DNA of 64,000 bases from Halovivax gelatinilyticus. GTDB taxonomy: Archaea; Halobacteriota; Halobacteria; Halobacteriales; Natrialbaceae. The notes beneath the pieces were generated by a model. The model searched no databases and was not told the origin of the DNA. It saw only the letters and a list, made by a program, of their open reading frames with translations. The position numbers and the translations under genes were made by a program. Each line of letters begins with the position of its first letter. The first letter of the stretch is position 1. The DNA lies in NCBI RefSeq assembly GCF_024300625.1, contig NZ_CP101322.1, forward strand, positions 323,992-387,991, read 5' to 3'. Shown piece by piece: positions 1-64,000 of the stretch.

Positions 1-467
1 AAATCGGCTTGCAGAACGGGCAAGAACCTGAACACGAGCGACACGCCGAGTCCGAGGAAGCGTCCGGGTGCGCCGGGAACGATTCGCTGAAACGCCGCCT
101 GTGAATCGCGAACGGGCGTCGAGCGGACGTAAGCTGCGCTAACGAGGAGGATCAATCCCACCCGGTAGCCCGCACTCGCCGTGGTGAGTCCGTCGTCGAC
201 GTCGATCCAGGGGGAGCCGAGCGTAACCGCAGAGACGACGACCCCGATACTGAGAAAGCCGAAGATGTACCGGTAGGCGACCAGTGTTCGGCCGATCGAG
301 ATCCCGGCGAACGCGAGAGTGGCGAGTGCGAGAACCGTGAGTCCGACGTGTGCGACGAACGATGTGTGGCCGATCGCGGCGACGGCAAATCCCACCTGAA
401 CGCAGAGCTTCGATCGCGGGTCGAGGCGGTGTGCGAACGTTTCGTCGGGTTCGTAGGTGAGCATCAT
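1..467 (-). CDS. bioN: ECF transporter transmembrane (T) component, partial
   Basis: Reading the minus strand from 467 gives an open frame that leaves the window at base 1 with no stop, so the C-terminus is missing. The protein begins MMLTYEPDET and contains HRLDPRSKL, the entry signature of CbiQ/BioN/EcfT proteins, followed by several hydrophobic helices. T components couple the substrate-binding S protein to the ATPases in the membrane. The start ATG overlaps the stop of the upstream ATPase gene in an ATGA arrangement, which implies translational coupling. Two ATG codons lie in tandem (467 and 464); either could be used. Function is assigned from the family motif and the bioY neighbour. Confidence 0.85.
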   Translation of the reverse strand, partial: MMLTYEPDETFAHRLDPRSKLCVQVGFAVAAIGHTSFVAHVGLTVLALATLAFAGISIGRTLVAYRYIFGFLSIGVVVSAVTLGSPWIDVDDGLTTASAGYRVGLILLVSAAYVRSTPVRDSQAAFQRIVPGAPGRFLGLGVSLVFRFLPVLQAD

Positions 468-1177
468 CTCTCCGATCCGGTTCGAACGCCGATCTCGCTC
501 GCGGCGAGTTCGGCCATCGCCCGGTCGGGTTCGTCGTCGATAGCGACGTGTCCGTCGGCCATGGCGATGACGCGATCGGCGAGGTCGATCACCTCGGCCG
601 GGTCGTGCGTCGAGACGATCACGCCGGTACCAGACGCCGAGAGCGACGCGAGTTGCTCGCGAACCGAGCGGCGGGCGGGATCGTCCAGCCCGGAGAAGGG
701 TTCGTCGAGGACGAGGTGAGACGGCGCCATCGCGAGCGCGCCGGCGATCGCCACCCGCGACTGCTCGCCACCGGAGAGTTCGTCGATTCGTTCGTCACCC
801 CGTCCGTTCATGTTCACGGCTTCTAGAGCGCGTTCGACGCGATCGTCGATGACGTCACGTTCGAGTCCCAGGTTCTCCGGGCCGAACGCGACGTCGGCCG
901 CGACGGTCGCGGCGACGAACTGGTCGCGTGGGTGTTGAAAGACCATGCCGACGGCCGAGCGGGCCGCGACGAGATCGGCGGCGACCGGCGTTCCGTCGAC
1001 TCGAACGCGTCCGTCGGCGGGTTCGAGTAGCCCATTGGTGTGGCGCAATAGCGTCGTCTTTCCGCTTCCGTTCGGGCCGACGAGAACGACGAATTCGCCG
1101 TCATCGATGGTGAGCGATACGGAGTGGAGGATATTCGCCCCGCCGTATGCGAACGAGACGTCGTCGAATTCGATCAT
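464..1177 (-). CDS. bioM: ECF transporter ATP-binding protein (biotin)
   Basis: A 237-residue ABC ATPase of the energy-coupling-factor (CbiO/BioM) type. Walker A GPNGSGKTT lies at residues 34-42, the Q-loop is in FQHPRDQF, the signature is LSGGE, and Walker B is LVLDEPFSGLD followed by the switch His in STHD. It would power biotin uptake with BioY and BioN. It starts 7 bases after the bioY stop and overlaps bioN by 4 bases, so the three genes form one operon. Length is normal for the family. The single ATPase gene means it probably acts as a homodimer, which is inference. Confidence 0.9.
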   Translation of the reverse strand: MIEFDDVSFAYGGANILHSVSLTIDDGEFVVLVGPNGSGKTTLLRHTNGLLEPADGRVRVDGTPVAADLVAARSAVGMVFQHPRDQFVAATVAADVAFGPENLGLERDVIDDRVERALEAVNMNGRGDERIDELSGGEQSRVAIAGALAMAPSHLVLDEPFSGLDDPARRSVREQLASLSASGTGVIVSTHDPAEVIDLADRVIAMADGHVAIDDEPDRAMAELAASEIGVRTGSER

Positions 1178-1184
1178 CGGACAG

Positions 1185-1841
1185 TCAGGTTGGATCGACG
1201 ATCTCGCTTCGCACGACGGCGACGGCGGCGACCATTTTTATCAGTTCACCGATGAGAAACGGGGCGACGTAGAGGGCGAGGGCCTCGGTGGGCGAGAGGG
1301 CGAGTAGCCACATCCCGTACGTCGCTCCCATCGCGTAGATGATGACGGTCGCGATCACGAGCGCGACGACGAGACGGACGGTCCCGACCTCCGCCGGGTT
1401 ACGGACCTGAGATCGTTCGAAGAAGCCCGGGCGGTCGATCCCCGTCGCTTCCGGATCGATCCCACGGCGTCCGATCCCAGCCCGACCGTGAACGATCGCA
1501 CCGATAACGAACGCGGCGATGGGATACGACCAGAGGAAGCCGGCCGTATCTCCGACGAGCGCACCGAATCCGGCGCTTCCACCGGCGAAAACCGGTGCAC
1601 CCGCGGCGCCCGCTGCCAGGTACAGCGCCATCGCCGTCGGCCCCCAGATCGGTCCCAGATAGAGCCCGGCCAGGAAGACGAAGAGAACCTGTAAGGTAAG
1701 CGGTGCCGGTGAGATCGGTATCGGAATCGAAAACAGCGCGGTCGCCCCGGTCAACGCAGCCAGCAGCGCCGCCCTCGCGAACGGCTTGACGACCGCGCCG
1801 GGGACCAGCGAGACGGATCGGCGCTCGTAATCGGTAGACAT
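1185..1841 (-). CDS. bioY: Biotin transporter substrate-binding component BioY
   Basis: A 218-residue, strongly hydrophobic protein with about six membrane segments. It shows the BioY pattern PISPAPLTLQVLFVFLAGL near residue 40 and Gly-rich helices (YLAAGAAGAPVFAGG). BioY is the S component that binds biotin in the membrane. It heads the bioY-bioM-bioN operon. A perfect 10+10 inverted repeat matching the BirA operator consensus lies just upstream at 1856-1885, so repression by biotin-loaded BirA is likely. Substrate assignment rests on both the BioY family match and this operator. Confidence 0.93.
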   Translation of the reverse strand: MSTDYERRSVSLVPGAVVKPFARAALLAALTGATALFSIPIPISPAPLTLQVLFVFLAGLYLGPIWGPTAMALYLAAGAAGAPVFAGGSAGFGALVGDTAGFLWSYPIAAFVIGAIVHGRAGIGRRGIDPEATGIDRPGFFERSQVRNPAEVGTVRLVVALVIATVIIYAMGATYGMWLLALSPTEALALYVAPFLIGELIKMVAAVAVVRSEIVDPT

Positions 1842-1855
1842 GCCCGGACCTCTCG

Positions 1856-1885
1856 CGTAAACCGACGTAATATCTTCGGTTTACG
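1856..1885 (-). promoter_or_regulatory. BirA-type biotin operator upstream of bioY
   Basis: A perfect inverted repeat with 10-base arms (CGTAAACCGA at 1856-1865 and its complement at 1876-1885) and a 10-base spacer. Read as GTAAACC-N14-GGTTTAC it matches the established BirA box (GTAAACC, spacer of about 14-16, GGTTTAC). It sits 14 bases before the bioY ATG, where a repressor would cover the start of transcription or the TATA region. The AT-rich spacer (GTAATAT) may contain promoter bases. Confidence 0.88.
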
Positions 1886-2179
1886 AGTGGTTGAATAGAG
1901 CTCGAATGCGCGGTGGCGAGATATATCGAAGTCGAGGAGCGAGTGCGTACTTTCGATGTGGTGAGTGGTTAACTGAGAGCGAGTGCGTACTCATGTGCGC
2001 ACGCGTGTACAACGAGGCGTTCTCCGAGTCGATGGACGAGGTGGCAGGCGTGAGTGACGTGATCGAAGCGGACGATGTCACGGCTGAAGAGGTTTCAGAT
2101 CCGAAGATGAAGAACACGGCAATCGTTATTTCGACACTCGATACGAACGGAGCCGGCCTGGAGGCGACCGTCCGACGAC
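1886..2179. other. Intergenic stretch with 15-bp direct repeats and an unassigned open frame
   Basis: No recognised gene lies between the bio operator and the gene ending at 2180. A plus-strand frame is open from about 1906 past 2180; from ATG 1993 it reads MCARVYNEAFSESMDEVAGV and has codon use like a real gene, but it runs antisense into the next gene and matches nothing I know. GAGCGAGTGCGTACT occurs twice, at 1937-1951 and 1977-1991 (period 40). It may be a gene remnant or a leader; I cannot decide. Confidence 0.35.
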
Positions 2180-2470
2180 TCAGTGGTGGTGACCGGTCGC
2201 ATCGGCGTAGCTCACGCCGAACCGTTCCTCGAAGAGGTCCATTATCTGTGCTTCCTGCGCTTCGAGTTCGTCGTCGGCACCGTCGCCGTGGTGAACGAGA
2301 TGATGTGCGCGACTGGCGAACGAGAGCAAGACGATGTCGCCGACCGTCTCCGACGGCGACTGCTCACCTTCGGCGAGGAGGTCAACGAGCCCGGTCGGCA
2401 GGGTTACGTCGTCTCCGTCCCCCGTTTCCGATTCGATGCTGAACGTCGTCGTGGATACCGGTTCATCCAT
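2180..2470 (-). CDS. Small conserved haloarchaeal protein (DUF7545-like)
   Basis: A 96-residue acidic protein beginning MDEPVSTTTFSIESETGD and ending in a His-rich tail (TGHHH). It resembles the small haloarchaeal family I remember as DUF7545; the family name is from memory, not a search. I chose the ATG at 2470 because the upstream part of the frame is Arg-rich and unlike halophilic protein. It contains SFASRAHHLVHHGDGADDELEAQE and FEERFGVSYADATG, giving a run of His residues that could bind metal. Function is unknown. Confidence 0.7.
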   Translation of the reverse strand: MDEPVSTTTFSIESETGDGDDVTLPTGLVDLLAEGEQSPSETVGDIVLLSFASRAHHLVHHGDGADDELEAQEAQIMDLFEERFGVSYADATGHHH

Positions 2471-2578
2471 ACCGGTACACTCGCGTGCCAGCCTAAAGGT
2501 TCTCCGGCTACGAACGCCCCGTCGGACCGCTCCGATCGCGGTCAGTCGAACCCGCAAACGATCCACGAAACGCAGTTT

Positions 2579-3025
2579 TCACGCCTCCTCTCCGGCAGCC
2601 AACTGCCGTATCTCGTCCCAGCGACCGTTCGCGACGAGTTTGCCCTGAAGCCGACTGGCGTACTCCTGCGCGAGTCGGTCTGCGGCCTGTAGTTCTTCCT
2701 CCGAGACGCCGTCGTCACCGAGGCCGATCGCCGACTTAATCGACGAGAACAGGCCACTGCCGCCGGCGTCGCCCGTTGGCTGGCCACCCATCGCCCCAGC
2801 CTGGGATCGCATCGCATCGAACTCGGGAAGGATGTGTGGCACCTTCTCCGTGTCGGCGACGATCTTCGCCCGTTCGGGGTCCTCGACGTCTTCGATCTCG
2901 AATTCCGTCGCCGTCATGATGAGCGACCACTCCTGGTTCGTAAACCGGGAGTCGACGACGCGAGACGAGAATTCTCCGTCCAGGCTCATCCGCTCGCCGA
3001 CGATGTGGTCGGTCCACTCGGTCAT
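2579..3025 (-). CDS. DUF5799-like haloarchaeal protein
   Basis: A 148-residue acidic soluble protein. The first half has a compact conserved look (MTEWTDHIVGERMSLDGEF, then EFEIEDVEDPERAKIVADT); a Gly-rich linker (residues about 80-105) precedes a helical C-terminal part. The order matches the haloarchaeal DUF5799 family as I recall it; no function is established. It stands alone, about 100 bases upstream of the DUF7545-like gene on the same strand. Confidence 0.75.
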   Translation of the reverse strand: MTEWTDHIVGERMSLDGEFSSRVVDSRFTNQEWSLIMTATEFEIEDVEDPERAKIVADTEKVPHILPEFDAMRSQAGAMGGQPTGDAGGSGLFSSIKSAIGLGDDGVSEEELQAADRLAQEYASRLQGKLVANGRWDEIRQLAAGEEA

Positions 3026-3297
3026 AGGCGGACGTTCTTCGGGAACGGCTAAGAGAGTTTCCCACGCGGGCGAGTCGAATCCGACGAGCGAGCGTCCGCA
3101 GCGTCGATTCGGACAGCGGTCAGTGACGATCGCTGCTCCTGACGACGACCGTCACGGTACTCAGTTGATTGCAGAACCCATCGAGACGACTGACAATACG
3201 CATCGATAGTGAATACCGGTTGGTGGAGACAGCGCCCCGTGTACGCTCTCACGGTTCGCTTCAATGCTACGAACACAACTGCCGGGTGCGTTCGTCC

Positions 3298-3738
3298 CTA
3301 CGATACAGACTTCCTCCCAGTCAGTGAGTCCGGATCGAGTCGGAAGTCGTGAAACTCGATCTCCGATCGGGGGCGATCGAACACGTCGACGGTGGGAATT
3401 TCGATCGCCCACATCCGCTGTACGGCGACCGATTCGTACGGAAGGTCCGTCAGCTCTTCGAGCCTGCCCGTCGCGACCACGCTGTGCCACCCCTCGTTCA
3501 CTTCGTCGTAGGTGACGAGCGACACCGGGTTATCGATGATTGTCTCCTTACTCGATCCGGGCGGAAAGGAAAGCCGGAAATATAGGCAGTCGGTCCCTGA
3601 ATCGTAGCCGTATGAAACCGGGAGCGAGGCCGGCGGTTCGCCCGGTTCGGTCGAAAAGGACAGGACTCCGATACCACCCGTTCCCAGTAAATCGACTCGT
3701 TCTTCGTCAGTGAGATGTACCCAGCGTAGACTGGACAT
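3298..3738 (-). CDS. Pyridoxamine 5'-phosphate oxidase-fold flavin/heme-binding protein
   Basis: A 146-residue protein with the split-barrel pattern of PPOX-family proteins: LTDEERVDLLGTGGIGVLSFST at the N-terminus, then a strand pair around PVSYGYD and YFRLSFPPGSSKETII, then VSLVTYDEVNEGWHSVVATGRLEEL. Such proteins bind FMN, F420 or heme and act as oxidoreductases; the substrate is not known. The start at 3738 (MSSLRWVHL) was preferred over 3837 because the homology-like part begins there and the extension is basic and low-acidic. It has no operon partners. Confidence 0.8.
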   Translation of the reverse strand: MSSLRWVHLTDEERVDLLGTGGIGVLSFSTEPGEPPASLPVSYGYDSGTDCLYFRLSFPPGSSKETIIDNPVSLVTYDEVNEGWHSVVATGRLEELTDLPYESVAVQRMWAIEIPTVDVFDRPRSEIEFHDFRLDPDSLTGRKSVS

Positions 3739-3917
3739 GCGCGATACTTCGCGACCCAGCGGGGAAAAACCGACCCTCGAATACCCATCGTTTCGGACGA
3801 AACGGTCGGTGAGCGAGCAGCTTATGATAATGAACACGATGGTCGTACAATCCGCTAACAGAACGGCAGGTTCACAGAAAACGAGCGGTCACCGATCCTC
3901 GTCCGCGGTCACGAGAC

Positions 3918-4298
3918 TCAGAACGATATTTCGGCGTGTAGATCGCTCTTCAGTGCGTCGTGGACCTTACAGAGTTCGTTCGCTCGTTCGACGACCGCGC
4001 TCGCGGTTTCCTCGTCGACGTCCGCGTCGGTTTCGATGTCGAAATGGATCGACGCCAGTTTGTCGTCGTCGTTGAGTTCGCCGGTCGCCTCGATCGTGAT
4101 TTCACCGAGTTCGCCGGCGTCGCGCTGTTTCGCACCGACGCGAAGCGCGGGGACGTAGCAACTCGCGTAGGACGCGAGCAGGCTCTCGAGCGTGTCCGGC
4201 CCCTCTTCGCCGCCGGAATCGAGCGTCACGTCGAAGTCGCGGATCTCGGTCGTCGCTACGTAGCCTTCCTCGGACGTCGTGGTCACGTTCTTTGACAT
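3918..4298 (-). CDS. OsmC family protein
   Basis: A 126-residue OsmC/Ohr-fold protein. The two conserved cysteines appear as YASCYVPALRVGAKQRDAG (Cys near residue 47) and ELCKVHDAL (Cys near residue 109). OsmC proteins reduce organic hydroperoxides using this cysteine pair, often as dimers in the cytosol. Length is normal for the short archaeal form. It is a single gene. Confidence 0.88.
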   Translation of the reverse strand: MSKNVTTTSEEGYVATTEIRDFDVTLDSGGEEGPDTLESLLASYASCYVPALRVGAKQRDAGELGEITIEATGELNDDDKLASIHFDIETDADVDEETASAVVERANELCKVHDALKSDLHAEISF

Positions 4299-4387
4299 AG
4301 CAGTCGAACCATCGACGGCCCGGGGTGTAAACGTTGTTTTCTGGATCGACGAACCGTTCGATTCCGGTATCGGTCCGGGCGGTCGGT

Positions 4388-5101
4388 TCAGATCGAGACC
4401 GGTTCGTCCGCCTCGAGGACGGTCACCTCGGCTTCGGAGCCGGTTTCTGCGACGGCGTCGACGAAGTCGGCCGGATCCTGTTCGATCGGCGGGAAGGTGT
4501 CGTAGTGCTGCGGGAAGGCGACGTCGACGCCGAGCCAGTCGACGGCGATGGCCGCCTGCTGTGGCCCCATCGTGAAGTGGTCGCCGATCGGGACGGCCGC
4601 CGCGTCGGGGTCTAGGAAGGCGCCGACCACGTCGCGCATCTCGCTCATCAGGCTGGTATCGCCGGTGTGGTAGAACGTCGTCGTTCCGGAGTCGGTCGGG
4701 TCGCCGTCACTGACGAGGAGGCCGGTTGGCATCCCGGCGTCGACGTCGTACTCGGTCATGATTCCGTTCGTGTGGTCGGCTCTGACCATCGTGACGTGGG
4801 CGTCGTCACAGACGACCGTCCCGCCCAAGTTCATCCCCATTCCGCCGACCGCGTCCTCGAAGCCGAACTCCTCCTGACAGTACGACGTGAGTTCCGGCGT
4901 CGCGACGAGCGTGGCGTCGGCGAAGGCACCGGCGTCGGCGATGTGGTCTGCGTGGCCGTGGGTCAACAGGACGTAGTCCGGGTCGTCGACGTCCTCGGGC
5001 GTCGCCGACGTCTTCGGGTTGTCGAAAAACGGATCGACGACGAGCGACGTTTCTCCGACCGATACGTGCCAGGTCGAGTGACCGTGCCAGGTGAGTTCCA
5101 T
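4388..5101 (-). CDS. UPF0173-type metallo-beta-lactamase-fold hydrolase
   Basis: A 237-residue MBL-fold protein starting [11 protein letters not shown], which is the characteristic opening of the UPF0173 family. The metal motif is LTHGHADH (residues about 53-60); further ligands are expected in YHTGDTSLM and at FPQHYDTFP near the C-terminus. The physiological substrate of this family is not known to me. I chose ATG 5101 over 5128 because the family begins at MELTW. Confidence 0.88.
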
Positions 5102-5235
5102 GGTCACGCGCCACTTGGCGAACGCCACCCATAAAACTACGAGAAATCGATCGAATCGGATCGAATCGGGTGCTCTTCGTGACCAGCCAAATCACGGAGC
5201 GTGCGTTTTAGGGTGTCGCCGGACAACGAGCGAAC

Positions 5236-5502
5236 ATGCTCGCACTCGACATCGAGCCGTTCATGGTCGAACTGAAAGACGGATCGATTAAAAACGTCGG
5301 ACCGACGAACAAATCAGCCACGGTGAAGCTGTTCGACGTCGAGACGGCCTCCGCTCGAGAATTCGGCGACAAACGGGTCAAATTCGAGTTCGTCGACGAT
5401 GACGGAAACGAGGTGGAAGTTTCGCTCTTTCCCGACGACGTTCACTCGCTGGTAAGCGATATCGAAACACTCGAGGATGAATCACCCGTATTTGAGGAGT
5501 AG
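5236..5502 (+). CDS. Small conserved hypothetical protein
   Basis: An 88-residue acidic protein (begins MLALDIEPFMVELKDGSIKN, ends in a Glu-rich tail). It has an alternating strand pattern that suggests a small beta-rich fold. No catalytic motif is visible and I do not recognise a named family. A TATA-like TTTTA at 5206-5210 lies about 26 bases before the ATG, which fits a leaderless transcript and supports it being a real gene. The DHH/S1 gene follows 87 bases later with its own promoter. Confidence 0.75.
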   Translation: MLALDIEPFMVELKDGSIKNVGPTNKSATVKLFDVETASAREFGDKRVKFEFVDDDGNEVEVSLFPDDVHSLVSDIETLEDESPVFEE

Positions 5503-5513
5503 AGAGACTGATA

Positions 5514-5538
5514 CGCCATAAATACCGAAATAATGGCG
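5514..5538. repeat. Short inverted repeat between the 88-residue gene and the DHH/S1 gene
   Basis: CGCCAT at 5514-5519 is repeated as its complement ATGGCG at 5533-5538, with an AT-rich 13-base centre. It lies after the stop of one gene and before the TTTTA promoter of the next (about 5560). It could be a terminator stem or an operator; nothing decides between them. Confidence 0.4.
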
Positions 5539-5589
5539 GCCGCGCCGTTTCGACAACCGTTTTACGCTCAACCCACTCTACCCGAATAG

Positions 5590-7662
5590 ATGGGTACTTG
5601 CATCATCTGCGACACGCCAGTCGATGGCGAGGTTTGCGAGTTCCACGAAGAAGACGTCTGTTTCATCTTTCGTGGAACCGGAGCCTCACAGCTCACTCCC
5701 CGACGATACTACAAGGGGACCGTCGACGGCTACGCCGACTTCGGCGTCTTCGTCGACATCGGCCCGCGTGTCACCGGCCTGTTGCACCGTAGCGAACTCG
5801 ATACACGACTCGAAAGTCTCGACTGGGAGCCCGGCGATTCGGTCTTCGTCCAGGTCCTTGACGTGCGAGACAACGGAAACGTCGACCTCGGCTGGTCGAT
5901 TCGGGAATCCGAAGACGAGTTCCGCGGGGTCATCGTCGACGACCCGGACGGCGAGTATCGACTCGAAGACGAGGATTCAGCTGAATCCGAACAGTCGACG
6001 GCGGACGTAGACGAGCCGGAAACCACCGCAACGGCGGAAACGGCGACGGCTGCTCCCTCGGCGGGTGACGGGGCGAACGAAGGCGGCGCGACCGCCGAAG
6101 CGCCGTCGGGAACCGGCTCGACTACCGTACCCGAACCCGACGAAGCGAGCGCGGACGCGACGCTCGCGCGGACGACCGTCGACGCCATCGACGATCAGGT
6201 CGGGGCGATCGTCAGGCTGGAAGGTGTCGTCGCCGGCGTCCGCCAGACGAGCGGCCCGACGATCTTCGAACTGCGCGACGAAACGGGAACGATCGAGTGT
6301 GCGGCGTTCGAGGAGGCCGGCGTTCGCGCCTACCCGGACGTCGACGTCGACGACGCGGTCGCCCTCGAAGGCGAAGTCGAAAACCACCACGGCGATCTAC
6401 AGATCGAGACGGAATCGCTCACCGTCCTGACCGACGACGACAGGGACGCCGTCCTCACCCGCCACGAAGAAGCGGTCGAAGCCGAGGCTCGACCGGTTCG
6501 CGTCGAGCCACTCGGCGGCCACGACGGCGTCGGCGCGCTCGAATCCGAACTGACCGACGCCGCGACGACGATCCGTCGCGCCGTCATGGAGGCCAGACCC
6601 GTCGTTATCCGTCACAGCGACACCGCAGACGGCTACATCGCGGGCGCGGCGATCGAACACGCCCTGTTGCCGTTGATTCGAGAGAAGCACACGCGCGACG
6701 ACGCCGTCTACCACTACGTCGACCGTCGCCCGCTCGAGGGCCACGCGTACGATATGGACGACGCGACGGGCGACGTCTCAGCGATGCTCGACGCGCGCAG
6801 CCGCCACGGTGAGGCGCTCCCGCTCGTCATCCTCGTCGACGCGGGTTCGACCGCCGAGTCGGTCGACGCCTACGAACTACTCGCCCAGTACGGCGCCGAT
6901 CGACTCGTCGTGGACAGTTCGGTCGCGGACGAAGTGGCCGCCGACGTCGTCTCCACGGCCGTCACGCCGACCGAACGAGACGACTCGTTGACGACGACGG
7001 CGCTCGCCGCGACGCTCGCCGCGAGCGTCAACGACGACGTCCGCGAGGATCTCGCCCACGTACCCGCGCTTAGCTACTGGGAGTCACCCCCCGACGCCTA
7101 CGTCGAACTCGCGGCCGAAGTGGGCTACGACGCTGATGCGCTCGCCGACCGACGGAACGCCGTCGCGCTCGAAGCGCACTACCAGTCGTACAACGACAAG
7201 CGGGAACTGATCGCGGACCTGCTCTTCGACGCGGCGGGCGAACTGGCCGCCCACGTCGCCGATCAGTTCCGCGATAAACTCTCGACCGAACTCGAAACTG
7301 CGCGCGAAAACACGACCGTCCGCGGCATCAACGGCGTCACCGTCACGGTTCTCGATACGGCGGCCTACACGCACCGGTACGACTTCCCGCCGACCGATCT
7401 CCTCCTCGACGAACTCCACCGGCGCGAACGCGACCGGACGGACGGTCCGTTCGCGACGCTCGGCGTCGACGAGGCGGAGCTGTCGGTCAGAACGACCGAC
7501 CCGATCGACGTCCGCGACCTCGGCGAGGCGATCGAGTCCGCCGTCCCGGACGCGGGCGTCCACACCGTCGGCGGCTCCGACGGCTCCGTCGCGTTCTTGA
7601 AGGGCGAGCGCGATGCCGTCGAAGACGCGGCGATCGAGGCGTTAGGCGAACTGCTCGGCTGA
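5590..7662 (+). CDS. S1/OB-fold DHH-family protein with decayed active site
   Basis: A 690-residue protein. A small zinc-binding motif (C4-x2-C7-x8-C16-x2-H19) is followed by an S1 RNA-binding domain (residues about 38-105), an acidic Ala/Glu-rich linker (110-190), an OB-fold nucleic-acid domain (about 195-280) and a RecJ-like DHH plus DHHA1 region (about 320-690). The usual DHH triad reads VDSS at 441-444, and motif I reads HSDTADG (342-348) rather than the H-x-D-x-D-G form, so nuclease activity is probably lost. It may be a structural RecJ/Cdc45-like partner. The start ATG has a TTTTA box about 28 bases upstream. Confidence 0.85.
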   Translation: MGTCIICDTPVDGEVCEFHEEDVCFIFRGTGASQLTPRRYYKGTVDGYADFGVFVDIGPRVTGLLHRSELDTRLESLDWEPGDSVFVQVLDVRDNGNVDLGWSIRESEDEFRGVIVDDPDGEYRLEDEDSAESEQSTADVDEPETTATAETATAAPSAGDGANEGGATAEAPSGTGSTTVPEPDEASADATLARTTVDAIDDQVGAIVRLEGVVAGVRQTSGPTIFELRDETGTIECAAFEEAGVRAYPDVDVDDAVALEGEVENHHGDLQIETESLTVLTDDDRDAVLTRHEEAVEAEARPVRVEPLGGHDGVGALESELTDAATTIRRAVMEARPVVIRHSDTADGYIAGAAIEHALLPLIREKHTRDDAVYHYVDRRPLEGHAYDMDDATGDVSAMLDARSRHGEALPLVILVDAGSTAESVDAYELLAQYGADRLVVDSSVADEVAADVVSTAVTPTERDDSLTTTALAATLAASVNDDVREDLAHVPALSYWESPPDAYVELAAEVGYDADALADRRNAVALEAHYQSYNDKRELIADLLFDAAGELAAHVADQFRDKLSTELETARENTTVRGINGVTVTVLDTAAYTHRYDFPPTDLLLDELHRRERDRTDGPFATLGVDEAELSVRTTDPIDVRDLGEAIESAVPDAGVHTVGGSDGSVAFLKGERDAVEDAAIEALGELLG

Positions 7663-7715
7663 GCACGCTCGCGGGTCCGACACGCTTATTCGGAATCGAC
7701 CACCAGCTAGTGGTA

Positions 7716-9377
7716 GTGAGTATCGAGTCGACGGACCCGACCGAGACGGAAGCGTTCAGACGCGTCTGTGCCACGCTCGTCGAGCGCATCCTTTCGGGCG
7801 AGATCGAACGAGAGGACGTCGAGTCGGCGAAGCTCGAGGCCTGTTCCGAACACTCCGCGCCAAAGGTACCGAAGAACTCGGAGCTCCTCGAGTTCGCGGC
7901 CGACGAACACCGCGAGGCGCTCGAATCGGTCCTCCAGCGTAAGCCGGTTCGAACGGCCTCCGGCGTCTCCCCGGTTGCGATCATGACCTCCCCGGAGCGG
8001 TGTCCCCACGGAAAGTGTCTGTACTGTCCCGGCGGCCCCGACTCGGAGTTCTCGAGTTCCCAGAGCTACACCGGCGAGGAACCGGCGGCCGCCCGCGGTG
8101 TCCAGAACGACTACGATCCGTACGGACAGGTAACCCTGCGCCTAGAACAGCTTCGCCAGATCGGCCATCCGGTCGATAAGGTCGAACTCATCCTGATGGG
8201 CGGGACGATGACCGCCCGGAGCCACGACTACCAGGAGTGGTTCGTAAAGCGCGCGCTGGAGGCGATGAACGACTACGACCTGGAAAAAGAGCCAGAACCC
8301 GCGGAGGGCGAGAGCTTCGCCCAGGGTCCCGACGAGTACGAGTGGCGCTACCTCGAGGACGTGATCGCGGAGAACGAGACCGGCGACATCCGAAACATCG
8401 GGACGACGTTCGAGACGAAGCCCGACTGGTGTGATCCCGAACAGATCGATCGCATGCTCGATCTCGGCGGAACGAAGGTGGAAGTCGGCGTCCAGACCAC
8501 CTACGAGCGCATCAACCGGGAGATGCACCGCGGCCACGGCGTCCAGGAGTCGATCGACGCGAACCGTCGGCTGCGCGATGCGGCGTTCAAAGTCGGGTTT
8601 CACATGATGCCCGGCCAGCCCGGCATGTCGATGGAGATGTGCCTCGAAGACTTCAGGCAGCTCTTCGAGCGCGAGGAGTGGAAACCCGATTACCTCAAAA
8701 TCTATCCGACGCTCGTCGTTCGCGGAACCGCCACCTACGACTGGTGGCACCGCGACGAGTACCAGCCGTTGACGAACGACGAGGCGGCCGACCTCGTCGC
8801 CGAGATCAAGTCGATCATCCCCCGATACACCCGCCTCCAGCGCGTCCAGCGGGACATCCCGGCCGACTTCATCGACGCCGGCGTCTGGAAGTCGAACCTG
8901 AGGCAGCTGGCCCGACAGCGCATGGACGAACACGGCTGGACCTGCGAGTGCATCCGCTGTCGCGAGGTCGGCATGAACGACGAAGAGCCGCAGACGGCGG
9001 ACTTGGACGTGATGAGCTACGAGGCCTGCGGTGGGACGGAACACTTCATCTCGATCGAGGATTTCGATCGGGACCTGCTGATCGGCTTCTGCCGATTGCG
9101 CTTTCCGAACGATCCGGTCAGGCCGGAACTCGACGGTGCCGCGTTGATTCGTGAACTCCACGTCTACGGCAGCGAGGTGAGCGTCGGCGCGGCGGGAGAG
9201 GAGGGCCAGCACCAGCACCAGGGCTACGGACGGCAGTTGATGCAAACGGCCGAGTCGATGGCCGCAGACGCTGGCTTCGAGAAGCTTTCCGTCATCTCGG
9301 GCATCGGGGCCCGCGAGTACTACCGCGAGAAGCTCGGCTACCACCAAGACGGGCCGTACGTGAGTAAGTCACTCTGA
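7716..9377 (+). CDS. elp3: tRNA uridine-34 modification enzyme Elp3 (radical SAM/GNAT)
   Basis: A 553-residue Elp3. The radical-SAM cluster motif is CPHGKCLYC (C-x4-C-x2-C) near residue 96, preceded by the Elp3 N-terminal helices and followed by the SAM barrel (TKVEVGVQTTYERINREMHRGH). A GNAT acetyltransferase domain closes the protein (HQGYGRQLMQTAE). It makes the cm5U-type modification of wobble uridine in tRNA from acetyl-CoA. I chose GTG 7716 rather than 7710 because family members begin with S-x-E-x-x-DPTETEAF and the CTTATT box at 7685-7690 is about 27 bases away, as for a leaderless start. Confidence 0.95.
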   Translation: MSIESTDPTETEAFRRVCATLVERILSGEIEREDVESAKLEACSEHSAPKVPKNSELLEFAADEHREALESVLQRKPVRTASGVSPVAIMTSPERCPHGKCLYCPGGPDSEFSSSQSYTGEEPAAARGVQNDYDPYGQVTLRLEQLRQIGHPVDKVELILMGGTMTARSHDYQEWFVKRALEAMNDYDLEKEPEPAEGESFAQGPDEYEWRYLEDVIAENETGDIRNIGTTFETKPDWCDPEQIDRMLDLGGTKVEVGVQTTYERINREMHRGHGVQESIDANRRLRDAAFKVGFHMMPGQPGMSMEMCLEDFRQLFEREEWKPDYLKIYPTLVVRGTATYDWWHRDEYQPLTNDEAADLVAEIKSIIPRYTRLQRVQRDIPADFIDAGVWKSNLRQLARQRMDEHGWTCECIRCREVGMNDEEPQTADLDVMSYEACGGTEHFISIEDFDRDLLIGFCRLRFPNDPVRPELDGAALIRELHVYGSEVSVGAAGEEGQHQHQGYGRQLMQTAESMAADAGFEKLSVISGIGAREYYREKLGYHQDGPYVSKSL

Positions 9378-9491
9378 GGCCAAAACCGTCCGAGCGGCGG
9401 CCCGTGGACGTCGTCGAAATTGCGTCTGCGCCGTCTTCGGGTTCGTCCGCGGAGCGACACCCCTTTTTGGTCCGGCCTGACAGTGTTGTGT

Positions 9492-11645
9492 ATGGAGCCA
9501 AAGCGGGAGCTTTCGAGCGTCGACCTCGCCGCCCTCGTCGCGGAACTCGGAACGTACGAGGGTGCGAAGGTCGACAAGGCCTACCTCTACGGTGACGATC
9601 TCGTCCGGCTGAAACTCCGCGATTTCGATCGCGGCCGGGTCGAGCTGTTCGTCGAGGTGGGCGAAACCAAGCGAGTGCACACGGTCTCGCCCGACCGCGT
9701 CCCAGACGCCCCGGAGCGGCCGCCCGAGTTCGCGAAGATGCTTCGAAATCGACTCTCGGGGGCCGACCTGGCCGACGTCTCGCAGTTCGAATTCGACCGC
9801 ATCCTGGAGTTCGTCTTCGACCGCGAGGACGGGACGACGAGACTGATCGTGGAGTTATTCGGCGAGGGGAACGTCGCCGTTACTGACGAGCAGTACGAGG
9901 TGGTCGACTCGCTCGAGACGATCCGGTTGAAATCTCGCACTGTCGCGCCCGGCTCGCTGTACGAGTTCCCCGAGTCGCGGGTGAATCCGCTCGAAGTTCC
10001 GAGAGATGCGTTCGACCGGGTCATGGACGATTCGGACACCGACGTCGTGCGGACGCTCGCCACGCAACTGAACTTCGGCGGCCTCTACGCCGAGGAAGTC
10101 TGCACGCGCGCCGGGGTGGAGAAGACGACCGACATCGCGGACGCGGACGAAGCGACGTACGACCGCCTCTACGGCGCCATCGAGCGGCTTTCGATCGACG
10201 TCAGAACCGGCGCGTTCGAGCCGCGACTCTACGTCGAGCGCGACGAATCCGCCGAGTCGGCGGACGCGGACGAGCCGATCGAACGGGTCGTCGACGTTAC
10301 GCCGTTTCCGCTCGAGGAACACCGGGCGGCCGGCTTCGAACCTGAAGCGTTCGACTCGTTCACCGACGCCTTAGACGAGTACTTCTTCCGGCTCGAACGA
10401 GCCGATGAGGAACCGGTTCCCGGGAGCCAGCGACCGGATTTCGAAGAAGAGATCGCCAAACAACAACGCATCATCGACCAACAGGAGGGAGCGATCGAAC
10501 AGTTCGACCGCGAGGCGGAGGCCGAACGGGAGCGAGCGGAGGCGCTGTACGCGAACTACGGCCTCGTCGACGAGATCTTACAGACGGTCCGATCGGCCCG
10601 TGCGGACGGAACGCCGTGGGAGGAGATCGAAGCGCGGTTCGCCGAAGGTGCAGATCGAGGTATCGAGGCGGCCAAAGCGGTGGTCGACGTCGACGGCGCG
10701 AACGGGCGCGTCACCGTCGAGATCGACGGCGAACGGATTCCGCTGGTCGCCGACGAGGGCGTCGAGAAGAACGCCGATCGGCGCTACACGGAGGCAAAGC
10801 GCATCGCGGAGAAGAAGGCGGGGGCCGAGGCGGCGATCGAGGAGACCCGCGAGGCCTTAGAAGCGGTGCGTGCGCGTCGCGACGGGTGGGAAGCCGACGA
10901 TGAGGACGACGCGGTCGAGGCGGACGACGACGGACGATCCGACGCCGACTGGCTGTCGATGACCTCGATCCCGATTCGGGAGAATGAACCCTGGTACGAC
11001 CGGTTCCGGTGGGTTCACACGAGCGACGGATTCCTCGTCATCGGGGGACGAAACGCCGATCAGAACGAGGAACTGGTGAACAAGTACCTAGAACCCGGCG
11101 ACCGGGTGTTTCACACCCAGGCACACGGCGGTCCGGTCACGGTGTTGAAGGCGACCGATCCCGGAGAGAGCGCACGACCCGACATCGAATTCCCGGACAC
11201 GAGCGTCGAACAAGCCGCCCAGTTCGCCGTCTCCTACGCGTCGGTCTGGAAGGACGGACGGTACGCTGGCGACGTCTACGCCGTCGACGCCGATCAGGTG
11301 ACGAAGACGCCCGAGAGCGGAGAGTACCTGGAAAAAGGTGGCTTCGCGATTCGGGGCGACCGAACCTACCACCGCGATACGGCCGTCGGGGTCGCCGTCG
11401 GGATTCAGTGTGAACCCTGGACGCGGGTCATCGGCGGACCGCCCTCGGCTATTTCCGACCGGGCCGTGACGACCATCGCGGTCGAACCGGGGCGGTACGC
11501 GCAAGGTGACGTGGCAAAACGCGTCTATCGCGAACTCCGCGAGCGCTTTACGGACGAGTCGTTCGTTCGGAAGGTTGCCAGTCCCGACCAGATCCAGCAC
11601 TTCCTCCCGCCGGGCGGTAGTCGGATCGCAGAGCAAAATCCGTGA
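9492..11645 (+). CDS. rqcH: Ribosome rescue factor RqcH (NFACT/Rqc2 family)
   Basis: A 717-residue NFACT protein. The NFACT-N domain begins MEPKRELSSVDLAALVAEL, then a helical coiled-coil middle (about 320-480, EEIAKQQRIIDQQEGAIEQF), then the NFACT-R domain (WYDRFRWVHTSDGFLVIGGRNADQNE). RqcH binds stalled large ribosomal subunits and, in bacteria and archaea, recruits tRNA-Ala to tag the nascent chain. The ATG at 9492 was preferred over 9420 because the family starts at this point and the extra 24 residues look like untranslated leader. A T-rich box near 9463-9467 fits its promoter. Confidence 0.94.
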   Translation: MEPKRELSSVDLAALVAELGTYEGAKVDKAYLYGDDLVRLKLRDFDRGRVELFVEVGETKRVHTVSPDRVPDAPERPPEFAKMLRNRLSGADLADVSQFEFDRILEFVFDREDGTTRLIVELFGEGNVAVTDEQYEVVDSLETIRLKSRTVAPGSLYEFPESRVNPLEVPRDAFDRVMDDSDTDVVRTLATQLNFGGLYAEEVCTRAGVEKTTDIADADEATYDRLYGAIERLSIDVRTGAFEPRLYVERDESAESADADEPIERVVDVTPFPLEEHRAAGFEPEAFDSFTDALDEYFFRLERADEEPVPGSQRPDFEEEIAKQQRIIDQQEGAIEQFDREAEAERERAEALYANYGLVDEILQTVRSARADGTPWEEIEARFAEGADRGIEAAKAVVDVDGANGRVTVEIDGERIPLVADEGVEKNADRRYTEAKRIAEKKAGAEAAIEETREALEAVRARRDGWEADDEDDAVEADDDGRSDADWLSMTSIPIRENEPWYDRFRWVHTSDGFLVIGGRNADQNEELVNKYLEPGDRVFHTQAHGGPVTVLKATDPGESARPDIEFPDTSVEQAAQFAVSYASVWKDGRYAGDVYAVDADQVTKTPESGEYLEKGGFAIRGDRTYHRDTAVGVAVGIQCEPWTRVIGGPPSAISDRAVTTIAVEPGRYAQGDVAKRVYRELRERFTDESFVRKVASPDQIQHFLPPGGSRIAEQNP

Positions 11646-11732
11646 TGGTCGGTACGATTACGCCTTCCTGATGGGATAGGTACGGTGCCCGCCTCTGACA
11701 GGGGAGCGGTGCAATCTCTGGCACAAACAGCT

Positions 11733-12077
11733 TCAGGCGTCGCCTCCGTCATCGATCGAATCGAGAGCCGATTGGTACGGACGGACACGCTGACTCTGTG
11801 GATCGTAGGCGAGAGTGCCCATTTCGGCCATTTTCGGTAGGTGAACGTGGTGTAACTCTATCTTCACACGATCGATCGCCTCCCTGCTACCGGCATCGAG
11901 TTCGGTGACCCGCTCGGCGATGATTTCTGCGAGCGTGGTTACGTCGGTCGCGGTGTCAGTACCGTTCAGAATCTGGACGAGTTGTTGTCGTCGCTCCGAG
12001 ACCAGAAGGCGGTGTCGATCGCTCGAGGAGAGCGTAGTGGACTCTCCCCCGATTTTCTCGGTTGACGTATGTGACAT
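11733..12077 (-). CDS. DUF7344-type haloarchaeal winged-helix-like regulator
   Basis: A 114-residue protein with the pattern of the haloarchaeal DUF7344 domain: RRQQLVQILNGTDTATDVTTLAEIIAERV, then RVKIELHHVHLPKMAEMGTLAYDPQSQRV, typical of a winged-helix DNA-binding unit. Such proteins are thought to be transcription regulators, but targets are not known. It is transcribed towards rqcH and is divergent from the large PAS protein at 12310, so it may regulate that gene; this is inference from position only. Confidence 0.82.
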   Translation of the reverse strand: MSHTSTEKIGGESTTLSSSDRHRLLVSERRQQLVQILNGTDTATDVTTLAEIIAERVTELDAGSREAIDRVKIELHHVHLPKMAEMGTLAYDPQSQRVRPYQSALDSIDDGGDA

Positions 12078-12309
12078 TGGTGTAGTGTTCGACCAGCTAT
12101 TGCCGGTCTACATTTCGAAAGTACTCGTTACCGGATAAGGGTGGACTAGAACTGATTAGGTCACGTCGAGATGATTGTTGCTAATTAGTGAATGGAGAGG
12201 CCGTCAGTTCGGTAAAGCGGTGTAACTCTATCGTAAGATTGCGCTGCTGGCTCCGATAGTGGTTCCATCGACGGAAGACTGATGGCGGTCCGACTTCGAC
12301 CGAGGATAG

Positions 12310-15300
12310 ATGGAACGCGACGCGCTTCCCGACGCGCTTTCAGAGACGTTGTCGGTTTTCGAGACGTCGGGAGAACCACGAACGACGCCCGAGGTGGCCG
12401 AACGGCTCGATCTCGGCCGTAGGAGCACCTACGACAGGCTTCAACGACTCGTAGAGCGTGAGTCGCTTCGAACGAAAAAGGTCGGGGCGAACGCCCGCGT
12501 CTGGTGGCGACCGGCTGAGAAAGCGGTCGACCGCGATCGGTCCGCTGCGGGGACGGAGTTCGCGACCGATTCCCGCGAACTCCACTCGTTGATAGACGCG
12601 GTCGAGGAGTACGCGATATTCACCCTCGATCCGGACGGATACGTTCGAACCTGGAACGCCGGTGCACGGGAGATCAAAGGCTACGAAGCCGACGAAATCG
12701 TCGGCGAACACATCTCGTCGTTTTACACCGAACGGGATCGGACCGCCCAGCGGCCAGAGCGGAATCTGTCTGAAGCGGCCAGGAACGGCTCGATCCAGGA
12801 CGAAGGGTGGCGCGTTCGAGCCGACGGCTCGCAGTTCTGGGCGAACGTGACGATCACGGCCATCGAAGCCGACGATGGTTCGCTCCAGGGCTACGTCAAG
12901 GTTACCCGCGACATGACCGAGCGGCGCCAGCGGGAGCGTTCGCTCCGACGCGAGCGCGACCTCACGGAACAGCTGTTAGAGACCGCGCCGATCGGACTCG
13001 TCGTCTTCCGGCCCGACGGCTCGATCGAGCGGATCAACTCTCGAACGCGAGATCGCCTCGGTATCGACGCGTCGACGGTCGACTCGTTCGACTTCGATGC
13101 GTTCGACGTCTACGATTCCGATGGCGATCCCATTCCCCTCCGCGAGCACCCGGTCACACGAGCGATCGAAGGCGACGAACCGGTTTCCGACGAACTCATC
13201 GCACACGAGGGGCCGAACGGTACGCGTCGGTGGCTCTCGCTCACCGCGGAGCCGGTGTACCACGACGGCGAACTCGAACGGATCGTTGTCGCCGCGAGGG
13301 ACGTGACGGACCTCAAACGGAGCGAGCGCGAATTCGAACGCCAGCGTGACGAGCTGGCCGACGAACTCGAAGAGGTGTTCGACCGCATCTCCGACGGGTT
13401 CTACGCGCTCGACGACGAGCTCCGGTTTCGCTATCTGAACGAGAAGGCGGCGTCCGTCCTGGGAGTCGCCGAATCGGATATCGACAGGGAGTTTCACGAT
13501 ATCGTCACCACCACCGACGCCTTCGACCGAGCGATCGACGAGGCGCGAGACACCAGAAGACCGGTCACGTTCGAAGATTACTACGATCCGGCCAATCGCT
13601 GGTTCTACAACGCCATCTATCCGTCCGAAACCGGCCTATCGGTTTACTTTCGAGAGATTACCGAGCGGAAGGCACAGGAACGAAAACTGGCCCGGTTCGA
13701 ACGGGCGGTCGAAGCCGCGGGCCACAGCATCTACATGACCGATCCAGACGGAACGATCACGTACGTCAACCCGGCCTTCGAGGCGTTGACCGGCTATTCG
13801 CGAGACGAAGCGGTCGGTCAGAGGCCGTCGCTCTTCGACGCCGCTGTGAGCGGAACGGATGGGGCGGAACGGTTCGACTCTCTCGAACCGGGAGACCAGC
13901 ACTCCGACGAGGTCCTCATCCGGGACGCGTCGGGAGATCGCTATACGGTCCACCAGGTCGTTACACCGGTTACCGACGACGACGGAGAGGTAGTCCAGTT
14001 CGTCACGGTTCAGACGGACGTGACCGAGCGCAAGGAACGCGAACGCGAGCTAGAACAGTACGAGCGAATCGTCGAGACGGTCGAAGACGGGATCTACGTC
14101 CTCGACGAGAATCGTCGGTTCACGATGGTAAACGACGGATTCGAGGCGATGACCGGCTACGATCGAGACGAACTACTCGGACGCGAAGGAACACTCGTGT
14201 TCGGAGACGAGTTCGTCGAGATCGCAGACAGGTTCCAGCGAGAACTCGAATCGGGCGAGCGGGACATCGCCGTACTGGAAGAAGACATCTCACGGGCGGA
14301 CGGCACCACGTCGGTCGTCGAGAGTCGGTTCGACCAGATCGACCTCGGCGGGGACCGCACGGGGCGCGTCGGCGTCGTCCGCGACGTCGGCGAACGCGTC
14401 GAGCGCGAGCGCGAACTCGAACGCCAGCGTGAACGGCTGACCGCGTTGAATAACCTGAATCAGGTCGTCCGCGACGTGACCGAGCACGTCATCGAGGGAT
14501 CGACGCGCGAGCAGATAGAACAGACCGTGTGCGACGCGCTCGCCGCCTCCGAGGCCTACGAGTTCGCCTGGGTGGCCGAAGTCGACTCGGTCACGACGAC
14601 GTTCGAACCGCGTGCGGCCGCGGGGACGGGCGGCTACGCGAACGAGATCACGATATCCATGGATCCCGACGACCCGAGGAGCAGCGGACCGGGTGCGACC
14701 GCGATTCGCGAGCAGGAGACGCAGGTCGTCCGAGACGTATACGACGATCCTCGCTTCGAACCCTGGCGCGAGGCCGCCGCTGAGTACGGGTTTCGGTCGG
14801 TCGCGTCGATTCCCATCGTCCACGACGGAACGACCTACGGCGTCCTCGGCGTCTACGCCGACCGATCGAACGCGTTCGACGCGGTGGAACGACGGATCGT
14901 CAGCCAGCTCGGCGAGGTCGTCGGTCACGCCATCGCCGCCATCGAGCGCAAACGCGCGCTGATGAGCGACGAACTCGTCGAACTCGAGTTTCACGTGCGA
15001 GACGTCTTCGCGGCGTTCGACGCGAGCGCGACGATGGAAGGGACGGTCACGCTGGAGCACTCGGTACCGGTCGCCGAGAACGAATTGCTCGTCTACGGGA
15101 CGGCGAGCCCCGATGCGCGCGAAAGTCTGGACGAACTCGTCGAACACCTCCCACACTGGCAATCGATCACCGTTCGGTCTGACGGAGATCCGATCGAATT
15201 CGAGCTCAGAATGCGAGAACCGCCCGTTCGGTCGGTCGTTTCGTCGATCGGCGGATACGTCGACAGCGCCGTGCTAGAAAACGGCGAGTATCGCCTCCGG

Positions 15301-15651
15301 ATTCGCCTCGCTCCGAACGTAGACGTTCACCAGGTGATCGAAGTGGTCGACGCAACCTATCCAGGTGCGGAGATGTACCGAAGGAAACAAGTTGCGCGTC
15401 GTCGAGACGATTCGCAGATTCGACGTCAGCCGATGGCGTCGCTCACCGACCGACAGCGGGCGGCCCTGGACGCGGCCTATTTCGCCGGTTTTTTCGAGTG
15501 GCCTCGGGAGACGTCCGGCGAAGCTGTGGCTAACTCGCTCGACATCGCTGCCCCGACGTTTCACCAGCACTTGCGGAAGGCAGAGCGGAAGGTCCTCGAG
15601 TCGGTGTACGAGTCGTACGTACCGGAATCGGCCGAGATGCGCGGAGACTGA
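12310..15651 (+). CDS. Multi-PAS/GAF sensor with bacterio-opsin-activator HTH
   Basis: A 1113-residue cytosolic sensor-regulator. An N-terminal winged helix (residues about 1-68, [20 protein letters not shown]) is followed by five PAS repeats (about 85-200, 210-330, 335-450, 455-570, 575-690), a GAF domain (about 700-880), a bat-type domain (about 880-1040) and a C-terminal HTH_10 ([20 protein letters not shown]). There is no membrane segment and no histidine kinase core, so the signal is likely passed straight to DNA binding. Having a DNA-binding domain at both ends is notable. The signal and targets are unknown. Confidence 0.92.
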
Positions 15652-15694
15652 TCGGATCGCAGGCCACTTATCGCCACTCCGAGAACGAACGCCC

Positions 15695-16762
15695 ATGCAG
15701 ATCAGAGACCGGGAACGGTTAGACGGCGGCCGCGAGCGCCTGACCGTCGTCCCGGAGAGCGTCGACGACCTCTGGCACCTCCAGTACGTCCTCGAACCGG
15801 GTGACCGAGTCGCCGGCGATACGACCCGCCGAATTCAGCGCTCCGACGAGCAGCTGCGCGACACGGGCGGCGAACGCGAACACATGTGGGTCGCGCTGGC
15901 CGTCGACGACGTGGAGTTTCACCGCTTTGCAAATCGACTGCGCGTCGGCGGCGAGATCGTCGCCTGCTCGCGCGAAGATCAGCTCGGGTTTCACCACACG
16001 TTAAACGTCGAAGAACGCGACGAACTCTCGATCGAGAAGTACTGGAAACCCGATCAGGAGCGCCGACTCGAAGAAGCGAAGGAAGCGACCGAGAATCCTG
16101 ACGTGGCGATCGCGACGGTCGAGGAGGGCCGCGCGCACGTCCACGGCGTCGCCCAGTACGGAACCGAAGAGCGCGCGACGATCACCGGCTCGACGGGCAA
16201 GAACGACGACGCACAGGACCGCACCTCGCTCTTCGCCGAGCTCACCGACGTGCTCCGGCGACTCGACGTCGACGCGATCATCCTGGCCGGGCCGGGCTTT
16301 ACCAAGCAGGACGCCTACAAGTACGTCGAGAAGAACGCGAGCGAGGTGGCCGAGTTGATCACGATGGTCGACACCGCGAGCGTGGGCGACCGCGGCGTCC
16401 ACGAGGTGCTAAAACGCGGGGCCGTCGCGGACGTCCAGAAGGAGACGCGCATCGAGGCCGAAGCCGACGCCATCGACGAACTCACACGGCGAATCGCCGA
16501 GGGGGCGAAAGCGGCTTACGGCCCGGACGAGGTGGAGAAGGCCGCCGAGTACGGTGCGATCGAGCGGTTGCTCATCCTCGACGATCGGCTTCGGAAAGAA
16601 CGCGGCCCCGACCGCGAGTGGGACGTCGACGTCGACTCCCTCGTCCGGACGACCGAGCAGAAAGGCGGGGAGGTGACGGTCTTTTCCTCCGAGTTCCCGC
16701 CCGGCCAGCAACTGTCGAACTTGGGCGGCGTCGCGGCGTTGCTTCGCTACCGGTTACAGTAG
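15695..16762 (+). CDS. pelA: Pelota, mRNA surveillance and ribosome rescue factor
   Basis: A 355-residue archaeal Pelota with the three eRF1-like domains: Sm-like N domain ([20 protein letters not shown]), central domain without GGQ ([14 protein letters not shown], about 140-270), and C domain with [20 protein letters not shown]. It enters the A site of stalled ribosomes with aEF1A and ABCE1 to split them. ATG 15695 is supported by an ACTTAT box at 15666-15671, about 26 bases upstream (leaderless). The open frame extends back to 15365 inside the preceding gene but that part is a shadow. The 3' end is duplicated just downstream. Confidence 0.95.
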
Positions 16763-16800
16763 GCGACTCGGCGTCACTTCGCTACCGGTTACAATAGGCG
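16742..16800. repeat. Tandem duplication of the pelA 3' end
   Basis: The 24 bases at 16742-16765, covering the last codons and stop of pelA, recur at 16777-16800 with a single G-to-A difference; the period is 35 bases. The second copy lies outside the gene and carries its own in-register TAG. It looks like a recent slippage or recombination duplication. Confidence 0.85.
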
Positions 16801-16830
16801 TCGCGACGGAGCGGGTTCGACGAACGACAG

Positions 16831-17580
16831 TTATCGACGTTCGGCTTCGATCGAAACGCGCTGGAGGTCTTCTGCGAACCGCACGTCGCCGTCGTAGCGT
16901 TCGCCGATCGAGCGACGCATCTCCTCGTGACGCCCCTGCGTGTGCGGATAGAGGTGCGTGAGGTAGACCCGACCGATCTCGACGTCGGAGAGGGCGGCCC
17001 CGAGTTCGCTCGGCGTCGGGTGATTCGAGACGTCGACGTCGTCCGGGAAGGCGCAGTCGTGTGCGAGGATGGCACAGCCGTCGGCGAAGTTCGCCAGCCC
17101 GGCGAACGCCTCGCTGTCGCCGCTGTAGGTGAACCGGTCGTCGAACCGGTACGCCAGACACGGGACGGAGTGGCGCGTCTCGTACGACGAAACGTCGAAC
17201 CCGGCGACCGAGAACGTGTCGTCGGCAACGACTTCGCGGACCTGCAGGTCGAGTCGGCCGTCCATGTACTCGAACGCAGATAGCAGGTCGTCGACGAGCC
17301 CTTTCGTCCCCTGGGGTCCGACGATTTCTAAGTGTTCTTCGCCGGCGAGCCACCGGGCTTTCATCAGCGGAAGGAGGTCCGCGACGTGATCTAAGTGGTG
17401 GTGCGTGAGGAGGACGGTCGAGACCGATTCGTAGCCGACGCCCGACTGCTGGAGTCGCTGGAGGACGCCGGATCCGCAATCGACAAGGACGGTTCGATCA
17501 CCTTCCTGGACGAGGATACCGGTCTGGAACCGGTCGCCCGTCGGCATGGCGGCGCCGGTTCCGAGAAAGGTCACCTGCAT
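16831..17580 (-). CDS. RNase Z-like MBL-fold metallohydrolase
   Basis: A 249-residue metallo-beta-lactamase-fold protein. It opens MQVTFLGTGAAMPTGDRFQT, has LTHHHLDHVAD (residues about 58-68) as the dinuclear zinc site, then TYSGDSEAF and AHDCAF, and HLYPHTQGR near the C-terminus. The layout is that of tRNase Z-related phosphodiesterases, but I do not see the full exosite arm of true tRNase Z, so a general MBL hydrolase is the safer call. It is divergent from the lhr helicase gene. Confidence 0.85.
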   Translation of the reverse strand: MQVTFLGTGAAMPTGDRFQTGILVQEGDRTVLVDCGSGVLQRLQQSGVGYESVSTVLLTHHHLDHVADLLPLMKARWLAGEEHLEIVGPQGTKGLVDDLLSAFEYMDGRLDLQVREVVADDTFSVAGFDVSSYETRHSVPCLAYRFDDRFTYSGDSEAFAGLANFADGCAILAHDCAFPDDVDVSNHPTPSELGAALSDVEIGRVYLTHLYPHTQGRHEEMRRSIGERYDGDVRFAEDLQRVSIEAERR

Positions 17581-17769
17581 ATACGCGAAACTGCGCGTCG
17601 GTCGTGGAAAAACGTTGTGTCGGGCAAGAGCGCTGGCAGCGCAGGCCGACGCCGTCGACGCGGGGTATCAGGTCCATCTTTGCCGAACGATCGACCGTGA
17701 AGGCTGTCTCAGTTCACTTTCACCGCACTGGGCCAACCCTCTTACGCGTCGGCGACGCAGGATACCTCG

Positions 17770-20634
17770 ATGGCAGGGAAAGGGCTCGTCGTTCCCGACG
17801 AGCAGTTGCCGTTCGACCCCGACGCGGCGCTCGCCGATCGGGACGTCTTAGAGCGGTTCGAGCCGGCCGTCCAGGAGTGGTGGATTCGGGAATTTGGCGA
17901 GTACGTCCCCGAAAACGGCGGATTTTTCACCCCACCACAGCGCGAAGCGATTCCGAAGATCCACGAACGGACGAACACGCTCGTCTGCGCGCCAACGGGG
18001 TCTGGTAAAACGCTCGCCAGTTTCAGTGCGATCATCGACGAACTCTTTCGCCGAGACCGCGAGCGAGACGACGGGCTCGACAATTCGGTCTACTGTCTGT
18101 ACGTCTCGCCGCTGAAGTCGCTCGCGAACGACATTCATCGGAACCTGACGGTCCCCCTCGAGGGTATCGAATCGATCATCGAAGACCGGGGCGACGACGT
18201 CGGCGAGATTCGCCACGCGATCCGCCACGGCGACACGCCCTCATCCGAGCGCCAGGCGATGTTAGACGAGACGCCGCACATCCTCAACACCACCCCCGAA
18301 ACGCTCGCCATCCTGCTCAACTCGCCGAAGTTCAGAGAGAAGTTACGAACCGTCGAGTACGTCGTCGTCGACGAGATTCACTCGCTGGCGGCGGGCAAAC
18401 GCGGGACGCACCTCTCGGTGAGCCTCGAGCGCCTCGAAGCGATGACCGACGGCGAAATCACGCGAATCGGTTGTTCGGCGACGATCGATCCACTCGAAGA
18501 CGTCGCCGACTTTCTGGTCGGCTGCGAAACCGAGACCGTCGACGGGACGCCGACCGCGCTCGGCCCCCGGGAGTGTGAGATCGTCGACGCGCGCTTCGCC
18601 CGCGAGTTCGATCTCGAACTAGAGTGTCCGACGGACGACCTGATAAACACGCCCCGCGGCGTCGTTCAGGATCGATTCTACGCGCGCCTTCACGAACTGA
18701 TCGGTGCGCACACGAACACGCTCGTCTTTACGAACACGCGCTCGGGTGCCGAACGCGTCCTACACGAACTGCGCGAACGGTATCCGGCTCGCGATGGGCC
18801 GACGGCTGACGAGGCGGGCCCGAGTGACGAAGCGACGGACGACTGCGGGCAGCCCGCTCCCGGGTCGTCGGAGACGGGCTACAACGAGAGGAACTCCGCC
18901 TGTCACCACGGCAGCCTCTCGAAGGAGGTCCGCCAAGATGTCGAGGCACAGCTCAAATCCGGCGACCTCGACGTCGTCACCACCTCGACCTCGCTCGAAC
19001 TCGGTATCGACATGCCCCACGTCGATCTGGTCGTCCAGGTCGGCTCGCCCAAAAGCGTCGCCGCGCTCCTCCAGCGAGTCGGTCGCGCCGGCCACCGGGT
19101 CGGCCAGACCGTCGCCGGTCGCGTCATCGCGCTCGATCGGGACGAACTCACCGAGTGCGCCGTCATGCTCGCGAAGGCGGAGGAGGGATTCGTCGACTCG
19201 GTTTCGATCCCCGAGAACGCCCACGACGTCGCCGCCCAGCACGTCTACGGGATGGCTATCGCCGAGGTTCGGCCAGAAAGCGAGGTGAGGGCCATCCTCA
19301 GGCGAGCCTACCCGTTCAGAAACTACGACGACGAGCACTACGAGCGACTGATTCGATACCTCACCGCCGCCTACACCGGTCTCGAAGATCGCAACGTCTA
19401 CGCGAAGATCTGGCGCGACGAGAACGATCCGCCAGACGGCGAATATCACTACGACGACTTCCCCGTCGGCGAGACGCTCGTCGGCAAACGCGGCCGACTC
19501 GCCCGGGTGATCTACATGACCAACATCGGAACGATCCCCGACTCGTTCACCTGCAACGTCCACACCCGGGCGGCCGACGAGTGGGTCGGCCAACTCGACG
19601 AGGATTACCTGGACACCCTGGAGAAGGGCGACGTCTTCGTCCTCGGCGGCGAGCACTTCGAGTACCGCTATCGGCGCGGATCGAAGGTGTACGTCGACCG
19701 AACGCGCGCCAGGCCGACGGTCCCCTCCTGGTACTCCGAACGGCTCCCGCTCTCGACTGATCTGGGCCGCGAGATCCTGGACTTCCAGGCGCAGTTGCTC
19801 GATCACTACGAAGCGGGCGGCCCCGCGCGTGTTCGCGCCTGGCTCCGGGAGTTCCCGCTCGGCGACGACAGCGTGCGCGCGCTGGCGCGCCTGTACGACC
19901 ACCAGCTTCGATACGGCGGCCCGAAGAGCGTCTCGACGCCCGCTCGTCTCTCGGTCGAGGTCGAGCGCGACCGGGACGAGTACGAACGTCACTACTACGT
20001 CCACTCGAACTACGGACGCCGAGTCAACGACGGGCTCTCCCGGTTGCTGGCCTATCACTGCGCCCAGGCGGCGACGGCCAACGTGCGCGTCGCCGTCGCG
20101 GACAACGGATTCGTCCTCTCGATGCCGCTCAACCGAAAAGTGGACGTCGCAGGCATTCTCCGAGATCTCGACCCCACGGACGTCCGCGAAGACCTCCGGG
20201 CCGCGATCGCCGACACGGACCTGCTACAGCGCTACTTCCGTATCAACGCCACGCGCTCGCTGATGATACTCAAGCGGTACAAAGGATACGAGAAGTCAGC
20301 GAGCGAACAGCAGGTTTCGAGCGAGATGTTGCTCGGCTTCGCCGAGGAGCTCGACGACTTCGCCGTCGTCGAGGAAACCTACCGGGAGATACTGGAGGAC
20401 AAACTGAACGTCGACGAGATCGAATCGATCGTCGCGGCCATCGATCACGGCGACCTCGTGGTCGAGCGAGCGCTATTCGATTCGCCGACACCCAGAGCGT
20501 TCGGACTCGCGACGCTCTCGGCCAGCGACGTCGTCCTCGCCGAAGACGAGAGCGCGGCCCTCCAGTCCTTTCACGACCGCGTCGTTTCAGAGATCGACGA
20601 CGATCCGTCCCGCGGCGTCGCGATCGACGACTGA
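17770..20634 (+). CDS. lhr: Lhr-type superfamily 2 ATP-dependent helicase
   Basis: A 954-residue SF2 helicase of the Lhr-core group. Walker A is APTGSGKT (residues about 74-81), the DEAH-type motif is DEIH (about 201-204), motif III is CSAT, and motif VI is QRVGRAGHR. After the RecA pair come the winged-helix and the Lhr-specific C-terminal region. Archaeal Lhr unwinds DNA and RNA:DNA forks and is linked to repair and replication restart. A Glu/Asp-rich insert (about 340-370) sits between the two RecA domains. The start ATG follows the promoter region shared with the divergent MBL gene. Confidence 0.93.
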   Translation: MAGKGLVVPDEQLPFDPDAALADRDVLERFEPAVQEWWIREFGEYVPENGGFFTPPQREAIPKIHERTNTLVCAPTGSGKTLASFSAIIDELFRRDRERDDGLDNSVYCLYVSPLKSLANDIHRNLTVPLEGIESIIEDRGDDVGEIRHAIRHGDTPSSERQAMLDETPHILNTTPETLAILLNSPKFREKLRTVEYVVVDEIHSLAAGKRGTHLSVSLERLEAMTDGEITRIGCSATIDPLEDVADFLVGCETETVDGTPTALGPRECEIVDARFAREFDLELECPTDDLINTPRGVVQDRFYARLHELIGAHTNTLVFTNTRSGAERVLHELRERYPARDGPTADEAGPSDEATDDCGQPAPGSSETGYNERNSACHHGSLSKEVRQDVEAQLKSGDLDVVTTSTSLELGIDMPHVDLVVQVGSPKSVAALLQRVGRAGHRVGQTVAGRVIALDRDELTECAVMLAKAEEGFVDSVSIPENAHDVAAQHVYGMAIAEVRPESEVRAILRRAYPFRNYDDEHYERLIRYLTAAYTGLEDRNVYAKIWRDENDPPDGEYHYDDFPVGETLVGKRGRLARVIYMTNIGTIPDSFTCNVHTRAADEWVGQLDEDYLDTLEKGDVFVLGGEHFEYRYRRGSKVYVDRTRARPTVPSWYSERLPLSTDLGREILDFQAQLLDHYEAGGPARVRAWLREFPLGDDSVRALARLYDHQLRYGGPKSVSTPARLSVEVERDRDEYERHYYVHSNYGRRVNDGLSRLLAYHCAQAATANVRVAVADNGFVLSMPLNRKVDVAGILRDLDPTDVREDLRAAIADTDLLQRYFRINATRSLMILKRYKGYEKSASEQQVSSEMLLGFAEELDDFAVVEETYREILEDKLNVDEIESIVAAIDHGDLVVERALFDSPTPRAFGLATLSASDVVLAEDESAALQSFHDRVVSEIDDDPSRGVAIDD

Positions 20635-20712
20635 GCCGACGAGCATAGCGATCACGGACCGGAACGCTCTCGGCTCCAACAGGTCTTTCGTCCCGCCGGC
20701 CGGAGCGTGAGT

Positions 20713-21177
20713 ATGGCGGACGATTCGGGCGAGACGACGGCCCAGTACGACGGAACCGACGACGCGTATCTCTCCGTGTTCGAAAACCGCGTTCGATTGG
20801 CCGAGACCGATCTGCAGGGGATCGTCTTCTACGGCACCTACGTCACCTACCAGGACGAGTCGGTCGCCGCCTACCGCCGGAAGATCGGCTTTGGCGGCGA
20901 GTACATCGAAACGGCCGACTGGACCACCCGGGTGGTCTCGACGGAGATGAACTACCGCGCCTCCGCGGCGTACGAAGACGTTCTGGAAAACGAGATTCGC
21001 GTCTCCCGAATCGGAAATTCGAGCGTCACCTACGACTACCGCGTCGGTCGCAAGCGCGACGGCACCCGCCTGGCCGAGGGAACGGTGACGCAAGTCGTCA
21101 TCGACAAGGAGACGACCCGACCGACCAGGGTACCAGACGCGTTTCGCGAGGCCGTCGCCGACGTCCAGCGTCGGTGA
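20713..21177 (+). CDS. Acyl-CoA thioesterase (4HBT hotdog fold)
   Basis: A 154-residue hotdog-fold protein with the 4HBT pattern: RVRLAETDLQGIVFYGTYVTYQDES, where the Asp-x-x-G-x-V-x-x-x-x-Y spacing contains the catalytic Asp of this family, and later VTQVVIDKETTRPTRVPDAF. It likely hydrolyses an acyl-CoA or aryl-CoA thioester in the cytosol. The substrate is not predictable. ATG 20713 is preferred; GTG 20707 two codons earlier is an alternative. It lies between lhr and the HypE-like gene with separate spacing. Confidence 0.85.
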   Translation: MADDSGETTAQYDGTDDAYLSVFENRVRLAETDLQGIVFYGTYVTYQDESVAAYRRKIGFGGEYIETADWTTRVVSTEMNYRASAAYEDVLENEIRVSRIGNSSVTYDYRVGRKRDGTRLAEGTVTQVVIDKETTRPTRVPDAFREAVADVQRR

Positions 21178-21247
21178 TCGACGGTTCCGGGCCGACCGAT
21201 TCCCATCGAGCGACAGCTACAAGCGCCGGGTCGCCCCACGCGTTGGT

Positions 21248-22228
21248 ATGCCCGGGAAGGTGCGACCGGACGACCTGACCGCTCACGCGTTCGACCGAAC
21301 CGGCGCAGACGACGACCGAGTCCGACAGGGGCCGGCGCTCGGCGAGGACGCCGCGGCCATCGACGTTCCAGCCGGGACGCTCGTCGTCAGTTCGGACCCG
21401 ATCTCGCTCGCGGCGAATCAGGCTGGAACGCTCGGCGTCGCCGTCGCCTGCAACGACGTAGCCGCGGCGGGCGCCGACCCGGCGTGGCTCACCGTGGTCT
21501 GTCTCCTCCCGCCGGACGCTCCGGACGCGTTCGAGACCGTGACGGCCGACCTCGACGCCGCGGCGCGCGACCACGGCGTCGCGATCGTCGGCGGCCACTC
21601 CGAGTACGTCGACGCGCTCGATCGACCGATCCTCTCGCTGACGGCGATGGGAGTCACGGAGCGGTTCGTCCCGACCGGCGGCGCCGAACCCGGTGACCGC
21701 GTCGTGATCGCGGGACCGGCCGGCCTCGAAGGGACGGCGATCCTGGCCGGCGATTTCGCCGACGAGCTCGCGGCCCCGACCGAGGCCCTCGACGCCGCCC
21801 TGACGTTCGTCGACGAAATCTCCGTCGCCCCGGCCGCTCAGATCCTTCGACGTGACGCGACGGCCATGCACGATCCGACGGAGGGCGGGGTCGCCGCCGG
21901 ACTCGTCGAACTCGCCGCGGCCGCCGGCGTGGGTCTCGAGATCGATCGCGAGGCGATCCCGATCAGACCCGAGACGGAAACGCTCTGTCGGGCCGCCGAC
22001 GTCGACCCGCTCCGTATCTTCGGCTCCGGTGCGCTCCTCGCGACGGTCCCACCCGACGCCGCGGACGGTCGCCTCGACGAACTCCGCTCGGCCGGGATCG
22101 AGTCTGCCAGCATCGGGGTCGTGACCGATACCGGAGAGGAGATCGTCGAGATCGGGTCCGAACGAATAGACGAGGTCCCGGAAGACGACCTCTATCCGCT
22201 GTGGGCGGGCCCAGCGGAGAGAGACTGA
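21248..22228 (+). CDS. HypE-like / AIR synthase-related protein
   Basis: A 326-residue member of the PurM/HypE superfamily. It shows the N-terminal ATP-site pattern (GEDAAAIDVPAGTLVVSSDP, residues about 31-50), the GDRVVIAGPAGLEGTAILAGD hinge and MHDPTEGGVAAGL, the conserved DPTEGG motif of HypE proteins. The HypE C-terminal PRIC cysteine is absent, and I see no hydrogenase genes, so it is probably one of the HypE-like proteins of unknown role that are common in archaea lacking hydrogenase. Confidence 0.85.
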   Translation: MPGKVRPDDLTAHAFDRTGADDDRVRQGPALGEDAAAIDVPAGTLVVSSDPISLAANQAGTLGVAVACNDVAAAGADPAWLTVVCLLPPDAPDAFETVTADLDAAARDHGVAIVGGHSEYVDALDRPILSLTAMGVTERFVPTGGAEPGDRVVIAGPAGLEGTAILAGDFADELAAPTEALDAALTFVDEISVAPAAQILRRDATAMHDPTEGGVAAGLVELAAAAGVGLEIDREAIPIRPETETLCRAADVDPLRIFGSGALLATVPPDAADGRLDELRSAGIESASIGVVTDTGEEIVEIGSERIDEVPEDDLYPLWAGPAERD

Positions 22229-22363
22229 GTCGAAGAGCGGGCCGTATAACCCGTATCGATCGACGACTCACGGCTCGATACGGAACGAACGTACTTCCCG
22301 AGACGGCGCCATCGTGGAACCGAGCAGCCTCCGCGCCGCAACCGGTGTGGAACCCCACAATCG

Positions 22364-22927
22364 ATGGTCTCCGACGCCCGACGCACCGACGGTAGTTCGA
22401 CCGACGAGCGCGGGGTCTCGCCCGCGTTCGGGTTCGCGCTCGCGATGATCGTCACGATCGTACTCGCGATCGCCGTCGGCATTCTGGTCAGCGCGATCGC
22501 GGCCGATCCCGCACCGGACGTCGACTTCGAGTGGACCGAAGGCGGCGAGGGAGCCGACCGCCAGTTCCACCTCGCTCACGGCGGGAACGAAACGGTCGCC
22601 GGCGACACGCTGCGACTCGAACTGGAGGGTATCGGCGGCCTGGACGCGAACGCGACTCTCGACGACTGGGGCGCGGTCCGCGACGGGAGTACGCTCACGG
22701 TCGGGCTCGTCGAGAACGCCGTCGTCGAAGACGGCGCGTTGAACGGGACGGACGAGGAAACCGGCACCGACGTGGTCGCGTTCGCACTCGACGGGCGAAG
22801 CCTCGACGACGGAACGGAACTCGTCGAACTCGCTGCCGACGAGTTCGATCACGTAACCGGCCTGCGCGTCACCTGGCGCGGATCGTGGTCGTCGTCTGAA
22901 CTCGCCTCGCACGACGTCGACTGGTAG
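22364..22927 (+). CDS. Type IV pilin-like surface protein
   Basis: A 187-residue protein with a haloarchaeal type IV pilin N-terminus: a short polar leader, RGVSPAFGFALAMIVTIVLA, then an outside-facing acidic domain rich in beta strands. Prepilin peptidase would cut before the hydrophobic helix near residue 18. The mature part is small and lacks cysteine. It may contribute to adhesion pili or be a minor pilin; there are no pilus assembly genes beside it. It is convergent with the dna2-like gene. Confidence 0.82.
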   Translation: MVSDARRTDGSSTDERGVSPAFGFALAMIVTIVLAIAVGILVSAIAADPAPDVDFEWTEGGEGADRQFHLAHGGNETVAGDTLRLELEGIGGLDANATLDDWGAVRDGSTLTVGLVENAVVEDGALNGTDEETGTDVVAFALDGRSLDDGTELVELAADEFDHVTGLRVTWRGSWSSSELASHDVDW

Positions 22928-22968
22928 GCCGGAGAATCGAACGGAACGTTCGGTGGCGTCGCCGGCTC

Positions 22969-25734
22969 CTATCTGGCCCAGGCGAGTAACCGTTCGTAGA
23001 CCGGATCCGTTTCGAGAACAGACGCGTCGCCGACCAGGGCGAGCGCGCGCTTCGGGCGGGTGATCGCGACGTTGAGCCGGCGGTAATCCTCGAAGATCGG
23101 CCCCTCCAGGTCGTCGCTGGCGACGAACGAAACCACGATGATCTCTTTACTCGAACCCTGAAACCGATCGACGGTGTCGACCGCGACGGACTCCGGGACG
23201 TGGCGTTCGATCTCGCTCACCTGCGCCCGAAACGGGGCGATGACGCCGATATCGCCGGGATCGACACCGGCGTCCCCGTAGGTGTCGATCAGTTCGGCAA
23301 TCTGCGCGGCTTCGACCGAGTCGGTGTACGCCTCGTCGTCGCCCTCGACGTGGTGGAAGGTGACGGGATCGCGAAGATCGGTCGGGAGACGGTCACGGGA
23401 GACACCCTCGATGTCGTCGAGCGTTCGACTGGCGACCGCCGGCGCGGCGGGTCGCAACGCCCCGTCGTAGAACTCGTTCGACGAGAACGCCTGGATTCGC
23501 TGATTCATCCGATACTGACGGTTCAAGAGCACGCCGGCCTCGGGCGTCGCGTCGGCCAGGCGCTCGAACAGGGAGATCGTCAGCGGATTCGATCGATCCC
23601 CGTCGGACGAAGACGGACCGGCACCGTCCTCGATAGCTGGTCCATCCGGGAGGTCCGGGACGGTTTCGGCCTGGACGACCGGTGGCAGTTGCTGGTGGTC
23701 GCCCACGAGGACGAACCGATCTGCGAGGGAGATCGCGGCGTAGGTCGCCGGCTCGGTCAACTGCGCCGCCTCGTCGACTAACGCGACGTCGAACGTCTGC
23801 TCGTTCATCACGCGCGAGCCACAGGACGCCGTCGTCGCGGCGACGATGGACGCGTCGTTCAGCGCGGCGACGCGATCGGCCGGATCGCCCGTTCGATCGA
23901 ACCGCAAGTGGCGCATGTCCGGGCGAACGCCGCTCTCGGTCCCGATCCGGACGATGCGATCCGGGTCGATACCGGCGTCGAGGACGGCCTCGAGCGCGTT
24001 GTCCACCGCCCGGTTCGTAAACGCAGAGAGGAGGACCCGTTCGCCCCGTTCGAGCAGCGCCTCGACGGTCTTCGCGATCGTGTACGTCTTTCCGGTCCCC
24101 GGCGGGCCGTGGACGAGCGCGTAATCGTTCGCCCCGACGGCCAGCCGAACGGCCTCGTCCTGTGCGTCGTTGTTCGGGACGAACGTCTCGTCGGGGTCGA
24201 CGAATTCGGGGTCGCGCCGACCGAAGAGGACGTCCTTCCGGCGATCGTCGCTCTTTAGGACCGTATCGAAGAGCGCGGTGAGCAACCGATCGGTGGTGAG
24301 TTCGCTCGGATAGACGTCCAGTCGCTCGACTGGAACGCGTTCGGCCGCCGTGAGGACGATCTCGTCTTCGTCCAGTCGACGAATCTTCGCCAGTTCGGCG
24401 TTCGGCCCGACGGGATCGCCGTCGCTCGCGAGCACCAGATCGCCCTCGCGGATCTTCGACGTGTCCGTCGCCGTCCGCCTGGCGCGTAGCTCCCAGCGAC
24501 CCTCGGCCAGTTCCGTCGCGTCGACGAACTCGAGGTCGATGATCGCCCGGTCGTCGGCTGCACGCTCGTCGGCCGTCTGCTCCCAGAGCTTGACGTATTC
24601 GCGGTGAATCTCGCGTCGTTCGGCCTCGATCGCGCGATAGAAGCGCTCGAAGTGGGCGCGCTCTTCGGCCGGGAGCGCCTCGCCGATCGTGCCGGCTTTC
24701 GACTCCTGATCGAGTCGACCGGCGACGACCATGCAGGCGTCCCGTTCGAAGCAGTACTCACACTTCGCATCGGCCTCGTGGCCGGTGGGCACGCCACCCG
24801 AGGCGTCCATCGCCGCGACCTCGTTTCGCAGCCTGAGCACGTACTCGAGCAGTCCTCGACCCATCGAGAAGTCCTTCGCCGGCGTGAGATCACCCGTCTC
24901 CTCGTTCCGGTCGAGCGCCGAGTTCTTTGTGTAGAGCAACGTCCCCGTATCGACGGGGTCGCCGTGTTCTTCGAGGACGAGCGCGTACAGCGCCGCCTGG
25001 ACCTTGTCCTTGAATCGAGGTTCCTTGCGGAGGTTCTTTCCCGTCTTGAGTTCGACCGGCGCGCCGCGTCTGATCGCGTCCGCTCGACCCTTCAGCCCGA
25101 ACGTCTCGCTGATGAGCAAACGCTCGGATCGCCACTCGTCGTCGTCGCTCAACCGACCCTGCGCGAGCCACCCCTCGATCGCGTCTGCGTTGTCTCGGAC
25201 GTCCGTCGCGACCGACTCCGGCGATTCACCGAGCAGACCCAGTTCGAGTGCCCGCTCTTCGATCCTGGCGTCGATCGACTCCTCCAGGTCGCGACCGCGG
25301 AGCAGGTCGCCGAACACCTCGTGAACGAGCGTCCCCTTGACCACGGGGTAGTTGAGCGGGACACCCGAGAGCTTGTTCAGGTAGTACAGTCGCGGACACT
25401 CGACCCAGTTCCGAACATCCGTCACGTCGACGAGGTAGTCGGGTTCGACGACGACGTACGACTCCGGCGACGTCGAAAACGTCATCTCGCCGTCGTACTC
25501 GTCGATCTCGGCGTCCGTGACGGCGAGTTCCATCCCCGGTTCGAGCAGTTGCGCCGTCTCGACCCACGACCCCCACAGCGTCAGGGTAGAGACCGAGCCG
25601 TCATCATCCGACTCGTCGCCGTCCGATCCGACGTCTCGCGGCCGAAGCGGGACGTCCGCGAGGTCGCGTTCGCCGGCGCTCGTCGACACCGTTCGCGTCA
25701 TGACGTCGCCCGCGACGTACCCGCGTAGCTTCAC
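22969..25734 (-). CDS. Dna2-like nuclease-helicase with 4Fe-4S cysteines
   Basis: A 921-residue protein. An N-terminal OB-like part is followed by a Cas4/Dna2-type PD-(D/E)xK nuclease (NWVECPRLYYLNKLSG; VELKTGK active-site motif; CEYCFERDAC closing the four-cysteine iron-sulfur site) and an SF1B helicase ([39 protein letters not shown]). Dna2 trims flaps and resects ends. I chose GTG 25734 because an AAAAA-type box at 25759-25763 (TATA on the minus strand) is about 26 bases upstream and the protein reads VKLRGYVAGDV there; 25824 and 25701 are alternatives. Confidence 0.9.
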   Translation of the reverse strand: MKLRGYVAGDVMTRTVSTSAGERDLADVPLRPRDVGSDGDESDDDGSVSTLTLWGSWVETAQLLEPGMELAVTDAEIDEYDGEMTFSTSPESYVVVEPDYLVDVTDVRNWVECPRLYYLNKLSGVPLNYPVVKGTLVHEVFGDLLRGRDLEESIDARIEERALELGLLGESPESVATDVRDNADAIEGWLAQGRLSDDDEWRSERLLISETFGLKGRADAIRRGAPVELKTGKNLRKEPRFKDKVQAALYALVLEEHGDPVDTGTLLYTKNSALDRNEETGDLTPAKDFSMGRGLLEYVLRLRNEVAAMDASGGVPTGHEADAKCEYCFERDACMVVAGRLDQESKAGTIGEALPAEERAHFERFYRAIEAERREIHREYVKLWEQTADERAADDRAIIDLEFVDATELAEGRWELRARRTATDTSKIREGDLVLASDGDPVGPNAELAKIRRLDEDEIVLTAAERVPVERLDVYPSELTTDRLLTALFDTVLKSDDRRKDVLFGRRDPEFVDPDETFVPNNDAQDEAVRLAVGANDYALVHGPPGTGKTYTIAKTVEALLERGERVLLSAFTNRAVDNALEAVLDAGIDPDRIVRIGTESGVRPDMRHLRFDRTGDPADRVAALNDASIVAATTASCGSRVMNEQTFDVALVDEAAQLTEPATYAAISLADRFVLVGDHQQLPPVVQAETVPDLPDGPAIEDGAGPSSSDGDRSNPLTISLFERLADATPEAGVLLNRQYRMNQRIQAFSSNEFYDGALRPAAPAVASRTLDDIEGVSRDRLPTDLRDPVTFHHVEGDDEAYTDSVEAAQIAELIDTYGDAGVDPGDIGVIAPFRAQVSEIERHVPESVAVDTVDRFQGSSKEIIVVSFVASDDLEGPIFEDYRRLNVAITRPKRALALVGDASVLETDPVYERLLAWAR

Positions 25735-25854
25735 GGAGGTGAAGTACGCCGGAACCCGAAAAACGTTATCGGTCTCGGTTCCGACGGTGCCGATACCGAC
25801 CGACCGCGACCGCTGTGACAACACCGACCGAGCGGCCGTCGTCCATCGCCAGAT

Positions 25855-26178
25855 TCAGGAGTACCCGCGCCATCGGTACCCGCACTCGGTACACTTGAAA
25901 AATCGCGTCGGCGGCTCGTCGGCGGCGCCCGTCTGTTTGATAGTGTACCACGCTTCGTCGTTCCCACAATCGTCACAGCGAACGTCAGACGCGATCGGCT
26001 TCCCCTCGAAGTTCGCGGAGGCATCTGATTCGACGAGTTCCGCCCCCGTCTGGGTGTCCGTGCTCACGAACGCCGCTTCCTGGTCCTTGTCGCGCAAGGA
26101 GACCGCCTCACAGCCCGTACAGACCATCCGGTCCCCGTCGGCCTTCATCATCGATCCGCACTCCTCACAGAACTGCAT
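25855..26178 (-). CDS. tfs: Transcription factor S (RNA polymerase cleavage factor)
   Basis: A 107-residue TFS/TFIIS-RPB9-like protein. The N-terminal zinc ribbon is C4-E-E-C7 with C20-x2-C23; the C-terminal ribbon is CDDCGNDEAW with FKCTECGYRWRGYS. The usual acidic tip of TFIIS (D-E between the last ribbon strands) appears as ADEPPTRF, where DE is retained. It stimulates transcript cleavage in backtracked RNA polymerase. It is 120 bases upstream of the dna2-like gene on the same strand and downstream of two zinc-ribbon genes. Confidence 0.93.
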   Translation of the reverse strand: MQFCEECGSMMKADGDRMVCTGCEAVSLRDKDQEAAFVSTDTQTGAELVESDASANFEGKPIASDVRCDDCGNDEAWYTIKQTGAADEPPTRFFKCTECGYRWRGYS

Positions 26179-26293
26179 GGGTGGCCACTCGTCAGGGTCG
26201 CAGAAAAACCTCCCGCTCGGGTCGAGCGACATCGAGAGACACTCTTTCGAGCGATCGGGTGTCGGCGGAGAGCCTGTGATCGCCCACCCGCAC

Positions 26294-26791
26294 TCACCGA
26301 TCTTCGAGCGACTCTTCTTCCAGAACGATCGGACAGTTGGCCACGACGAACGTATCGATATCGTCGAGTTCGAGAATCGAGGTTCCCTCGTTCGTACAGC
26401 CGACTGCCGGCGGATCGCTAAAGTGCTCACACTGGTGGCAGTAGGTTCGCTTCGAAATCTCTCGGACCGATCGACCCTGAATGTCGCTTCCCCCTGCCGA
26501 CTCGTCGGAGGCGACCTGCGCCCAGAGGCGATCGGCGTCGACTTCGGAGACCGATTCGCGTTCGAAGAACGAGGCGACTTCGTCGCGTTCGGCGGCCTGT
26601 TCGTCGACCCCGCCCGACTGTCTGCTCGAATCGACGCGGGCCGCCAGCGTCGAAAACGGTGAGTCGTCGGCCGCGTCGCCGTCGGTCGACCGTTGATCGT
26701 CCGATTCAGCGCCCGCATCGGTCGATTCGTCGCCTTCCTCGACGTCTTCTGCGTACGAAAACGACTCGGGCCTGTCGTCACGATCATCCAT
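26294..26791 (-). CDS. Acidic haloarchaeal protein with C-terminal zinc-binding cysteines
   Basis: A 165-residue protein. The first 100 residues are very acidic and look disordered; the last part reads RTYCHQCEHFSDPPAVGCTNEG, a Cys/His cluster (C-x2-C-x2-H with a further Cys) that could bind zinc, and ends with a Glu-rich tail. I know no family name. The start ATG (26791) overlaps the end of the upstream gene by 8 bases, so the two are co-transcribed. TFS follows about 115 bases downstream. Function unknown; a transcription- or repair-related accessory role is a guess from neighbours. Confidence 0.75.
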   Translation of the reverse strand: MDDRDDRPESFSYAEDVEEGDESTDAGAESDDQRSTDGDAADDSPFSTLAARVDSSRQSGGVDEQAAERDEVASFFERESVSEVDADRLWAQVASDESAGGSDIQGRSVREISKRTYCHQCEHFSDPPAVGCTNEGTSILELDDIDTFVVANCPIVLEEESLEDR

Positions 26792-27635
26792 CGTCGGGTG
26801 CCTCCGAATCGAGGTCGAATCCGTCGTTCTCGGCGGCCTCAAGTAGCGTCTCATCAGGCCGGGTCGACTCCGAGGAGTCAGGGAGCGCCGGGCGATCACC
26901 GACGACGAGGCGGTGGGGCCGCAGAATCGACGAGCGGCGTTCGACGTCGACGATCGTCGCTCCGCAGTGCGGACACGCCGGCCGGGTCAACAGGGAGACG
27001 TCGACGCTGGCGGAACACTCCTCGCAGTCGGCGTCGCGAACACCACGGTGATTCGCGGTCAGCTTGATCGCATCCGTCGCTGCCCGCCGCTGTTCGGCCG
27101 CGGCCACATCCGTCCGCCACTCTCGTAACTCGAGGATCGCACGTGCGAGCGTCGCCGATCGGGCCCCGAGCGAGTCGAGTTCGTCGACGGCGTGTTCGAG
27201 GACGGATTCGAAGTTCTCGAAGCCTTCGTCAGCGCGCGAGGCGACCGATTCGAGTTCGCTCTCGAGCGTGGAGAGTTCCTGCGCGACCGATTGGAGCGCA
27301 TCTTTCGTGGCGTACTCGTCGTGTTCGTGGCCAGACGGCGCCTTCGTATCCACGTCCCGTTTTACCTGAACGACCCGTTCGCGCACGTCTTCGACGTGGG
27401 AGACGAATTCGCGGCGCTGCTCGTCGATATCGGCGGCGACCGACTCGAGGTTACGCTCCGTAACCAGGTTCAGATCGGTCTCGTCCGTCGCGACCGTGTG
27501 GGTGGCGACGACCAGGCGCCGGCACACCTCAGCGGTAGACTCCCCGTGATGATCGGCCCGCTCGTCGACCCACTCGGCCACCTCCGGGGGTAACGAAATC
27601 GAGACCGTCGCGTCGTCACGGGGCTCACTCGCCAT
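26784..27635 (-). CDS. RHH/coiled-coil/zinc-ribbon protein of unknown function
   Basis: A 283-residue protein. The N-terminal 45 residues look like a ribbon-helix-helix DNA-binding unit (ATVSISLPPEVAEWVDERAD, then STAEVCRRLV). A long coiled coil fills about 60-190 (Glu/Leu/Val heptads, TLESELESVASRADEGFENF). A zinc ribbon follows (CEECSASVDV and CPHCGATIV), then an acidic tail. I chose ATG 27635 because the extension upstream is not halophile-like. It overlaps the next gene by 8 bases and heads the gene group leading to TFS and Dna2. I do not recognise it as a named family. Confidence 0.8.
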   Translation of the reverse strand: MASEPRDDATVSISLPPEVAEWVDERADHHGESTAEVCRRLVVATHTVATDETDLNLVTERNLESVAADIDEQRREFVSHVEDVRERVVQVKRDVDTKAPSGHEHDEYATKDALQSVAQELSTLESELESVASRADEGFENFESVLEHAVDELDSLGARSATLARAILELREWRTDVAAAEQRRAATDAIKLTANHRGVRDADCEECSASVDVSLLTRPACPHCGATIVDVERRSSILRPHRLVVGDRPALPDSSESTRPDETLLEAAENDGFDLDSEAPDDG

Positions 27636-27764
27636 TGAAAATCGATTCACGTGGTCGCCTATTAACGATTGGTACCGACTCATCGCTCGATTCGAGCCAT
27701 TTTACCGGTACCGGGGCGTTTGCGCCACGAACCGAGAGATGATATCGCACAATGTTCCCGTTCA

Positions 27765-28601
27765 TCATCGGATTTTTCTGACGTTGCTGATGTCGAACCC
27801 GGCGTCGTGAACGTCCGTTTCGAAGCGGACGATGTTTTCGCTCTCGATCCGAGAGAGCACGCCGCGAAACTCTTCGACGACGAGCGTTCGGGCACGTTCC
27901 GACCCGCCGCTTTCCCACTCGAACGAGAGCGTTCCGTCGACGGCGTCTTTGAGCCGCCCGAGGGTCAGGTCGTCGATCGAATCCGTATTGACGAGTAGGA
28001 GAACGAGTCCGCCCCAGCGATAGGTGGCCCGTGACAGTCCCTTTAGCAAGTATGTTAACCTCGTCGGGCCGCGGTCGTCGTTTACGTCGATCAACAGGTC
28101 GGTGAGCGAATCGATCACGACGAGGTTTCCGGGCGCGTTCGCGGTCAGGTGTTCACCGAGAACCTCGAGGACGTCTCTTCGCTTTTGGGACTCGCCGAGC
28201 GCTCTGATATCCGGCGTCGTTTCGGCGTACCAATCCGTCGGAACGGGGGTCAGCTGAAAGTACTCCTGTGCGAGGTCCGTCACCGTCAGTTCGTCCGACG
28301 CGGCGTCGACGAGGTCGTCCGCCATCGAAAATCGCATCTCGTCCAGGACGGCGGCCGGCTCGTCAGTAAACGAGACGTAGTGAACCGAACCGGGGAGCGT
28401 CGCGGCCGGTTCGAGATCGCCGTAGTAGAGTTCGAATTGGGAGGGATCGGCCGCCGCGAGGCCGTTCATGGCGGCGCTCGTGTAACAGAACTCCCGCGCA
28501 CCGGCACCCACGTCGCCGGCGAGGAGAACCACGCTCCCGGCTGGCGCACCACCCCCGATGGTCGCGTCGAGTCTGGAGATGCCGAAGGGGATCCGGTCCA
28601 T
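27765..28601 (-). CDS. KaiC/RadA-like RecA-fold protein with degenerate P-loop
   Basis: A 278-residue RecA-superfamily protein of the haloarchaeal HTR-like type (MDRIPFGISRLDATIGGGAP). The place of Walker A reads GDVGAGARE (residues 29-37), so the catalytic Lys and the Ser/Thr are replaced; Walker B is intact (NLVVIDSLTDLL). It may bind nucleotide weakly or act as a non-ATPase partner. It lies 72 bases downstream of the beta-RFAP synthase gene on the same strand and could be co-transcribed. No KaiA/B or signalling genes are near. Confidence 0.82.
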   Translation of the reverse strand: MDRIPFGISRLDATIGGGAPAGSVVLLAGDVGAGAREFCYTSAAMNGLAAADPSQFELYYGDLEPAATLPGSVHYVSFTDEPAAVLDEMRFSMADDLVDAASDELTVTDLAQEYFQLTPVPTDWYAETTPDIRALGESQKRRDVLEVLGEHLTANAPGNLVVIDSLTDLLIDVNDDRGPTRLTYLLKGLSRATYRWGGLVLLLVNTDSIDDLTLGRLKDAVDGTLSFEWESGGSERARTLVVEEFRGVLSRIESENIVRFETDVHDAGFDISNVRKIR

Positions 28602-28673
28602 GTACTACCTATTCAGAAACGGTCGGTATACCTGTTGTGGCAGCGACCGTGGCTGGCGTGGCCATCCTGAGAG

Positions 28674-29639
28674 TCAATCGTCGACCGTCGCACCGGTTCT
28701 CGCCGGAGCGCAGATGAGAACCGATCCGGAACATCCGAGCGATTCGAGGATTCTTCGAGCCGCCGATTCGGCCTCTCGGGCGTGCGTCTCGTCGGTCACC
28801 CCGTAAACGGCCGGCCCCCAGGAGGACTGACCCAGACCGGAGAGCACGGGAACGGATTCGAGCGCGTCGACGAGACGGCCGGCCGGCGGGCGATAGACGC
28901 CACCCTGAACATCGGCGTACCAGCGTCCGTTCAGCCGCCCGATCCGTTCGATCGCCTCGCCGAACGCGTCGAGTCGTCCGTTCGCGGCTGCCGGAAGCAG
29001 CCGTCGGGTCAGGACGCCGGCGATATCGTCGGCGATCGCCGGCTCGGCGTCCTCGACCACGGTCCGTATACTCGCGTCTTCACCCTCGCCGCTACGCCCC
29101 GGATCAGCGTCCGGAAGGATGACGAGAAAGCGCCAGGAGTCGGGCAGTGGAAGCTGTGAGATGGTCGGCGGAACCTCCCACTCGCCCGGCTCCGGTGGCG
29201 CCGTCGTAAAACGCGTCGACGGGTGTCCGCCGTCGACGACGAATCCCCCGGATTCGAACGTCGCGACGCCGACGCCGCTGCGACCGCCCCGGCCGAGGTC
29301 GGGCGCGTGCGCTCTCACCGTCGGCTCGAGTTCGTACGCCCGAGCCGTCGCCACGTAGATAGCCAGCGCGAGTTGCGTCCCGCTTCCTAGCCCGACGTGT
29401 CGCGGGAGTGGATCGACCGCCTCCACCGCGACGCCGGGGACCGAAAGTACCGACATCGCCCGCTTCGCGTATCGCCGCGTTACGTCGTCAGGGGCGGACA
29501 CCGCCTCCGCTCGGCGGGCCTCGACGCGGACCCGCGGCTCGTCGAGGCCGATTCCGATCCCGCCGTAGAGGCGATCGTGTGCCAGCGAGAGGTTCTGGAA
29601 GCCGACGTGCAATCGCGCACCCGCACTGACCGTTACCAT
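28674..29639 (-). CDS. Beta-ribofuranosylaminobenzene 5'-phosphate synthase (GHMP family)
   Basis: A 321-residue GHMP-fold protein. It opens VTVSAGARLHVGFQNLSLAH, has VGLGSGTQLALA (phosphate-binding loop, about residues 83-94) and ends with a GHMP C-domain around LSGLGQSSWGPAVYGVT. Beta-RFAP synthase condenses p-aminobenzoate with PRPP in pterin cofactor synthesis; haloarchaea use a related C1 carrier, so the exact product here is not certain. The GHMP assignment is firm; the reaction is by family. Confidence 0.87.
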   Translation of the reverse strand: MVTVSAGARLHVGFQNLSLAHDRLYGGIGIGLDEPRVRVEARRAEAVSAPDDVTRRYAKRAMSVLSVPGVAVEAVDPLPRHVGLGSGTQLALAIYVATARAYELEPTVRAHAPDLGRGGRSGVGVATFESGGFVVDGGHPSTRFTTAPPEPGEWEVPPTISQLPLPDSWRFLVILPDADPGRSGEGEDASIRTVVEDAEPAIADDIAGVLTRRLLPAAANGRLDAFGEAIERIGRLNGRWYADVQGGVYRPPAGRLVDALESVPVLSGLGQSSWGPAVYGVTDETHAREAESAARRILESLGCSGSVLICAPARTGATVDD

Positions 29640-29760
29640 CGAGATACGGTTGCTACCCCGTCGGACGTGAAGGTGGTTTCGCCCCCGTCAAATTTCCGCG
29701 CCTGTTCTCACCGCTATCGATGCGTACACGTTTATTCCGACGGCCCGCCAAGTGACTCGC

Positions 29761-30519
29761 GTGATCGTCGTCGCAACGGCCGATTTCGAACTGTATCACG
29801 ACGTCGTCGGCGAGCTACGCGATCGCGACGAGGTGTTCACGACGATCGAAGTCGGCGAGAACGTTCCCGAGAACGCGGCAGTTATCATCACCGATAGGCG
29901 ATCGAAAGCGACGTTCAGCGACGTCGACCGTCCGGTCGTTTCGGGTGAGTCGGAACCGGCGCGAGCGCTGGTCGATCGCGCGCTAACGCTCACTCGGGGT
30001 GGTGAGGGCAAGACCATCGTCGGCGTCGACCCCGGACGAAAACCGGGGATCGCTGTGCTCGTCGACGACATCGTAACCGCCGTCTACCAGGTGGCGCTGT
30101 CTGAAGCCCCGTCGGTGATCGAATCCGAGGTGACCGACGTATCCGACCCGATCGTGCGGATCGGTGATGGCGCCCGCCTCCAGGGAAGTTCGCTCATCAA
30201 CGATCTCGACGTCCCGGTCGAACTCGTCGACGAAACCGCGACGACGCCCTATCTCGGAACCGGTACGCGCGGGATGGGCGATGTCGTCGCCGCGATCAAT
30301 ATCGCCCGCATCGAGGGCGAACCGATCGACGAACGCGAAATCGAGCCGACCGACGGCGAACTACAGCTGATCAAAGATCGCTCTCGCCGGCATGGAAAGA
30401 CGGATCGCGCGATCGACGATCGATTCGCCCACCGCGTCGCCAGCGGTGAGCTGTCGATCGACGAGGCGCTCGCCGAGCACCGTGCGCAGTCGACGTCGAA
30501 CGACGACACGGACCGGTGA
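29761..30519 (+). CDS. Conserved haloarchaeal protein with RNase H-like GVDPGRKPG motif
   Basis: A 252-residue acidic protein. The first 75 residues form a Rossmann-like alpha/beta unit (VIVVATADFELYHDVVGELR); then TIVGVDPGRKPGIAVLVDDI (about residues 81-100), the first strand and Asp of an RNase H/RuvC-like fold; then GDVVAAINIARI. A second acidic residue pattern appears in ELVDETATTPYLGTG. This could be a nuclease of the RuvC-like group, but the full acidic set is not clear, so I leave it unassigned. GTG 29761 is chosen because TTTATT (29731-29736) is about 26 bases upstream. Confidence 0.7.
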   Translation: MIVVATADFELYHDVVGELRDRDEVFTTIEVGENVPENAAVIITDRRSKATFSDVDRPVVSGESEPARALVDRALTLTRGGEGKTIVGVDPGRKPGIAVLVDDIVTAVYQVALSEAPSVIESEVTDVSDPIVRIGDGARLQGSSLINDLDVPVELVDETATTPYLGTGTRGMGDVVAAINIARIEGEPIDEREIEPTDGELQLIKDRSRRHGKTDRAIDDRFAHRVASGELSIDEALAEHRAQSTSNDDTDR

Positions 30520-31077
30520 CCGACTCTCTCGACGACCGACCCCGAATCGCGAATTGGATTTAAATTAACCGATATACGGGCCGAACAAGTATAGCGGAGC
30601 CCATCGATTCCTCCGAAAACAGCCCATAGACGTCTCAAAACGCCAGAATTGGGCTTCAACGAGGGCACCCAGGAGAGAATTTTTTGATATAGCGAAATAC
30701 GATGCATCTGTCGTAGATAGCCGACCCATTATAAATAAATCGGCAGCTGTCGATTCCCGTCTGCATTCGACCCGAGCGTCGAATCGATCCGACCATCCAC
30801 CCGACGAAATCGGCACGTTGAGCAACCACGACATCCCGCCAAAACGGGACCCCGACGCGAACGATCGAACGGCCACACACCGGATGATCCGTCCGATACT
30901 ACCGAGGGCGAGAGAAATTGAGACGGTGCGTTTCGTTGATTCCCACGAAGCACGTGAGGGCAATAACGCTAAGGGCGTTCACGTCCGAGTACGGGGTGTG
31001 AGTGCGAACGGAGCGTACAGCGAGGGAAAGAGCTATCCGGCGGGCTGCCGGAACAACGACAGCGTCCACCGCAAATC
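30520..31077. other. 558-base AT-rich gap upstream of cdc48
   Basis: No gene that I can support. It holds two strong AT boxes, GGATTTAAATTAACC at about 30558-30572 and CATTATAAATAAATC at about 30728-30742, and nothing TATA-like 25-30 bases before the cdc48 ATG. The cdc48 mRNA therefore probably starts far upstream, perhaps near 30765, with a leader of about 300 bases, or another promoter lies closer (around 30960). Short frames in the region do not look like proteins. I found no tRNA, 7S or RNase P signature. Confidence 0.55.
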
Positions 31078-33306
31078 ATGAACGAAGTGCAACTCGAGGT
31101 CGCGAAAGCGTACCCGAACGACTCGGGCCGGGGTATCGCCCGACTCGACCCGGACACGTTGCTTCACCTGAAGCTGAGTCCCGGAGACATCATCGAGATC
31201 GAAGGTGCAGATACGACCGCCGCGAAGGTGTGGCGGGCCGACCGGCAGGACTGGAACACGGATACCGTCAGAATCGACGGGTTCACGCGTCAGAACGCCG
31301 AGGTCGGTATCGGCGAACGAGTCACAATCCGGAAGGCCGAGGCGACGAAAGCCGATTCGCTCGTCCTCGCTCCGCCAGAAGAGGCGTCGGTACAGTTCGG
31401 CTCCGACGCGGCCGGTATGGTCAAACGCCAGATCTTGAAGCGGCCGGTCGTCGGTCGCGACATCGTCCCGGTCATGTCCTCGACGAACCACCCGTTCATG
31501 CGATCACCCGGGCAGGCGATTCCGCTCATCGCCGTCGAAACCGACCCCGAAGGCGTTGTTCTCATCACGGAGGACACCGACGTCGAGCTGCGCGAAGAGC
31601 CGATCTCCGGCTTCGAGAAGACCGGCGGCGGCATCACGTACGAGGATATCGGTGGCCTCCAGAACGAGATCCAGCGGGTGCGGGAGATGGTGGAGCTCCC
31701 GATGAAACACCCCCAGATCTTCAAGAAGCTGGGTATCGAGCCGCCACAGGGCGTGCTCTTACACGGTCCGCCAGGAACCGGTAAAACCCTGCTCGCCAAG
31801 GCGGTCGCCAACGAGACCTCGGCGTCGTTCTTCTCGATCGCCGGCCCGGAAATCATCTCGAAGTACTACGGCGAATCCGAACAACAGCTACGAGAGATCT
31901 TCGAGGACGCGAGCGAGGAATCGCCCGCGATCATCTTCATCGACGAACTGGACTCGATCGCACCCAAGCGCGAGGACGTCACCGGCGAAGTCGAACGTCG
32001 GGTCGTCGCCCAGCTGCTGACGATGATGGACGGCCTCGAAGCCCGCGGCCAGGTCATCGTCATCGCCGCGACGAACCGCGTCGACAGCGTCGACCCCGCG
32101 CTGCGTCGGCCCGGACGGTTCGACCGCGAGATCGAAATCGGTGTTCCGGACGAAACCGGCCGCGAGGAGATTCTCCAGATACACACCCGCGGAATGCCCC
32201 TCTCCGACGACGTCACCCTCTCTGCGCTCGCTGACGAGACCCACGGCTTCGTCGGTGCGGACATCGAGAGCCTGACCAAGGAGGCGGCGATGAAAGCCCT
32301 CCGTCGGTACTTACCGGAGATCGACCTCGACGAAGAGGACATTCCCCCGACGCTCATCGATCGGATGATCGTCAAACGCGACGACTTTGCGAGCGCGTTA
32401 AACGAGGTCGAACCCTCGGCGATGCGGGAGGTTCTCGTCGAACTACCGAAGATCTCCTGGGACAACGTCGGCGGCCTCCACGACGCCAAAGACCAGGTCA
32501 AAGAATCCGTCGAGTGGCCGCTCAACAGCCCCGAACGCTTCGACCGGCTCGGTATCGACCCGCCGGCTGGCGTCTTACTCTACGGACCGCCCGGAACCGG
32601 AAAGACGCTCATGGCGAAGGCCGTCGCCAACGAGACGAACGCCAACTTCATCTCGGTTCGCGGGCCGCAACTACTGAGTAAATGGGTCGGCGAGTCCGAG
32701 AAGGCCATCCGCCAGACGTTCCGTAAAGCGAGACAGGTCTCGCCGACGGTCGTCTTCTTCGACGAACTCGACGCCCTGGCGCCCGGACGCGGCGGCGAAG
32801 TCGGGTCGAACGTCTCAGAGCGCGTCGTAAATCAACTGCTTACCGAACTCGACGGGCTCGAAGAGATGGGCAACGTGATGGTCATCGGCGCGACGAACCG
32901 ACCTGACATGATCGACCCGGCGCTGCTCCGATCCGGCCGATTCGACCGACTGGTCATGATCGGCGAACCGGACACCGAAGGGCGCGAGCGAATCCTCGAG
33001 ATCCACACCGAGAGCATGCCGCTGGCGGCCGACGTCAGCCTCCACGAGATCGCAGAGATCACCGAAGGCTACGTCGGCTCCGACCTCGAATCGATCGCCC
33101 GCGAGGCCGCGATCGAAGCGCTTCGCGAGGACAGCGAGGCAGACCTCGTCGAAATGCGCCACTTCAGACAGGCCCTGGAGAACGTCCGACCGACCATCAC
33201 CGAGGACATCCTCGAGTACTACGAACAGATCGAAGAGGAGTTCCGCGGCGGCAGCACCCGCGACCCGGTCACCGGACGTCGCGGCAGCCGCATCGGCTTC
33301 CAGTAG
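31078..33306 (+). CDS. cdc48: Cdc48/VAT family AAA+ ATPase
   Basis: A 742-residue Cdc48/p97 protein. The N domain (residues about 1-180) begins [20 protein letters not shown]; two AAA domains follow with GPPGTGKT (about 229-236 and 503-510), DELD Walker B motifs and paired Arg fingers. It unfolds substrates as a hexamer, feeding the proteasome and segregating complexes. Length is normal for haloarchaea. The gene stands alone; the unusually long upstream gap suggests control through a long leader or distant promoter. Confidence 0.97.
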
Positions 33307-33353
33307 ATCGCGGTCGTCTCAATTTATACCTACGTGGCGCGATTCGACCGACG

Positions 33354-34265
33354 TTACCGTTGGGCCGAGCGGAGCGCTCGTCGGATCGCACGACGCTTGA
33401 CGAGGACGAACCCGACGAAGATACAGCCGAATCCGATGGCCGTCGGCCCGTCGACCGACTGACCGAGATACAGCCAGCCGACCACCGCCGCGACGACCGG
33501 GGCGACGTACGAGACCATATTGATCTCGACGGCACCCAACCGCTCCAGCAAATCGAAGTACACGAGAAAGCCGATGGCGCTGGCCACGACCGAGAGATAA
33601 ACGATCGCTCCGAGCGCCTCCGGATGCAGCCAGGCAGACGGCTCGATCGGTTCACCCAGACCGAGGCTCACGAGGTGGAGAAGAGCCGCTCCGCCGATCA
33701 TCGACCACGCTTCCATCGTCTCGATGCGAAGTTCCGCATCGATACGCCGCGTCAGGACGCTCCCGAGCGCGAACGCCGCTGCGGCACAGAAGACGAGCAG
33801 GTTGGCGACGGTGTCGGTCGCGAAGAGCTCCGAGGGATCCGGCTGGGCCATCACCGCGACGCCGAGGAGGCCGACGGCGACGCCGATGACACCGATCGGT
33901 GAGAGCGCGTCCTCCGGAACGAGGAGCCGCGCGAATCCGGTCGTCAGAACCGGTGAGAGACTCACCAGTACCGCTGCCGCGGCCGCCGTCGTGTGTTGCT
34001 GGCCGACGAACAAGAACGCGTGATACGCTGCGATCAGCAAGACGGCTCCGACGGCGACGGTCAGCCACGCACCGCGGCTACGAGGGAACGGATCGTCGAC
34101 GACGTACGCCGCGTAGGCGAGCATGATGAGGCCCGCGACGTCGTACCGTACCGCAGCGAAGAGAACCGGCGGGAGATGCTCGAGTCCGGCGTCGATCGCG
34201 ACGAACGCAGACCCCCAGGCGACCGCCAGCGCGAGAAACAATCCGATCGATCGATACTGGCTCAC
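33354..34265 (-). CDS. EamA/DMT family permease
   Basis: A 303-residue protein with ten hydrophobic segments in two EamA repeats (FLALAVAWGSAFVAIDAGLE in the first, PEALGAIVYLSVVASAIGFL in the second). DMT proteins move small metabolites or drugs across the membrane; substrate not predictable. It is convergent with cdc48, whose stop is 47 bases away. There is no operon partner. Confidence 0.88.
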   Translation of the reverse strand: MSQYRSIGLFLALAVAWGSAFVAIDAGLEHLPPVLFAAVRYDVAGLIMLAYAAYVVDDPFPRSRGAWLTVAVGAVLLIAAYHAFLFVGQQHTTAAAAAVLVSLSPVLTTGFARLLVPEDALSPIGVIGVAVGLLGVAVMAQPDPSELFATDTVANLLVFCAAAAFALGSVLTRRIDAELRIETMEAWSMIGGAALLHLVSLGLGEPIEPSAWLHPEALGAIVYLSVVASAIGFLVYFDLLERLGAVEINMVSYVAPVVAAVVGWLYLGQSVDGPTAIGFGCIFVGFVLVKRRAIRRALRSAQR

Positions 34266-34329
34266 GGCGAACCGTCGGTGTGGTCGACGGGTAGAGGTTT
34301 CGATTCGAGCGGTCTGACAGATCGGAAGC

Positions 34330-36429
34330 CTAGTCGTCCGAGCTAACCGGCGATTCGATCGGTTCCTTGATCGCGTCAGTGTGCAGGTGACAGGCGGCCG
34401 GATGCGATTCGGCTTCGAGCGCAGGATTCGTCGTCTCGCAGATGCTCTCGTATCGCGACCTGAGTACCGATCCGGCCTCGTCCCACTCGTCCTCGACGAC
34501 GTACTCGAGCGCCTCGCGGACCCGCGTTCGATCGGGATCGGGAAGTTCCGTCTCGAAGAAGCGATCGTACAGCGCGTCGACTACTGCAACACGGTCTTTC
34601 TCCGATAGGTCGTCTATTTCGTCGCCGTCTACACCGGCTTCTTCGTACGCGATTTCGAGCGAGAGCGCTCGCGCCGAAATCCGCTGGCGAAGGTCCATCA
34701 CCTCGCGATAACTCGATTGATCGAGCGATAACTCCGCCGGTTGGATCACGCTCGGACACCGGGTTCGGAACCGACAGCCGCTCGGCGGATCTCGTGGCGA
34801 CGGGACGTCGCCGGAGATGGTCTCACGTTCTCGATCTCGTTCGTCGGTCGACGCACGGGGAACGCTCTCCAGCAACGCCTTCGTGTACGGGTGTCGCGGC
34901 TCGGCGAACAGCTCCGACGCCGGGCCGATCTCGACGATTTCACCGAGATACATGACTGCAACCCGGTCGCAGACGTGACGAATAACGGAGAGATCGTGGC
35001 TGATCAACAGGTAGGTCAGGTCGAGTTCGTCCTGCAGATCGTCGAGTAAGTTGAGCACCTGGGCCTGGACCGAAACGTCCAGTGCGCTCGTCGGTTCGTC
35101 GAGAACGACGAAGTCCGGTTCGAGCGCGAGCGCCCGCGCAATGCCGATGCGCTGGCGCTGCCCGCCGGAGAACTCGTGTGGGTATCGATCGATCTGGTCC
35201 GCCGAGAGGCCGACGCGCTCTAAGAGGAACTGGACGCGATACGCACGAAGTTCGTCGTCCGTCGGGGTCGACACGTGAACCGAGACGGACTCTCCGGCGA
35301 CGTCGATCGAGGCTCGCAACTGCGTCGGAACCTCGACGACGATCACCCGGTCTCGACGGTCGGATACGTCCCCGGACGATTCGACGATCACTGAACGGTC
35401 GCGGGTTTTGACCGCCGTCGATACGCCCTTCGGTGCGGAACAAAAGACCGAATCCACGTCGGTTGCGGTGGTCTCGATCGTCTCGCCGGTCGTTCCCGTA
35501 CGGACGGTGACCGGGACTGAGACCGTGCCGTCATCGGCATCCAGGACGGTATCGACGTCGTCGTCGACGGTCACCGAGAGGTCCGTCTGTGCGATCCCGT
35601 CCGCGGTGACCACTGGGACCGCGTCGATCGTCGAGTCGGACGAGGGCCAATCGTGAGTGACCAGCGGTTGCTTGACGATTTCGCCGACAGTCTGGCGAGG
35701 ATCGAGACTCGAAAATGGATCCTGAAAGAGGATCGCCGCGTCACGTCTAAACGTCGGTGGACGGTAGAACACCCGACGGATTCTGAGCGCGTAGAGGACG
35801 CCAATGACCGAGACCAGCGTCGCTACCGCCCCAATCGGCGGGACGGTTACGAACGTAGCGAGCGAGACGACGAGCGCGCCACCGAGCGTCCACACCGCAA
35901 GACGCCACCCCCAGATGCGCTGTCGAAGCAATCCGTACGCGGCCGGAAGGAGCGCCAGGCCGACCAGCAGCCACAGTTCGCTAACGACGCTCTGTACGGT
36001 CGATACCGACGGCACGAACCCGAGATCGACGAAGATCGAATCGAGCAACACCAACAGTCCCTGCGCGATCAGACCCACCGCAGCGATCCCCAGCACGAGT
36101 GAGAAGACGATGGTGTGGATCGGGAGGCTTCGAACCGGTGGACTGTACGGATCGATTTCGTAGACGTTCTCCCCGTTGAATTCGACCGTTCCGGACGTCG
36201 GCGACTGCAAGTTGAGAATCGTCTCTCCGGTGGTCGACTTCCCACAACCGGACTCGCCGACGAGACCGAGCGTCTCGCCCTGTTCGATATCGAAGCTCAC
36301 TCCGTCGACCGCTCTAACGGCGACCGGTTCGTTGCCCAGTAGCCGGTCGATTACCGAATTCTGCTCGAAGAAGTACTTTCGCAGCTCTCGAACCGAGAGG
36401 ATCGGAATTCGTCCACCTTCGTCGCTCAT
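34330..36429 (-). CDS. OppF-type peptide ABC ATPase with an inserted membrane domain
   Basis: A 699-residue ATPase, about twice the usual 320-400. Walker [10 protein letters not shown] is at 58-66, but the Q-loop ([11 protein letters not shown]236) follows only after a hydrophobic insert of about 125 residues with four predicted helices (residues about 103-132, 145-168, 173-195, 199-215). A second, beta-rich acidic insert lies at about 262-392, before FSGGQ (420-424), Walker B VVLDEP (441-446) and switch H478. A third insert splits the C-terminal cysteine motif (C552, C558, then C664, C680). The frame is intact throughout. It overlaps the oppD start by 4 bases. Confidence 0.9.
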
Positions 36430-37736
36430 TCTGACTCACCCCCGTCGGTCGGCTGGTCGCCTGCAGGTTGGGTCTCGACGTCCCGCCCGGTGTCTTCACC
36501 GACCGAGTGTGATTCCGCATCGGTGGTCGCGACCTGTCGTTGCTGGGTCTGGCTCGCGCTGTCGGTCGCGAAATGCGCCGACGGCAACGCCCGGGATTCA
36601 GAGTACTCGGTCTCGGCGAGATAACAACGCGTCTGATGGGCACCCGACGATCCGACCTCGAACGCGGGCGGTTTTTCGAGACACTCGGTCATCGCCTTCG
36701 GACAGCGGTCGGCGAAGTAACAGCGCTCGTCCATCTCGTGATCCAGGAGACTGGGAACGTTACCGGGGATCGGATTCAACCGATCGCCGGTCTCGTCCAG
36801 ATCCGGAATACTGCCGAGTAATCCCTTCGTGTACGGATGGACGGGCTCGTCGAAGACGGCTTCGAGCGGACCGCGTTCGACGATCTCTCCCGCGTACATC
36901 ACGCCGACGCGATCGCACATGCGAGCGACGACGCCCAGATTGTGCGTGATGAGGACGATCGTCATTCCCGTCTCTTCTTGCAGTTCCGACAGGAGGTCTA
37001 GCACCTGCGCCTGTATCGTTACGTCCAGCGCCGTCGTCGGCTCGTCGGCGATCAGAACGTCCGGTTCGCCGGCCAGCGCCTGGGCGATCATCGCCCGCTG
37101 AAGCATGCCGCCGGAGAATTCGTTCGGATACTGATCGGCGCGCTGAACGGGATCCGGAATACCGACGAGTTCTAGCAGTTCGATTGCCCGTTCGCGACTG
37201 GCCTCGGTCACGTACCGTTTCGACGGGAGGACCGTCGAGAGGATGTACGATCCGAACGAGTACTCGTCGCCGGACGTCTTCGCGCGCGTCGAGCGCGGAT
37301 TCGCCTTCGCCCGTCGCTGGACTTCGACCGCTTCGGCGAGTTGTTCGCCGACGGTCAGACTGGGGTTGAAACTGCTCTCGGGATCCTGAAAGATCATGCT
37401 GAACGAGGTTCCGCGCAACGACCGTCGCAGTTCCCGCGGAATGTCCAGGAGATCGACGTACGCCCCAGTTACGGCGTCCGGGTACTCGTCGCTGATTCGC
37501 TCGGCGAACGACTCGTTTCGGTACTCGATCGACCCGTTCGTTATTTCGCCCGGCGATTCGATCAGATCCATGATCGAAAGCGCCGTCACGCTCTTTCCGC
37601 TCCCACTCTCGCCGACGATGCCGAACACCTCTCCTCGACCAACGTCTAGATCCAGGCTCGACACCGCGTTTACTTGCCCTTCACCGGTGAAAAACCGGGT
37701 CGAGAGATCGGTAATTCGTAAGATTGAATCTGACAT
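36426..37736 (-). CDS. oppD: Peptide ABC transporter ATPase, OppD type
   Basis: A 436-residue ATPase. Walker A GESGSGKS is near residue 40, Q-loop [18 protein letters not shown], signature FSGGMLQR, Walker [12 protein letters not shown], switch His in ITHN, and the OppD C-terminal cysteine motif ([14 protein letters not shown]). Compared with OppF in this operon it has only a modest insert between Q-loop and signature (about 130-165) and a long acidic, Gln-rich tail (about 385-436). ATG 37736 gives the family N-terminus. It overlaps the start of the next gene by 4 bases and follows oppC by 1 base. Confidence 0.92.
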
Positions 37737-37737
37737 A

Positions 37738-38781
37738 TTAGACACCTCGCTCGCCGCCTCCCATGTTCGGATCCAGTGCATCCCGGAACCAGTCTCCGAG
37801 CAGGTTGATGCTGATTATCGTGAGCATGATACCGATCCCCGGGAAGATCGAAATCCACGGGCGCGTCCGCAAGTAATCCTGCCCACGTTCGATCTCGTAG
37901 CCCCACGAGAGCGTCGTTCCCGTAAAGCCGAGGTACGCCAACGACGCTTCCAGTAGGATGATGACCGCGACCTGGATGGTCGCCAGGACGATGATCGGCG
38001 TCAAACTGTTCGGAAGCACGTGTGAGACGAGAATTTTCAGGTCACTCATCCCGTAACTACGACTAGCTTTGACGTACTCCGTGTTACGTAACGACAGTGC
38101 TTCCCCTCGGGCGACGCGGGCGAACCAGACCCAGATAACCAGAGCAGCGACGATCGTCACTGTCCCTGGAAGGGGAATCGACTCCGGCATCGTGGCGATG
38201 TGGTCACTACGCGGAATCAAGATGTTCGGGATCCAGTCGGACGTCGACGCCCTGACGATGGGATCTGCGACCCAGATCGGCCTGGAGCCGAACACCCCGA
38301 TTAACGCCAGCGCGAGGACGAGCGCCGGAAACGCCAACATGATGTCGGCCATTCGCATCAACGCGTCGTCGACGCGGCCGCCGTAATAGCCGGCGACCAG
38401 CCCGACTGGCACGCCGATAAACAGCGCCAGTAGCGTCGCCGCGATGCCCACCATCAACGAGACCCGAGCACCGTAAACGAATCGCGAGTAGACGTCCTGA
38501 CCGACGTTGTTCGTTCCGAGCACGTGTTCGCGCGTCGACTGGACCTCGATCTGGACGACTTCACCGTCCTGGGCGGACGACGTCGTGTACTCGTGTCCAA
38601 TCGGCGGGTACTGGGCGTTCTGTTCGTCGAAGTGGCCCGTCCGGGTTGGGTCGTGGGTCGCCAGAAACGGCGCGAAAATGGCCATGAACACGATCGCAAC
38701 CAGAAGTACCAATCCGAGTTTCGGGAGTAAGCTCTCCCAGAACGTTGCTTTGAGGTTCGACTTGACGCGATCTGACATCAT
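37738..38781 (-). CDS. oppC: Peptide ABC transporter permease, OppC type
   Basis: A 347-residue inner-membrane permease with about six helices. The N-terminal helix (LGLVLLVAIVFMAIFAPFLA) and the periplasm-side loop (HVLGTNNVGQDVYSRFVYGA) are typical of OppC/DppC, and the EAA loop (ARVARGEALSLRNTEYVKAS) contacts the ATPase. The stop overlaps nothing, but oppD starts 1 base later. It overlaps the oppB stop by 4 bases (38778-38781). Confidence 0.94.
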   Translation of the reverse strand: MMSDRVKSNLKATFWESLLPKLGLVLLVAIVFMAIFAPFLATHDPTRTGHFDEQNAQYPPIGHEYTTSSAQDGEVVQIEVQSTREHVLGTNNVGQDVYSRFVYGARVSLMVGIAATLLALFIGVPVGLVAGYYGGRVDDALMRMADIMLAFPALVLALALIGVFGSRPIWVADPIVRASTSDWIPNILIPRSDHIATMPESIPLPGTVTIVAALVIWVWFARVARGEALSLRNTEYVKASRSYGMSDLKILVSHVLPNSLTPIIVLATIQVAVIILLEASLAYLGFTGTTLSWGYEIERGQDYLRTRPWISIFPGIGIMLTIISINLLGDWFRDALDPNMGGGERGV

Positions 38782-39803
38782 TCGTCTCTCACCTGTGGGT
38801 CCAGATATCGGTAGATTACGTCGACGACGATATTGATCGCGACGAACGCGATGGCGATGAAGAGGATGATACCCTGCATCAACGGCCAGTCGCGAATATC
38901 GATAGCGTCGATCAGCCTGAGTCCGAGACCTGGCCAGTTGAAGACGGTCTCGGTGATGACCGCACCACCCATCAACGTCCCCATCTGCAAGCCGAGGACG
39001 GTGATGATCGGGATCATCGTGTTACGGAGTACGTGCTTGTAGCGAACGAGAACGCCGGGAAGACCCTTCGCCTCTGTCGCGGTCACGTAGGGCTTTCCGA
39101 GTTCGTCTATCATGCCACTTCGCGTGAGTCTGGTGATGAGCGCCGTAAAGTACGTTCCCAGCGTGAGCGCCGGGAGCGTAATGTGGCGCAACCAGGTTAG
39201 CATCTCGTTCAACGATCCCTGCGTGAACATCGCGATCAACGCATCGGAGAAGCTAACGGCCCGGCGGCCGGTCGGGAAGCTGTAGAAGCTGACCCCCGAC
39301 AGGCTCGGATACGGAATGCCGTACCAGACACCCAGAAGTAAGATGAGCATCAGCCCGAGCCAGAAGTTCGGCGTACTGATGCCGAGCAGCGAGAACATCG
39401 TCGCCCCGTAATCCGAGGGCTGTCCCCGCCGCGTCGCTGAAACCACGCCCAGTGGAATCGCAATGATGAGCGCGACGACCGTCGCCGCGATCGCCAGTTC
39501 GATCGTGGCCGGGATCCGCTCTATCACCATCGCATCGACGTTCCGACTCGATTGCCAGGAATACCCCAGATCACCGGTAAGTAACCCACCCAGGTAATCG
39601 AAGTACTGCTCGTAAATCGGGTCGTTCAATCCCTCCTGTTCTCGTACGCGTTCAATCCGCGAGGTGGTTGCTCCCTCACCGAGCATGAGGGTTGCCGGAT
39701 CACCCGGAGAGACGGCTCTGAGCCCGAAGAGAACCGTCACAACCCCCCAGATAACGAACACGCCCTGGAGAATCCGACGAAGTAAAAATTTTCCTAATGA
39801 CAT
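38778..39803 (-). CDS. oppB: Peptide ABC transporter permease, OppB type
   Basis: A 341-residue permease. It starts MSLGKFLLRRILQGVFVIWG, has GDPATLMLGEGATTSRIERVREQEGLNDP (OppB loop), and the EAA-type motif in KPYVTATEAKGLPG. I chose ATG 39803, where the family begins; the frame extends upstream to 39905 into the end of the binding-protein gene but those residues are basic and unlike a permease start. With OppC it forms the membrane channel for the peptide. Confidence 0.94.
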   Translation of the reverse strand: MSLGKFLLRRILQGVFVIWGVVTVLFGLRAVSPGDPATLMLGEGATTSRIERVREQEGLNDPIYEQYFDYLGGLLTGDLGYSWQSSRNVDAMVIERIPATIELAIAATVVALIIAIPLGVVSATRRGQPSDYGATMFSLLGISTPNFWLGLMLILLLGVWYGIPYPSLSGVSFYSFPTGRRAVSFSDALIAMFTQGSLNEMLTWLRHITLPALTLGTYFTALITRLTRSGMIDELGKPYVTATEAKGLPGVLVRYKHVLRNTMIPIITVLGLQMGTLMGGAVITETVFNWPGLGLRLIDAIDIRDWPLMQGIILFIAIAFVAINIVVDVIYRYLDPQVRDE

Positions 39804-39864
39804 CCCAATTGCCTGCTGAAGGCCGCCGAAGCCGATTAGCCTTGCGGTGTGGAACTTGCGTCGC

Positions 39865-41463
39865 TTACGGCTCCATCTCCCAGATGTAGATGGTCTCGTC
39901 TTCACGCGGGTCCCAGGTGATCGAATCGTCGACGCCGTAGATGCTCTCCTGGGTGTGTAAGAAGACGAACGGTGCTTTCTCGCGAGCGAGTTCGTTGACG
40001 TACTCGAGCTGTTCGCGCCGTTCGTCCGGATCTTCGATCTGCTGGCTCTCTAAGATCGCATCGCTGAGTTCCTCGTCATCGAACGTTCGCGACGGGTTGT
40101 CGGGAATCGTGAAGAATCCCTGGACGCCGTAGTCCGTGTCGCCCGTAATCGTTCCCCAGCCGATCAGGTAGAACGGATGTTCGATATCGTCCGGATCGAC
40201 GCCGGCGGAGTTCGCGTCGGAGACGACCGGGAACTCGACGATGTTGGCGGAACAGTTGACGTTGGGCAATTGGTCGATCATGTCCGCAGCCGTCTCACCG
40301 ACCTCCGCGTCGTTGAGGTAGCGCCCTTGCGGACAGGTGAGTTCGATCTCCGCCGGGTCGTCCTCGGTGTAACCCGCTTCTTCGACGAGCTGTTCGGCCA
40401 TGTCCAGATCGTGTTCGTACGGGCCGATATTCTCGTTGAATCCGTTGATTCCGGGAGCGACTGGCTGTCCTCGGGCTTCACCGAAGCCATCGAGGACGGT
40501 TTCGACGATCGAAGCGTTGTCGACGGCGTAGTTCATCGCTTGACGGAACTCCTCGCTGTCGAACGGTTCGACGGTGTTCTTCATCGGCATGAAGATGTTC
40601 CGGAAGCTCGTGACCTGCCGGATCTCGACGTCGTCAGCCTGCTGGACGGCGTCTACGTCCGCGGGAAGAATGTTGATCGTCAGGTCGGATTCACCGGTTT
40701 CGAGCGCGTTGACGCGGCCGCTGGATTCGCCGTCGGCGTTGAACGTTACGCGCTCGAACGGCGGTTCTTCGCCCCAGTAGTCGTCGAACGCTTCGAGGAC
40801 GATCTCTTCGCCGGAGGTGAATTCGACGACCTCGTACGGGCCGGTTCCGTTGAAGTCCTCCGGATCGGCACCGGAGATGGCCTCGTTCTCGGCGTCGTGG
40901 TTCTCGATCGCCCACTCCATGTTGATCGCCCGAGCGTAGTTACCGAACTCGAATTCGGCGAGACCGGGCGCCGCACCGTAGTTAATTGCGACGGTGTAGT
41001 CGTCGATCGCCTCGGCACCTTCGATAGATCCGAGTCCGAACGCACCGATGTCACTGACGACACCCATGTCGTCGTCGACCGTCCGGTTGATCGTCCAGGC
41101 GATGTCTTCGGCGGTGAGATCGTCACCGTTGTGGAAGACGACGTCGTCACGAATTTCGACGTGGGTCGTTCCCTCACCCTCCTGGATCTCCCAGTCGGTC
41201 GCAACGCGTGGGAAAATACCCTCTCCGGGTTCGAAGTCGAACAGCGGTTCGTAAATGTGGTCGTACACGTCGAAGTAATCGCCCGTGATGTGGTCGAGCG
41301 GATCGATGACGTCGGGGAACTGCGAGAGTGTAATCGTCAGTTCTTCGTCGTCATCTCCACCGAGACAGCCTGCCATCGCAAGCATCCCTGATGCTCCAGC
41401 AACTCCACCGGTGTACCGGAGTACGTCACGACGATTCATGGTCAGTTTGTCAGCACCCTGCAT
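39865..41463 (-). CDS. oppA: Tat-exported lipoprotein, peptide/dipeptide-binding protein
   Basis: A 532-residue extracellular binding protein (SBP family 5). A twin-arginine signal (MNRRDVLRYTG, starting at residue 9) is followed by a hydrophobic stretch and the lipobox LAMAGC, so it should be Tat-exported and lipid-anchored. The mature part has the SBP5 pattern GTTHVEIRDDVVFHNGDDLTAEDI. It heads the five-gene operon oppA-B-C-D-F. ATG 41463 is 2-3 bases downstream of the transcription start predicted from the TATA box near 41492; ATG 41439 is the alternative. Confidence 0.92.
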   Translation of the reverse strand: MQGADKLTMNRRDVLRYTGGVAGASGMLAMAGCLGGDDDEELTITLSQFPDVIDPLDHITGDYFDVYDHIYEPLFDFEPGEGIFPRVATDWEIQEGEGTTHVEIRDDVVFHNGDDLTAEDIAWTINRTVDDDMGVVSDIGAFGLGSIEGAEAIDDYTVAINYGAAPGLAEFEFGNYARAINMEWAIENHDAENEAISGADPEDFNGTGPYEVVEFTSGEEIVLEAFDDYWGEEPPFERVTFNADGESSGRVNALETGESDLTINILPADVDAVQQADDVEIRQVTSFRNIFMPMKNTVEPFDSEEFRQAMNYAVDNASIVETVLDGFGEARGQPVAPGINGFNENIGPYEHDLDMAEQLVEEAGYTEDDPAEIELTCPQGRYLNDAEVGETAADMIDQLPNVNCSANIVEFPVVSDANSAGVDPDDIEHPFYLIGWGTITGDTDYGVQGFFTIPDNPSRTFDDEELSDAILESQQIEDPDERREQLEYVNELAREKAPFVFLHTQESIYGVDDSITWDPREDETIYIWEMEP

Positions 41464-41483
41464 ATGCACTTCATGAGTGGCTA

Positions 41484-41501
41484 CAGTATTTATATATACT
41501 G
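41484..41501 (-). promoter_or_regulatory. opp operon promoter with palindromic TATA region
   Basis: On the minus strand a strong TATA box (TATATAAATA) covers 41487-41496. It sits inside an inverted repeat, CAGTA (41484-41488) and TACTG (41497-41501). Transcription would start about 41465, at or just before the oppA ATG at 41463. The repeat could be a repressor site. Confidence 0.75.
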
Positions 41502-41859
41502 GATTTAGGAAGGAGAACCAATAACAATACACACCCGATACCAGGATGATCAAACGTCCAAGTGGGAAAATAACTACGCACAGTATCGACCGCTCGAACA
41601 GCGTTCACCCGATAGGCCAAGACACATCACGTTCTGTGGTTGTAGATCAACGTGTACGTGGAGATACCCGCATAGATGTGGATGAGGGGGAGTAACCACC
41701 TGTACGCCTATACCCACCTCAAATAGACGAAGTCGAAATTAAAAAGTGGCTGAATGATGTCGTACCTTCAGACGCACACTCGACACTCAGTAGTGTGTCC
41801 ACGTCACTGCCCGCGAAACCGACCGCACATTTAAGTCCATCAACGACCGACGTGGTAGT
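41502..41859. other. Divergent intergenic region between opp operon and rnhA
   Basis: About 360 bases with no gene I can support. Near its right end a TTTAAG box at 41830-41835 lies about 26 bases before the rnhA ATG. A plus-strand frame from 41696 (PVRLYPPQIDEVEIKKWLND) is short, has no good start, and continues into the wrong frame of rnhA; it may be chance. I see no repeats or RNA structure. Confidence 0.5.
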
Positions 41860-42483
41860 ATGGCCATACATGGCCGTCCCGCCCTACGGGATCTCTTCGA
41901 CGAGTCGCCGACACCGCACATTGCTCACCCGCCGCGTACCCACCACCGAGACTTCTACGTCGCCACCGACGGATCGTTTCGAGAGGCGGGTGGCGGTCTC
42001 GGCGCGGTCATCGAGACACGCGATGGGACGTCCGTCGCCAGAATCGCGATGGCAGATACGCCGCCGGACAACAACGTCGCCGAGTTCAGAGCGCTACACC
42101 TCGGCCTGGACGTACTCGCCGCACGAGCGCCGCCCGAGTCCAGCGTCGGAATTCTTGTTGACCACGACAAACTGGCGAGCAACGTCAACACCGCCGTTCT
42201 GGCGAACGGGCACCCGGACAGGCGGCCACCACATCCGTTCTCGATTCCGGCGGCGAGTGCGAATCACTGGCGCGGAATTCGCGCCCGGCTCACGGGCTTT
42301 AGCGACGTGAGAGCCGCGCGCATCGACAGTGACGAGAACCCGGCACACCCGCTCGCGAACACCCCAGAACAGTACGACCACCTCCACAGAACGCCGCCTC
42401 GGTGTGTCAGACCCGACCCGATAGAGACCACGACGAACGGACACCTCCCACCGTCGCGAGCGAATCGCCACGCCGGAGACTGA
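41860..42483 (+). CDS. rnhA: RNase HI family protein
   Basis: A 207-residue protein. After about 30 residues comes the RNase H core: DFYVATDGSFREAGGGLGAVIE (first Asp), NNVAEFRALHLGLDVL (the Glu) and ILVDHDKLASNVN (second Asp), with a final Asp expected in ARIDSDENPAHPLA. These acidic residues bind two metals and cut the RNA strand of RNA:DNA hybrids. The C-terminal 40 residues are polar and of unknown role. ATG 41860 fits a leaderless start after the TTTAAG box. Confidence 0.85.
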   Translation: MAIHGRPALRDLFDESPTPHIAHPPRTHHRDFYVATDGSFREAGGGLGAVIETRDGTSVARIAMADTPPDNNVAEFRALHLGLDVLAARAPPESSVGILVDHDKLASNVNTAVLANGHPDRRPPHPFSIPAASANHWRGIRARLTGFSDVRAARIDSDENPAHPLANTPEQYDHLHRTPPRCVRPDPIETTTNGHLPPSRANRHAGD

Positions 42484-42570
42484 TCCGCTCAAACGGCTCG
42501 CTGGCGATATTGGCGAAGATCCGACCGAACTACTGACCCGCTCGCTGTGCATCCGATCGAAGTCTACCAA

Positions 42571-44064
42571 TCATGCGACCCACATCGGGAGAAAGAGCCC
42601 GATCGTGAGTATCAAAAGGAGATAGGCCACGAGAATCGTCGACACCGAGAGGAACGAGCCGACCGCCGATTCAACTCGACCCGGCCCGCCGTGACGATAC
42701 GACCCGATCGCAGAGCGTCTGAGCCAGACGCAGACTCCCGTGTACGCTCCTCTGAGACGGCCATACACCCGTCGGTGGACGTCAACCGTTAGCCCGTAGG
42801 TGTACACGATCAACTGAGCGACCTCCCAGAGCGGATCGTACTCGTCGGGCTCGTCGAGTCTTCGACGCGTGGAGTCTCGAGTGGGTGTCTCACCGGACGC
42901 GTCGGCGCGATCGATATCGGCTCCAGTCGACCGCGTGGTACGATCCTCAGCGGATTCCGAGGTCGCCCCTCCGCCTTCGGGCTCGAGCGTCGAATCGGAA
43001 CGGTTCGACCGATCCTGGTCTACCGCTTCGAGCGACGGTTGGCGAGGTTCGATGTCGACGTCGTCCAGATCCCAGTTACTCGGTTGACGTTGTGGGGGCG
43101 ATTCAGATTCCCCAGCAGCCGGTGGTTCGCCCGAATCAACCGGTTCCGCCTCGCCATCGATCGGCTCTCCCTCGCGTTCTGCGTCACCGTCGTCCGCGGC
43201 GTCGGCGTCAGAATCATCCTCTTCGACGGGCTGGGTGACGTGATCCTCGCGAGACGATGGCGGCCCGTAGGCGTCGCGTAACGTGGGCGTCGAGCCGCGA
43301 TCGATCGTCTTCTTCCGTCGAAACTGGATGCGAGAGATCTTTTCGTCCCAGTCGGTCATCACGAGCGCTTCACCGTCGTCGAGCGACTGGACGCTCTCGG
43401 CAGCGTCACCACCGAGAATTCGACCCGCGACTTTCGTGTCGTTCTCCCAGGTCAACCGGTGCCAGACCAGCCAGTCACACTGGGTGATGTAATCCTTCGC
43501 GACGGCGGCCGGACGCTGGGACATCGCGACGATACCGAGACCACGCTTTCGGCCACGCTTTGCGACCCGAACCAGCATTTTGTGGACGTCGTCGCCGCCG
43601 CCTCGCTCGGGGATGAACTCGTGTGCCTCCTCGACGAACAGTAAGAACGGCTTCTGGTACTGTTTCTCCGCGACGAAGAGTTCCCTCACGACCGCGTGAA
43701 TCACGTCCTGGGCCACCTCCTCGTCCATGTATCCGGAGACGTCGAGAATCACCGGGACGTTCTCTTCGAGCGCGAGGTCCGCGATGAGCGGCGCGTCTTC
43801 GGGCGTTATCTCGCGGTCGCACGCCTCGTCACCGCCGACCTGTAAGAGTTCGTACCGCTCTTTCAGTGCGCTGTACTCGCCATCGGTGTCGATGATCAAC
43901 AATCCGAGTCCCCGATCGAGTAACTCCTCGGCGACGACGCTCGCCGTATTAGACTTCCCGCTGCCGGACTTGCCAGTCACGAACCCGCGACCGGTCAACA
44001 CCTCGTTGATCGGCAACGAGTAGCCCTTCTCGGAGACGGCAAAGCGCTCGATCGATTCGGCCAT
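42571..44064 (-). CDS. HerA-like ATPase with acidic linker and C-terminal membrane anchor
   Basis: A 497-residue protein. The N-terminal 270 residues form a HerA/FtsK-type ATPase: GKSGSGKS at 31-38, FLLFVEEAHEF as Walker B, RVAKRGRKRGLGIVAMSQRPA as the sensor region. A very acidic, Ser/Thr/Pro-rich linker follows (about 280-410). The last 34 residues (464-497) form one or two hydrophobic helices ending in MWVA. HerA pumps DNA with NurA, but no nurA gene is beside it. Tail-anchoring of a DNA pump is unusual; a role in surface or envelope processes is possible. Confidence 0.85.
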   Translation of the reverse strand: MAESIERFAVSEKGYSLPINEVLTGRGFVTGKSGSGKSNTASVVAEELLDRGLGLLIIDTDGEYSALKERYELLQVGGDEACDREITPEDAPLIADLALEENVPVILDVSGYMDEEVAQDVIHAVVRELFVAEKQYQKPFLLFVEEAHEFIPERGGGDDVHKMLVRVAKRGRKRGLGIVAMSQRPAAVAKDYITQCDWLVWHRLTWENDTKVAGRILGGDAAESVQSLDDGEALVMTDWDEKISRIQFRRKKTIDRGSTPTLRDAYGPPSSREDHVTQPVEEDDSDADAADDGDAEREGEPIDGEAEPVDSGEPPAAGESESPPQRQPSNWDLDDVDIEPRQPSLEAVDQDRSNRSDSTLEPEGGGATSESAEDRTTRSTGADIDRADASGETPTRDSTRRRLDEPDEYDPLWEVAQLIVYTYGLTVDVHRRVYGRLRGAYTGVCVWLRRSAIGSYRHGGPGRVESAVGSFLSVSTILVAYLLLILTIGLFLPMWVA

Positions 44065-44184
44065 ATCCTACCCCCGCTACGAAGTCGTTCCATATATGTT
44101 TCCTGTCCGAGCAGCGATCAGTGAGCTGTCACGACTGTCCAGATCCCCTCAACGTTTTTGAGGACGCAGTTTCGTGAGTAGGGT

Positions 44185-44658
44185 ATGAACACGGATCGGA
44201 TCGTCGAACTCGTCCTGAGCCGGATCTTTCTCACCGTCGCCGGCTCGACCGTCCTCCTCACCTCCGCCTTCGTCGGACTTGCCGTCATCTGGGAGGGCCG
44301 AATCGTCTCCGGCGTGACGACGCGGCTTCCCTTCTACGTCCTCGTCTTCTCGCTCGCGTTCATCGTCGCCCTGCTCAAACTCGACAACCGCGACCGCGAC
44401 GGCACGCAAATCCTGATCGCTACGACCGGCATCGGCCTGGGCGCCGGCTCCCTCTTCGGCCTCGCCACGGAAGGGATAGCCTACACGCTCTACGAACCCG
44501 AAGCGGTCTTCCAGACCGGCCTGGCCGTCGTCTTCCTCGCCGCCGGCATCATCTGCACCGGACTCGGCATCTGGGGCGTCCGACACTGGCGCGAATTCGT
44601 CGGCACCAACCCACGTTACCCGACGAACGAGGAGACCGACCTCGAACCGATGGAGTGA
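44185..44658 (+). CDS. Small integral membrane protein
   Basis: A 157-residue protein with four hydrophobic segments (about 14-36, 47-63, 75-95, 108-127) and a polar C-terminal tail. It begins MNTDRIVELVLSRIFLTVAG. No transport or catalytic motif is visible and I do not recognise a named family. It ends 32 bases before the hairpin array and is convergent with the malic enzyme gene. Confidence 0.75.
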   Translation: MNTDRIVELVLSRIFLTVAGSTVLLTSAFVGLAVIWEGRIVSGVTTRLPFYVLVFSLAFIVALLKLDNRDRDGTQILIATTGIGLGAGSLFGLATEGIAYTLYEPEAVFQTGLAVVFLAAGIICTGLGIWGVRHWREFVGTNPRYPTNEETDLEPME

Positions 44659-44716
44659 TTCTCGGGTAACACGCAATCGGCAAATCACCCATTCACAGTT
44701 TCACCGTTCACGTATT

Positions 44717-44939
44717 CGAGGGCCCTACGTTCGGCCTCGCTCTCGCGGTTCGCTACGCTCACCGCTCGTCCTATCGAGAATTTCGCTCGCTGTGCTCGCT
44801 CAATTCTCGTTACTCGCGGGTCGTTCCTCCCCGCTCGCTTTTTCGAGGCCTCACTGCGTTCGGCCTCGCTACTCACGGGTCACTTCGTTCCCCGTTCGAC
44901 ATTCCGAGGATTTCGCTCGCTGCGCTCGCTCAATCCTCG
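44717..44939. repeat. Array of seven covarying hairpins between convergent genes
   Basis: Seven consecutive inverted repeats: 44717-44739 (CGAGG/GGCCTCG, one bulge), 44745-44765 (GCGGT/ACCGC), 44775-44809 (CGAGAATT/AATTCTCG), 44816-44834 (GCGGG/CCCGC), 44844-44868 (CGAGGCC/GGCCTCG), 44875-44895 (ACGGG/CCCGT) and 44905-44939 (CGAGGATT/AATCCTCG). On the minus strand the loops share a core close to GARCGNAGYGA, while the stems differ but stay complementary. The genes on both sides end here, so bidirectional transcription termination is likely. The last hairpin touches the malic enzyme stop. Confidence 0.85.
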
Positions 44940-47192
44940 CTACTCTTGCGCATCCACAACCGCAACCCCCGCGAGGTTCACGATGTCTTTCACCTCATCG
45001 CCGCGCTGGAGGACGTGAACCGGTTCGTCCATCCCGACGAGCATCGGACCGATCGCGTCCGCACCGCCGAGACGTTGTAACAGTTTGTAGCCGATATTAC
45101 CCGCTTCGAGGTTCGGGAAGACGAGCACGTTCGCCGGTTCCGTGAGATCCGAAAACTCGTACGTTTCCTGAAGGATGTCCTCGACGACGGCCGTATCCGC
45201 CTGCATCTCCCCGTCGACGGGAAAGTCGACGTCCGGGTCCTCCCGGAGCATCTTCGCCGCACGCCGGGGTTTTCGCGTCCCCTCGTTGTCGACGCTTCCG
45301 AAGTTCGAATAGGAGAGCAAGGCCGCACGCGGTTCGACGTTGAATCGTCGAGCGAGTCCCGCCGTTTGCTTTGTCACCTCGGCGAGTACGTCCTCGTCCG
45401 GCTCCATGTTGACCGTCGCGTCCGCGACGAAGATCACGCGGTTTTTGAAGGCGAGGAGGTAGACCCCGGCGACGTAGTCGACGTCATCGGCCGTTCCGAT
45501 CACCTGTAGCGGCGGCCGTAACGCGGACGGGTAGTGGTGTGTGAGACCGGTCAGAAGCGCGTCGGCGTCGCCCTCCTCGACCATTACGCTCCCGAAGTAG
45601 TTCGTATCGCGAGCGATTCGATCGTGGGCCTCCGAACGGGTGAGCCCTTTGCGCTTTCGCAGCTGGTAGAGGCGCTCTGCGTACTCCTCGTAGTCATCGG
45701 CCGCGGGATCGGCGATCGTCGGGTCGAACTCGAGGCCCAGGTCGCCAGCAGTGGCCCGAATGGTGTCTGCGTCCCCGATGAGAATCGGCTCGGCGACACC
45801 CTGCTCGGCCAGCTGGTAGGCCGCCCTGATCATCTTCTCGTCGTCGCCCTCCGCGAGCGCGACGCGCTTGGGATCGCTCTTTGCCTTGTTGAGGACGACG
45901 CGCATCATCTCGCGCGACTTGCCCAGTCTGGCCTCGAGTTCGGCCTCGTACTCGTCGAGATCGAGCGAGACGCGAGACGCGCCGGAGTCGATCGCGGCTT
46001 CGGCGACCGCCGGAGCGACGGTAAACAACACCCGCGGGTCGACCGGCTTCGGAATGATGTAATCGGGTCCGAACTGAATCGGATCGTCGCCGTAGGCCTT
46101 CACCACGGCGTCGGGAACGTCCTCGCGCGCCAGTTCAGCGAGCGCGCGAGCGGCGGCCACCTTCATCTCTTCGTTGATGTCCGTCGCGCGAACGTCGAGC
46201 GCCCCACGGAAGATGAACGGAAAGCCGAGCACGTTGTTGACCTGGTTCGGGTAGTCAGACCGACCGGTCGCCATGATAACCGAGTCGTCGCGCGCCGCTT
46301 TCGCATCCTCGTAGGTGATCTCGGGGTCCGGATTCGCCATCGCGAAGATGATCGGATTCGACCCCATCGATCGAACCATCTCCTGGCTCACGATCCCGCC
46401 GATCGAGAGTCCGACAAAGACGTCTGCTCCCTCCATCGCGTCGGCGAGATCGCCCTCGGGGACGTCGCGAGCGAACTCCCGCTTGTACTCGTTGAGTTCG
46501 TCGTTCTCCGCCCGTTCCTGCGTGATGATTCCGGACGAATCGCACATGGTGATGTTCTCGCGGGTACATCCCAGCGAGACGTAGAATCGAGCGGTCGCGA
46601 TGGCGCTCGCGCCCGCGCCAGAGAAGACGATCTCGAGGTCGGCGAGGTCTTTACCCGCGACGTCAGCCGCGTTGAGCAGCGCGGCGCCGGAGATGATCGC
46701 CGTGCCGTGCTGGTCGTCGTGAAACACCGGAACGTCCATCTCCTCACGGAGTCGCTCTTCGATGACGAAACACGCGGGAGCGGCGATGTCCTCCAGATTG
46801 ATGCCGCCGAACGTCGGCTCCATCATGGAAACGGCGTCGACGAACTCGTCGACATCGTCCGTATCCAGTTCGACGTCGAACACGTCGATATCGGCGAATC
46901 GCTTGAACAGGACGCCCTTTCCCTCCATGACGGGCTTCGACGCCTGCGCCCCGATGTCACCGAGCCCGAGGACGGCCGACCCGTTCGAGATGACGCCGAC
47001 GAGATTTCCCTTCGCCGTGTAGGTGTAGGCATCCGTTTCGTCCTCGTGGATCTCCATACACGGGGCGGCGACGCCCGGCGAGTACGCGAGCGAGAGATCT
47101 CGCTGCGTGTTCGTGGGCTTCGTCGTCGAGATCTCGAGTTTGCCAGGGGGGTCAATGCGGTGATACTCCAGCGCGTCCTCGTCGAGTCCCAT
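44940..47192 (-). CDS. maeB: NADP-dependent malic enzyme with C-terminal phosphotransacetylase domain
   Basis: A 750-residue MaeB-type fusion. Residues 1-425 are malic enzyme ([45 protein letters not shown] for NADP); residues about 430-750 are a phosphate acetyltransferase-like domain ([51 protein letters not shown]). It decarboxylates malate to pyruvate; the PTA part usually senses acetyl-CoA rather than catalysing. ATG 47192 is the family start; the extension to 47288 runs into the promoter region. Confidence 0.94.
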
Positions 47193-47344
47193 ACTGAGAC
47201 AGTCGCGTGTACGACTACAAATGTTTGGGACTGCGTACGGACGGCAGGTCGTGTCAGTTTGACTGTCAAACGGCCAGTTCTGCCGCATTGGCCGTCCATC
47301 GTCCGATTCGACTCTTTTATACGGCCCCGCCCAAAGTGGCGTGT

Positions 47345-47842
47345 ATGCAGGTCGCGCTCGGTGGCACCTTCGATCCCGTCCACGACGGCCACCGACGATT
47401 GTTCGAGCGAGCGTTCGAACTCGGTGACGTAACGGTCGGGTTAACGAGCGACTCGCTCGCGCCCGCGACGAGACACGTCGATCGGTACGTCAGACCGTTC
47501 GACGACCGCGCCGCGGATCTCGAATCGGAACTCGAGACGTTCGCCGACCGACACGGCCGATCGTTCGAAATCCGCACGCTCGAAGAGCCGACTGGAATCG
47601 CCACCGAGCCGCAGTTCGACGCGCTGGTCGTCTCTCCCGAAACCGTAACGGGCGGAAAACGGATCAACGAAAAGCGCCGCGAACGCGGCCACGACCCGCT
47701 CGAAATCGTCGTCGTCCCGCACACCCGGGCCGAAGACGGCGAGATCATCTCAAGCACCCGGATCGTCAACGGCGAGATCGACGAGCACGGGAACCTCACG
47801 CCGAGTAGCGACGGACGAACGTCCGGTCGTGACGCGACGTAG
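47345..47842 (+). CDS. coaD: Archaeal phosphopantetheine adenylyltransferase
   Basis: A 165-residue nucleotidyltransferase. It opens [20 protein letters not shown] with the HxGH-type motif (HDGH), and ends [11 protein letters not shown], the ISSTRI lysine-loop equivalent. It joins ATP to 4'-phosphopantetheine in CoA synthesis. ATG 47345 lies about 27 bases after a CTTTTATACGG box (47312-47322), so it is leaderless; the region is divergent from maeB. Confidence 0.92.
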
Positions 47843-47851
47843 GCGACCAGG

Positions 47852-48160
47852 TCACCACTTCGGCGGTTCGAGGCCGGCGGCCGCGAGCTGATCCTTCCAC
47901 TTCGATTGAATCGAAAGTCGTGAGACACCGATCGCGTCGGCGACGTCGCCTTGCGTTCGGCCGTCGCCGGCGATCAACGCGCCCGCGTAGAGACTCGCTG
48001 CCAGGACGGCTCGTTTCGATCGAGGGTCCGATGGCACGTCGGAGAGAAAGAGGTCGGTCGCGGTCGAGCGTGCGTCACGCGAGAGGTCGAGACGTTCGGC
48101 CGCGTGCTCTAGTTCCTCGATCCACTCCCGCTGGGTGAGGCGTTCCCTGGCGTTGTACAT
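47852..48160 (-). CDS. Small cyclin-fold/HTH protein related to TFB
   Basis: A 102-residue protein. It has helices typical of one cyclin box of TFB: WIEELEHAAERLDLSRDARSTA, then SKRAVLAASLYAGALIAGDG, then QGDVADAIGVSRLSIQSKWK, a helix-turn-helix at the end. There is no zinc ribbon and only one repeat, so it cannot be a full TFB. ATG 48160 is supported by a TTTATG box (about 48185-48190 on the minus strand). The long extension to 48631 in the same frame overlaps another gene and is not coding. It may bind DNA as a regulator. Confidence 0.8.
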   Translation of the reverse strand: MYNARERLTQREWIEELEHAAERLDLSRDARSTATDLFLSDVPSDPRSKRAVLAASLYAGALIAGDGRTQGDVADAIGVSRLSIQSKWKDQLAAAGLEPPKW

Positions 48161-48394
48161 CCGTCCCAAACGACGAGGTGTGGGCGCATAAATCCAGCCC
48201 TCAGTGGATCGATCTGTTCGGTTGTAGCCATCGGCGAGTAGCCCGCACACAATGTTCACGTACGGATCCCAACGGAGAGCTACCGAGTAACCCGAAATCG
48301 AGTGATTCAGGATTCCGTTGGCTACGACCCTATTACTAACGGCCGTCGGGCGCCCAGACCCGTCTAACCCAACCGTGGCGTCGGGACCCGTCCC

Positions 48395-48568
48395 ATGTCC
48401 AAACCAACCTGCAAACTCGTCTGTACAGGCTGCGGGCTCGAGATGCCCTATCAGGACAGAGCCCTGGCCGAGCAGGCGGCAGAATTGCACCAGCTCCGGG
48501 ACGACGAGCACGTCACCTTCATCGTCCCGCCGGACTGGACGCCCGAAGAGTCGGTCACCCATCGCTGA
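48395..48568 (+). CDS. 57-residue cysteine-rich small protein
   Basis: A very short gene: MSKPTCKLVCTGCGLEMPYQ and so on, ending ESVTHR. Cysteines at residues 6, 10 and 13 plus His 32 and His 39 could form a zinc site (C-x3-C-x2-C). Codon use is normal and acidic residues fill the second half. Its ATG is about 235 bases from the divergent TFB-like start. Haloarchaea carry many such zinc microproteins, mostly without known role. Confidence 0.7.
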   Translation: MSKPTCKLVCTGCGLEMPYQDRALAEQAAELHQLRDDEHVTFIVPPDWTPEESVTHR

Positions 48569-48609
48569 CCGACAGGTTCTTACTCGATACGGCGAGTAGT
48601 CAAAACTGC

Positions 48610-48692
48610 GCGCGGGTAACCAAGTGGCCAACGGTGCAGCGCTTAGGACGCTGTCGCGTAGGCGTCCGCAGGTTCGAATCCTGTCCCGCGCA
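48610..48692 (+). tRNA. tRNA-Leu, anticodon UAG
   Basis: An 83-base tRNA without encoded CCA. The acceptor arms are GCGCGGG (48610-48616) and CCCGCGC (48685-48691) with A73 at 48692. The anticodon arm is CAGCG-CTTAGGA-CGCTG, giving TAG. A long variable arm (around GTCGCGTAGGCGTCC) marks class II tRNA-Leu. The T arm is GCAGG-TTCGAAT-CCTGT, with one G-T wobble. The last 23 bases recur at 48784-48806. Confidence 0.95.
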
Positions 48693-48806
48693 TTGCTGTG
48701 GCGAACACCTCGTGAGCCACTGCAATCTGATGAAGGATTCGAAGTAAACCGAGGTTCTGCGCGAAGCGCAGGTTCTCGGGTGTGGTTCGAATCCTGTCCC
48801 GCGCAT
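48671..48806. repeat. Duplicated tRNA-Leu 3' end (candidate attachment site pair)
   Basis: The 23 bases at 48671-48693 (T-loop, T-arm 3' half and acceptor 3' half plus one base) are repeated exactly at 48784-48806. The 5' half of the T arm is not copied, so the second copy cannot fold as a tRNA arm. Integrases commonly recombine in this part of tRNA genes. The 90-base interval between the copies holds no integrase. Confidence 0.8.
48692..48726 (+). terminator. Long hairpin immediately after tRNA-Leu
   Basis: Arms 48692-48702 and 48716-48726 pair over ten of eleven positions (ATTGC, a T-T mismatch, GTGGC; and the complements) around the 13-base loop GAACACCTCGTGA. The first arm begins at the discriminator base. 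It probably acts as a terminator or a processing signal for the tRNA. Confidence 0.65.
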
Positions 48807-49038
48807 GTTAGACACGAACGCCAGTGAGTGTCTCAGTGTTGCGAACGGCGAAAGCCGTGAGCGTCTCGAACGACAGTGAGAGACGCGTCTGCGCCACGAA
48901 GGATTGAAGTGGTCCGTTTCCACGGGCCCGGACGTCGTCGCAACAGCGTACCGGTCTGAGAACGGGTCGCGGTGAAGTCCCGAGACCCCGTCGAAACAGA
49001 GCAGAACGGCTTTACGTCGGGGTCCACTTTCCGCACAC
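48807..49038. other. Non-coding region with GAACG-loop hairpins
   Basis: Between the second tRNA fragment and aIF2-beta there is no gene. It contains AGACAC/GTGTCT (48810-48833) around loop GAACGCCAGTGA, ACGGC-GAAA-GCCGT (48845-48858), and GCGTCTC/GAGACGC (48861-48886) around loop GAACGACAGTGA. The two GAACG loops are nearly the same while the stems differ, as in the array at 44717-44939. The last 150 bases lack clear structure. Confidence 0.7.
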
Positions 49039-49650
49039 ATGGATTACGAATCGAGTCTCGAACGAGCGATGGAGAACGTTCCGGACATCGGAGGCGACGA
49101 CGAGCGCCTCGACATTCCGGACCCGAAACCGCAAAAAGACGGTGCGTTCACCCGGTTTACGAACATGGCCGAGATCGCGGACGTTCTCGGACGAGAGCCC
49201 GAACACATCCACCGGTTCATCCAGCGTGAACTGGGGACGAGCGGGAAGTTCGCGGACGGGCGCGGCCGGTACAACGGAAACTTCTCACAGCAGGATTTCG
49301 ACGCGGCGATCGACGCCTACGTCGACGAGTACGTACTCTGCTCTGAGTGCGGCCTGCCGGACACTCGCCTCGTTCGCGAGGATCGGACGCCCATGCTCCG
49401 GTGTGACGCCTGTGGGGCGTTCAGGCCGGTCACGAAGCGCTCGCAGAGCCAGACCCAGCAGCAAGACCGCGAGGCCGTCGAGGAGGGTCAGACGTACACG
49501 GTCGAGATTACCGGAACCGGCCGCAAGGGCGACGGCGTCGCCGAAAAGGGATCGTACACCATCTTCGTCCCCGGCGCGCAGAAGGGCGAAGTCGTCGAAA
49601 TCTACATCGAGAACATCTCCGGCAACCTCGCGTTCGCGCGGAAAGCGTAA
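49039..49650 (+). CDS. Translation initiation factor aIF2-beta with C-terminal TRAM domain
   Basis: A 203-residue protein. Residues 1-130 are aIF2-beta/aIF5-type: the central alpha/beta domain (FTNMAEIADVLGREPEHIHR) and a zinc ribbon with C101, C104, C122 and C125. After a Gln-rich linker (about 133-148) comes a TRAM domain (GQTYTVEITGTGRKGDGVAE, then NLAFARKA), an RNA-binding beta barrel found alone in many haloarchaeal proteins. Together they would bind initiator tRNA and rRNA. Its gene is just downstream of tRNA-Leu. Confidence 0.92.
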   Translation: MDYESSLERAMENVPDIGGDDERLDIPDPKPQKDGAFTRFTNMAEIADVLGREPEHIHRFIQRELGTSGKFADGRGRYNGNFSQQDFDAAIDAYVDEYVLCSECGLPDTRLVREDRTPMLRCDACGAFRPVTKRSQSQTQQQDREAVEEGQTYTVEITGTGRKGDGVAEKGSYTIFVPGAQKGEVVEIYIENISGNLAFARKA

Positions 49651-49735
49651 GACGACCGCCGGTGACGTCCGTTTGACAACCGGCCACACGTTCTGATACG
49701 CGAGAAATAAAGAGTGACGCGGATCAATCGGAGGT

Positions 49736-50887
49736 ATGGACGAGTCAGTTCGGAAAGGACTGGACGGTGTCGTCGCAGATGAGACACGGTTGAGCCAGAT
49801 CGACGGCGAGGCTGGCGAACTAACGATCGGGGGGTATCCGCTCGGTGAACTCGCTGGTAACGCCACGTTCGAGGAGACGCTGTTTCTGCTCTACGAAGAT
49901 CGATTGCCGACCGCCGAGGAACTCGAAGCGTTCGACGAACGACTGTCAGCGTACCGAACGATTACGCCGGCGACGCAGTCGGTCGTCGAGGCCGCGGCGA
50001 CTCGGGGTCAATCGGCGATGGACGCAGCCAGGATGGGCATCGCCAGCGCCTCGCTCGCGCGAACGGACGACGATCGGGCCGAAGAAGCGACCGAACGCGA
50101 CGCCCTGCTTTCCGTCGCTCAGCTTCCGACCATCGTCGCGGCGTACTGGCGCGCCACGCAAGGTGAGAGCGCACCCGAGCCACGCGCCGATCTCTCACAT
50201 GCCGGAAACTACCTCTACATGCTGACCGGCGAGGAGCCCACCGAGAGCGAGGTTCGCGGACTCGAAACGTACGTAAACGCCGTGGTCGACCACGGCTTCA
50301 ACGCCTCGACGTTCACCGCGAGGGCGATCGCCTCGACCGAGTCGGACGTCGTCTCGGCCGTCACCGGCGCCGTCGGGGCGCTCAAAGGCCCGCTCCACGG
50401 CGGTGCACCGGGACCGGTCCTCGACATGCTCGATGAGACGCATCGAGCGGACGACGTCCGCTCCGTTCTCGAAGGGAAACTCGACGCCGGCGAGCGCCTG
50501 ATGGGATTCGGCCACCGGGTGTACAACGTCCGCGATCCCCGAGCGTCGGTCCTCTCCGAGGCGGCAGAATCGCTGTATCGGGCCGAGGACGGCGGGGACG
50601 AGGACTTCTACGAATCCGCCCGAGAGACGGAGGTGGTCGCGCGTGACCTCCTATCCGAGCGTCGGCCGGACCTCGATCTCGAGACCAACGTCGAGTTCTA
50701 CACCGCGGTGTTGCTGCGCGGCGTCGGAGTTCCGCGCGACCTCTTCAGCGCCACCTTCGCCGTCGCCCGCGTCGGCGGCTGGACGGCACACGTCATCGAA
50801 CAGCGAGCAGACAACCGGATCGTCCGTCCGCGATCCCGGTACGTCGGCGCATCCAATCGAACGTGGACGCCGATCGACGAGCGCTAA
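49736..50887 (+). CDS. gltA: Citrate synthase
   Basis: A 383-residue citrate synthase. The catalytic His is in GPLHGGAP, the second His in GFGHRVYNVRDPRA, and the Asp in the FYTAVLLRGVGVPRDLF region. It condenses oxaloacetate and acetyl-CoA in the cytosol. An AAATAAAG box (49704-49711) is about 27 bases before the ATG. GGAGG lies directly against the ATG, too close to work as a ribosome site, so the transcript is probably leaderless. Confidence 0.96.
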   Translation: MDESVRKGLDGVVADETRLSQIDGEAGELTIGGYPLGELAGNATFEETLFLLYEDRLPTAEELEAFDERLSAYRTITPATQSVVEAAATRGQSAMDAARMGIASASLARTDDDRAEEATERDALLSVAQLPTIVAAYWRATQGESAPEPRADLSHAGNYLYMLTGEEPTESEVRGLETYVNAVVDHGFNASTFTARAIASTESDVVSAVTGAVGALKGPLHGGAPGPVLDMLDETHRADDVRSVLEGKLDAGERLMGFGHRVYNVRDPRASVLSEAAESLYRAEDGGDEDFYESARETEVVARDLLSERRPDLDLETNVEFYTAVLLRGVGVPRDLFSATFAVARVGGWTAHVIEQRADNRIVRPRSRYVGASNRTWTPIDER

Positions 50888-50983
50888 GGCGGGTCGGACG
50901 GTTCGATCTGATCCCGGCTGACTCCGACCGCACTGCTTGCCACCGACTCAATACTTTTGGCGCCGTGGAAAATTCGCTACCAC

Positions 50984-52189
50984 ATGGCAACGACGCTACC
51001 CGACGCCGAGTACGACCGGCGGCTAGAGCGCGTTCGAGATCGGATCGCCGAGTCCCAGGCCGATGCCGGCGTCTGGTTCGGTGCGACGAGTATCGAGTAT
51101 CTCACCGGGTTCGATCACATCCAGACCGAGCGGCCGGTCGCGCTCGCGATCACGCCCGACCGGGCGGAGATAACGGTCCCGCGCCTCGAGGTCGAGCGGG
51201 TCGAATCGAATCCGCGGATCGACGCCGTGCACGGCTACCACGACTACCCCGGCGGGCGACCGATCGCCATCGCCGTCGAGATGCTCTCCGGACTCGGCGC
51301 CGAATCGGTCCTCGCAGATGCGGATGGAGCGCCGGGGACGATGGGATACGAAGGACCGGCGCTCTCTGCCTTCGTCGACGTGACCGAACAGTCCTGGGTG
51401 TCGCGAATGCGTTGGGAGAAATCGGCCGCCGAGATCGACCTGATTCGCGAGTCGGCCCGATGGGGGAACCTGGCCCACCGGTACCTCGCAGAGTACACGG
51501 AAGTCGGCGAACACCCGGCGACCGTGAGCCAGCGAGCGTCGATGGAGGCGTCGCGAGCGATGCTCGACACCCTCGGGTCGGAGTACGTCGCCCGCACGCG
51601 TGGAACGGGGCCGGCGTTCGCCGGCTACATCACCGGTCCGCAGACGCGGCTCCCGCACGGCCACACGGCCAACCGCCGGTTGCAAGAAGGCGACGTGCTC
51701 GTCACCGGCGCGTCGGCGAACGTCGACGGCTATCACTCCGAACTCGAGCGGACGATGTTTCTGGGCGAGCCCTCGGACGAGCAGGTCCACTACTTCGAAC
51801 TGATGGTCGAGGCCCAGGACGTCGCGATCGACGCGCTCGGGCCGGGCGTTCCGATCGCCGACGTCGACGAGGCCGTCGACGCGTACGCCGAAGAACAGGG
51901 GATTTCCGACCTGCTTCAACACCACGTCGGCCACAACATCGGCATGGACGGTCACGAACCGCCGTACATCGACCGGGGCTGGGGCGACCACTGTGAGAAC
52001 GAACACACCCCGTACGACGCCGACGATGCCGTCATGCGGCCGGGCCACGTCTGGACGATCGAGCCCGGCATCTACACCGACGAGTACGGCTACCGTCACT
52101 CCGATACGATCGCCATCACCGACGACGGAATCGAGTGGCTGACGTACTTCCCGCGAGAGCTCGAAGCGAACGTCATTCCGGTCGAGTGA
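50984..52189 (+). CDS. M24 (creatinase/Xaa-Pro peptidase-fold) protein with altered metal ligands
   Basis: A 401-residue pita-bread protein with N-terminal creatinase-like domain (1-140). In M24 peptidases five residues bind two metals (D, D, H, E, E). Here the loop reads VTGASANVDGYHSELERT, so the first Asp is T241 and the second E253; H317 and E360 are kept; the last position is S373 (YRHSD). Creatinase-type enzymes in this fold also lack the metal set, so the activity is probably not that of a metallo-aminopeptidase. TATA-like ATACTTTT (50951-50958) fits leaderless ATG 50984. Confidence 0.88.
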   Translation: MATTLPDAEYDRRLERVRDRIAESQADAGVWFGATSIEYLTGFDHIQTERPVALAITPDRAEITVPRLEVERVESNPRIDAVHGYHDYPGGRPIAIAVEMLSGLGAESVLADADGAPGTMGYEGPALSAFVDVTEQSWVSRMRWEKSAAEIDLIRESARWGNLAHRYLAEYTEVGEHPATVSQRASMEASRAMLDTLGSEYVARTRGTGPAFAGYITGPQTRLPHGHTANRRLQEGDVLVTGASANVDGYHSELERTMFLGEPSDEQVHYFELMVEAQDVAIDALGPGVPIADVDEAVDAYAEEQGISDLLQHHVGHNIGMDGHEPPYIDRGWGDHCENEHTPYDADDAVMRPGHVWTIEPGIYTDEYGYRHSDTIAITDDGIEWLTYFPRELEANVIPVE

Positions 52190-52282
52190 GCGTCGACCGA
52201 GGTCCGAAAGTCCGCGGCCCATCTTCGGCGACTCGGGACCTCCACCGATTCATTCAAGTGAATTTGGACTAACATCACCCGT

Positions 52283-53005
52283 GTGGCAGTATCGTTCGAC
52301 TGCTTTGGAACGCTCGTCGCGGTGGACCGACCGGCGGATCCGGCCGACGCCGTGGCCCGCGAACTCGAATCGAGAGGGGTCGCGGTCCCCGACGATTGGT
52401 CCACCGCCTATCGCGAGCACCACGTCGATGCGCCCGAATACGCGGAGGTTCCACTCCCCGCACACGTCGGCCGCGCGCTCGCCAGTCGCGACGTCGAGTG
52501 GGAAGGAAACGCCGTCCGCCGGGCGGTCGTTGCGGCGTTCGATCCCGTCGTCGAGACGCGTCCGGGCGCCGTCGAGGCCGTCGAGGCCGCGAGCGAACGT
52601 GGCCCCGTCGCCGTCTGTTCGAACTGTGCCGTCCCGGAACTGGTCTCGAAAACGTTGGTGCGCGCCGACGTCGATCGGTCGATTTTCGACGCGATCGTGA
52701 CGAGCGCCGGGTGTGGCTGGCGAAAACCGGCCCCCGAGATCTTCGTCGCGACCGCCGAGGCGCTCTGCGTCGATCCGGCCGAATTGATCCACGTGGGCGA
52801 CGATCCGGAGACGGACGGCGGCGTCTCGACCGTCGGGGGGACGCCGATTCTTCTCACGGAGACGCCGCTCTCACGCGTTCAGGACCGGCTCGAATCGCTG
52901 TCCAGGACGCGGCTCCGATCCGGTGACCGGCGCGGGTCGAACCGACCGGCACGATCGGGCGCACGAGAAGACCCCGACGGCGGCGACCGCGAGGACGATC
53001 CGTGA
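52283..53005 (+). CDS. HAD superfamily hydrolase of the cobalamin operon
   Basis: A 240-residue HAD phosphatase: FDCFGTL (nucleophile Asp 6) at the start, CSNCAVPELV (motif II), GWRKPAPEIF (Lys motif) and HVGDDPETDG (motif IV). The C-terminal 30 residues are Arg/Asp-rich and probably disordered. It is the first gene of the cobalamin operon; its GTG (52283) is about 25 bases after an AATTTGG box and a short inverted repeat (ATTCA/TGAAT at 52252-52263). HAD genes are often found beside cobC-like steps, so it might supply alpha-ribazole phosphatase activity; this is inference. Confidence 0.88.
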   Translation: MAVSFDCFGTLVAVDRPADPADAVARELESRGVAVPDDWSTAYREHHVDAPEYAEVPLPAHVGRALASRDVEWEGNAVRRAVVAAFDPVVETRPGAVEAVEAASERGPVAVCSNCAVPELVSKTLVRADVDRSIFDAIVTSAGCGWRKPAPEIFVATAEALCVDPAELIHVGDDPETDGGVSTVGGTPILLTETPLSRVQDRLESLSRTRLRSGDRRGSNRPARSGAREDPDGGDREDDP

Positions 53006-53946
53006 CGCTGACGACGCTCGCGCTCGTCGCGTTCGCGTTCGGGCTCGATCTGCTCGTCGGCGACCCGCCGAACCGACTGCATCCGGTCGCCTGGTTCGGA
53101 GCCGCGGTCGCCCCGGTCGATCGTGACTGGTCGGTGAGCGAGCGAGCGGAACGGCTGCTCGGCATCGTCGTCGCCGTCGCGTTTCCCGGGGTCGTCGCAA
53201 TCGTTGTCGCGGGGATCGTCCACGTCGCTGCTGAGATCCACTACCTGGTACCCGCCATCCTCGCCGGGACGGTCCTCTTCGTGACGACGAGCCTTCGCTC
53301 CCTTCTGGAGCTGACCGAAACCGTCGTCGAGCGATCCGTGAGCGACGTCGAGGCGGCGCGAGCCGTCGTCCCCGGGCTCGTCGGACGTGAGCCGAACGAT
53401 CTCTCACCGGGCCAGCTCCGAAGCGCGGCGGTCGAGAGCGCCACGGAGAACCTCTCCGACGGATTCGTCGCCACCTTCCTCCCGTTCGTCCTGGTCGCGC
53501 CCTTCTCGCTGTCGGCGGCGGCCGGCGTCGCGGCGTGGGTGAAAGCCGTCAACACGCTCGACTCGATGCTCGGGTACCCCGAGAAACCGATCGGAACGGC
53601 GAGCGCGCGACTCGACGACCTCGTCATGATCGTTCCGGCACGCCTCACGGCGCTCTCGCTTGCAATCGCAGCGGGGCGGCCCGATGCGCTGGTACGCGCC
53701 CGAACGTGGGCGAGGGCGACCCCCTCGCCGAACGCCGGCTGGCCGATGGCCGTCGGAGCCGTCGTCCTCGGCGTCAGACTGGAAAAGCCGGGCGTCTACG
53801 TCCTCAATCCCGACGCGGAGAATCCGACGGTCGAGGACGGCCGTCGGGCGCTCACGCTGGTCGGGTTGGGTGCCGCCGTCGCCGTCACGCTGACCGTCGC
53901 CGCGACGATCGTCGCACAGCTGGTCCACGCCGAGGTGATTGTGTGA
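53002..53946 (+). CDS. cbiB: Adenosylcobinamide-phosphate synthase CbiB
   Basis: A 314-residue membrane protein. It begins LTTLALVAFAFGLDLLVGDPPNRLHP, the CbiB signature, and has TENLSDGFVATFLPF and VKAVNTLDSMLGYP. CbiB attaches aminopropanol phosphate to adenosylcobyric acid. The GTG start overlaps the HAD stop by 4 bases, and its stop overlaps cobS by 4, so translation is coupled. Confidence 0.95.
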   Translation: MTLTTLALVAFAFGLDLLVGDPPNRLHPVAWFGAAVAPVDRDWSVSERAERLLGIVVAVAFPGVVAIVVAGIVHVAAEIHYLVPAILAGTVLFVTTSLRSLLELTETVVERSVSDVEAARAVVPGLVGREPNDLSPGQLRSAAVESATENLSDGFVATFLPFVLVAPFSLSAAAGVAAWVKAVNTLDSMLGYPEKPIGTASARLDDLVMIVPARLTALSLAIAAGRPDALVRARTWARATPSPNAGWPMAVGAVVLGVRLEKPGVYVLNPDAENPTVEDGRRALTLVGLGAAVAVTLTVAATIVAQLVHAEVIV

Positions 53947-54761
53947 CGAGCGGTGCGAACGAGTACGGAAGGAAGTCCCGTCCAGTCGGGGCGCTCCGGG
54001 CGGGATTCGGGTTTCTGACCAGACTCCCGACGGGAGATGCCAACGAGGCAGACTGGGACGCGTTCCGTCGGTCGCTCTGGGTGTTTCCCGCGGTCGGTTT
54101 CGTCGTCGGCAGTCTCGCTGCGATCCCGCTGGCCGCCGTCGACGCGGTTCCGGCCGTCACGGTCGCGTTCGGGTACGTGGTGACGATCTATCTCGTGACC
54201 GGCATCCACCACGTAGACGGCGTCGCCGACCTGGGCGATGCCGTCGTCGTCCACGGGGACGGTGATCGGAGACGGGCCGTGCTCAAAGATACGACGACGG
54301 GCGTGGGCGCGCTGCTCGCCGTCTCGCTCGTCGTCGTCGGGCTTGCGCTCGGCGGACTGGCGCTGACTATCGTCCCGATCGCCGTCGCCGCGACCGTCGT
54401 GCTCGCGGCGGAGGTCGGTGCGAAGCTCTCGATGGCGGCCATCGCCGCGTTCGCAACCGCGAGTCACGAGGGTACGGGATCGCAATTCACCCGATCTGGG
54501 ACTCACCGATCGCTCGCCGCCGCAACGCTGGTCTCGCTCTCGGCGGTCCTCCTTCTCCCGATTCTCGCGCCGATCGGGACGACGGGCGTGGCGGTCGTAG
54601 GACTGCTCACCCTCGGTGGATCGCTCGCGGGTGGCGCGGTCCCGTGGATGTGGGCTCGCGCTCGGCTCGGCGGCGTCACGGGCGACGTGTTCGGCGCGGC
54701 GAACGAAATCGGTCGGCTCGTCGGAATCCACCTGGGGGTGATCGCGTGGACGCTCTCGTGA
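53943..54761 (+). CDS. cobS: Adenosylcobinamide-GDP ribazoletransferase
   Basis: A 272-residue integral membrane protein. It starts with FLTRLPTGDANEADWDAFRRS, then WVFPAVGFVVGSL and GIHHVDGVADLGDAVVVHGD, the Asp-rich motif of CobS, followed by several helices. It joins adenosyl-GDP-cobinamide and alpha-ribazole phosphate. The GTG at 53943 overlaps the cbiB stop (GTGA). The long frame starting at 53535 is a shadow of cbiB. Confidence 0.94.
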   Translation: MTSGANEYGRKSRPVGALRAGFGFLTRLPTGDANEADWDAFRRSLWVFPAVGFVVGSLAAIPLAAVDAVPAVTVAFGYVVTIYLVTGIHHVDGVADLGDAVVVHGDGDRRRAVLKDTTTGVGALLAVSLVVVGLALGGLALTIVPIAVAATVVLAAEVGAKLSMAAIAAFATASHEGTGSQFTRSGTHRSLAAATLVSLSAVLLLPILAPIGTTGVAVVGLLTLGGSLAGGAVPWMWARARLGGVTGDVFGAANEIGRLVGIHLGVIAWTLS

Positions 54762-55375
54762 TGTGCGGCGGCCGAGGCCGTAGGCTCGAGAGCGAGGTGG
54801 AAAAACCGCTGTATCCCGTCGATGGAACGCCGATGGTCGATCGCGTGCTCGCGGCGCTCGCGGAGAGTTCGATCGAGGCGAGCTACGCGGTCGTCTCGCC
54901 GAACGCGCCGGGGACTCGCGACTATCTCGGGGACCGATCCGTCGAACTGATCGAGACGCCGGGGAACGGGTACGTCGACGACCTCCGGTGTGCGCTAGCG
55001 GATCCGCGCATCGATCGGCCCGTACTGACGACCGCTTCCGATCTCCCGCTTTTGACCCCCGGCGTGATCGACGAGATCCTCGAGACGTACGCCGATCTGA
55101 TCGACCGAGGCGATCGCACAGACACGGAAGCCGCGAGCGGTTCGTGTTCGCCGTCGATGACGGTCTGCGTTCCCGTCGCGCTCAAAGACCGACTCGGCGT
55201 CTCCACCGATCGGTCCCAGCGGGGCGACGATTCGACCGTCCCGGCCGGCCTCAACGTCGTCGGATCGGGCGACCGGTCGATCGTCCACGTCGGTTCCGAT
55301 CCTGCGATCGCGGTCAACGTGAACCGACCGACCGACGGCCGGGTCGCCGAGCGACTCATCGACGAACACGATTGA
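54746..55375 (+). CDS. cobY: Adenosylcobinamide-phosphate guanylyltransferase (archaeal type)
   Basis: A 209-residue nucleotidyltransferase. MDALVMCGGRGRRL at the N-terminus and EKPLYPVDGTPMVDRV are the NTP-binding motifs of CobY, the archaeal replacement of CobU. It activates cobinamide phosphate with GTP. GTG 54746 gives the family N-terminus and overlaps the cobS stop by 16 bases; 54758 is possible but removes conserved residues. A hairpin region follows before cobT. Confidence 0.93.
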   Translation: MDALVMCGGRGRRLESEVEKPLYPVDGTPMVDRVLAALAESSIEASYAVVSPNAPGTRDYLGDRSVELIETPGNGYVDDLRCALADPRIDRPVLTTASDLPLLTPGVIDEILETYADLIDRGDRTDTEAASGSCSPSMTVCVPVALKDRLGVSTDRSQRGDDSTVPAGLNVVGSGDRSIVHVGSDPAIAVNVNRPTDGRVAERLIDEHD

Positions 55376-55448
55376 CGAAACATGATAGATAGTGACCAGC
55401 GAGCATCGATCCGGCGACACATTTCCGAACACGAACCGACGACCGACG

Positions 55449-55468
55449 TCGACCGCGTGAGCGGTCGA
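55449..55468. promoter_or_regulatory. GNRA hairpin in the leader of the cobT-like gene
   Basis: TCGACCGC (55449-55456) pairs with GCGGTCGA (55461-55468) around the tetraloop GTGA. It lies about 24 bases before the cobT-like ATG, inside the only sizable gap (116 bases) of the operon. It could protect or modulate translation of the downstream genes. I see no cobalamin riboswitch consensus. Confidence 0.55.
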
Positions 55469-55491
55469 GCGAACCACGCGAGAGGACCACA

Positions 55492-56526
55492 ATGCGGCTG
55501 ATACTCGCCGCAGGGTCGACCGAAACGGCCCTGATCGACGGCATTAGCGCGGCCGGTGCGTCGCCCGAACTGATGGCCCACACCCCGTCCGGCGATGCGG
55601 AGATCGTCGTCTACGGGGCGCCGATCCGTTCGCCGGTTACGCCGGTCTCGCCGACCGGATGCGTGACCCCGGCGGCCGTGACGCGAGCCGTGTTGGACGT
55701 TCGATCGGTGCCCGCGATCGTTCTGGACGCGGGAATGATGGCCGAGACGGCCGCGCCGACCGTCGATCTGGACGCCGACCCGGGCGCCGACGTCCGGGAG
55801 TCGGTGGCGGTCGCCGACGCCGACCGACTGTACGAGCGAGCGAGAGCGTTCGGCGCCGCGCTGACCGACGACGCGGTGATGATCGGCGAGACGATACCGG
55901 GCGGAACGACCACGGCGCTCGGCGTCCTCACCGCGCTCGGCGAGCCGGCCGGCGTCTCGTCGTCGATGCGGTCGAATCCCGTCGATCTCAAGCGACGCGT
56001 CGTCGAGGAGGGGATCGCCGCCAGCGGGATCGAACCGGGAGACTGTGCCGGTTCACCCATCGAGGCGGTCGAACTGATGGGCGATCCCGTCCAGGCGACG
56101 GTGGCCGGCGTGGCGTCCGGTGCGCTCGAGGCGGGTATCGACGTGACGCTCGCCGGCGGCACGCAGCAACTGGCCATCGCCGCGCTGGTCCGTCACGCGG
56201 GAATGGACGACGGCCTGTCGATCGCGACGACCGCCTTCGTCGCAGCCGACCGGGGCGACGATCTCCGGACGGCCGCCGAGCGGCTCGACCTCGCGCTCGT
56301 GGTCACGGACCCCGGGTTCGACGGAGGGGAACACGTCGCGATGGCCCGATACTGCGCCGGAGAGGTCAAAGAGGGCGTCGGTATGGGCGGCGCCCTTTCG
56401 CTCGTCGAACCGGCAGAACGCGACGCCGTCCGCGACCGGTTCGTCGCCGTCTGCGATCGCCTCGGCGTCGACGAAGTGACCGAGTCGACGGACGAATTCG
56501 GCGAACGCTCGCCGGAGGTGACGTGA
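55492..56526 (+). CDS. CobT-like nicotinate-nucleotide-dimethylbenzimidazole phosphoribosyltransferase (archaeal)
   Basis: A 344-residue protein of the archaeal CobT-like group. GETIPGGTTTALGVLTALG and TLAGGTQQLAIAALV are the conserved loops; GGEHVAMARYCAGEVKEGVGMGG closes the active site. It would make alpha-ribazole phosphate for the lower ligand. The gene is separated from cobY by 116 bases and overlaps the aminotransferase gene by 4 bases. Confidence 0.9.
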   Translation: MRLILAAGSTETALIDGISAAGASPELMAHTPSGDAEIVVYGAPIRSPVTPVSPTGCVTPAAVTRAVLDVRSVPAIVLDAGMMAETAAPTVDLDADPGADVRESVAVADADRLYERARAFGAALTDDAVMIGETIPGGTTTALGVLTALGEPAGVSSSMRSNPVDLKRRVVEEGIAASGIEPGDCAGSPIEAVELMGDPVQATVAGVASGALEAGIDVTLAGGTQQLAIAALVRHAGMDDGLSIATTAFVAADRGDDLRTAAERLDLALVVTDPGFDGGEHVAMARYCAGEVKEGVGMGGALSLVEPAERDAVRDRFVAVCDRLGVDEVTESTDEFGERSPEVT

Positions 56527-57542
56527 TCGTGGACAGACGCGGCGTCGAATCGACTGGACGAGTTCCGCACGGCGGCGACCCGAATCCTAGCGTCGTCGAC
56601 TGCAGCGCGAACGTCAACCCGAAAACGCCAGCGGGCGTCGAAGGTGTGTACCGGAGCGCACTCGGGGCAGCGAAACGATATCCGGACGACGGCTACCCGG
56701 AGTTCCGACGCGTCGCGGCCGACTACGTCGGCGTCGAACCCGAACGGATCGTGCCGACCGCCGGTGGACTCGCCGCGATCCGACTCGCGATCGCGGTCTC
56801 GATCGATCCCGGCGACGAGGTGCTCGTTCCGGCCCCGAGTTTCGGCGAGTACGAACGGGAGGTCAGACTGCACGGCGGTATCCCCCGATTCGTTCCCCAC
56901 GACGAGATACTCGACCGTGAGCCGACCGGGTGCTCGCTCGCGATCGTCTGTTCGCCGAACAACCCGACGGGCGAGGTCGCCGATCTCGACGCACTCTCCG
57001 ACTTCGCCGAGCGTTGTGGCCGCGCGGGGACGACGCTTCTCGTCGACGAGGCCTTTCTCGGATTCACCGACCGGCCGTCGGCGGCCACCCTCTACCGGGA
57101 GGACGTGATCGTCGTGCGCTCGCTGACCAAGCTGTTCGGGTTGCCGGGACTCAGAGCCGGGTTCGCGGTCGCCGCCGGCAAGCGAAGGCGATTGCTCGAA
57201 TCGGCTCGTCCCGCGTGGGGACTCGGAACGCCGGCCGCTCGCGTCGGCAGCCACTGTATGCGAGACGACGAATTCGTGCGGGCCACTCGCGAACGGGTCG
57301 AGCGGGAACGAGAGCGGTTGCGATCGGGCCTCGTCGACGCCGGATTCGACGTCCGGGCGTCGGACGCGCCATTCGTCCTCGTCGAATGTGCTGAGCCCGA
57401 CGCGGTCCTCGAGCGGGCCCGACGCCACGGGATCGCGCTCCGGGACGCCAGGACGTTCCGGGGACTCGATTCGCACGTTCGCATCGCGGTGCGCTCACGA
57501 GAGGTGACCGATCGGGTTCTCGAGGTGCTCGTCGATGGGTGA
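56523..57542 (+). CDS. cobD: CobD-like PLP aminotransferase (threonine phosphate decarboxylase type)
   Basis: A 339-residue fold-type I PLP enzyme. SANVNPKTPAGVEG and CSPNNPTGEV bind PLP and phosphate; the Schiff-base Lys is in SLTKLFGLPGLRAGF. In cobalamin operons such proteins are CobD, which makes aminopropanol phosphate from threonine phosphate; histidinol-phosphate aminotransferase is the sequence alternative, but operon context favours CobD. GTG 56523 overlaps the upstream stop (GTGA) and the stop overlaps cbiZ by 8 bases. Confidence 0.88.
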   Translation: MIVDRRGVESTGRVPHGGDPNPSVVDCSANVNPKTPAGVEGVYRSALGAAKRYPDDGYPEFRRVAADYVGVEPERIVPTAGGLAAIRLAIAVSIDPGDEVLVPAPSFGEYEREVRLHGGIPRFVPHDEILDREPTGCSLAIVCSPNNPTGEVADLDALSDFAERCGRAGTTLLVDEAFLGFTDRPSAATLYREDVIVVRSLTKLFGLPGLRAGFAVAAGKRRRLLESARPAWGLGTPAARVGSHCMRDDEFVRATRERVERERERLRSGLVDAGFDVRASDAPFVLVECAEPDAVLERARRHGIALRDARTFRGLDSHVRIAVRSREVTDRVLEVLVDG

Positions 57543-58350
57543 CGGTCGACTCGACGCGACAGGTGACGGTGTTACGTCGCGATCACACGAGATCGACCGC
57601 GTCGCTGGCGTGCTCCGCGTCGGCCGGCCCACCACGGAGTGGCTTCACACCGGCTGGAACGGTGGCCGAACGACGGCCGACGCCGCCTACAACGTCACGG
57701 TCCCGACCGACTGGAATCCGTCGGACATCCACACGTGGGTGTCGGATCAACTGGCTACCGCCGGCTTCGACGAACCCGGGCCGGTCCTGCTGACGGGCGT
57801 CTCGATGGCGCACGTCCGCGGGGCTCGCTACAGCCCCGTAACCGTGTACGCGACCGCGGGGGTGTCGAACCCGGCAGCGCTCCCGATGGACCCGCCGGAC
57901 GTATCGCGATCGGACGAACCGACCGTGGACGACGCGAGCGGTGACGGGGAAGCCGACGGCGGGACCGGCGCGGGAAACACGCCGTCGGGCGTCGGAACCG
58001 TCAACCTGCTGATTCTGGTCGATCGGACGCTCGGAGACGGCGCGCTGGCGAACCTGCTCGCCGTCGCCGCGGAGGCGAAGGCCGCGACGCTCCTCGATCG
58101 GACCGGATTCCCGGGAACGACGACCGACGCCGTTACCGTCGGTCACGACCCGACGGGCGAACCGATCCCGTACTCCGGAAGCGCGACCAGCGTGGGCGGG
58201 GCGACCCGCGCGTGCGTTCGAGATGCCCTGACGGCATCCCTGCGCTCCCGATACGGTCAGTCCGACAACGAACTGCCGAGAAGCGTCGACGAGGCCGAAC
58301 ACGGCGTTTCGACGGATGCGAGAGCCGACGTGTTCGAGATCGACCCGTGA
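57535..58350 (+). CDS. cbiZ: Adenosylcobinamide amidohydrolase CbiZ
   Basis: A 271-residue CbiZ. WNGGRTTADAAYNVTVP and LLTGVSMAHVRGARYS are conserved motifs; TVNLLILVDRTLGDGALANL and FPGTTTDAVTVGHD follow. It removes the side chain of cobinamide so salvaged corrinoids re-enter as cobyric acid. A Gly/Asp-rich insert (residues about 125-155) interrupts the domain, a typical haloarchaeal expansion. It is the last gene of the overlapping block. Confidence 0.93.
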   Translation: MGDGRLDATGDGVTSRSHEIDRVAGVLRVGRPTTEWLHTGWNGGRTTADAAYNVTVPTDWNPSDIHTWVSDQLATAGFDEPGPVLLTGVSMAHVRGARYSPVTVYATAGVSNPAALPMDPPDVSRSDEPTVDDASGDGEADGGTGAGNTPSGVGTVNLLILVDRTLGDGALANLLAVAAEAKAATLLDRTGFPGTTTDAVTVGHDPTGEPIPYSGSATSVGGATRACVRDALTASLRSRYGQSDNELPRSVDEAEHGVSTDARADVFEIDP

Positions 58351-58489
58351 CCGCTGGGGTACCCGTCGACGGACGCCGGCACTGAGACTCCCGACACAGT
58401 CGCTAGGACCCGACCACCGCGCACTCCCGTACTTTCACTTTCACTCCGCTCGGGTCGCTTTGACGTACGCTCCGGATAACCTGAGAGTC

Positions 58490-58720
58490 ATGAGCACTAA
58501 CGCGGTCGTCCTGAAGGACGAATCGACCCACAACCCACCGCAATCCGCGGACGCGTCCGTCGAGGCGGTCGAACATAGAATCGCGAGAACCGAACGGCGT
58601 CGCGTCGACGTGACGGAGCTCTCAGCCGATGGGCTGCAGACGTTCATCGACGAGAACGTCGGCACCCACCTCGTCTCGCTCGAACGTCGTGCCGGCCGGA
58701 CGTACCTGCTCCTCGAGTGA
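58490..58720 (+). CDS. Small haloarchaeal protein of unknown function
   Basis: A 76-residue acidic protein starting MSTNAVVLKDESTHNPPQSA, with a later RRRVDVTELSADGLQTFIDE and LVSLERRAGRTYLLLE. The strand-helix-strand order suggests a compact alpha/beta fold. I know no family. The start at 58490 was chosen because upstream codons are Arg-rich and the frame begins inside cbiZ. The spacing of 139 bases from cbiZ suggests its own promoter. Confidence 0.7.
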   Translation: MSTNAVVLKDESTHNPPQSADASVEAVEHRIARTERRRVDVTELSADGLQTFIDENVGTHLVSLERRAGRTYLLLE

Positions 58721-58829
58721 GGACGATCCGTTGGCTCGGTTCGATCGCCGGATTCCAGCGCGTCGCTTCGCCGAACGCGCGTTCGCGTCGAGGGTAATGC
58801 CTATCACGTCCAGTCGGTAATCGGAATTC

Positions 58830-59387
58830 ATGCCAGGGCCTGCATTTCTCTCCGGGGAACGAGTGTCTCTCCATCCCATCGAATCGGAAGACAACGCGTT
58901 CTGTCGACGGTTGCTCAACGATAGCCGGGTCAGGACGCGTATTGCGGTCGCGGATCCGATCACCGAACACGGCGAACGCGAGTGGATCGAGCGCCAGGAA
59001 GACGGCGACGGCTGGAACTTTCTGATCTGTGAATCGAACGGCGAGTCCGATGGGGACGGCGAACTCGGCCGCGTGGGAACGATCGGACTCACGCCGGAAA
59101 ATCCGACCTGGGGGAACGCCGAGATCGGCTACTCCATCGCGCCCGACCACTGGTGTAACGGCTACGCCACCGACGCCGTCTCCCTGATTTGCCAGTATGC
59201 GTTCGACGAGCGTCGTATCGAGAAGCTCTTTGCGATCACGCTCGCGGATAACGCCGGTTCCGGCCGCGTTCTCGAGAAGAACGGCTTCGAACGAGAAGGA
59301 CGATTGCGCGGCGAAGCGTTCGTCGGCGGCGAGCGGGTCGACGCCATCCGGTACGGCCTGCTCGGGGCGGCGTGGCGCGACGACTGA
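58830..59387 (+). CDS. GNAT family N-acetyltransferase (RimJ/RimL type)
   Basis: A 185-residue acetyltransferase. It begins with the RimL-like opening (GERVSLHPIESEDNAFCRRL), has NAEIGYSIAPDHWCNGYATDAV, the acetyl-CoA loop, and NAGSGRVLEKNGFEREGRL. Such proteins acetylate alpha-amino groups or small amines. The substrate is not known. The next gene is 68 bases away. Confidence 0.88.
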   Translation: MPGPAFLSGERVSLHPIESEDNAFCRRLLNDSRVRTRIAVADPITEHGEREWIERQEDGDGWNFLICESNGESDGDGELGRVGTIGLTPENPTWGNAEIGYSIAPDHWCNGYATDAVSLICQYAFDERRIEKLFAITLADNAGSGRVLEKNGFEREGRLRGEAFVGGERVDAIRYGLLGAAWRDD

Positions 59388-59455
59388 GTCGACCGCGATC
59401 GGTGGGTGCGACCCGGTCAGAAAGGCACTTCCCGCGGGAGCGACTTCGGTGTCGT

Positions 59456-60031
59456 GTGTACACCAGCGATGGCGACGGGAGTGACGGAGCCGACGCGGAT
59501 CCCCCATCCGGATCGACGGCGGAATCGGCCCCTCGCGTCGAAGTCCATCCCGGACGGGAGGTCGTCGTCGACTTCGATCCGGGGCTGACCTTCGAGTGCG
59601 TCGACGAGTGTAGCTGGTGCTGTCATCACGGCGTCTTACTGTACGGTAAGGACCTGATCGAACTCGCCGCGCGGGCGAACTTAGCCGAGACGACGACGGA
59701 CTTTCGCGGCGAGAAGTTCGTCACGCGGGAGCCGAAAGACCGCGACGAGCACGTCTCCGAGGACGGAAACGCGTGTGCATTCCTCGGCGACGACGGCCTG
59801 TGTCGGCTCCACCTCGAAGACGACCACGACTGGAAACCGACGCGGTGTTCGGTCTTTCCGCTCGCGGTGAGCCGCGACGACGGGGACCTCCGCGTCGACG
59901 TGCGAGAGTCGGCCCACGATCACTGCGAGGGACTCGGCGTCTCGGACCGGCACGTGATCGATCACCTCGACGCGTTCCTCCCGGAACTTCTCTGGGAGCT
60001 CGACGATCCGGACTCAGACCGGGTGCTCTAG
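59456..60031 (+). CDS. YkgJ-type cysteine-cluster protein
   Basis: A 191-residue protein with the CxxxCxxCC pattern of YkgJ proteins (FECVDECSWCCHHGVLLY, residues about 45-62) and a second cluster (CAFLGDDGLCRLHLEDDHDW, then RCSVFPLAV). These cysteines are thought to bind zinc or an iron-sulfur cluster. Function is unknown. The start at GTG 59456 is tentative; the frame is open upstream to 59372. Confidence 0.8.
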   Translation: MYTSDGDGSDGADADPPSGSTAESAPRVEVHPGREVVVDFDPGLTFECVDECSWCCHHGVLLYGKDLIELAARANLAETTTDFRGEKFVTREPKDRDEHVSEDGNACAFLGDDGLCRLHLEDDHDWKPTRCSVFPLAVSRDDGDLRVDVRESAHDHCEGLGVSDRHVIDHLDAFLPELLWELDDPDSDRVL

Positions 60032-60132
60032 ACGCAGACCGGACGCTGTAGGTCGGTCGCGCGGGCGACGTACCGTCCACCGTCCCAAGCTGCAAACGCA
60101 GTTTTATAAGCGAACCTGATGGATGTTGTCGC

Positions 60133-61689
60133 ATGCAGAGACTCGACGGATCGTCGACCGCCGTCGTCGGCGGCGGCGTGGCCGGACTCGCGGCGGCGTG
60201 TTACCTCGCGAAGGCCGGCGGCGACGTCACGGTTGTCGAGAAGAACGACCAGCTCGGCGGTCGAGCGAGCGTGCTCGAAGCGGACGGGTTTCGCTTCGAC
60301 ATGGGACCGTCCTGGTACCTCATGCCCGACGCGTTCGAGCGGTTTTTCGCTCACTTCGATCGCGAACCGAGCGACTACTACGACCTTACACGGCTCGATC
60401 CGCACTACCGAGTCTTCTACAAGGACGGCGATCGGATCGACGTGAACGGCGATGTCGAATCGACGAAGGCGCTGTTCGAGACCTACGAGGCGGGTGCGGG
60501 CGACGCGTTCGAGGCCTACCTCGCTCAGGCGCGGCGAAATTACGAGGTAGGGATGGAACACTTCGTCTACGAGGACCGCCCGCGGCTTCGCGACTGGATA
60601 GACCTGGACGTCGCCCGAAACGCGCGCGGCCTGACGTTGCTCGGGTCGATGCAGGACCACGTCGAGGACTACTTCGATCACCCGAAACTCCAGCAACTCG
60701 TCCAGTACTCGCTCGTCTTCCTCGGGGGCTCCCCCTCGAACACGCCCGCGCTCTACAACCTGATGAGTCACGTCGACTTCAACCTCGGCGTTTGGTACCC
60801 AGACGGCGGCATCGGTCGGGTGATCGACGCGTTCGTCACCCTCGGCGAGGAACTCGGCGTCACCTACGAGACGGGCCGTCCTGTGACGGCGATCGAGGGG
60901 ACGGCGGGGTCGTTCACCGTTCGGACGGAATCCGGTTCGATCGACGCTGATCTCGTGGTCTCGAACGCCGATTACGCCCACACCGAGACGGAACTGCTCG
61001 GCGCCGACCGGCGCAGTTACGACGCCGCCTACTGGGAGTCTCGAACCTACGCGCCCTCTGCCTACCTGCTCTATCTCGGCGTCGAGGGCGAGTTAGCGGA
61101 GCTGGCGCACCACACGCTCGTCTTGCCGACCGACTGGGACACCCACTTCGAGCAGATATTCGACGAACCCGCCTGGCCCGACGATCCGGCCTACTACGTC
61201 TGCGTCCCCTCGCGAACCGACGACTCGGTCGCACCAGCCGGCCACAGCGCGTGTTTCGTCCTCGTCCCGATCGCGCCCGGACTCGCCGACGACGAGCCGT
61301 CGCGAGAATCCTTTCGCGAGGAGGTTCTGGCGGATCTGGCGGCCCACACGGGCGCCGACCTGCGAGATCGGATCGTCTACGAGCGCTCGTTTTGCGTCTC
61401 CGATTTCGCCGAACGCTACAACAGTTACGACGGAACCGCCCTCGGCCTCGCGCACACGCTCAGACAGACCGCCATCTTTCGACCCAGCCAACGATCGGAC
61501 GCCGTCGACGGGCTTTACTACACCGGGTCGTACACCTCGCCGGGAATCGGCGTTCCGATGTGTCTCGTAAGCGGCGAGCACGTCGCCGAGAAGGTACGCA
61601 CAGACTACGGACGAGAGGGACGCGAGTCCGACCGTGTCGCGTCGACGACTCCCTCTAGATCGACCGCCGAATCGGACGACGCGAGGTGA
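60133..61689 (+). CDS. crtD: Carotenoid 3,4-desaturase (phytoene desaturase family)
   Basis: A 518-residue FAD-dependent CrtI-family enzyme. The dinucleotide fold is AVVGGGVAGLAAACYLAKAG, and YYTGSYTSPGIGVPMCLVSGE near the C-terminus is the family's second FAD motif. In haloarchaea the order crtD-lyeJ-cruF is the known bacterioruberin locus, so 3,4-desaturation of the C45/C50 intermediates is the likely role; a lycopene-forming CrtI would be the alternative. A TTTTATAAG box (60101-60109) fits leaderless ATG 60133. Confidence 0.9.
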   Translation: MQRLDGSSTAVVGGGVAGLAAACYLAKAGGDVTVVEKNDQLGGRASVLEADGFRFDMGPSWYLMPDAFERFFAHFDREPSDYYDLTRLDPHYRVFYKDGDRIDVNGDVESTKALFETYEAGAGDAFEAYLAQARRNYEVGMEHFVYEDRPRLRDWIDLDVARNARGLTLLGSMQDHVEDYFDHPKLQQLVQYSLVFLGGSPSNTPALYNLMSHVDFNLGVWYPDGGIGRVIDAFVTLGEELGVTYETGRPVTAIEGTAGSFTVRTESGSIDADLVVSNADYAHTETELLGADRRSYDAAYWESRTYAPSAYLLYLGVEGELAELAHHTLVLPTDWDTHFEQIFDEPAWPDDPAYYVCVPSRTDDSVAPAGHSACFVLVPIAPGLADDEPSRESFREEVLADLAAHTGADLRDRIVYERSFCVSDFAERYNSYDGTALGLAHTLRQTAIFRPSQRSDAVDGLYYTGSYTSPGIGVPMCLVSGEHVAEKVRTDYGREGRESDRVASTTPSRSTAESDDAR

Positions 61690-61692
61690 GCC

Positions 61693-62577
61693 GTGACGGA
61701 CTCGTCGGTCAGCCGGTCGCCGAACGGGGCGAACACGACTCCGCTCGGCCAACTCCGGTACCTCGCGATTCTCTCCCGTCCGCGCTTTTGGTTCTACCTC
61801 GCCGGACCGGTGCTCGTCGGCGTCGTCTACGGCGCCGCTCGCGTCGACGAGCTGATCACGCCGGCGACGGTGGTGCTGTTCGCGTACTTTCTCGTTCCGG
61901 CGAACGTCTACCTCTACGGCGTCAACGACGTCTTCGACCGGGAAATCGACGCGGAGAACCCGAAGAAGGCGGGGCGCGAGCGGCGCTACCGCGGCCAGCG
62001 GATCGTCCCGGTCGCGGTGACGGCGTCGGCGCTCCTCGCGATCGCGCTCGCACTGGCGCTCCCGGCGTCCGCGTGGCCGTGGATCGTCGGATTTCTGGTT
62101 CTCGGCGCCGCCTACAGCGCACCGCCGCTTCGCCTCAAGACGACGCCGCTTCTCGACTCGCTCTCGAACGGGCTCTACGTGCTTCCAGCCGGCGCCGCGT
62201 TCGTCGCCGTCTCGGGGTCACAGCCACCCGCGCTGTCGATTCTGGCCGGCTGGCTCTGGGCGATGGCGATGCACACGTTTTCGGCGATTCCCGACATCGA
62301 TCCCGATCGCCGAGCGGGAATTCAGACGACGGCGACGGTGTTCGGCGAACGAGGTTCGTACGCGTACTGCGGAGTGTGCTGGCTGCTCGCGGCCGTTACG
62401 TTCGGACTCGTCGATCTACGATTGGGCGCGGTGCTCGCCGTCTACCCGGCGCTCGCGGTCGCCGTCGCGGGAACGTCGATTCCGGTTGATCGCGCCTACT
62501 GGTGGTTCCCGGCGATCAACACCGCCGTCGGGGCCGCGATAACCGTCGGCGGGCTCTGGGTGGTCGTCCATGGCTGA
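61693..62577 (+). CDS. lyeJ: Lycopene elongase/hydratase (UbiA-type prenyltransferase)
   Basis: A 294-residue membrane prenyltransferase with about eight helices. The first Asp-rich motif is NDVFDREID; a second is IPDIDPDR. It adds C5 units and water to lycopene, making the C50 bacterioruberin skeleton. GTG 61693 starts 3 bases after the crtD stop; the stop overlaps cruF by 8 bases. Alternative members of the UbiA family (geranylgeranyl-protein synthesis) are unlikely here. Confidence 0.92.
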   Translation: MTDSSVSRSPNGANTTPLGQLRYLAILSRPRFWFYLAGPVLVGVVYGAARVDELITPATVVLFAYFLVPANVYLYGVNDVFDREIDAENPKKAGRERRYRGQRIVPVAVTASALLAIALALALPASAWPWIVGFLVLGAAYSAPPLRLKTTPLLDSLSNGLYVLPAGAAFVAVSGSQPPALSILAGWLWAMAMHTFSAIPDIDPDRRAGIQTTATVFGERGSYAYCGVCWLLAAVTFGLVDLRLGAVLAVYPALAVAVAGTSIPVDRAYWWFPAINTAVGAAITVGGLWVVVHG

Positions 62578-63466
62578 CGGAGAGGCCGGCTCGACGGGAT
62601 CGTTGATCGAACGGAGTCCGTCGAGAGCCGCGATTCAGCGGTACCTCGAGAGGAGCGTCCTGGAAAATCGGATGACGATCGCCGTCGTCTTCCCGGCCGT
62701 CGGTGCGGTCACGCTAGTAGCGAGCGCGGAAGGGTGGCTGCCGGAGCCGCTCGCGTTCAATCCGCTGTTGATCCTCTTTGGCACGCTCGTCATGCGATCG
62801 CCGTTACTGGTCGGCATCGCGCCGCGGGTCGGCACCCGGGCGCTCGTCTTGCTCTCCGCAGTGACGTGTTACACCTGGGCGATCGAGCTGATCGGCGTCC
62901 GAACTGACTGGCCCTACGGCGCGTTCGAGTACGGCGTTCGACTGGGACCGATGCTGTTCGAGTCGATTCCGCTGGCGCTGCCGCTGTTCTTCGTGCCGCT
63001 CGCGTTGAACGCCTACCTTCTCTCGCTGCTCGTCCTCGGCGAGCGAGCGTCTAGTTCCGCGGTACGAATTCCCCTCGCGATCGGCGCCGTCGTCGCAGTT
63101 GATCTCGTCCTCGATCCGGCCGCCGTCGCCGTCGGATTCTGGCACTTCGAAGACGGCGGGTTCTACTACGACGTACCCGTCTCGAACTACCTCGGATGGG
63201 TCCTCTCTGCGACGGTCGCCGTGGTCCTCGTCGATCTCGCGTTCGACAGACGGCGACTCATCGAGCGCGTCGACGAGTGCCCGTTCGTGCTGGACGATCT
63301 GGTGAGCTTCGTCGTCCTCTGGGGACTCATCAACACGCTCTACATGAACGTGATTCCGGCGTTGATCGCCGTCGGATTCGGGCTCGCACTCCACTCGACG
63401 GGTCGGTACGAAATCCCGATCGACGATCCGCGAGCGGGCGCGAGTCGATGGTTCGACCGACGGTGA
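62570..63466 (+). CDS. cruF: Bisanhydrobacterioruberin hydratase CruF
   Basis: A 298-residue membrane protein with about seven hydrophobic segments. It has IELIGVRTDWPYGAFEYGVRLGP and DPAAVAVGFWHFEDGGFYYDVPVSNYLGW, the CruF hallmarks (the DPAAV.....W pattern). CruF hydrates the last double bonds to yield bacterioruberin. It overlaps lyeJ by 8 bases. The gene is convergent with crtB. Confidence 0.92.
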   Translation: MADGEAGSTGSLIERSPSRAAIQRYLERSVLENRMTIAVVFPAVGAVTLVASAEGWLPEPLAFNPLLILFGTLVMRSPLLVGIAPRVGTRALVLLSAVTCYTWAIELIGVRTDWPYGAFEYGVRLGPMLFESIPLALPLFFVPLALNAYLLSLLVLGERASSSAVRIPLAIGAVVAVDLVLDPAAVAVGFWHFEDGGFYYDVPVSNYLGWVLSATVAVVLVDLAFDRRRLIERVDECPFVLDDLVSFVVLWGLINTLYMNVIPALIAVGFGLALHSTGRYEIPIDDPRAGASRWFDRR

Positions 63467-63479
63467 GTCTCCGCGCCGA

Positions 63480-64000
63480 TCACCGACTCGGAAGACGCGT
63501 CCGAATCCCGGTAGCGGAGTCCGGTTCGTCCGTCGGAATGGCGCTCGCGCGACGAAACACGAGTTCCGGGTCGCCGTGGCGACGCCAGTACCACCAGGTC
63601 CGGACCAGACAGCGCGCCAGCTGCCACCGCGAGAGCGTCGGGCGATGGGAGAGGACGTCGTACCCCAGATCGCGTACGAGTCGGTGGTGTTCGGCGTAAC
63701 AGACCGCCGCGAGGAGGATGGGAAACTGGCAGTCGTCCGGGAGGTATCGAATGCCCGCGACGCCCTCGTGATAGCGCGCTTCCGTCCGCCTGAGTTCGGC
63801 AGCGATCGAATCGCGGACGGCCGGTCCGAACTCGAGCCGTTCGATCGACTCGATCGAACCGCCGTGGGCTTCGAGCGTCTCCTCGGGAATGTAGATCCGA
63901 TCGCGCTCTTGGACGTCCTCGCGAACGTCTCTAATGAAGTTGGTGAGTTGAAACGCCTCACCCAGTCTGTGTGCGTGGCTCATCGCCGCGGACGGATCGT
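63480..64000 (-). CDS. crtB: Phytoene synthase, C-terminal part (cut by window edge)
   Basis: The minus-strand frame enters at 64000 and ends at 63480, so the N-terminus lies outside. The preserved part has LGEAFQLTNFIRDVREDVQERDRIYIP, the second Asp-rich motif (DxxxD) of squalene/phytoene synthases. It would condense two GGPP to phytoene at the head of carotenoid synthesis. It meets cruF tail to tail 13 bases apart. The C-terminal half is longer than the catalytic core requires. Confidence 0.9.
   Translation of the reverse strand, partial: DPSAAMSHAHRLGEAFQLTNFIRDVREDVQERDRIYIPEETLEAHGGSIESIERLEFGPAVRDSIAAELRRTEARYHEGVAGIRYLPDDCQFPILLAAVCYAEHHRLVRDLGYDVLSHRPTLSRWQLARCLVRTWWYWRRHGDPELVFRRASAIPTDEPDSATGIRTRLPSR

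Follow-up and report, generated by a model that had tools for sequence, protein, structure and literature searches.

Halobacteria-wide repeats of GNA-capped, GA-flanked hairpins at gene ends, with a possible role as folded DNA

The GTAG REP and BIME repeats of bacteria are described, in the available text of two studies (Di Nocera 2013, PMC3733652; RepRanger, PMC12306157), as extragenic palindromes of 20-40 nt which lie downstream of genes, are clustered and paired, and have variable stems. The haloarchaeal repeat reported here shares these features but consists of A-B heterodimers in direct, same-strand order rather than head to head, carries no conserved GTAG tag (hairpin B is followed by GCAG in 19 and by GTAG in 5 of 83 cases), shows no RAYT/Y1 association, has a fixed, structured 11-mer loop and is spread class-wide in Halobacteria. 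Because the tag, the RAYT and the head-to-head dimers are all absent, it is not classed as a GTAG REP; a term search of the REP surveys, in their available text, met no mention of a haloarchaeon. The PATEs and small mobile repeats of Haloquadratum are likewise short, palindrome-bearing haloarchaeal repeats, from which the unit is set apart by their descriptions, the former being IS605-related with terminal oligonucleotides and the latter having terminal inverted repeats (PMC3119063). The purpose of REP-type repeats has been debated for decades, and the haloarchaeal family makes the question testable: it is class-wide, selection on its fold is visible and the rules of this fold resemble those of one DNA strand, and its hosts include genetically tractable genera, Haloferax among them.

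The d(GCGNAGC) minihairpin and the PyGAPu tandem sheared G·A motif are familiar from synthetic oligonucleotides, and the hairpin promoters of phage N4 are formed by DNA hairpins that are extruded on one strand and have GNA-type triloops. The likeness to the latter is one of general description, as they are single promoters for a viral polymerase, unlike a dispersed repeat. With PyGAPu the haloarchaeal family shares a mostly C-G closing pair before the GA, and with d(GCGNAGC), to the extent that PMC6479982 (citing Hirao 1994 and Yoshizawa 1997) describes it, the C(GNA)G triloop with A preferred at N. It differs from both in being a natural dispersed repeat with stacked GA modules, and offers a clear natural case of GNA/tandem-GA hairpins, as well as a testable one of selection for the folding of a single strand and not for its letters. 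In Haloferax volcanii, too, hairpins are described close to transcript 3′ ends, where the accessible part of PMC7237163 places them upstream of 503 termini, one of them terminating 59%; the units lack the T stretch of these terminators, and the GNA/tandem-GA loop family was not found in that part of the study. A literature search with typical 12-mers of the core returned papers that look unrelated by title, and the repeat appears unreported as far as searched, the subscription literature lying mostly outside that search.

The window, i.e., the whole 64 kb stretch analysed, is part of a 3.70 Mb haloarchaeal genome. Eight hairpins occupy positions 44688-44939 of its minus strand in the order A-B-A-B-A-B-A-B, forming four tandem two-hairpin units (Table 1) between a convergent gene and maeB, whose closest named relative found is a Halovivax asiaticus gene (90% identity). 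Relative to the sense of the array, maeB is the upstream gene, and the array starts directly 3′ of it, the stop codon abutting hairpin A1. An earlier note on this DNA had counted seven adjacent hairpins; the stems and loops that it quoted are present, but the count is eight, the imperfect hairpin at 44688-44712 lying just outside its range. The 8-bp stem of A1 (CGAGGATT/AATCCTCG) encloses two nested tandem G·A modules (GA-GC-GA-GC-GCA-GC-GA-GC-GA), and the GA modules of A3 are also nested, its triloop being ACA and not GNA. A stretch of 180 bp holds four exact copies of the 11-mer core, where 2.4 would be expected for both strands of the entire 64 kb, and RNA folding of the array gives a z of -5.35 for the minus strand and -2.0 for the plus strand. 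An Rfam covariance-model search of 44600-45000 gave no match up to E = 1. The convergent neighbour has no Pfam family; a HerA-like ATPase with a DUF87 domain, a long acidic tail and a C-terminal membrane segment is encoded at 42571-44064 on the minus strand. A further, weaker A-B unit of the window follows a copied tRNA-Leu 3′ end (48610-48692).

Table 1. Hairpins of the array, flanking genes and the additional unit of the window
Feature	Position	Strand	Sequence or basis
Hairpin A1	44905-44939	-	sequence; cmsearch unit 44871-44939, E 6.8e-10
Hairpin B1	44872-44898	-	C-GA-ACGGG-GA-AC-GAA-GT-GA-CCCGT-GA-G; part of unit 44871-44939
Hairpin A2	44844-44868	-	CGAGGCC-GA-AC-GCA-GT-GA-GGCCTCG; cmsearch unit 44812-44868, E 6e-13
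Hairpin B2	44813-44837	-	C-GA-GCGGG-GA-G-GAA-C-GA-CCCGC-GA-G; inner helix shortened
Hairpin A3	44775-44809	-	CGAGAATT ... AATTCTCG; cmsearch unit 44741-44809, E 9e-9
Hairpin B3	44742-44768	-	C-GA-GCGGT-GA-GC-GTA-GC-GA-ACCGC-GA-G
Hairpin A4	44717-44739	-	CGAGGCC ... GGGCCCTCG; core degraded; cmsearch unit 44691-44739, E 7e-4
Hairpin B4	44688-44712	-	GA-ACGGT-GAA-ACTGT-GA; degraded
maeB, malic enzyme and phosphate acetyltransferase fusion	44940-47288	-	Pfam PF00390, PF03949, PF01515
Predicted membrane protein, 157 aa, convergent neighbour	44185-44658	+	no Pfam family
Further, weaker A-B unit	48809-48862	+	cmsearch E 8.1e-5; sequence; tRNA

The sequence GARCGNAGYGA, taken in the earlier note for a common loop, is indeed a shared core but is not open: it is folded into a G·A/A·G tandem, an R-Y pair, a C-G pair and a GNA triloop, the R and Y forming a covarying base pair. 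Every 11-mer GAxCGNAGzGA in 2.04 Mb of haloarchaeal DNA was collected and its flanks were checked for pairing. Among copies whose stem reaches 5 bp or more, x-z is A-T 72 times, G-C 50 times and C-G 9 times, with 3 cases of other combinations, while mismatched copies in the same DNA are almost all stemless. Any change at the eight fixed core positions makes the stems nearly vanish, and the core read backwards has a stem of at least 4 bp in 0 of 84 copies and, in an independent set, in 0 of 63. The closing pair is C-G in 98 of 122 cases (G-C 12, T-A 11 and A-T 1). In a survey of all hairpins with a 2x2 tandem mismatch, which did not presuppose the core, GA/GA (or its complement) is the most frequent mismatch, with 226 cases versus 68 for the second most frequent; a 2-bp helix and a GNA triloop occur in 136 of the 226 hairpins. 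Hence x-z pairing, core constraint and survey together define a fold made of a variable stem, a tandem G·A, an R-Y pair, a C-G pair and GNA. The pairing is established by covariation, and the G·A pairs would be of the sheared type; the C(GNA)G cap, the flanking GA/GA and the Watson-Crick inner pair of the d(GNA) minihairpin are all present. A kink-turn was rejected, as the tandem G·A has no three-nucleotide bulge beside it and the internal loops are symmetric 2x2.

The complete unit spans about 59 nt of one strand and consists of hairpin A (stem of 7-8 bp), 6-9 nt and hairpin B, whose 5-bp stem reads RCGGS/SCCGY. In B hairpins, a second GA/GA lies exactly five pairs outward in 77 of 83 cases, mostly with C-G and G-C pairs after it; an A hairpin stands 4-12 nt before B in 60 of 83, against 30 of 300 random control places. 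In an alignment of 21 A-B units (A4), all from other genomes, both sides change in 13 of 18 pairs and the covariation score is 0.531 versus 0.149 ± 0.018 in shuffles. The share of paired cells is 99.5% versus 80% in shuffles, a percentage that is biased for stems and inner pairs because the member stems were picked for pairing; this bias does not touch the x-z test or the outer pairs of B. Stems that differ yet stay complementary, as the earlier note had described them, thus covary far beyond chance. Stem identity is 0.474 within a genome versus 0.439 between genera, i.e., stems are hardly more alike within a genome, and recent copying is therefore not the chief explanation; these values, the compensatory changes and the strict core bear out the view that selection on structure and core, and not the copying of sequence, is at work. 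R2, a covariance model for A-B units derived from A4 with no sequence of this window, recovers all four window units, three with E values no higher than 1e-8 and the last with 7e-4 (cmsearch). The anatomy of the unit, taken alone, is highly probable, and a chance origin was rejected on the core copy number, the core constraint, the A-B covariation and the R2 matches.

The covariance-model scan of haloarchaeal genomes that had been proposed found R2 matches in 45 of 53 Halobacteria genomes versus 1 of 242 elsewhere in the phylum, and this lone genome (G320, two unit matches), assembled to 73% completeness, may be contaminated. With R1, the model of a single hairpin, 115 of 116 Halobacteria genomes give matches, at 1 to 67 copies each, in 45 of 45 genera; outside the class, about a fifth of the genomes in the phylum sample have one to three matches. 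The sole sampled Halobacteria genome without the hairpin (G014) has few candidate sites and is probably low in G+C. The fold is not confined to haloarchaea, since the core hairpin with a CGGC stem was found in at least 120 viral contig stretches; among the viral matches listed (n = 82, on contigs of 33-69% G+C), both variable pairs are complementary in 73, and the pattern GAGGNCGARCGNAGYGAGNCCTC gave no match in viral contigs. In some low-GC phages, the hairpin stands directly before tandem DnaA boxes, where it looks like a replication origin hairpin. Four IMG/VR phage contigs (L270, L276, L230 and L262) have GACCGGG-CGGC-GARCGNAGYGA-GCCG in this position, before the boxes TTATCCACAGGTTATCCACA, and each of the two such records searched gave one R1 match.

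The hits are largely intergenic (in two locus sets, 151 of the 161 hits that could be classified and 96 of 110, genes being called by a simple codon-usage predictor). Counted for each gap and strand, convergent gaps hold 63 sites, tandem gaps 77 (50 sense, 27 antisense) and divergent gaps 22, which corresponds to 0.62, 0.27 and 0.14 sites per kb; these absolute densities are inflated because the loci were picked around hits, whereas their ratios should be unaffected. Generic perfect hairpins follow a weaker gradient (1.09, 0.85 and 0.58), and the anticipated enrichment between convergent genes is present. The units stand at gene 3′ ends, with the folding strand preferentially the coding strand: within 25 nt of a gene 3′ end, 35 sites are sense and 5 antisense (binomial p 7e-7), with tRNAs (17 of the 35) and protein genes both represented. 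At tRNA 3′ ends, sense and antisense sites number 42 and 15. The idea that hairpins abut genes only by supplying a stop codon was rejected because tRNA ends show the same adjacency.

This sense preference (35:5; tandem 50:27; tRNA 42:15) is what one would expect if the repeat were an RNA element residing in 3′ UTRs and tRNA trailers, whose fold in the transcript would stop 3′ exonucleases, pause the polymerase or stall ribosomes at the stop codon. Such an element is a real possibility, consistent with the enrichment in convergent gaps and the strong RNA z of the folding strand, and has precedents in the H. volcanii hairpins (PMC7237163) and in E. coli REPs, which are reported, in the available text of PMC12306157, to stall ribosomes when within 15 nt of stop codons. 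It accounts poorly for the 27 antisense tandem and 22 divergent sites, and in tandem gaps flanked by CDS only the preference is not significant (27 sense versus 20 antisense). There is no specific sense T-tract after the hairpin (T5 in 16 of 153 versus A5 in 14 of 153), which is not the picture of a usual archaeal terminator, there is no clear G·U excess, and the loops are neither GNRA nor UNCG. The terminator class suggested in the earlier note is therefore only partly supported and doubtful, considering the missing T-tract and the antisense (27 of 77 tandem) and divergent sites.

The loop variants look like those of stable DNA hairpins (GNA, GNNA, GNAB) and not like RNA GNRA loops. In the GNA triloop, the base N is A in 89, G in 39, C in 26 and T in 12 cases, in DNA of 66% G+C; DNA minihairpins with GAA are stabler than those with GTA, according to Yoshizawa 1997 as cited in the available text of PMC6479982. 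Tetraloop variants are GNNA or GNAB in 18 of 25, the number from which their DNA reading is drawn, with GNRA rare and the third base of GNNA being C 6, T 2, A 1 and G 1 times; both classes are stable DNA tetraloops (Nakano 2002, as cited in the available text of PMC8373063). G·T and A·C wobbles number 11 and 7 in the larger sample, as compared to 8:1 in a first small one, so that G·T is not clearly preferred. DNA is slightly favoured over RNA as the acting form.

The explanation preferred here, tentatively, is a Halobacteria-wide REP/BIME-like repeat acting as DNA, namely as folded coding strand at gene ends. The purine strand of each hairpin is selected to fold, its Watson-Crick segments alternating with tandem, probably sheared, G·A pairs and a C(GNA)G triloop closing each hairpin. 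Opening or negative supercoiling at the end of a transcribed gene would let the coding strand extrude into very stable minihairpins, which could mark or insulate that end with respect to supercoiling or to a protein that binds the structure. The core constraint, the prevalence of GA/GA among tandem mismatches, the fixed distance of the second GA/GA, the A hairpins before B, the A-B covariation, the class-wide spread, the DNA-like loops and the lack of a clear wobble excess argue for this mechanism, as do the 3′-end adjacency and the DnaA-box setting in phages, a DNA context. Against it stand the sense preference, an RNA z which is stronger than the DNA z (-5.35 versus -2.98) and a sample of only 25 tetraloops. 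A coding-strand DNA hairpin behind the polymerase would reconcile DNA-like loops with the sense preference. It is rather improbable, as a broader proposal, that these GA-module, GNA-capped DNA hairpins of the coding strand form a class-wide archaeal system marking gene and tRNA ends, read by a protein that is dedicated to such structures and controls supercoiling or R-loops at these ends.

In 4 of 5 Halovivax species, the malic enzyme gene is followed by an array of unchanged orientation but differing modules, and core hairpins occupy the corresponding position in some Haloferax, Haloarcula and Natronorubrum species. Such module turnover at one locus, the tandem arrays, a copy number that varies from 0 to 67 hairpins per genome, the repeated tRNA 3′-end cassettes and the homogeneous copies in one genome (G077) would suit a selfish or neutral mobile repeat, spread by an enzyme acting on ssDNA hairpins, without host function and merely tolerated in convergent gaps and at gene ends. 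This is unlikely in view of the near-universal presence in Halobacteria and of stem likeness within a genome barely above the between-genera level; in addition, mobilisation by IS200/IS605 Y1 enzymes was rejected, as 0 of 26 Y1 loci have a hairpin in their flanks, and Y1 transposase is absent from the hairpin-rich genomes G071, G240, G006 and G044. In G077, a homogeneous repeat of about 130 bp (L139, L140, L141 and L142, near position 10000), GGCTGGGGAG..A hairpin..B hairpin..CTCCCCGTGTCCACG, forms a branched palindrome around an A-B unit and is likely a recently amplified mobile copy.

A mutational artefact, in which a stable core provokes template switching of the polymerase and quasi-palindromes are corrected to perfect stems without functional selection, would produce nested hairpins and one invariant core inside perfect stems of many unrelated sequences. 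As a full account it is very improbable, leaving unexplained why the A-B order is fixed and why the second GA module keeps its 5-bp distance, as well as the conserved CGAGG/RCGGS preferences and the orientation at gene ends; template-switch correction may nevertheless contribute to the stems. One A hairpin (L014:2860-2960; compare 44905-44939 of the window) carries a complete A-B unit within its loop, GAGGATTGAGCGAG[unit]AGTGAGCGAAATCCTC, and is a nested insertion.

Cassettes at tRNA 3′ ends (L010:2700-3350; L029:1642-2442, minus strand; L159, L168 and L188; window 48776-48862) consist of tandem copies of the T-arm and acceptor end behind tRNA-Leu, tRNA-Tyr and others, each followed by a core hairpin. 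The individual copies are often preceded by an inverted T-arm copy, giving the imperfect palindrome GATTTGAAC..GGAAGTCGCAG..hairpin..CGTCTTCC..GTTCAAATC, which recalls, by analogy, recombination sites such as attC. A second loop class of 14 nt, GARC-AANNYC-GYGA, also flanked by GA/GA, recurs in haloarchaeal hairpins, for example in the tRNA cassettes and in the L029 intergenic region 1642-2442.
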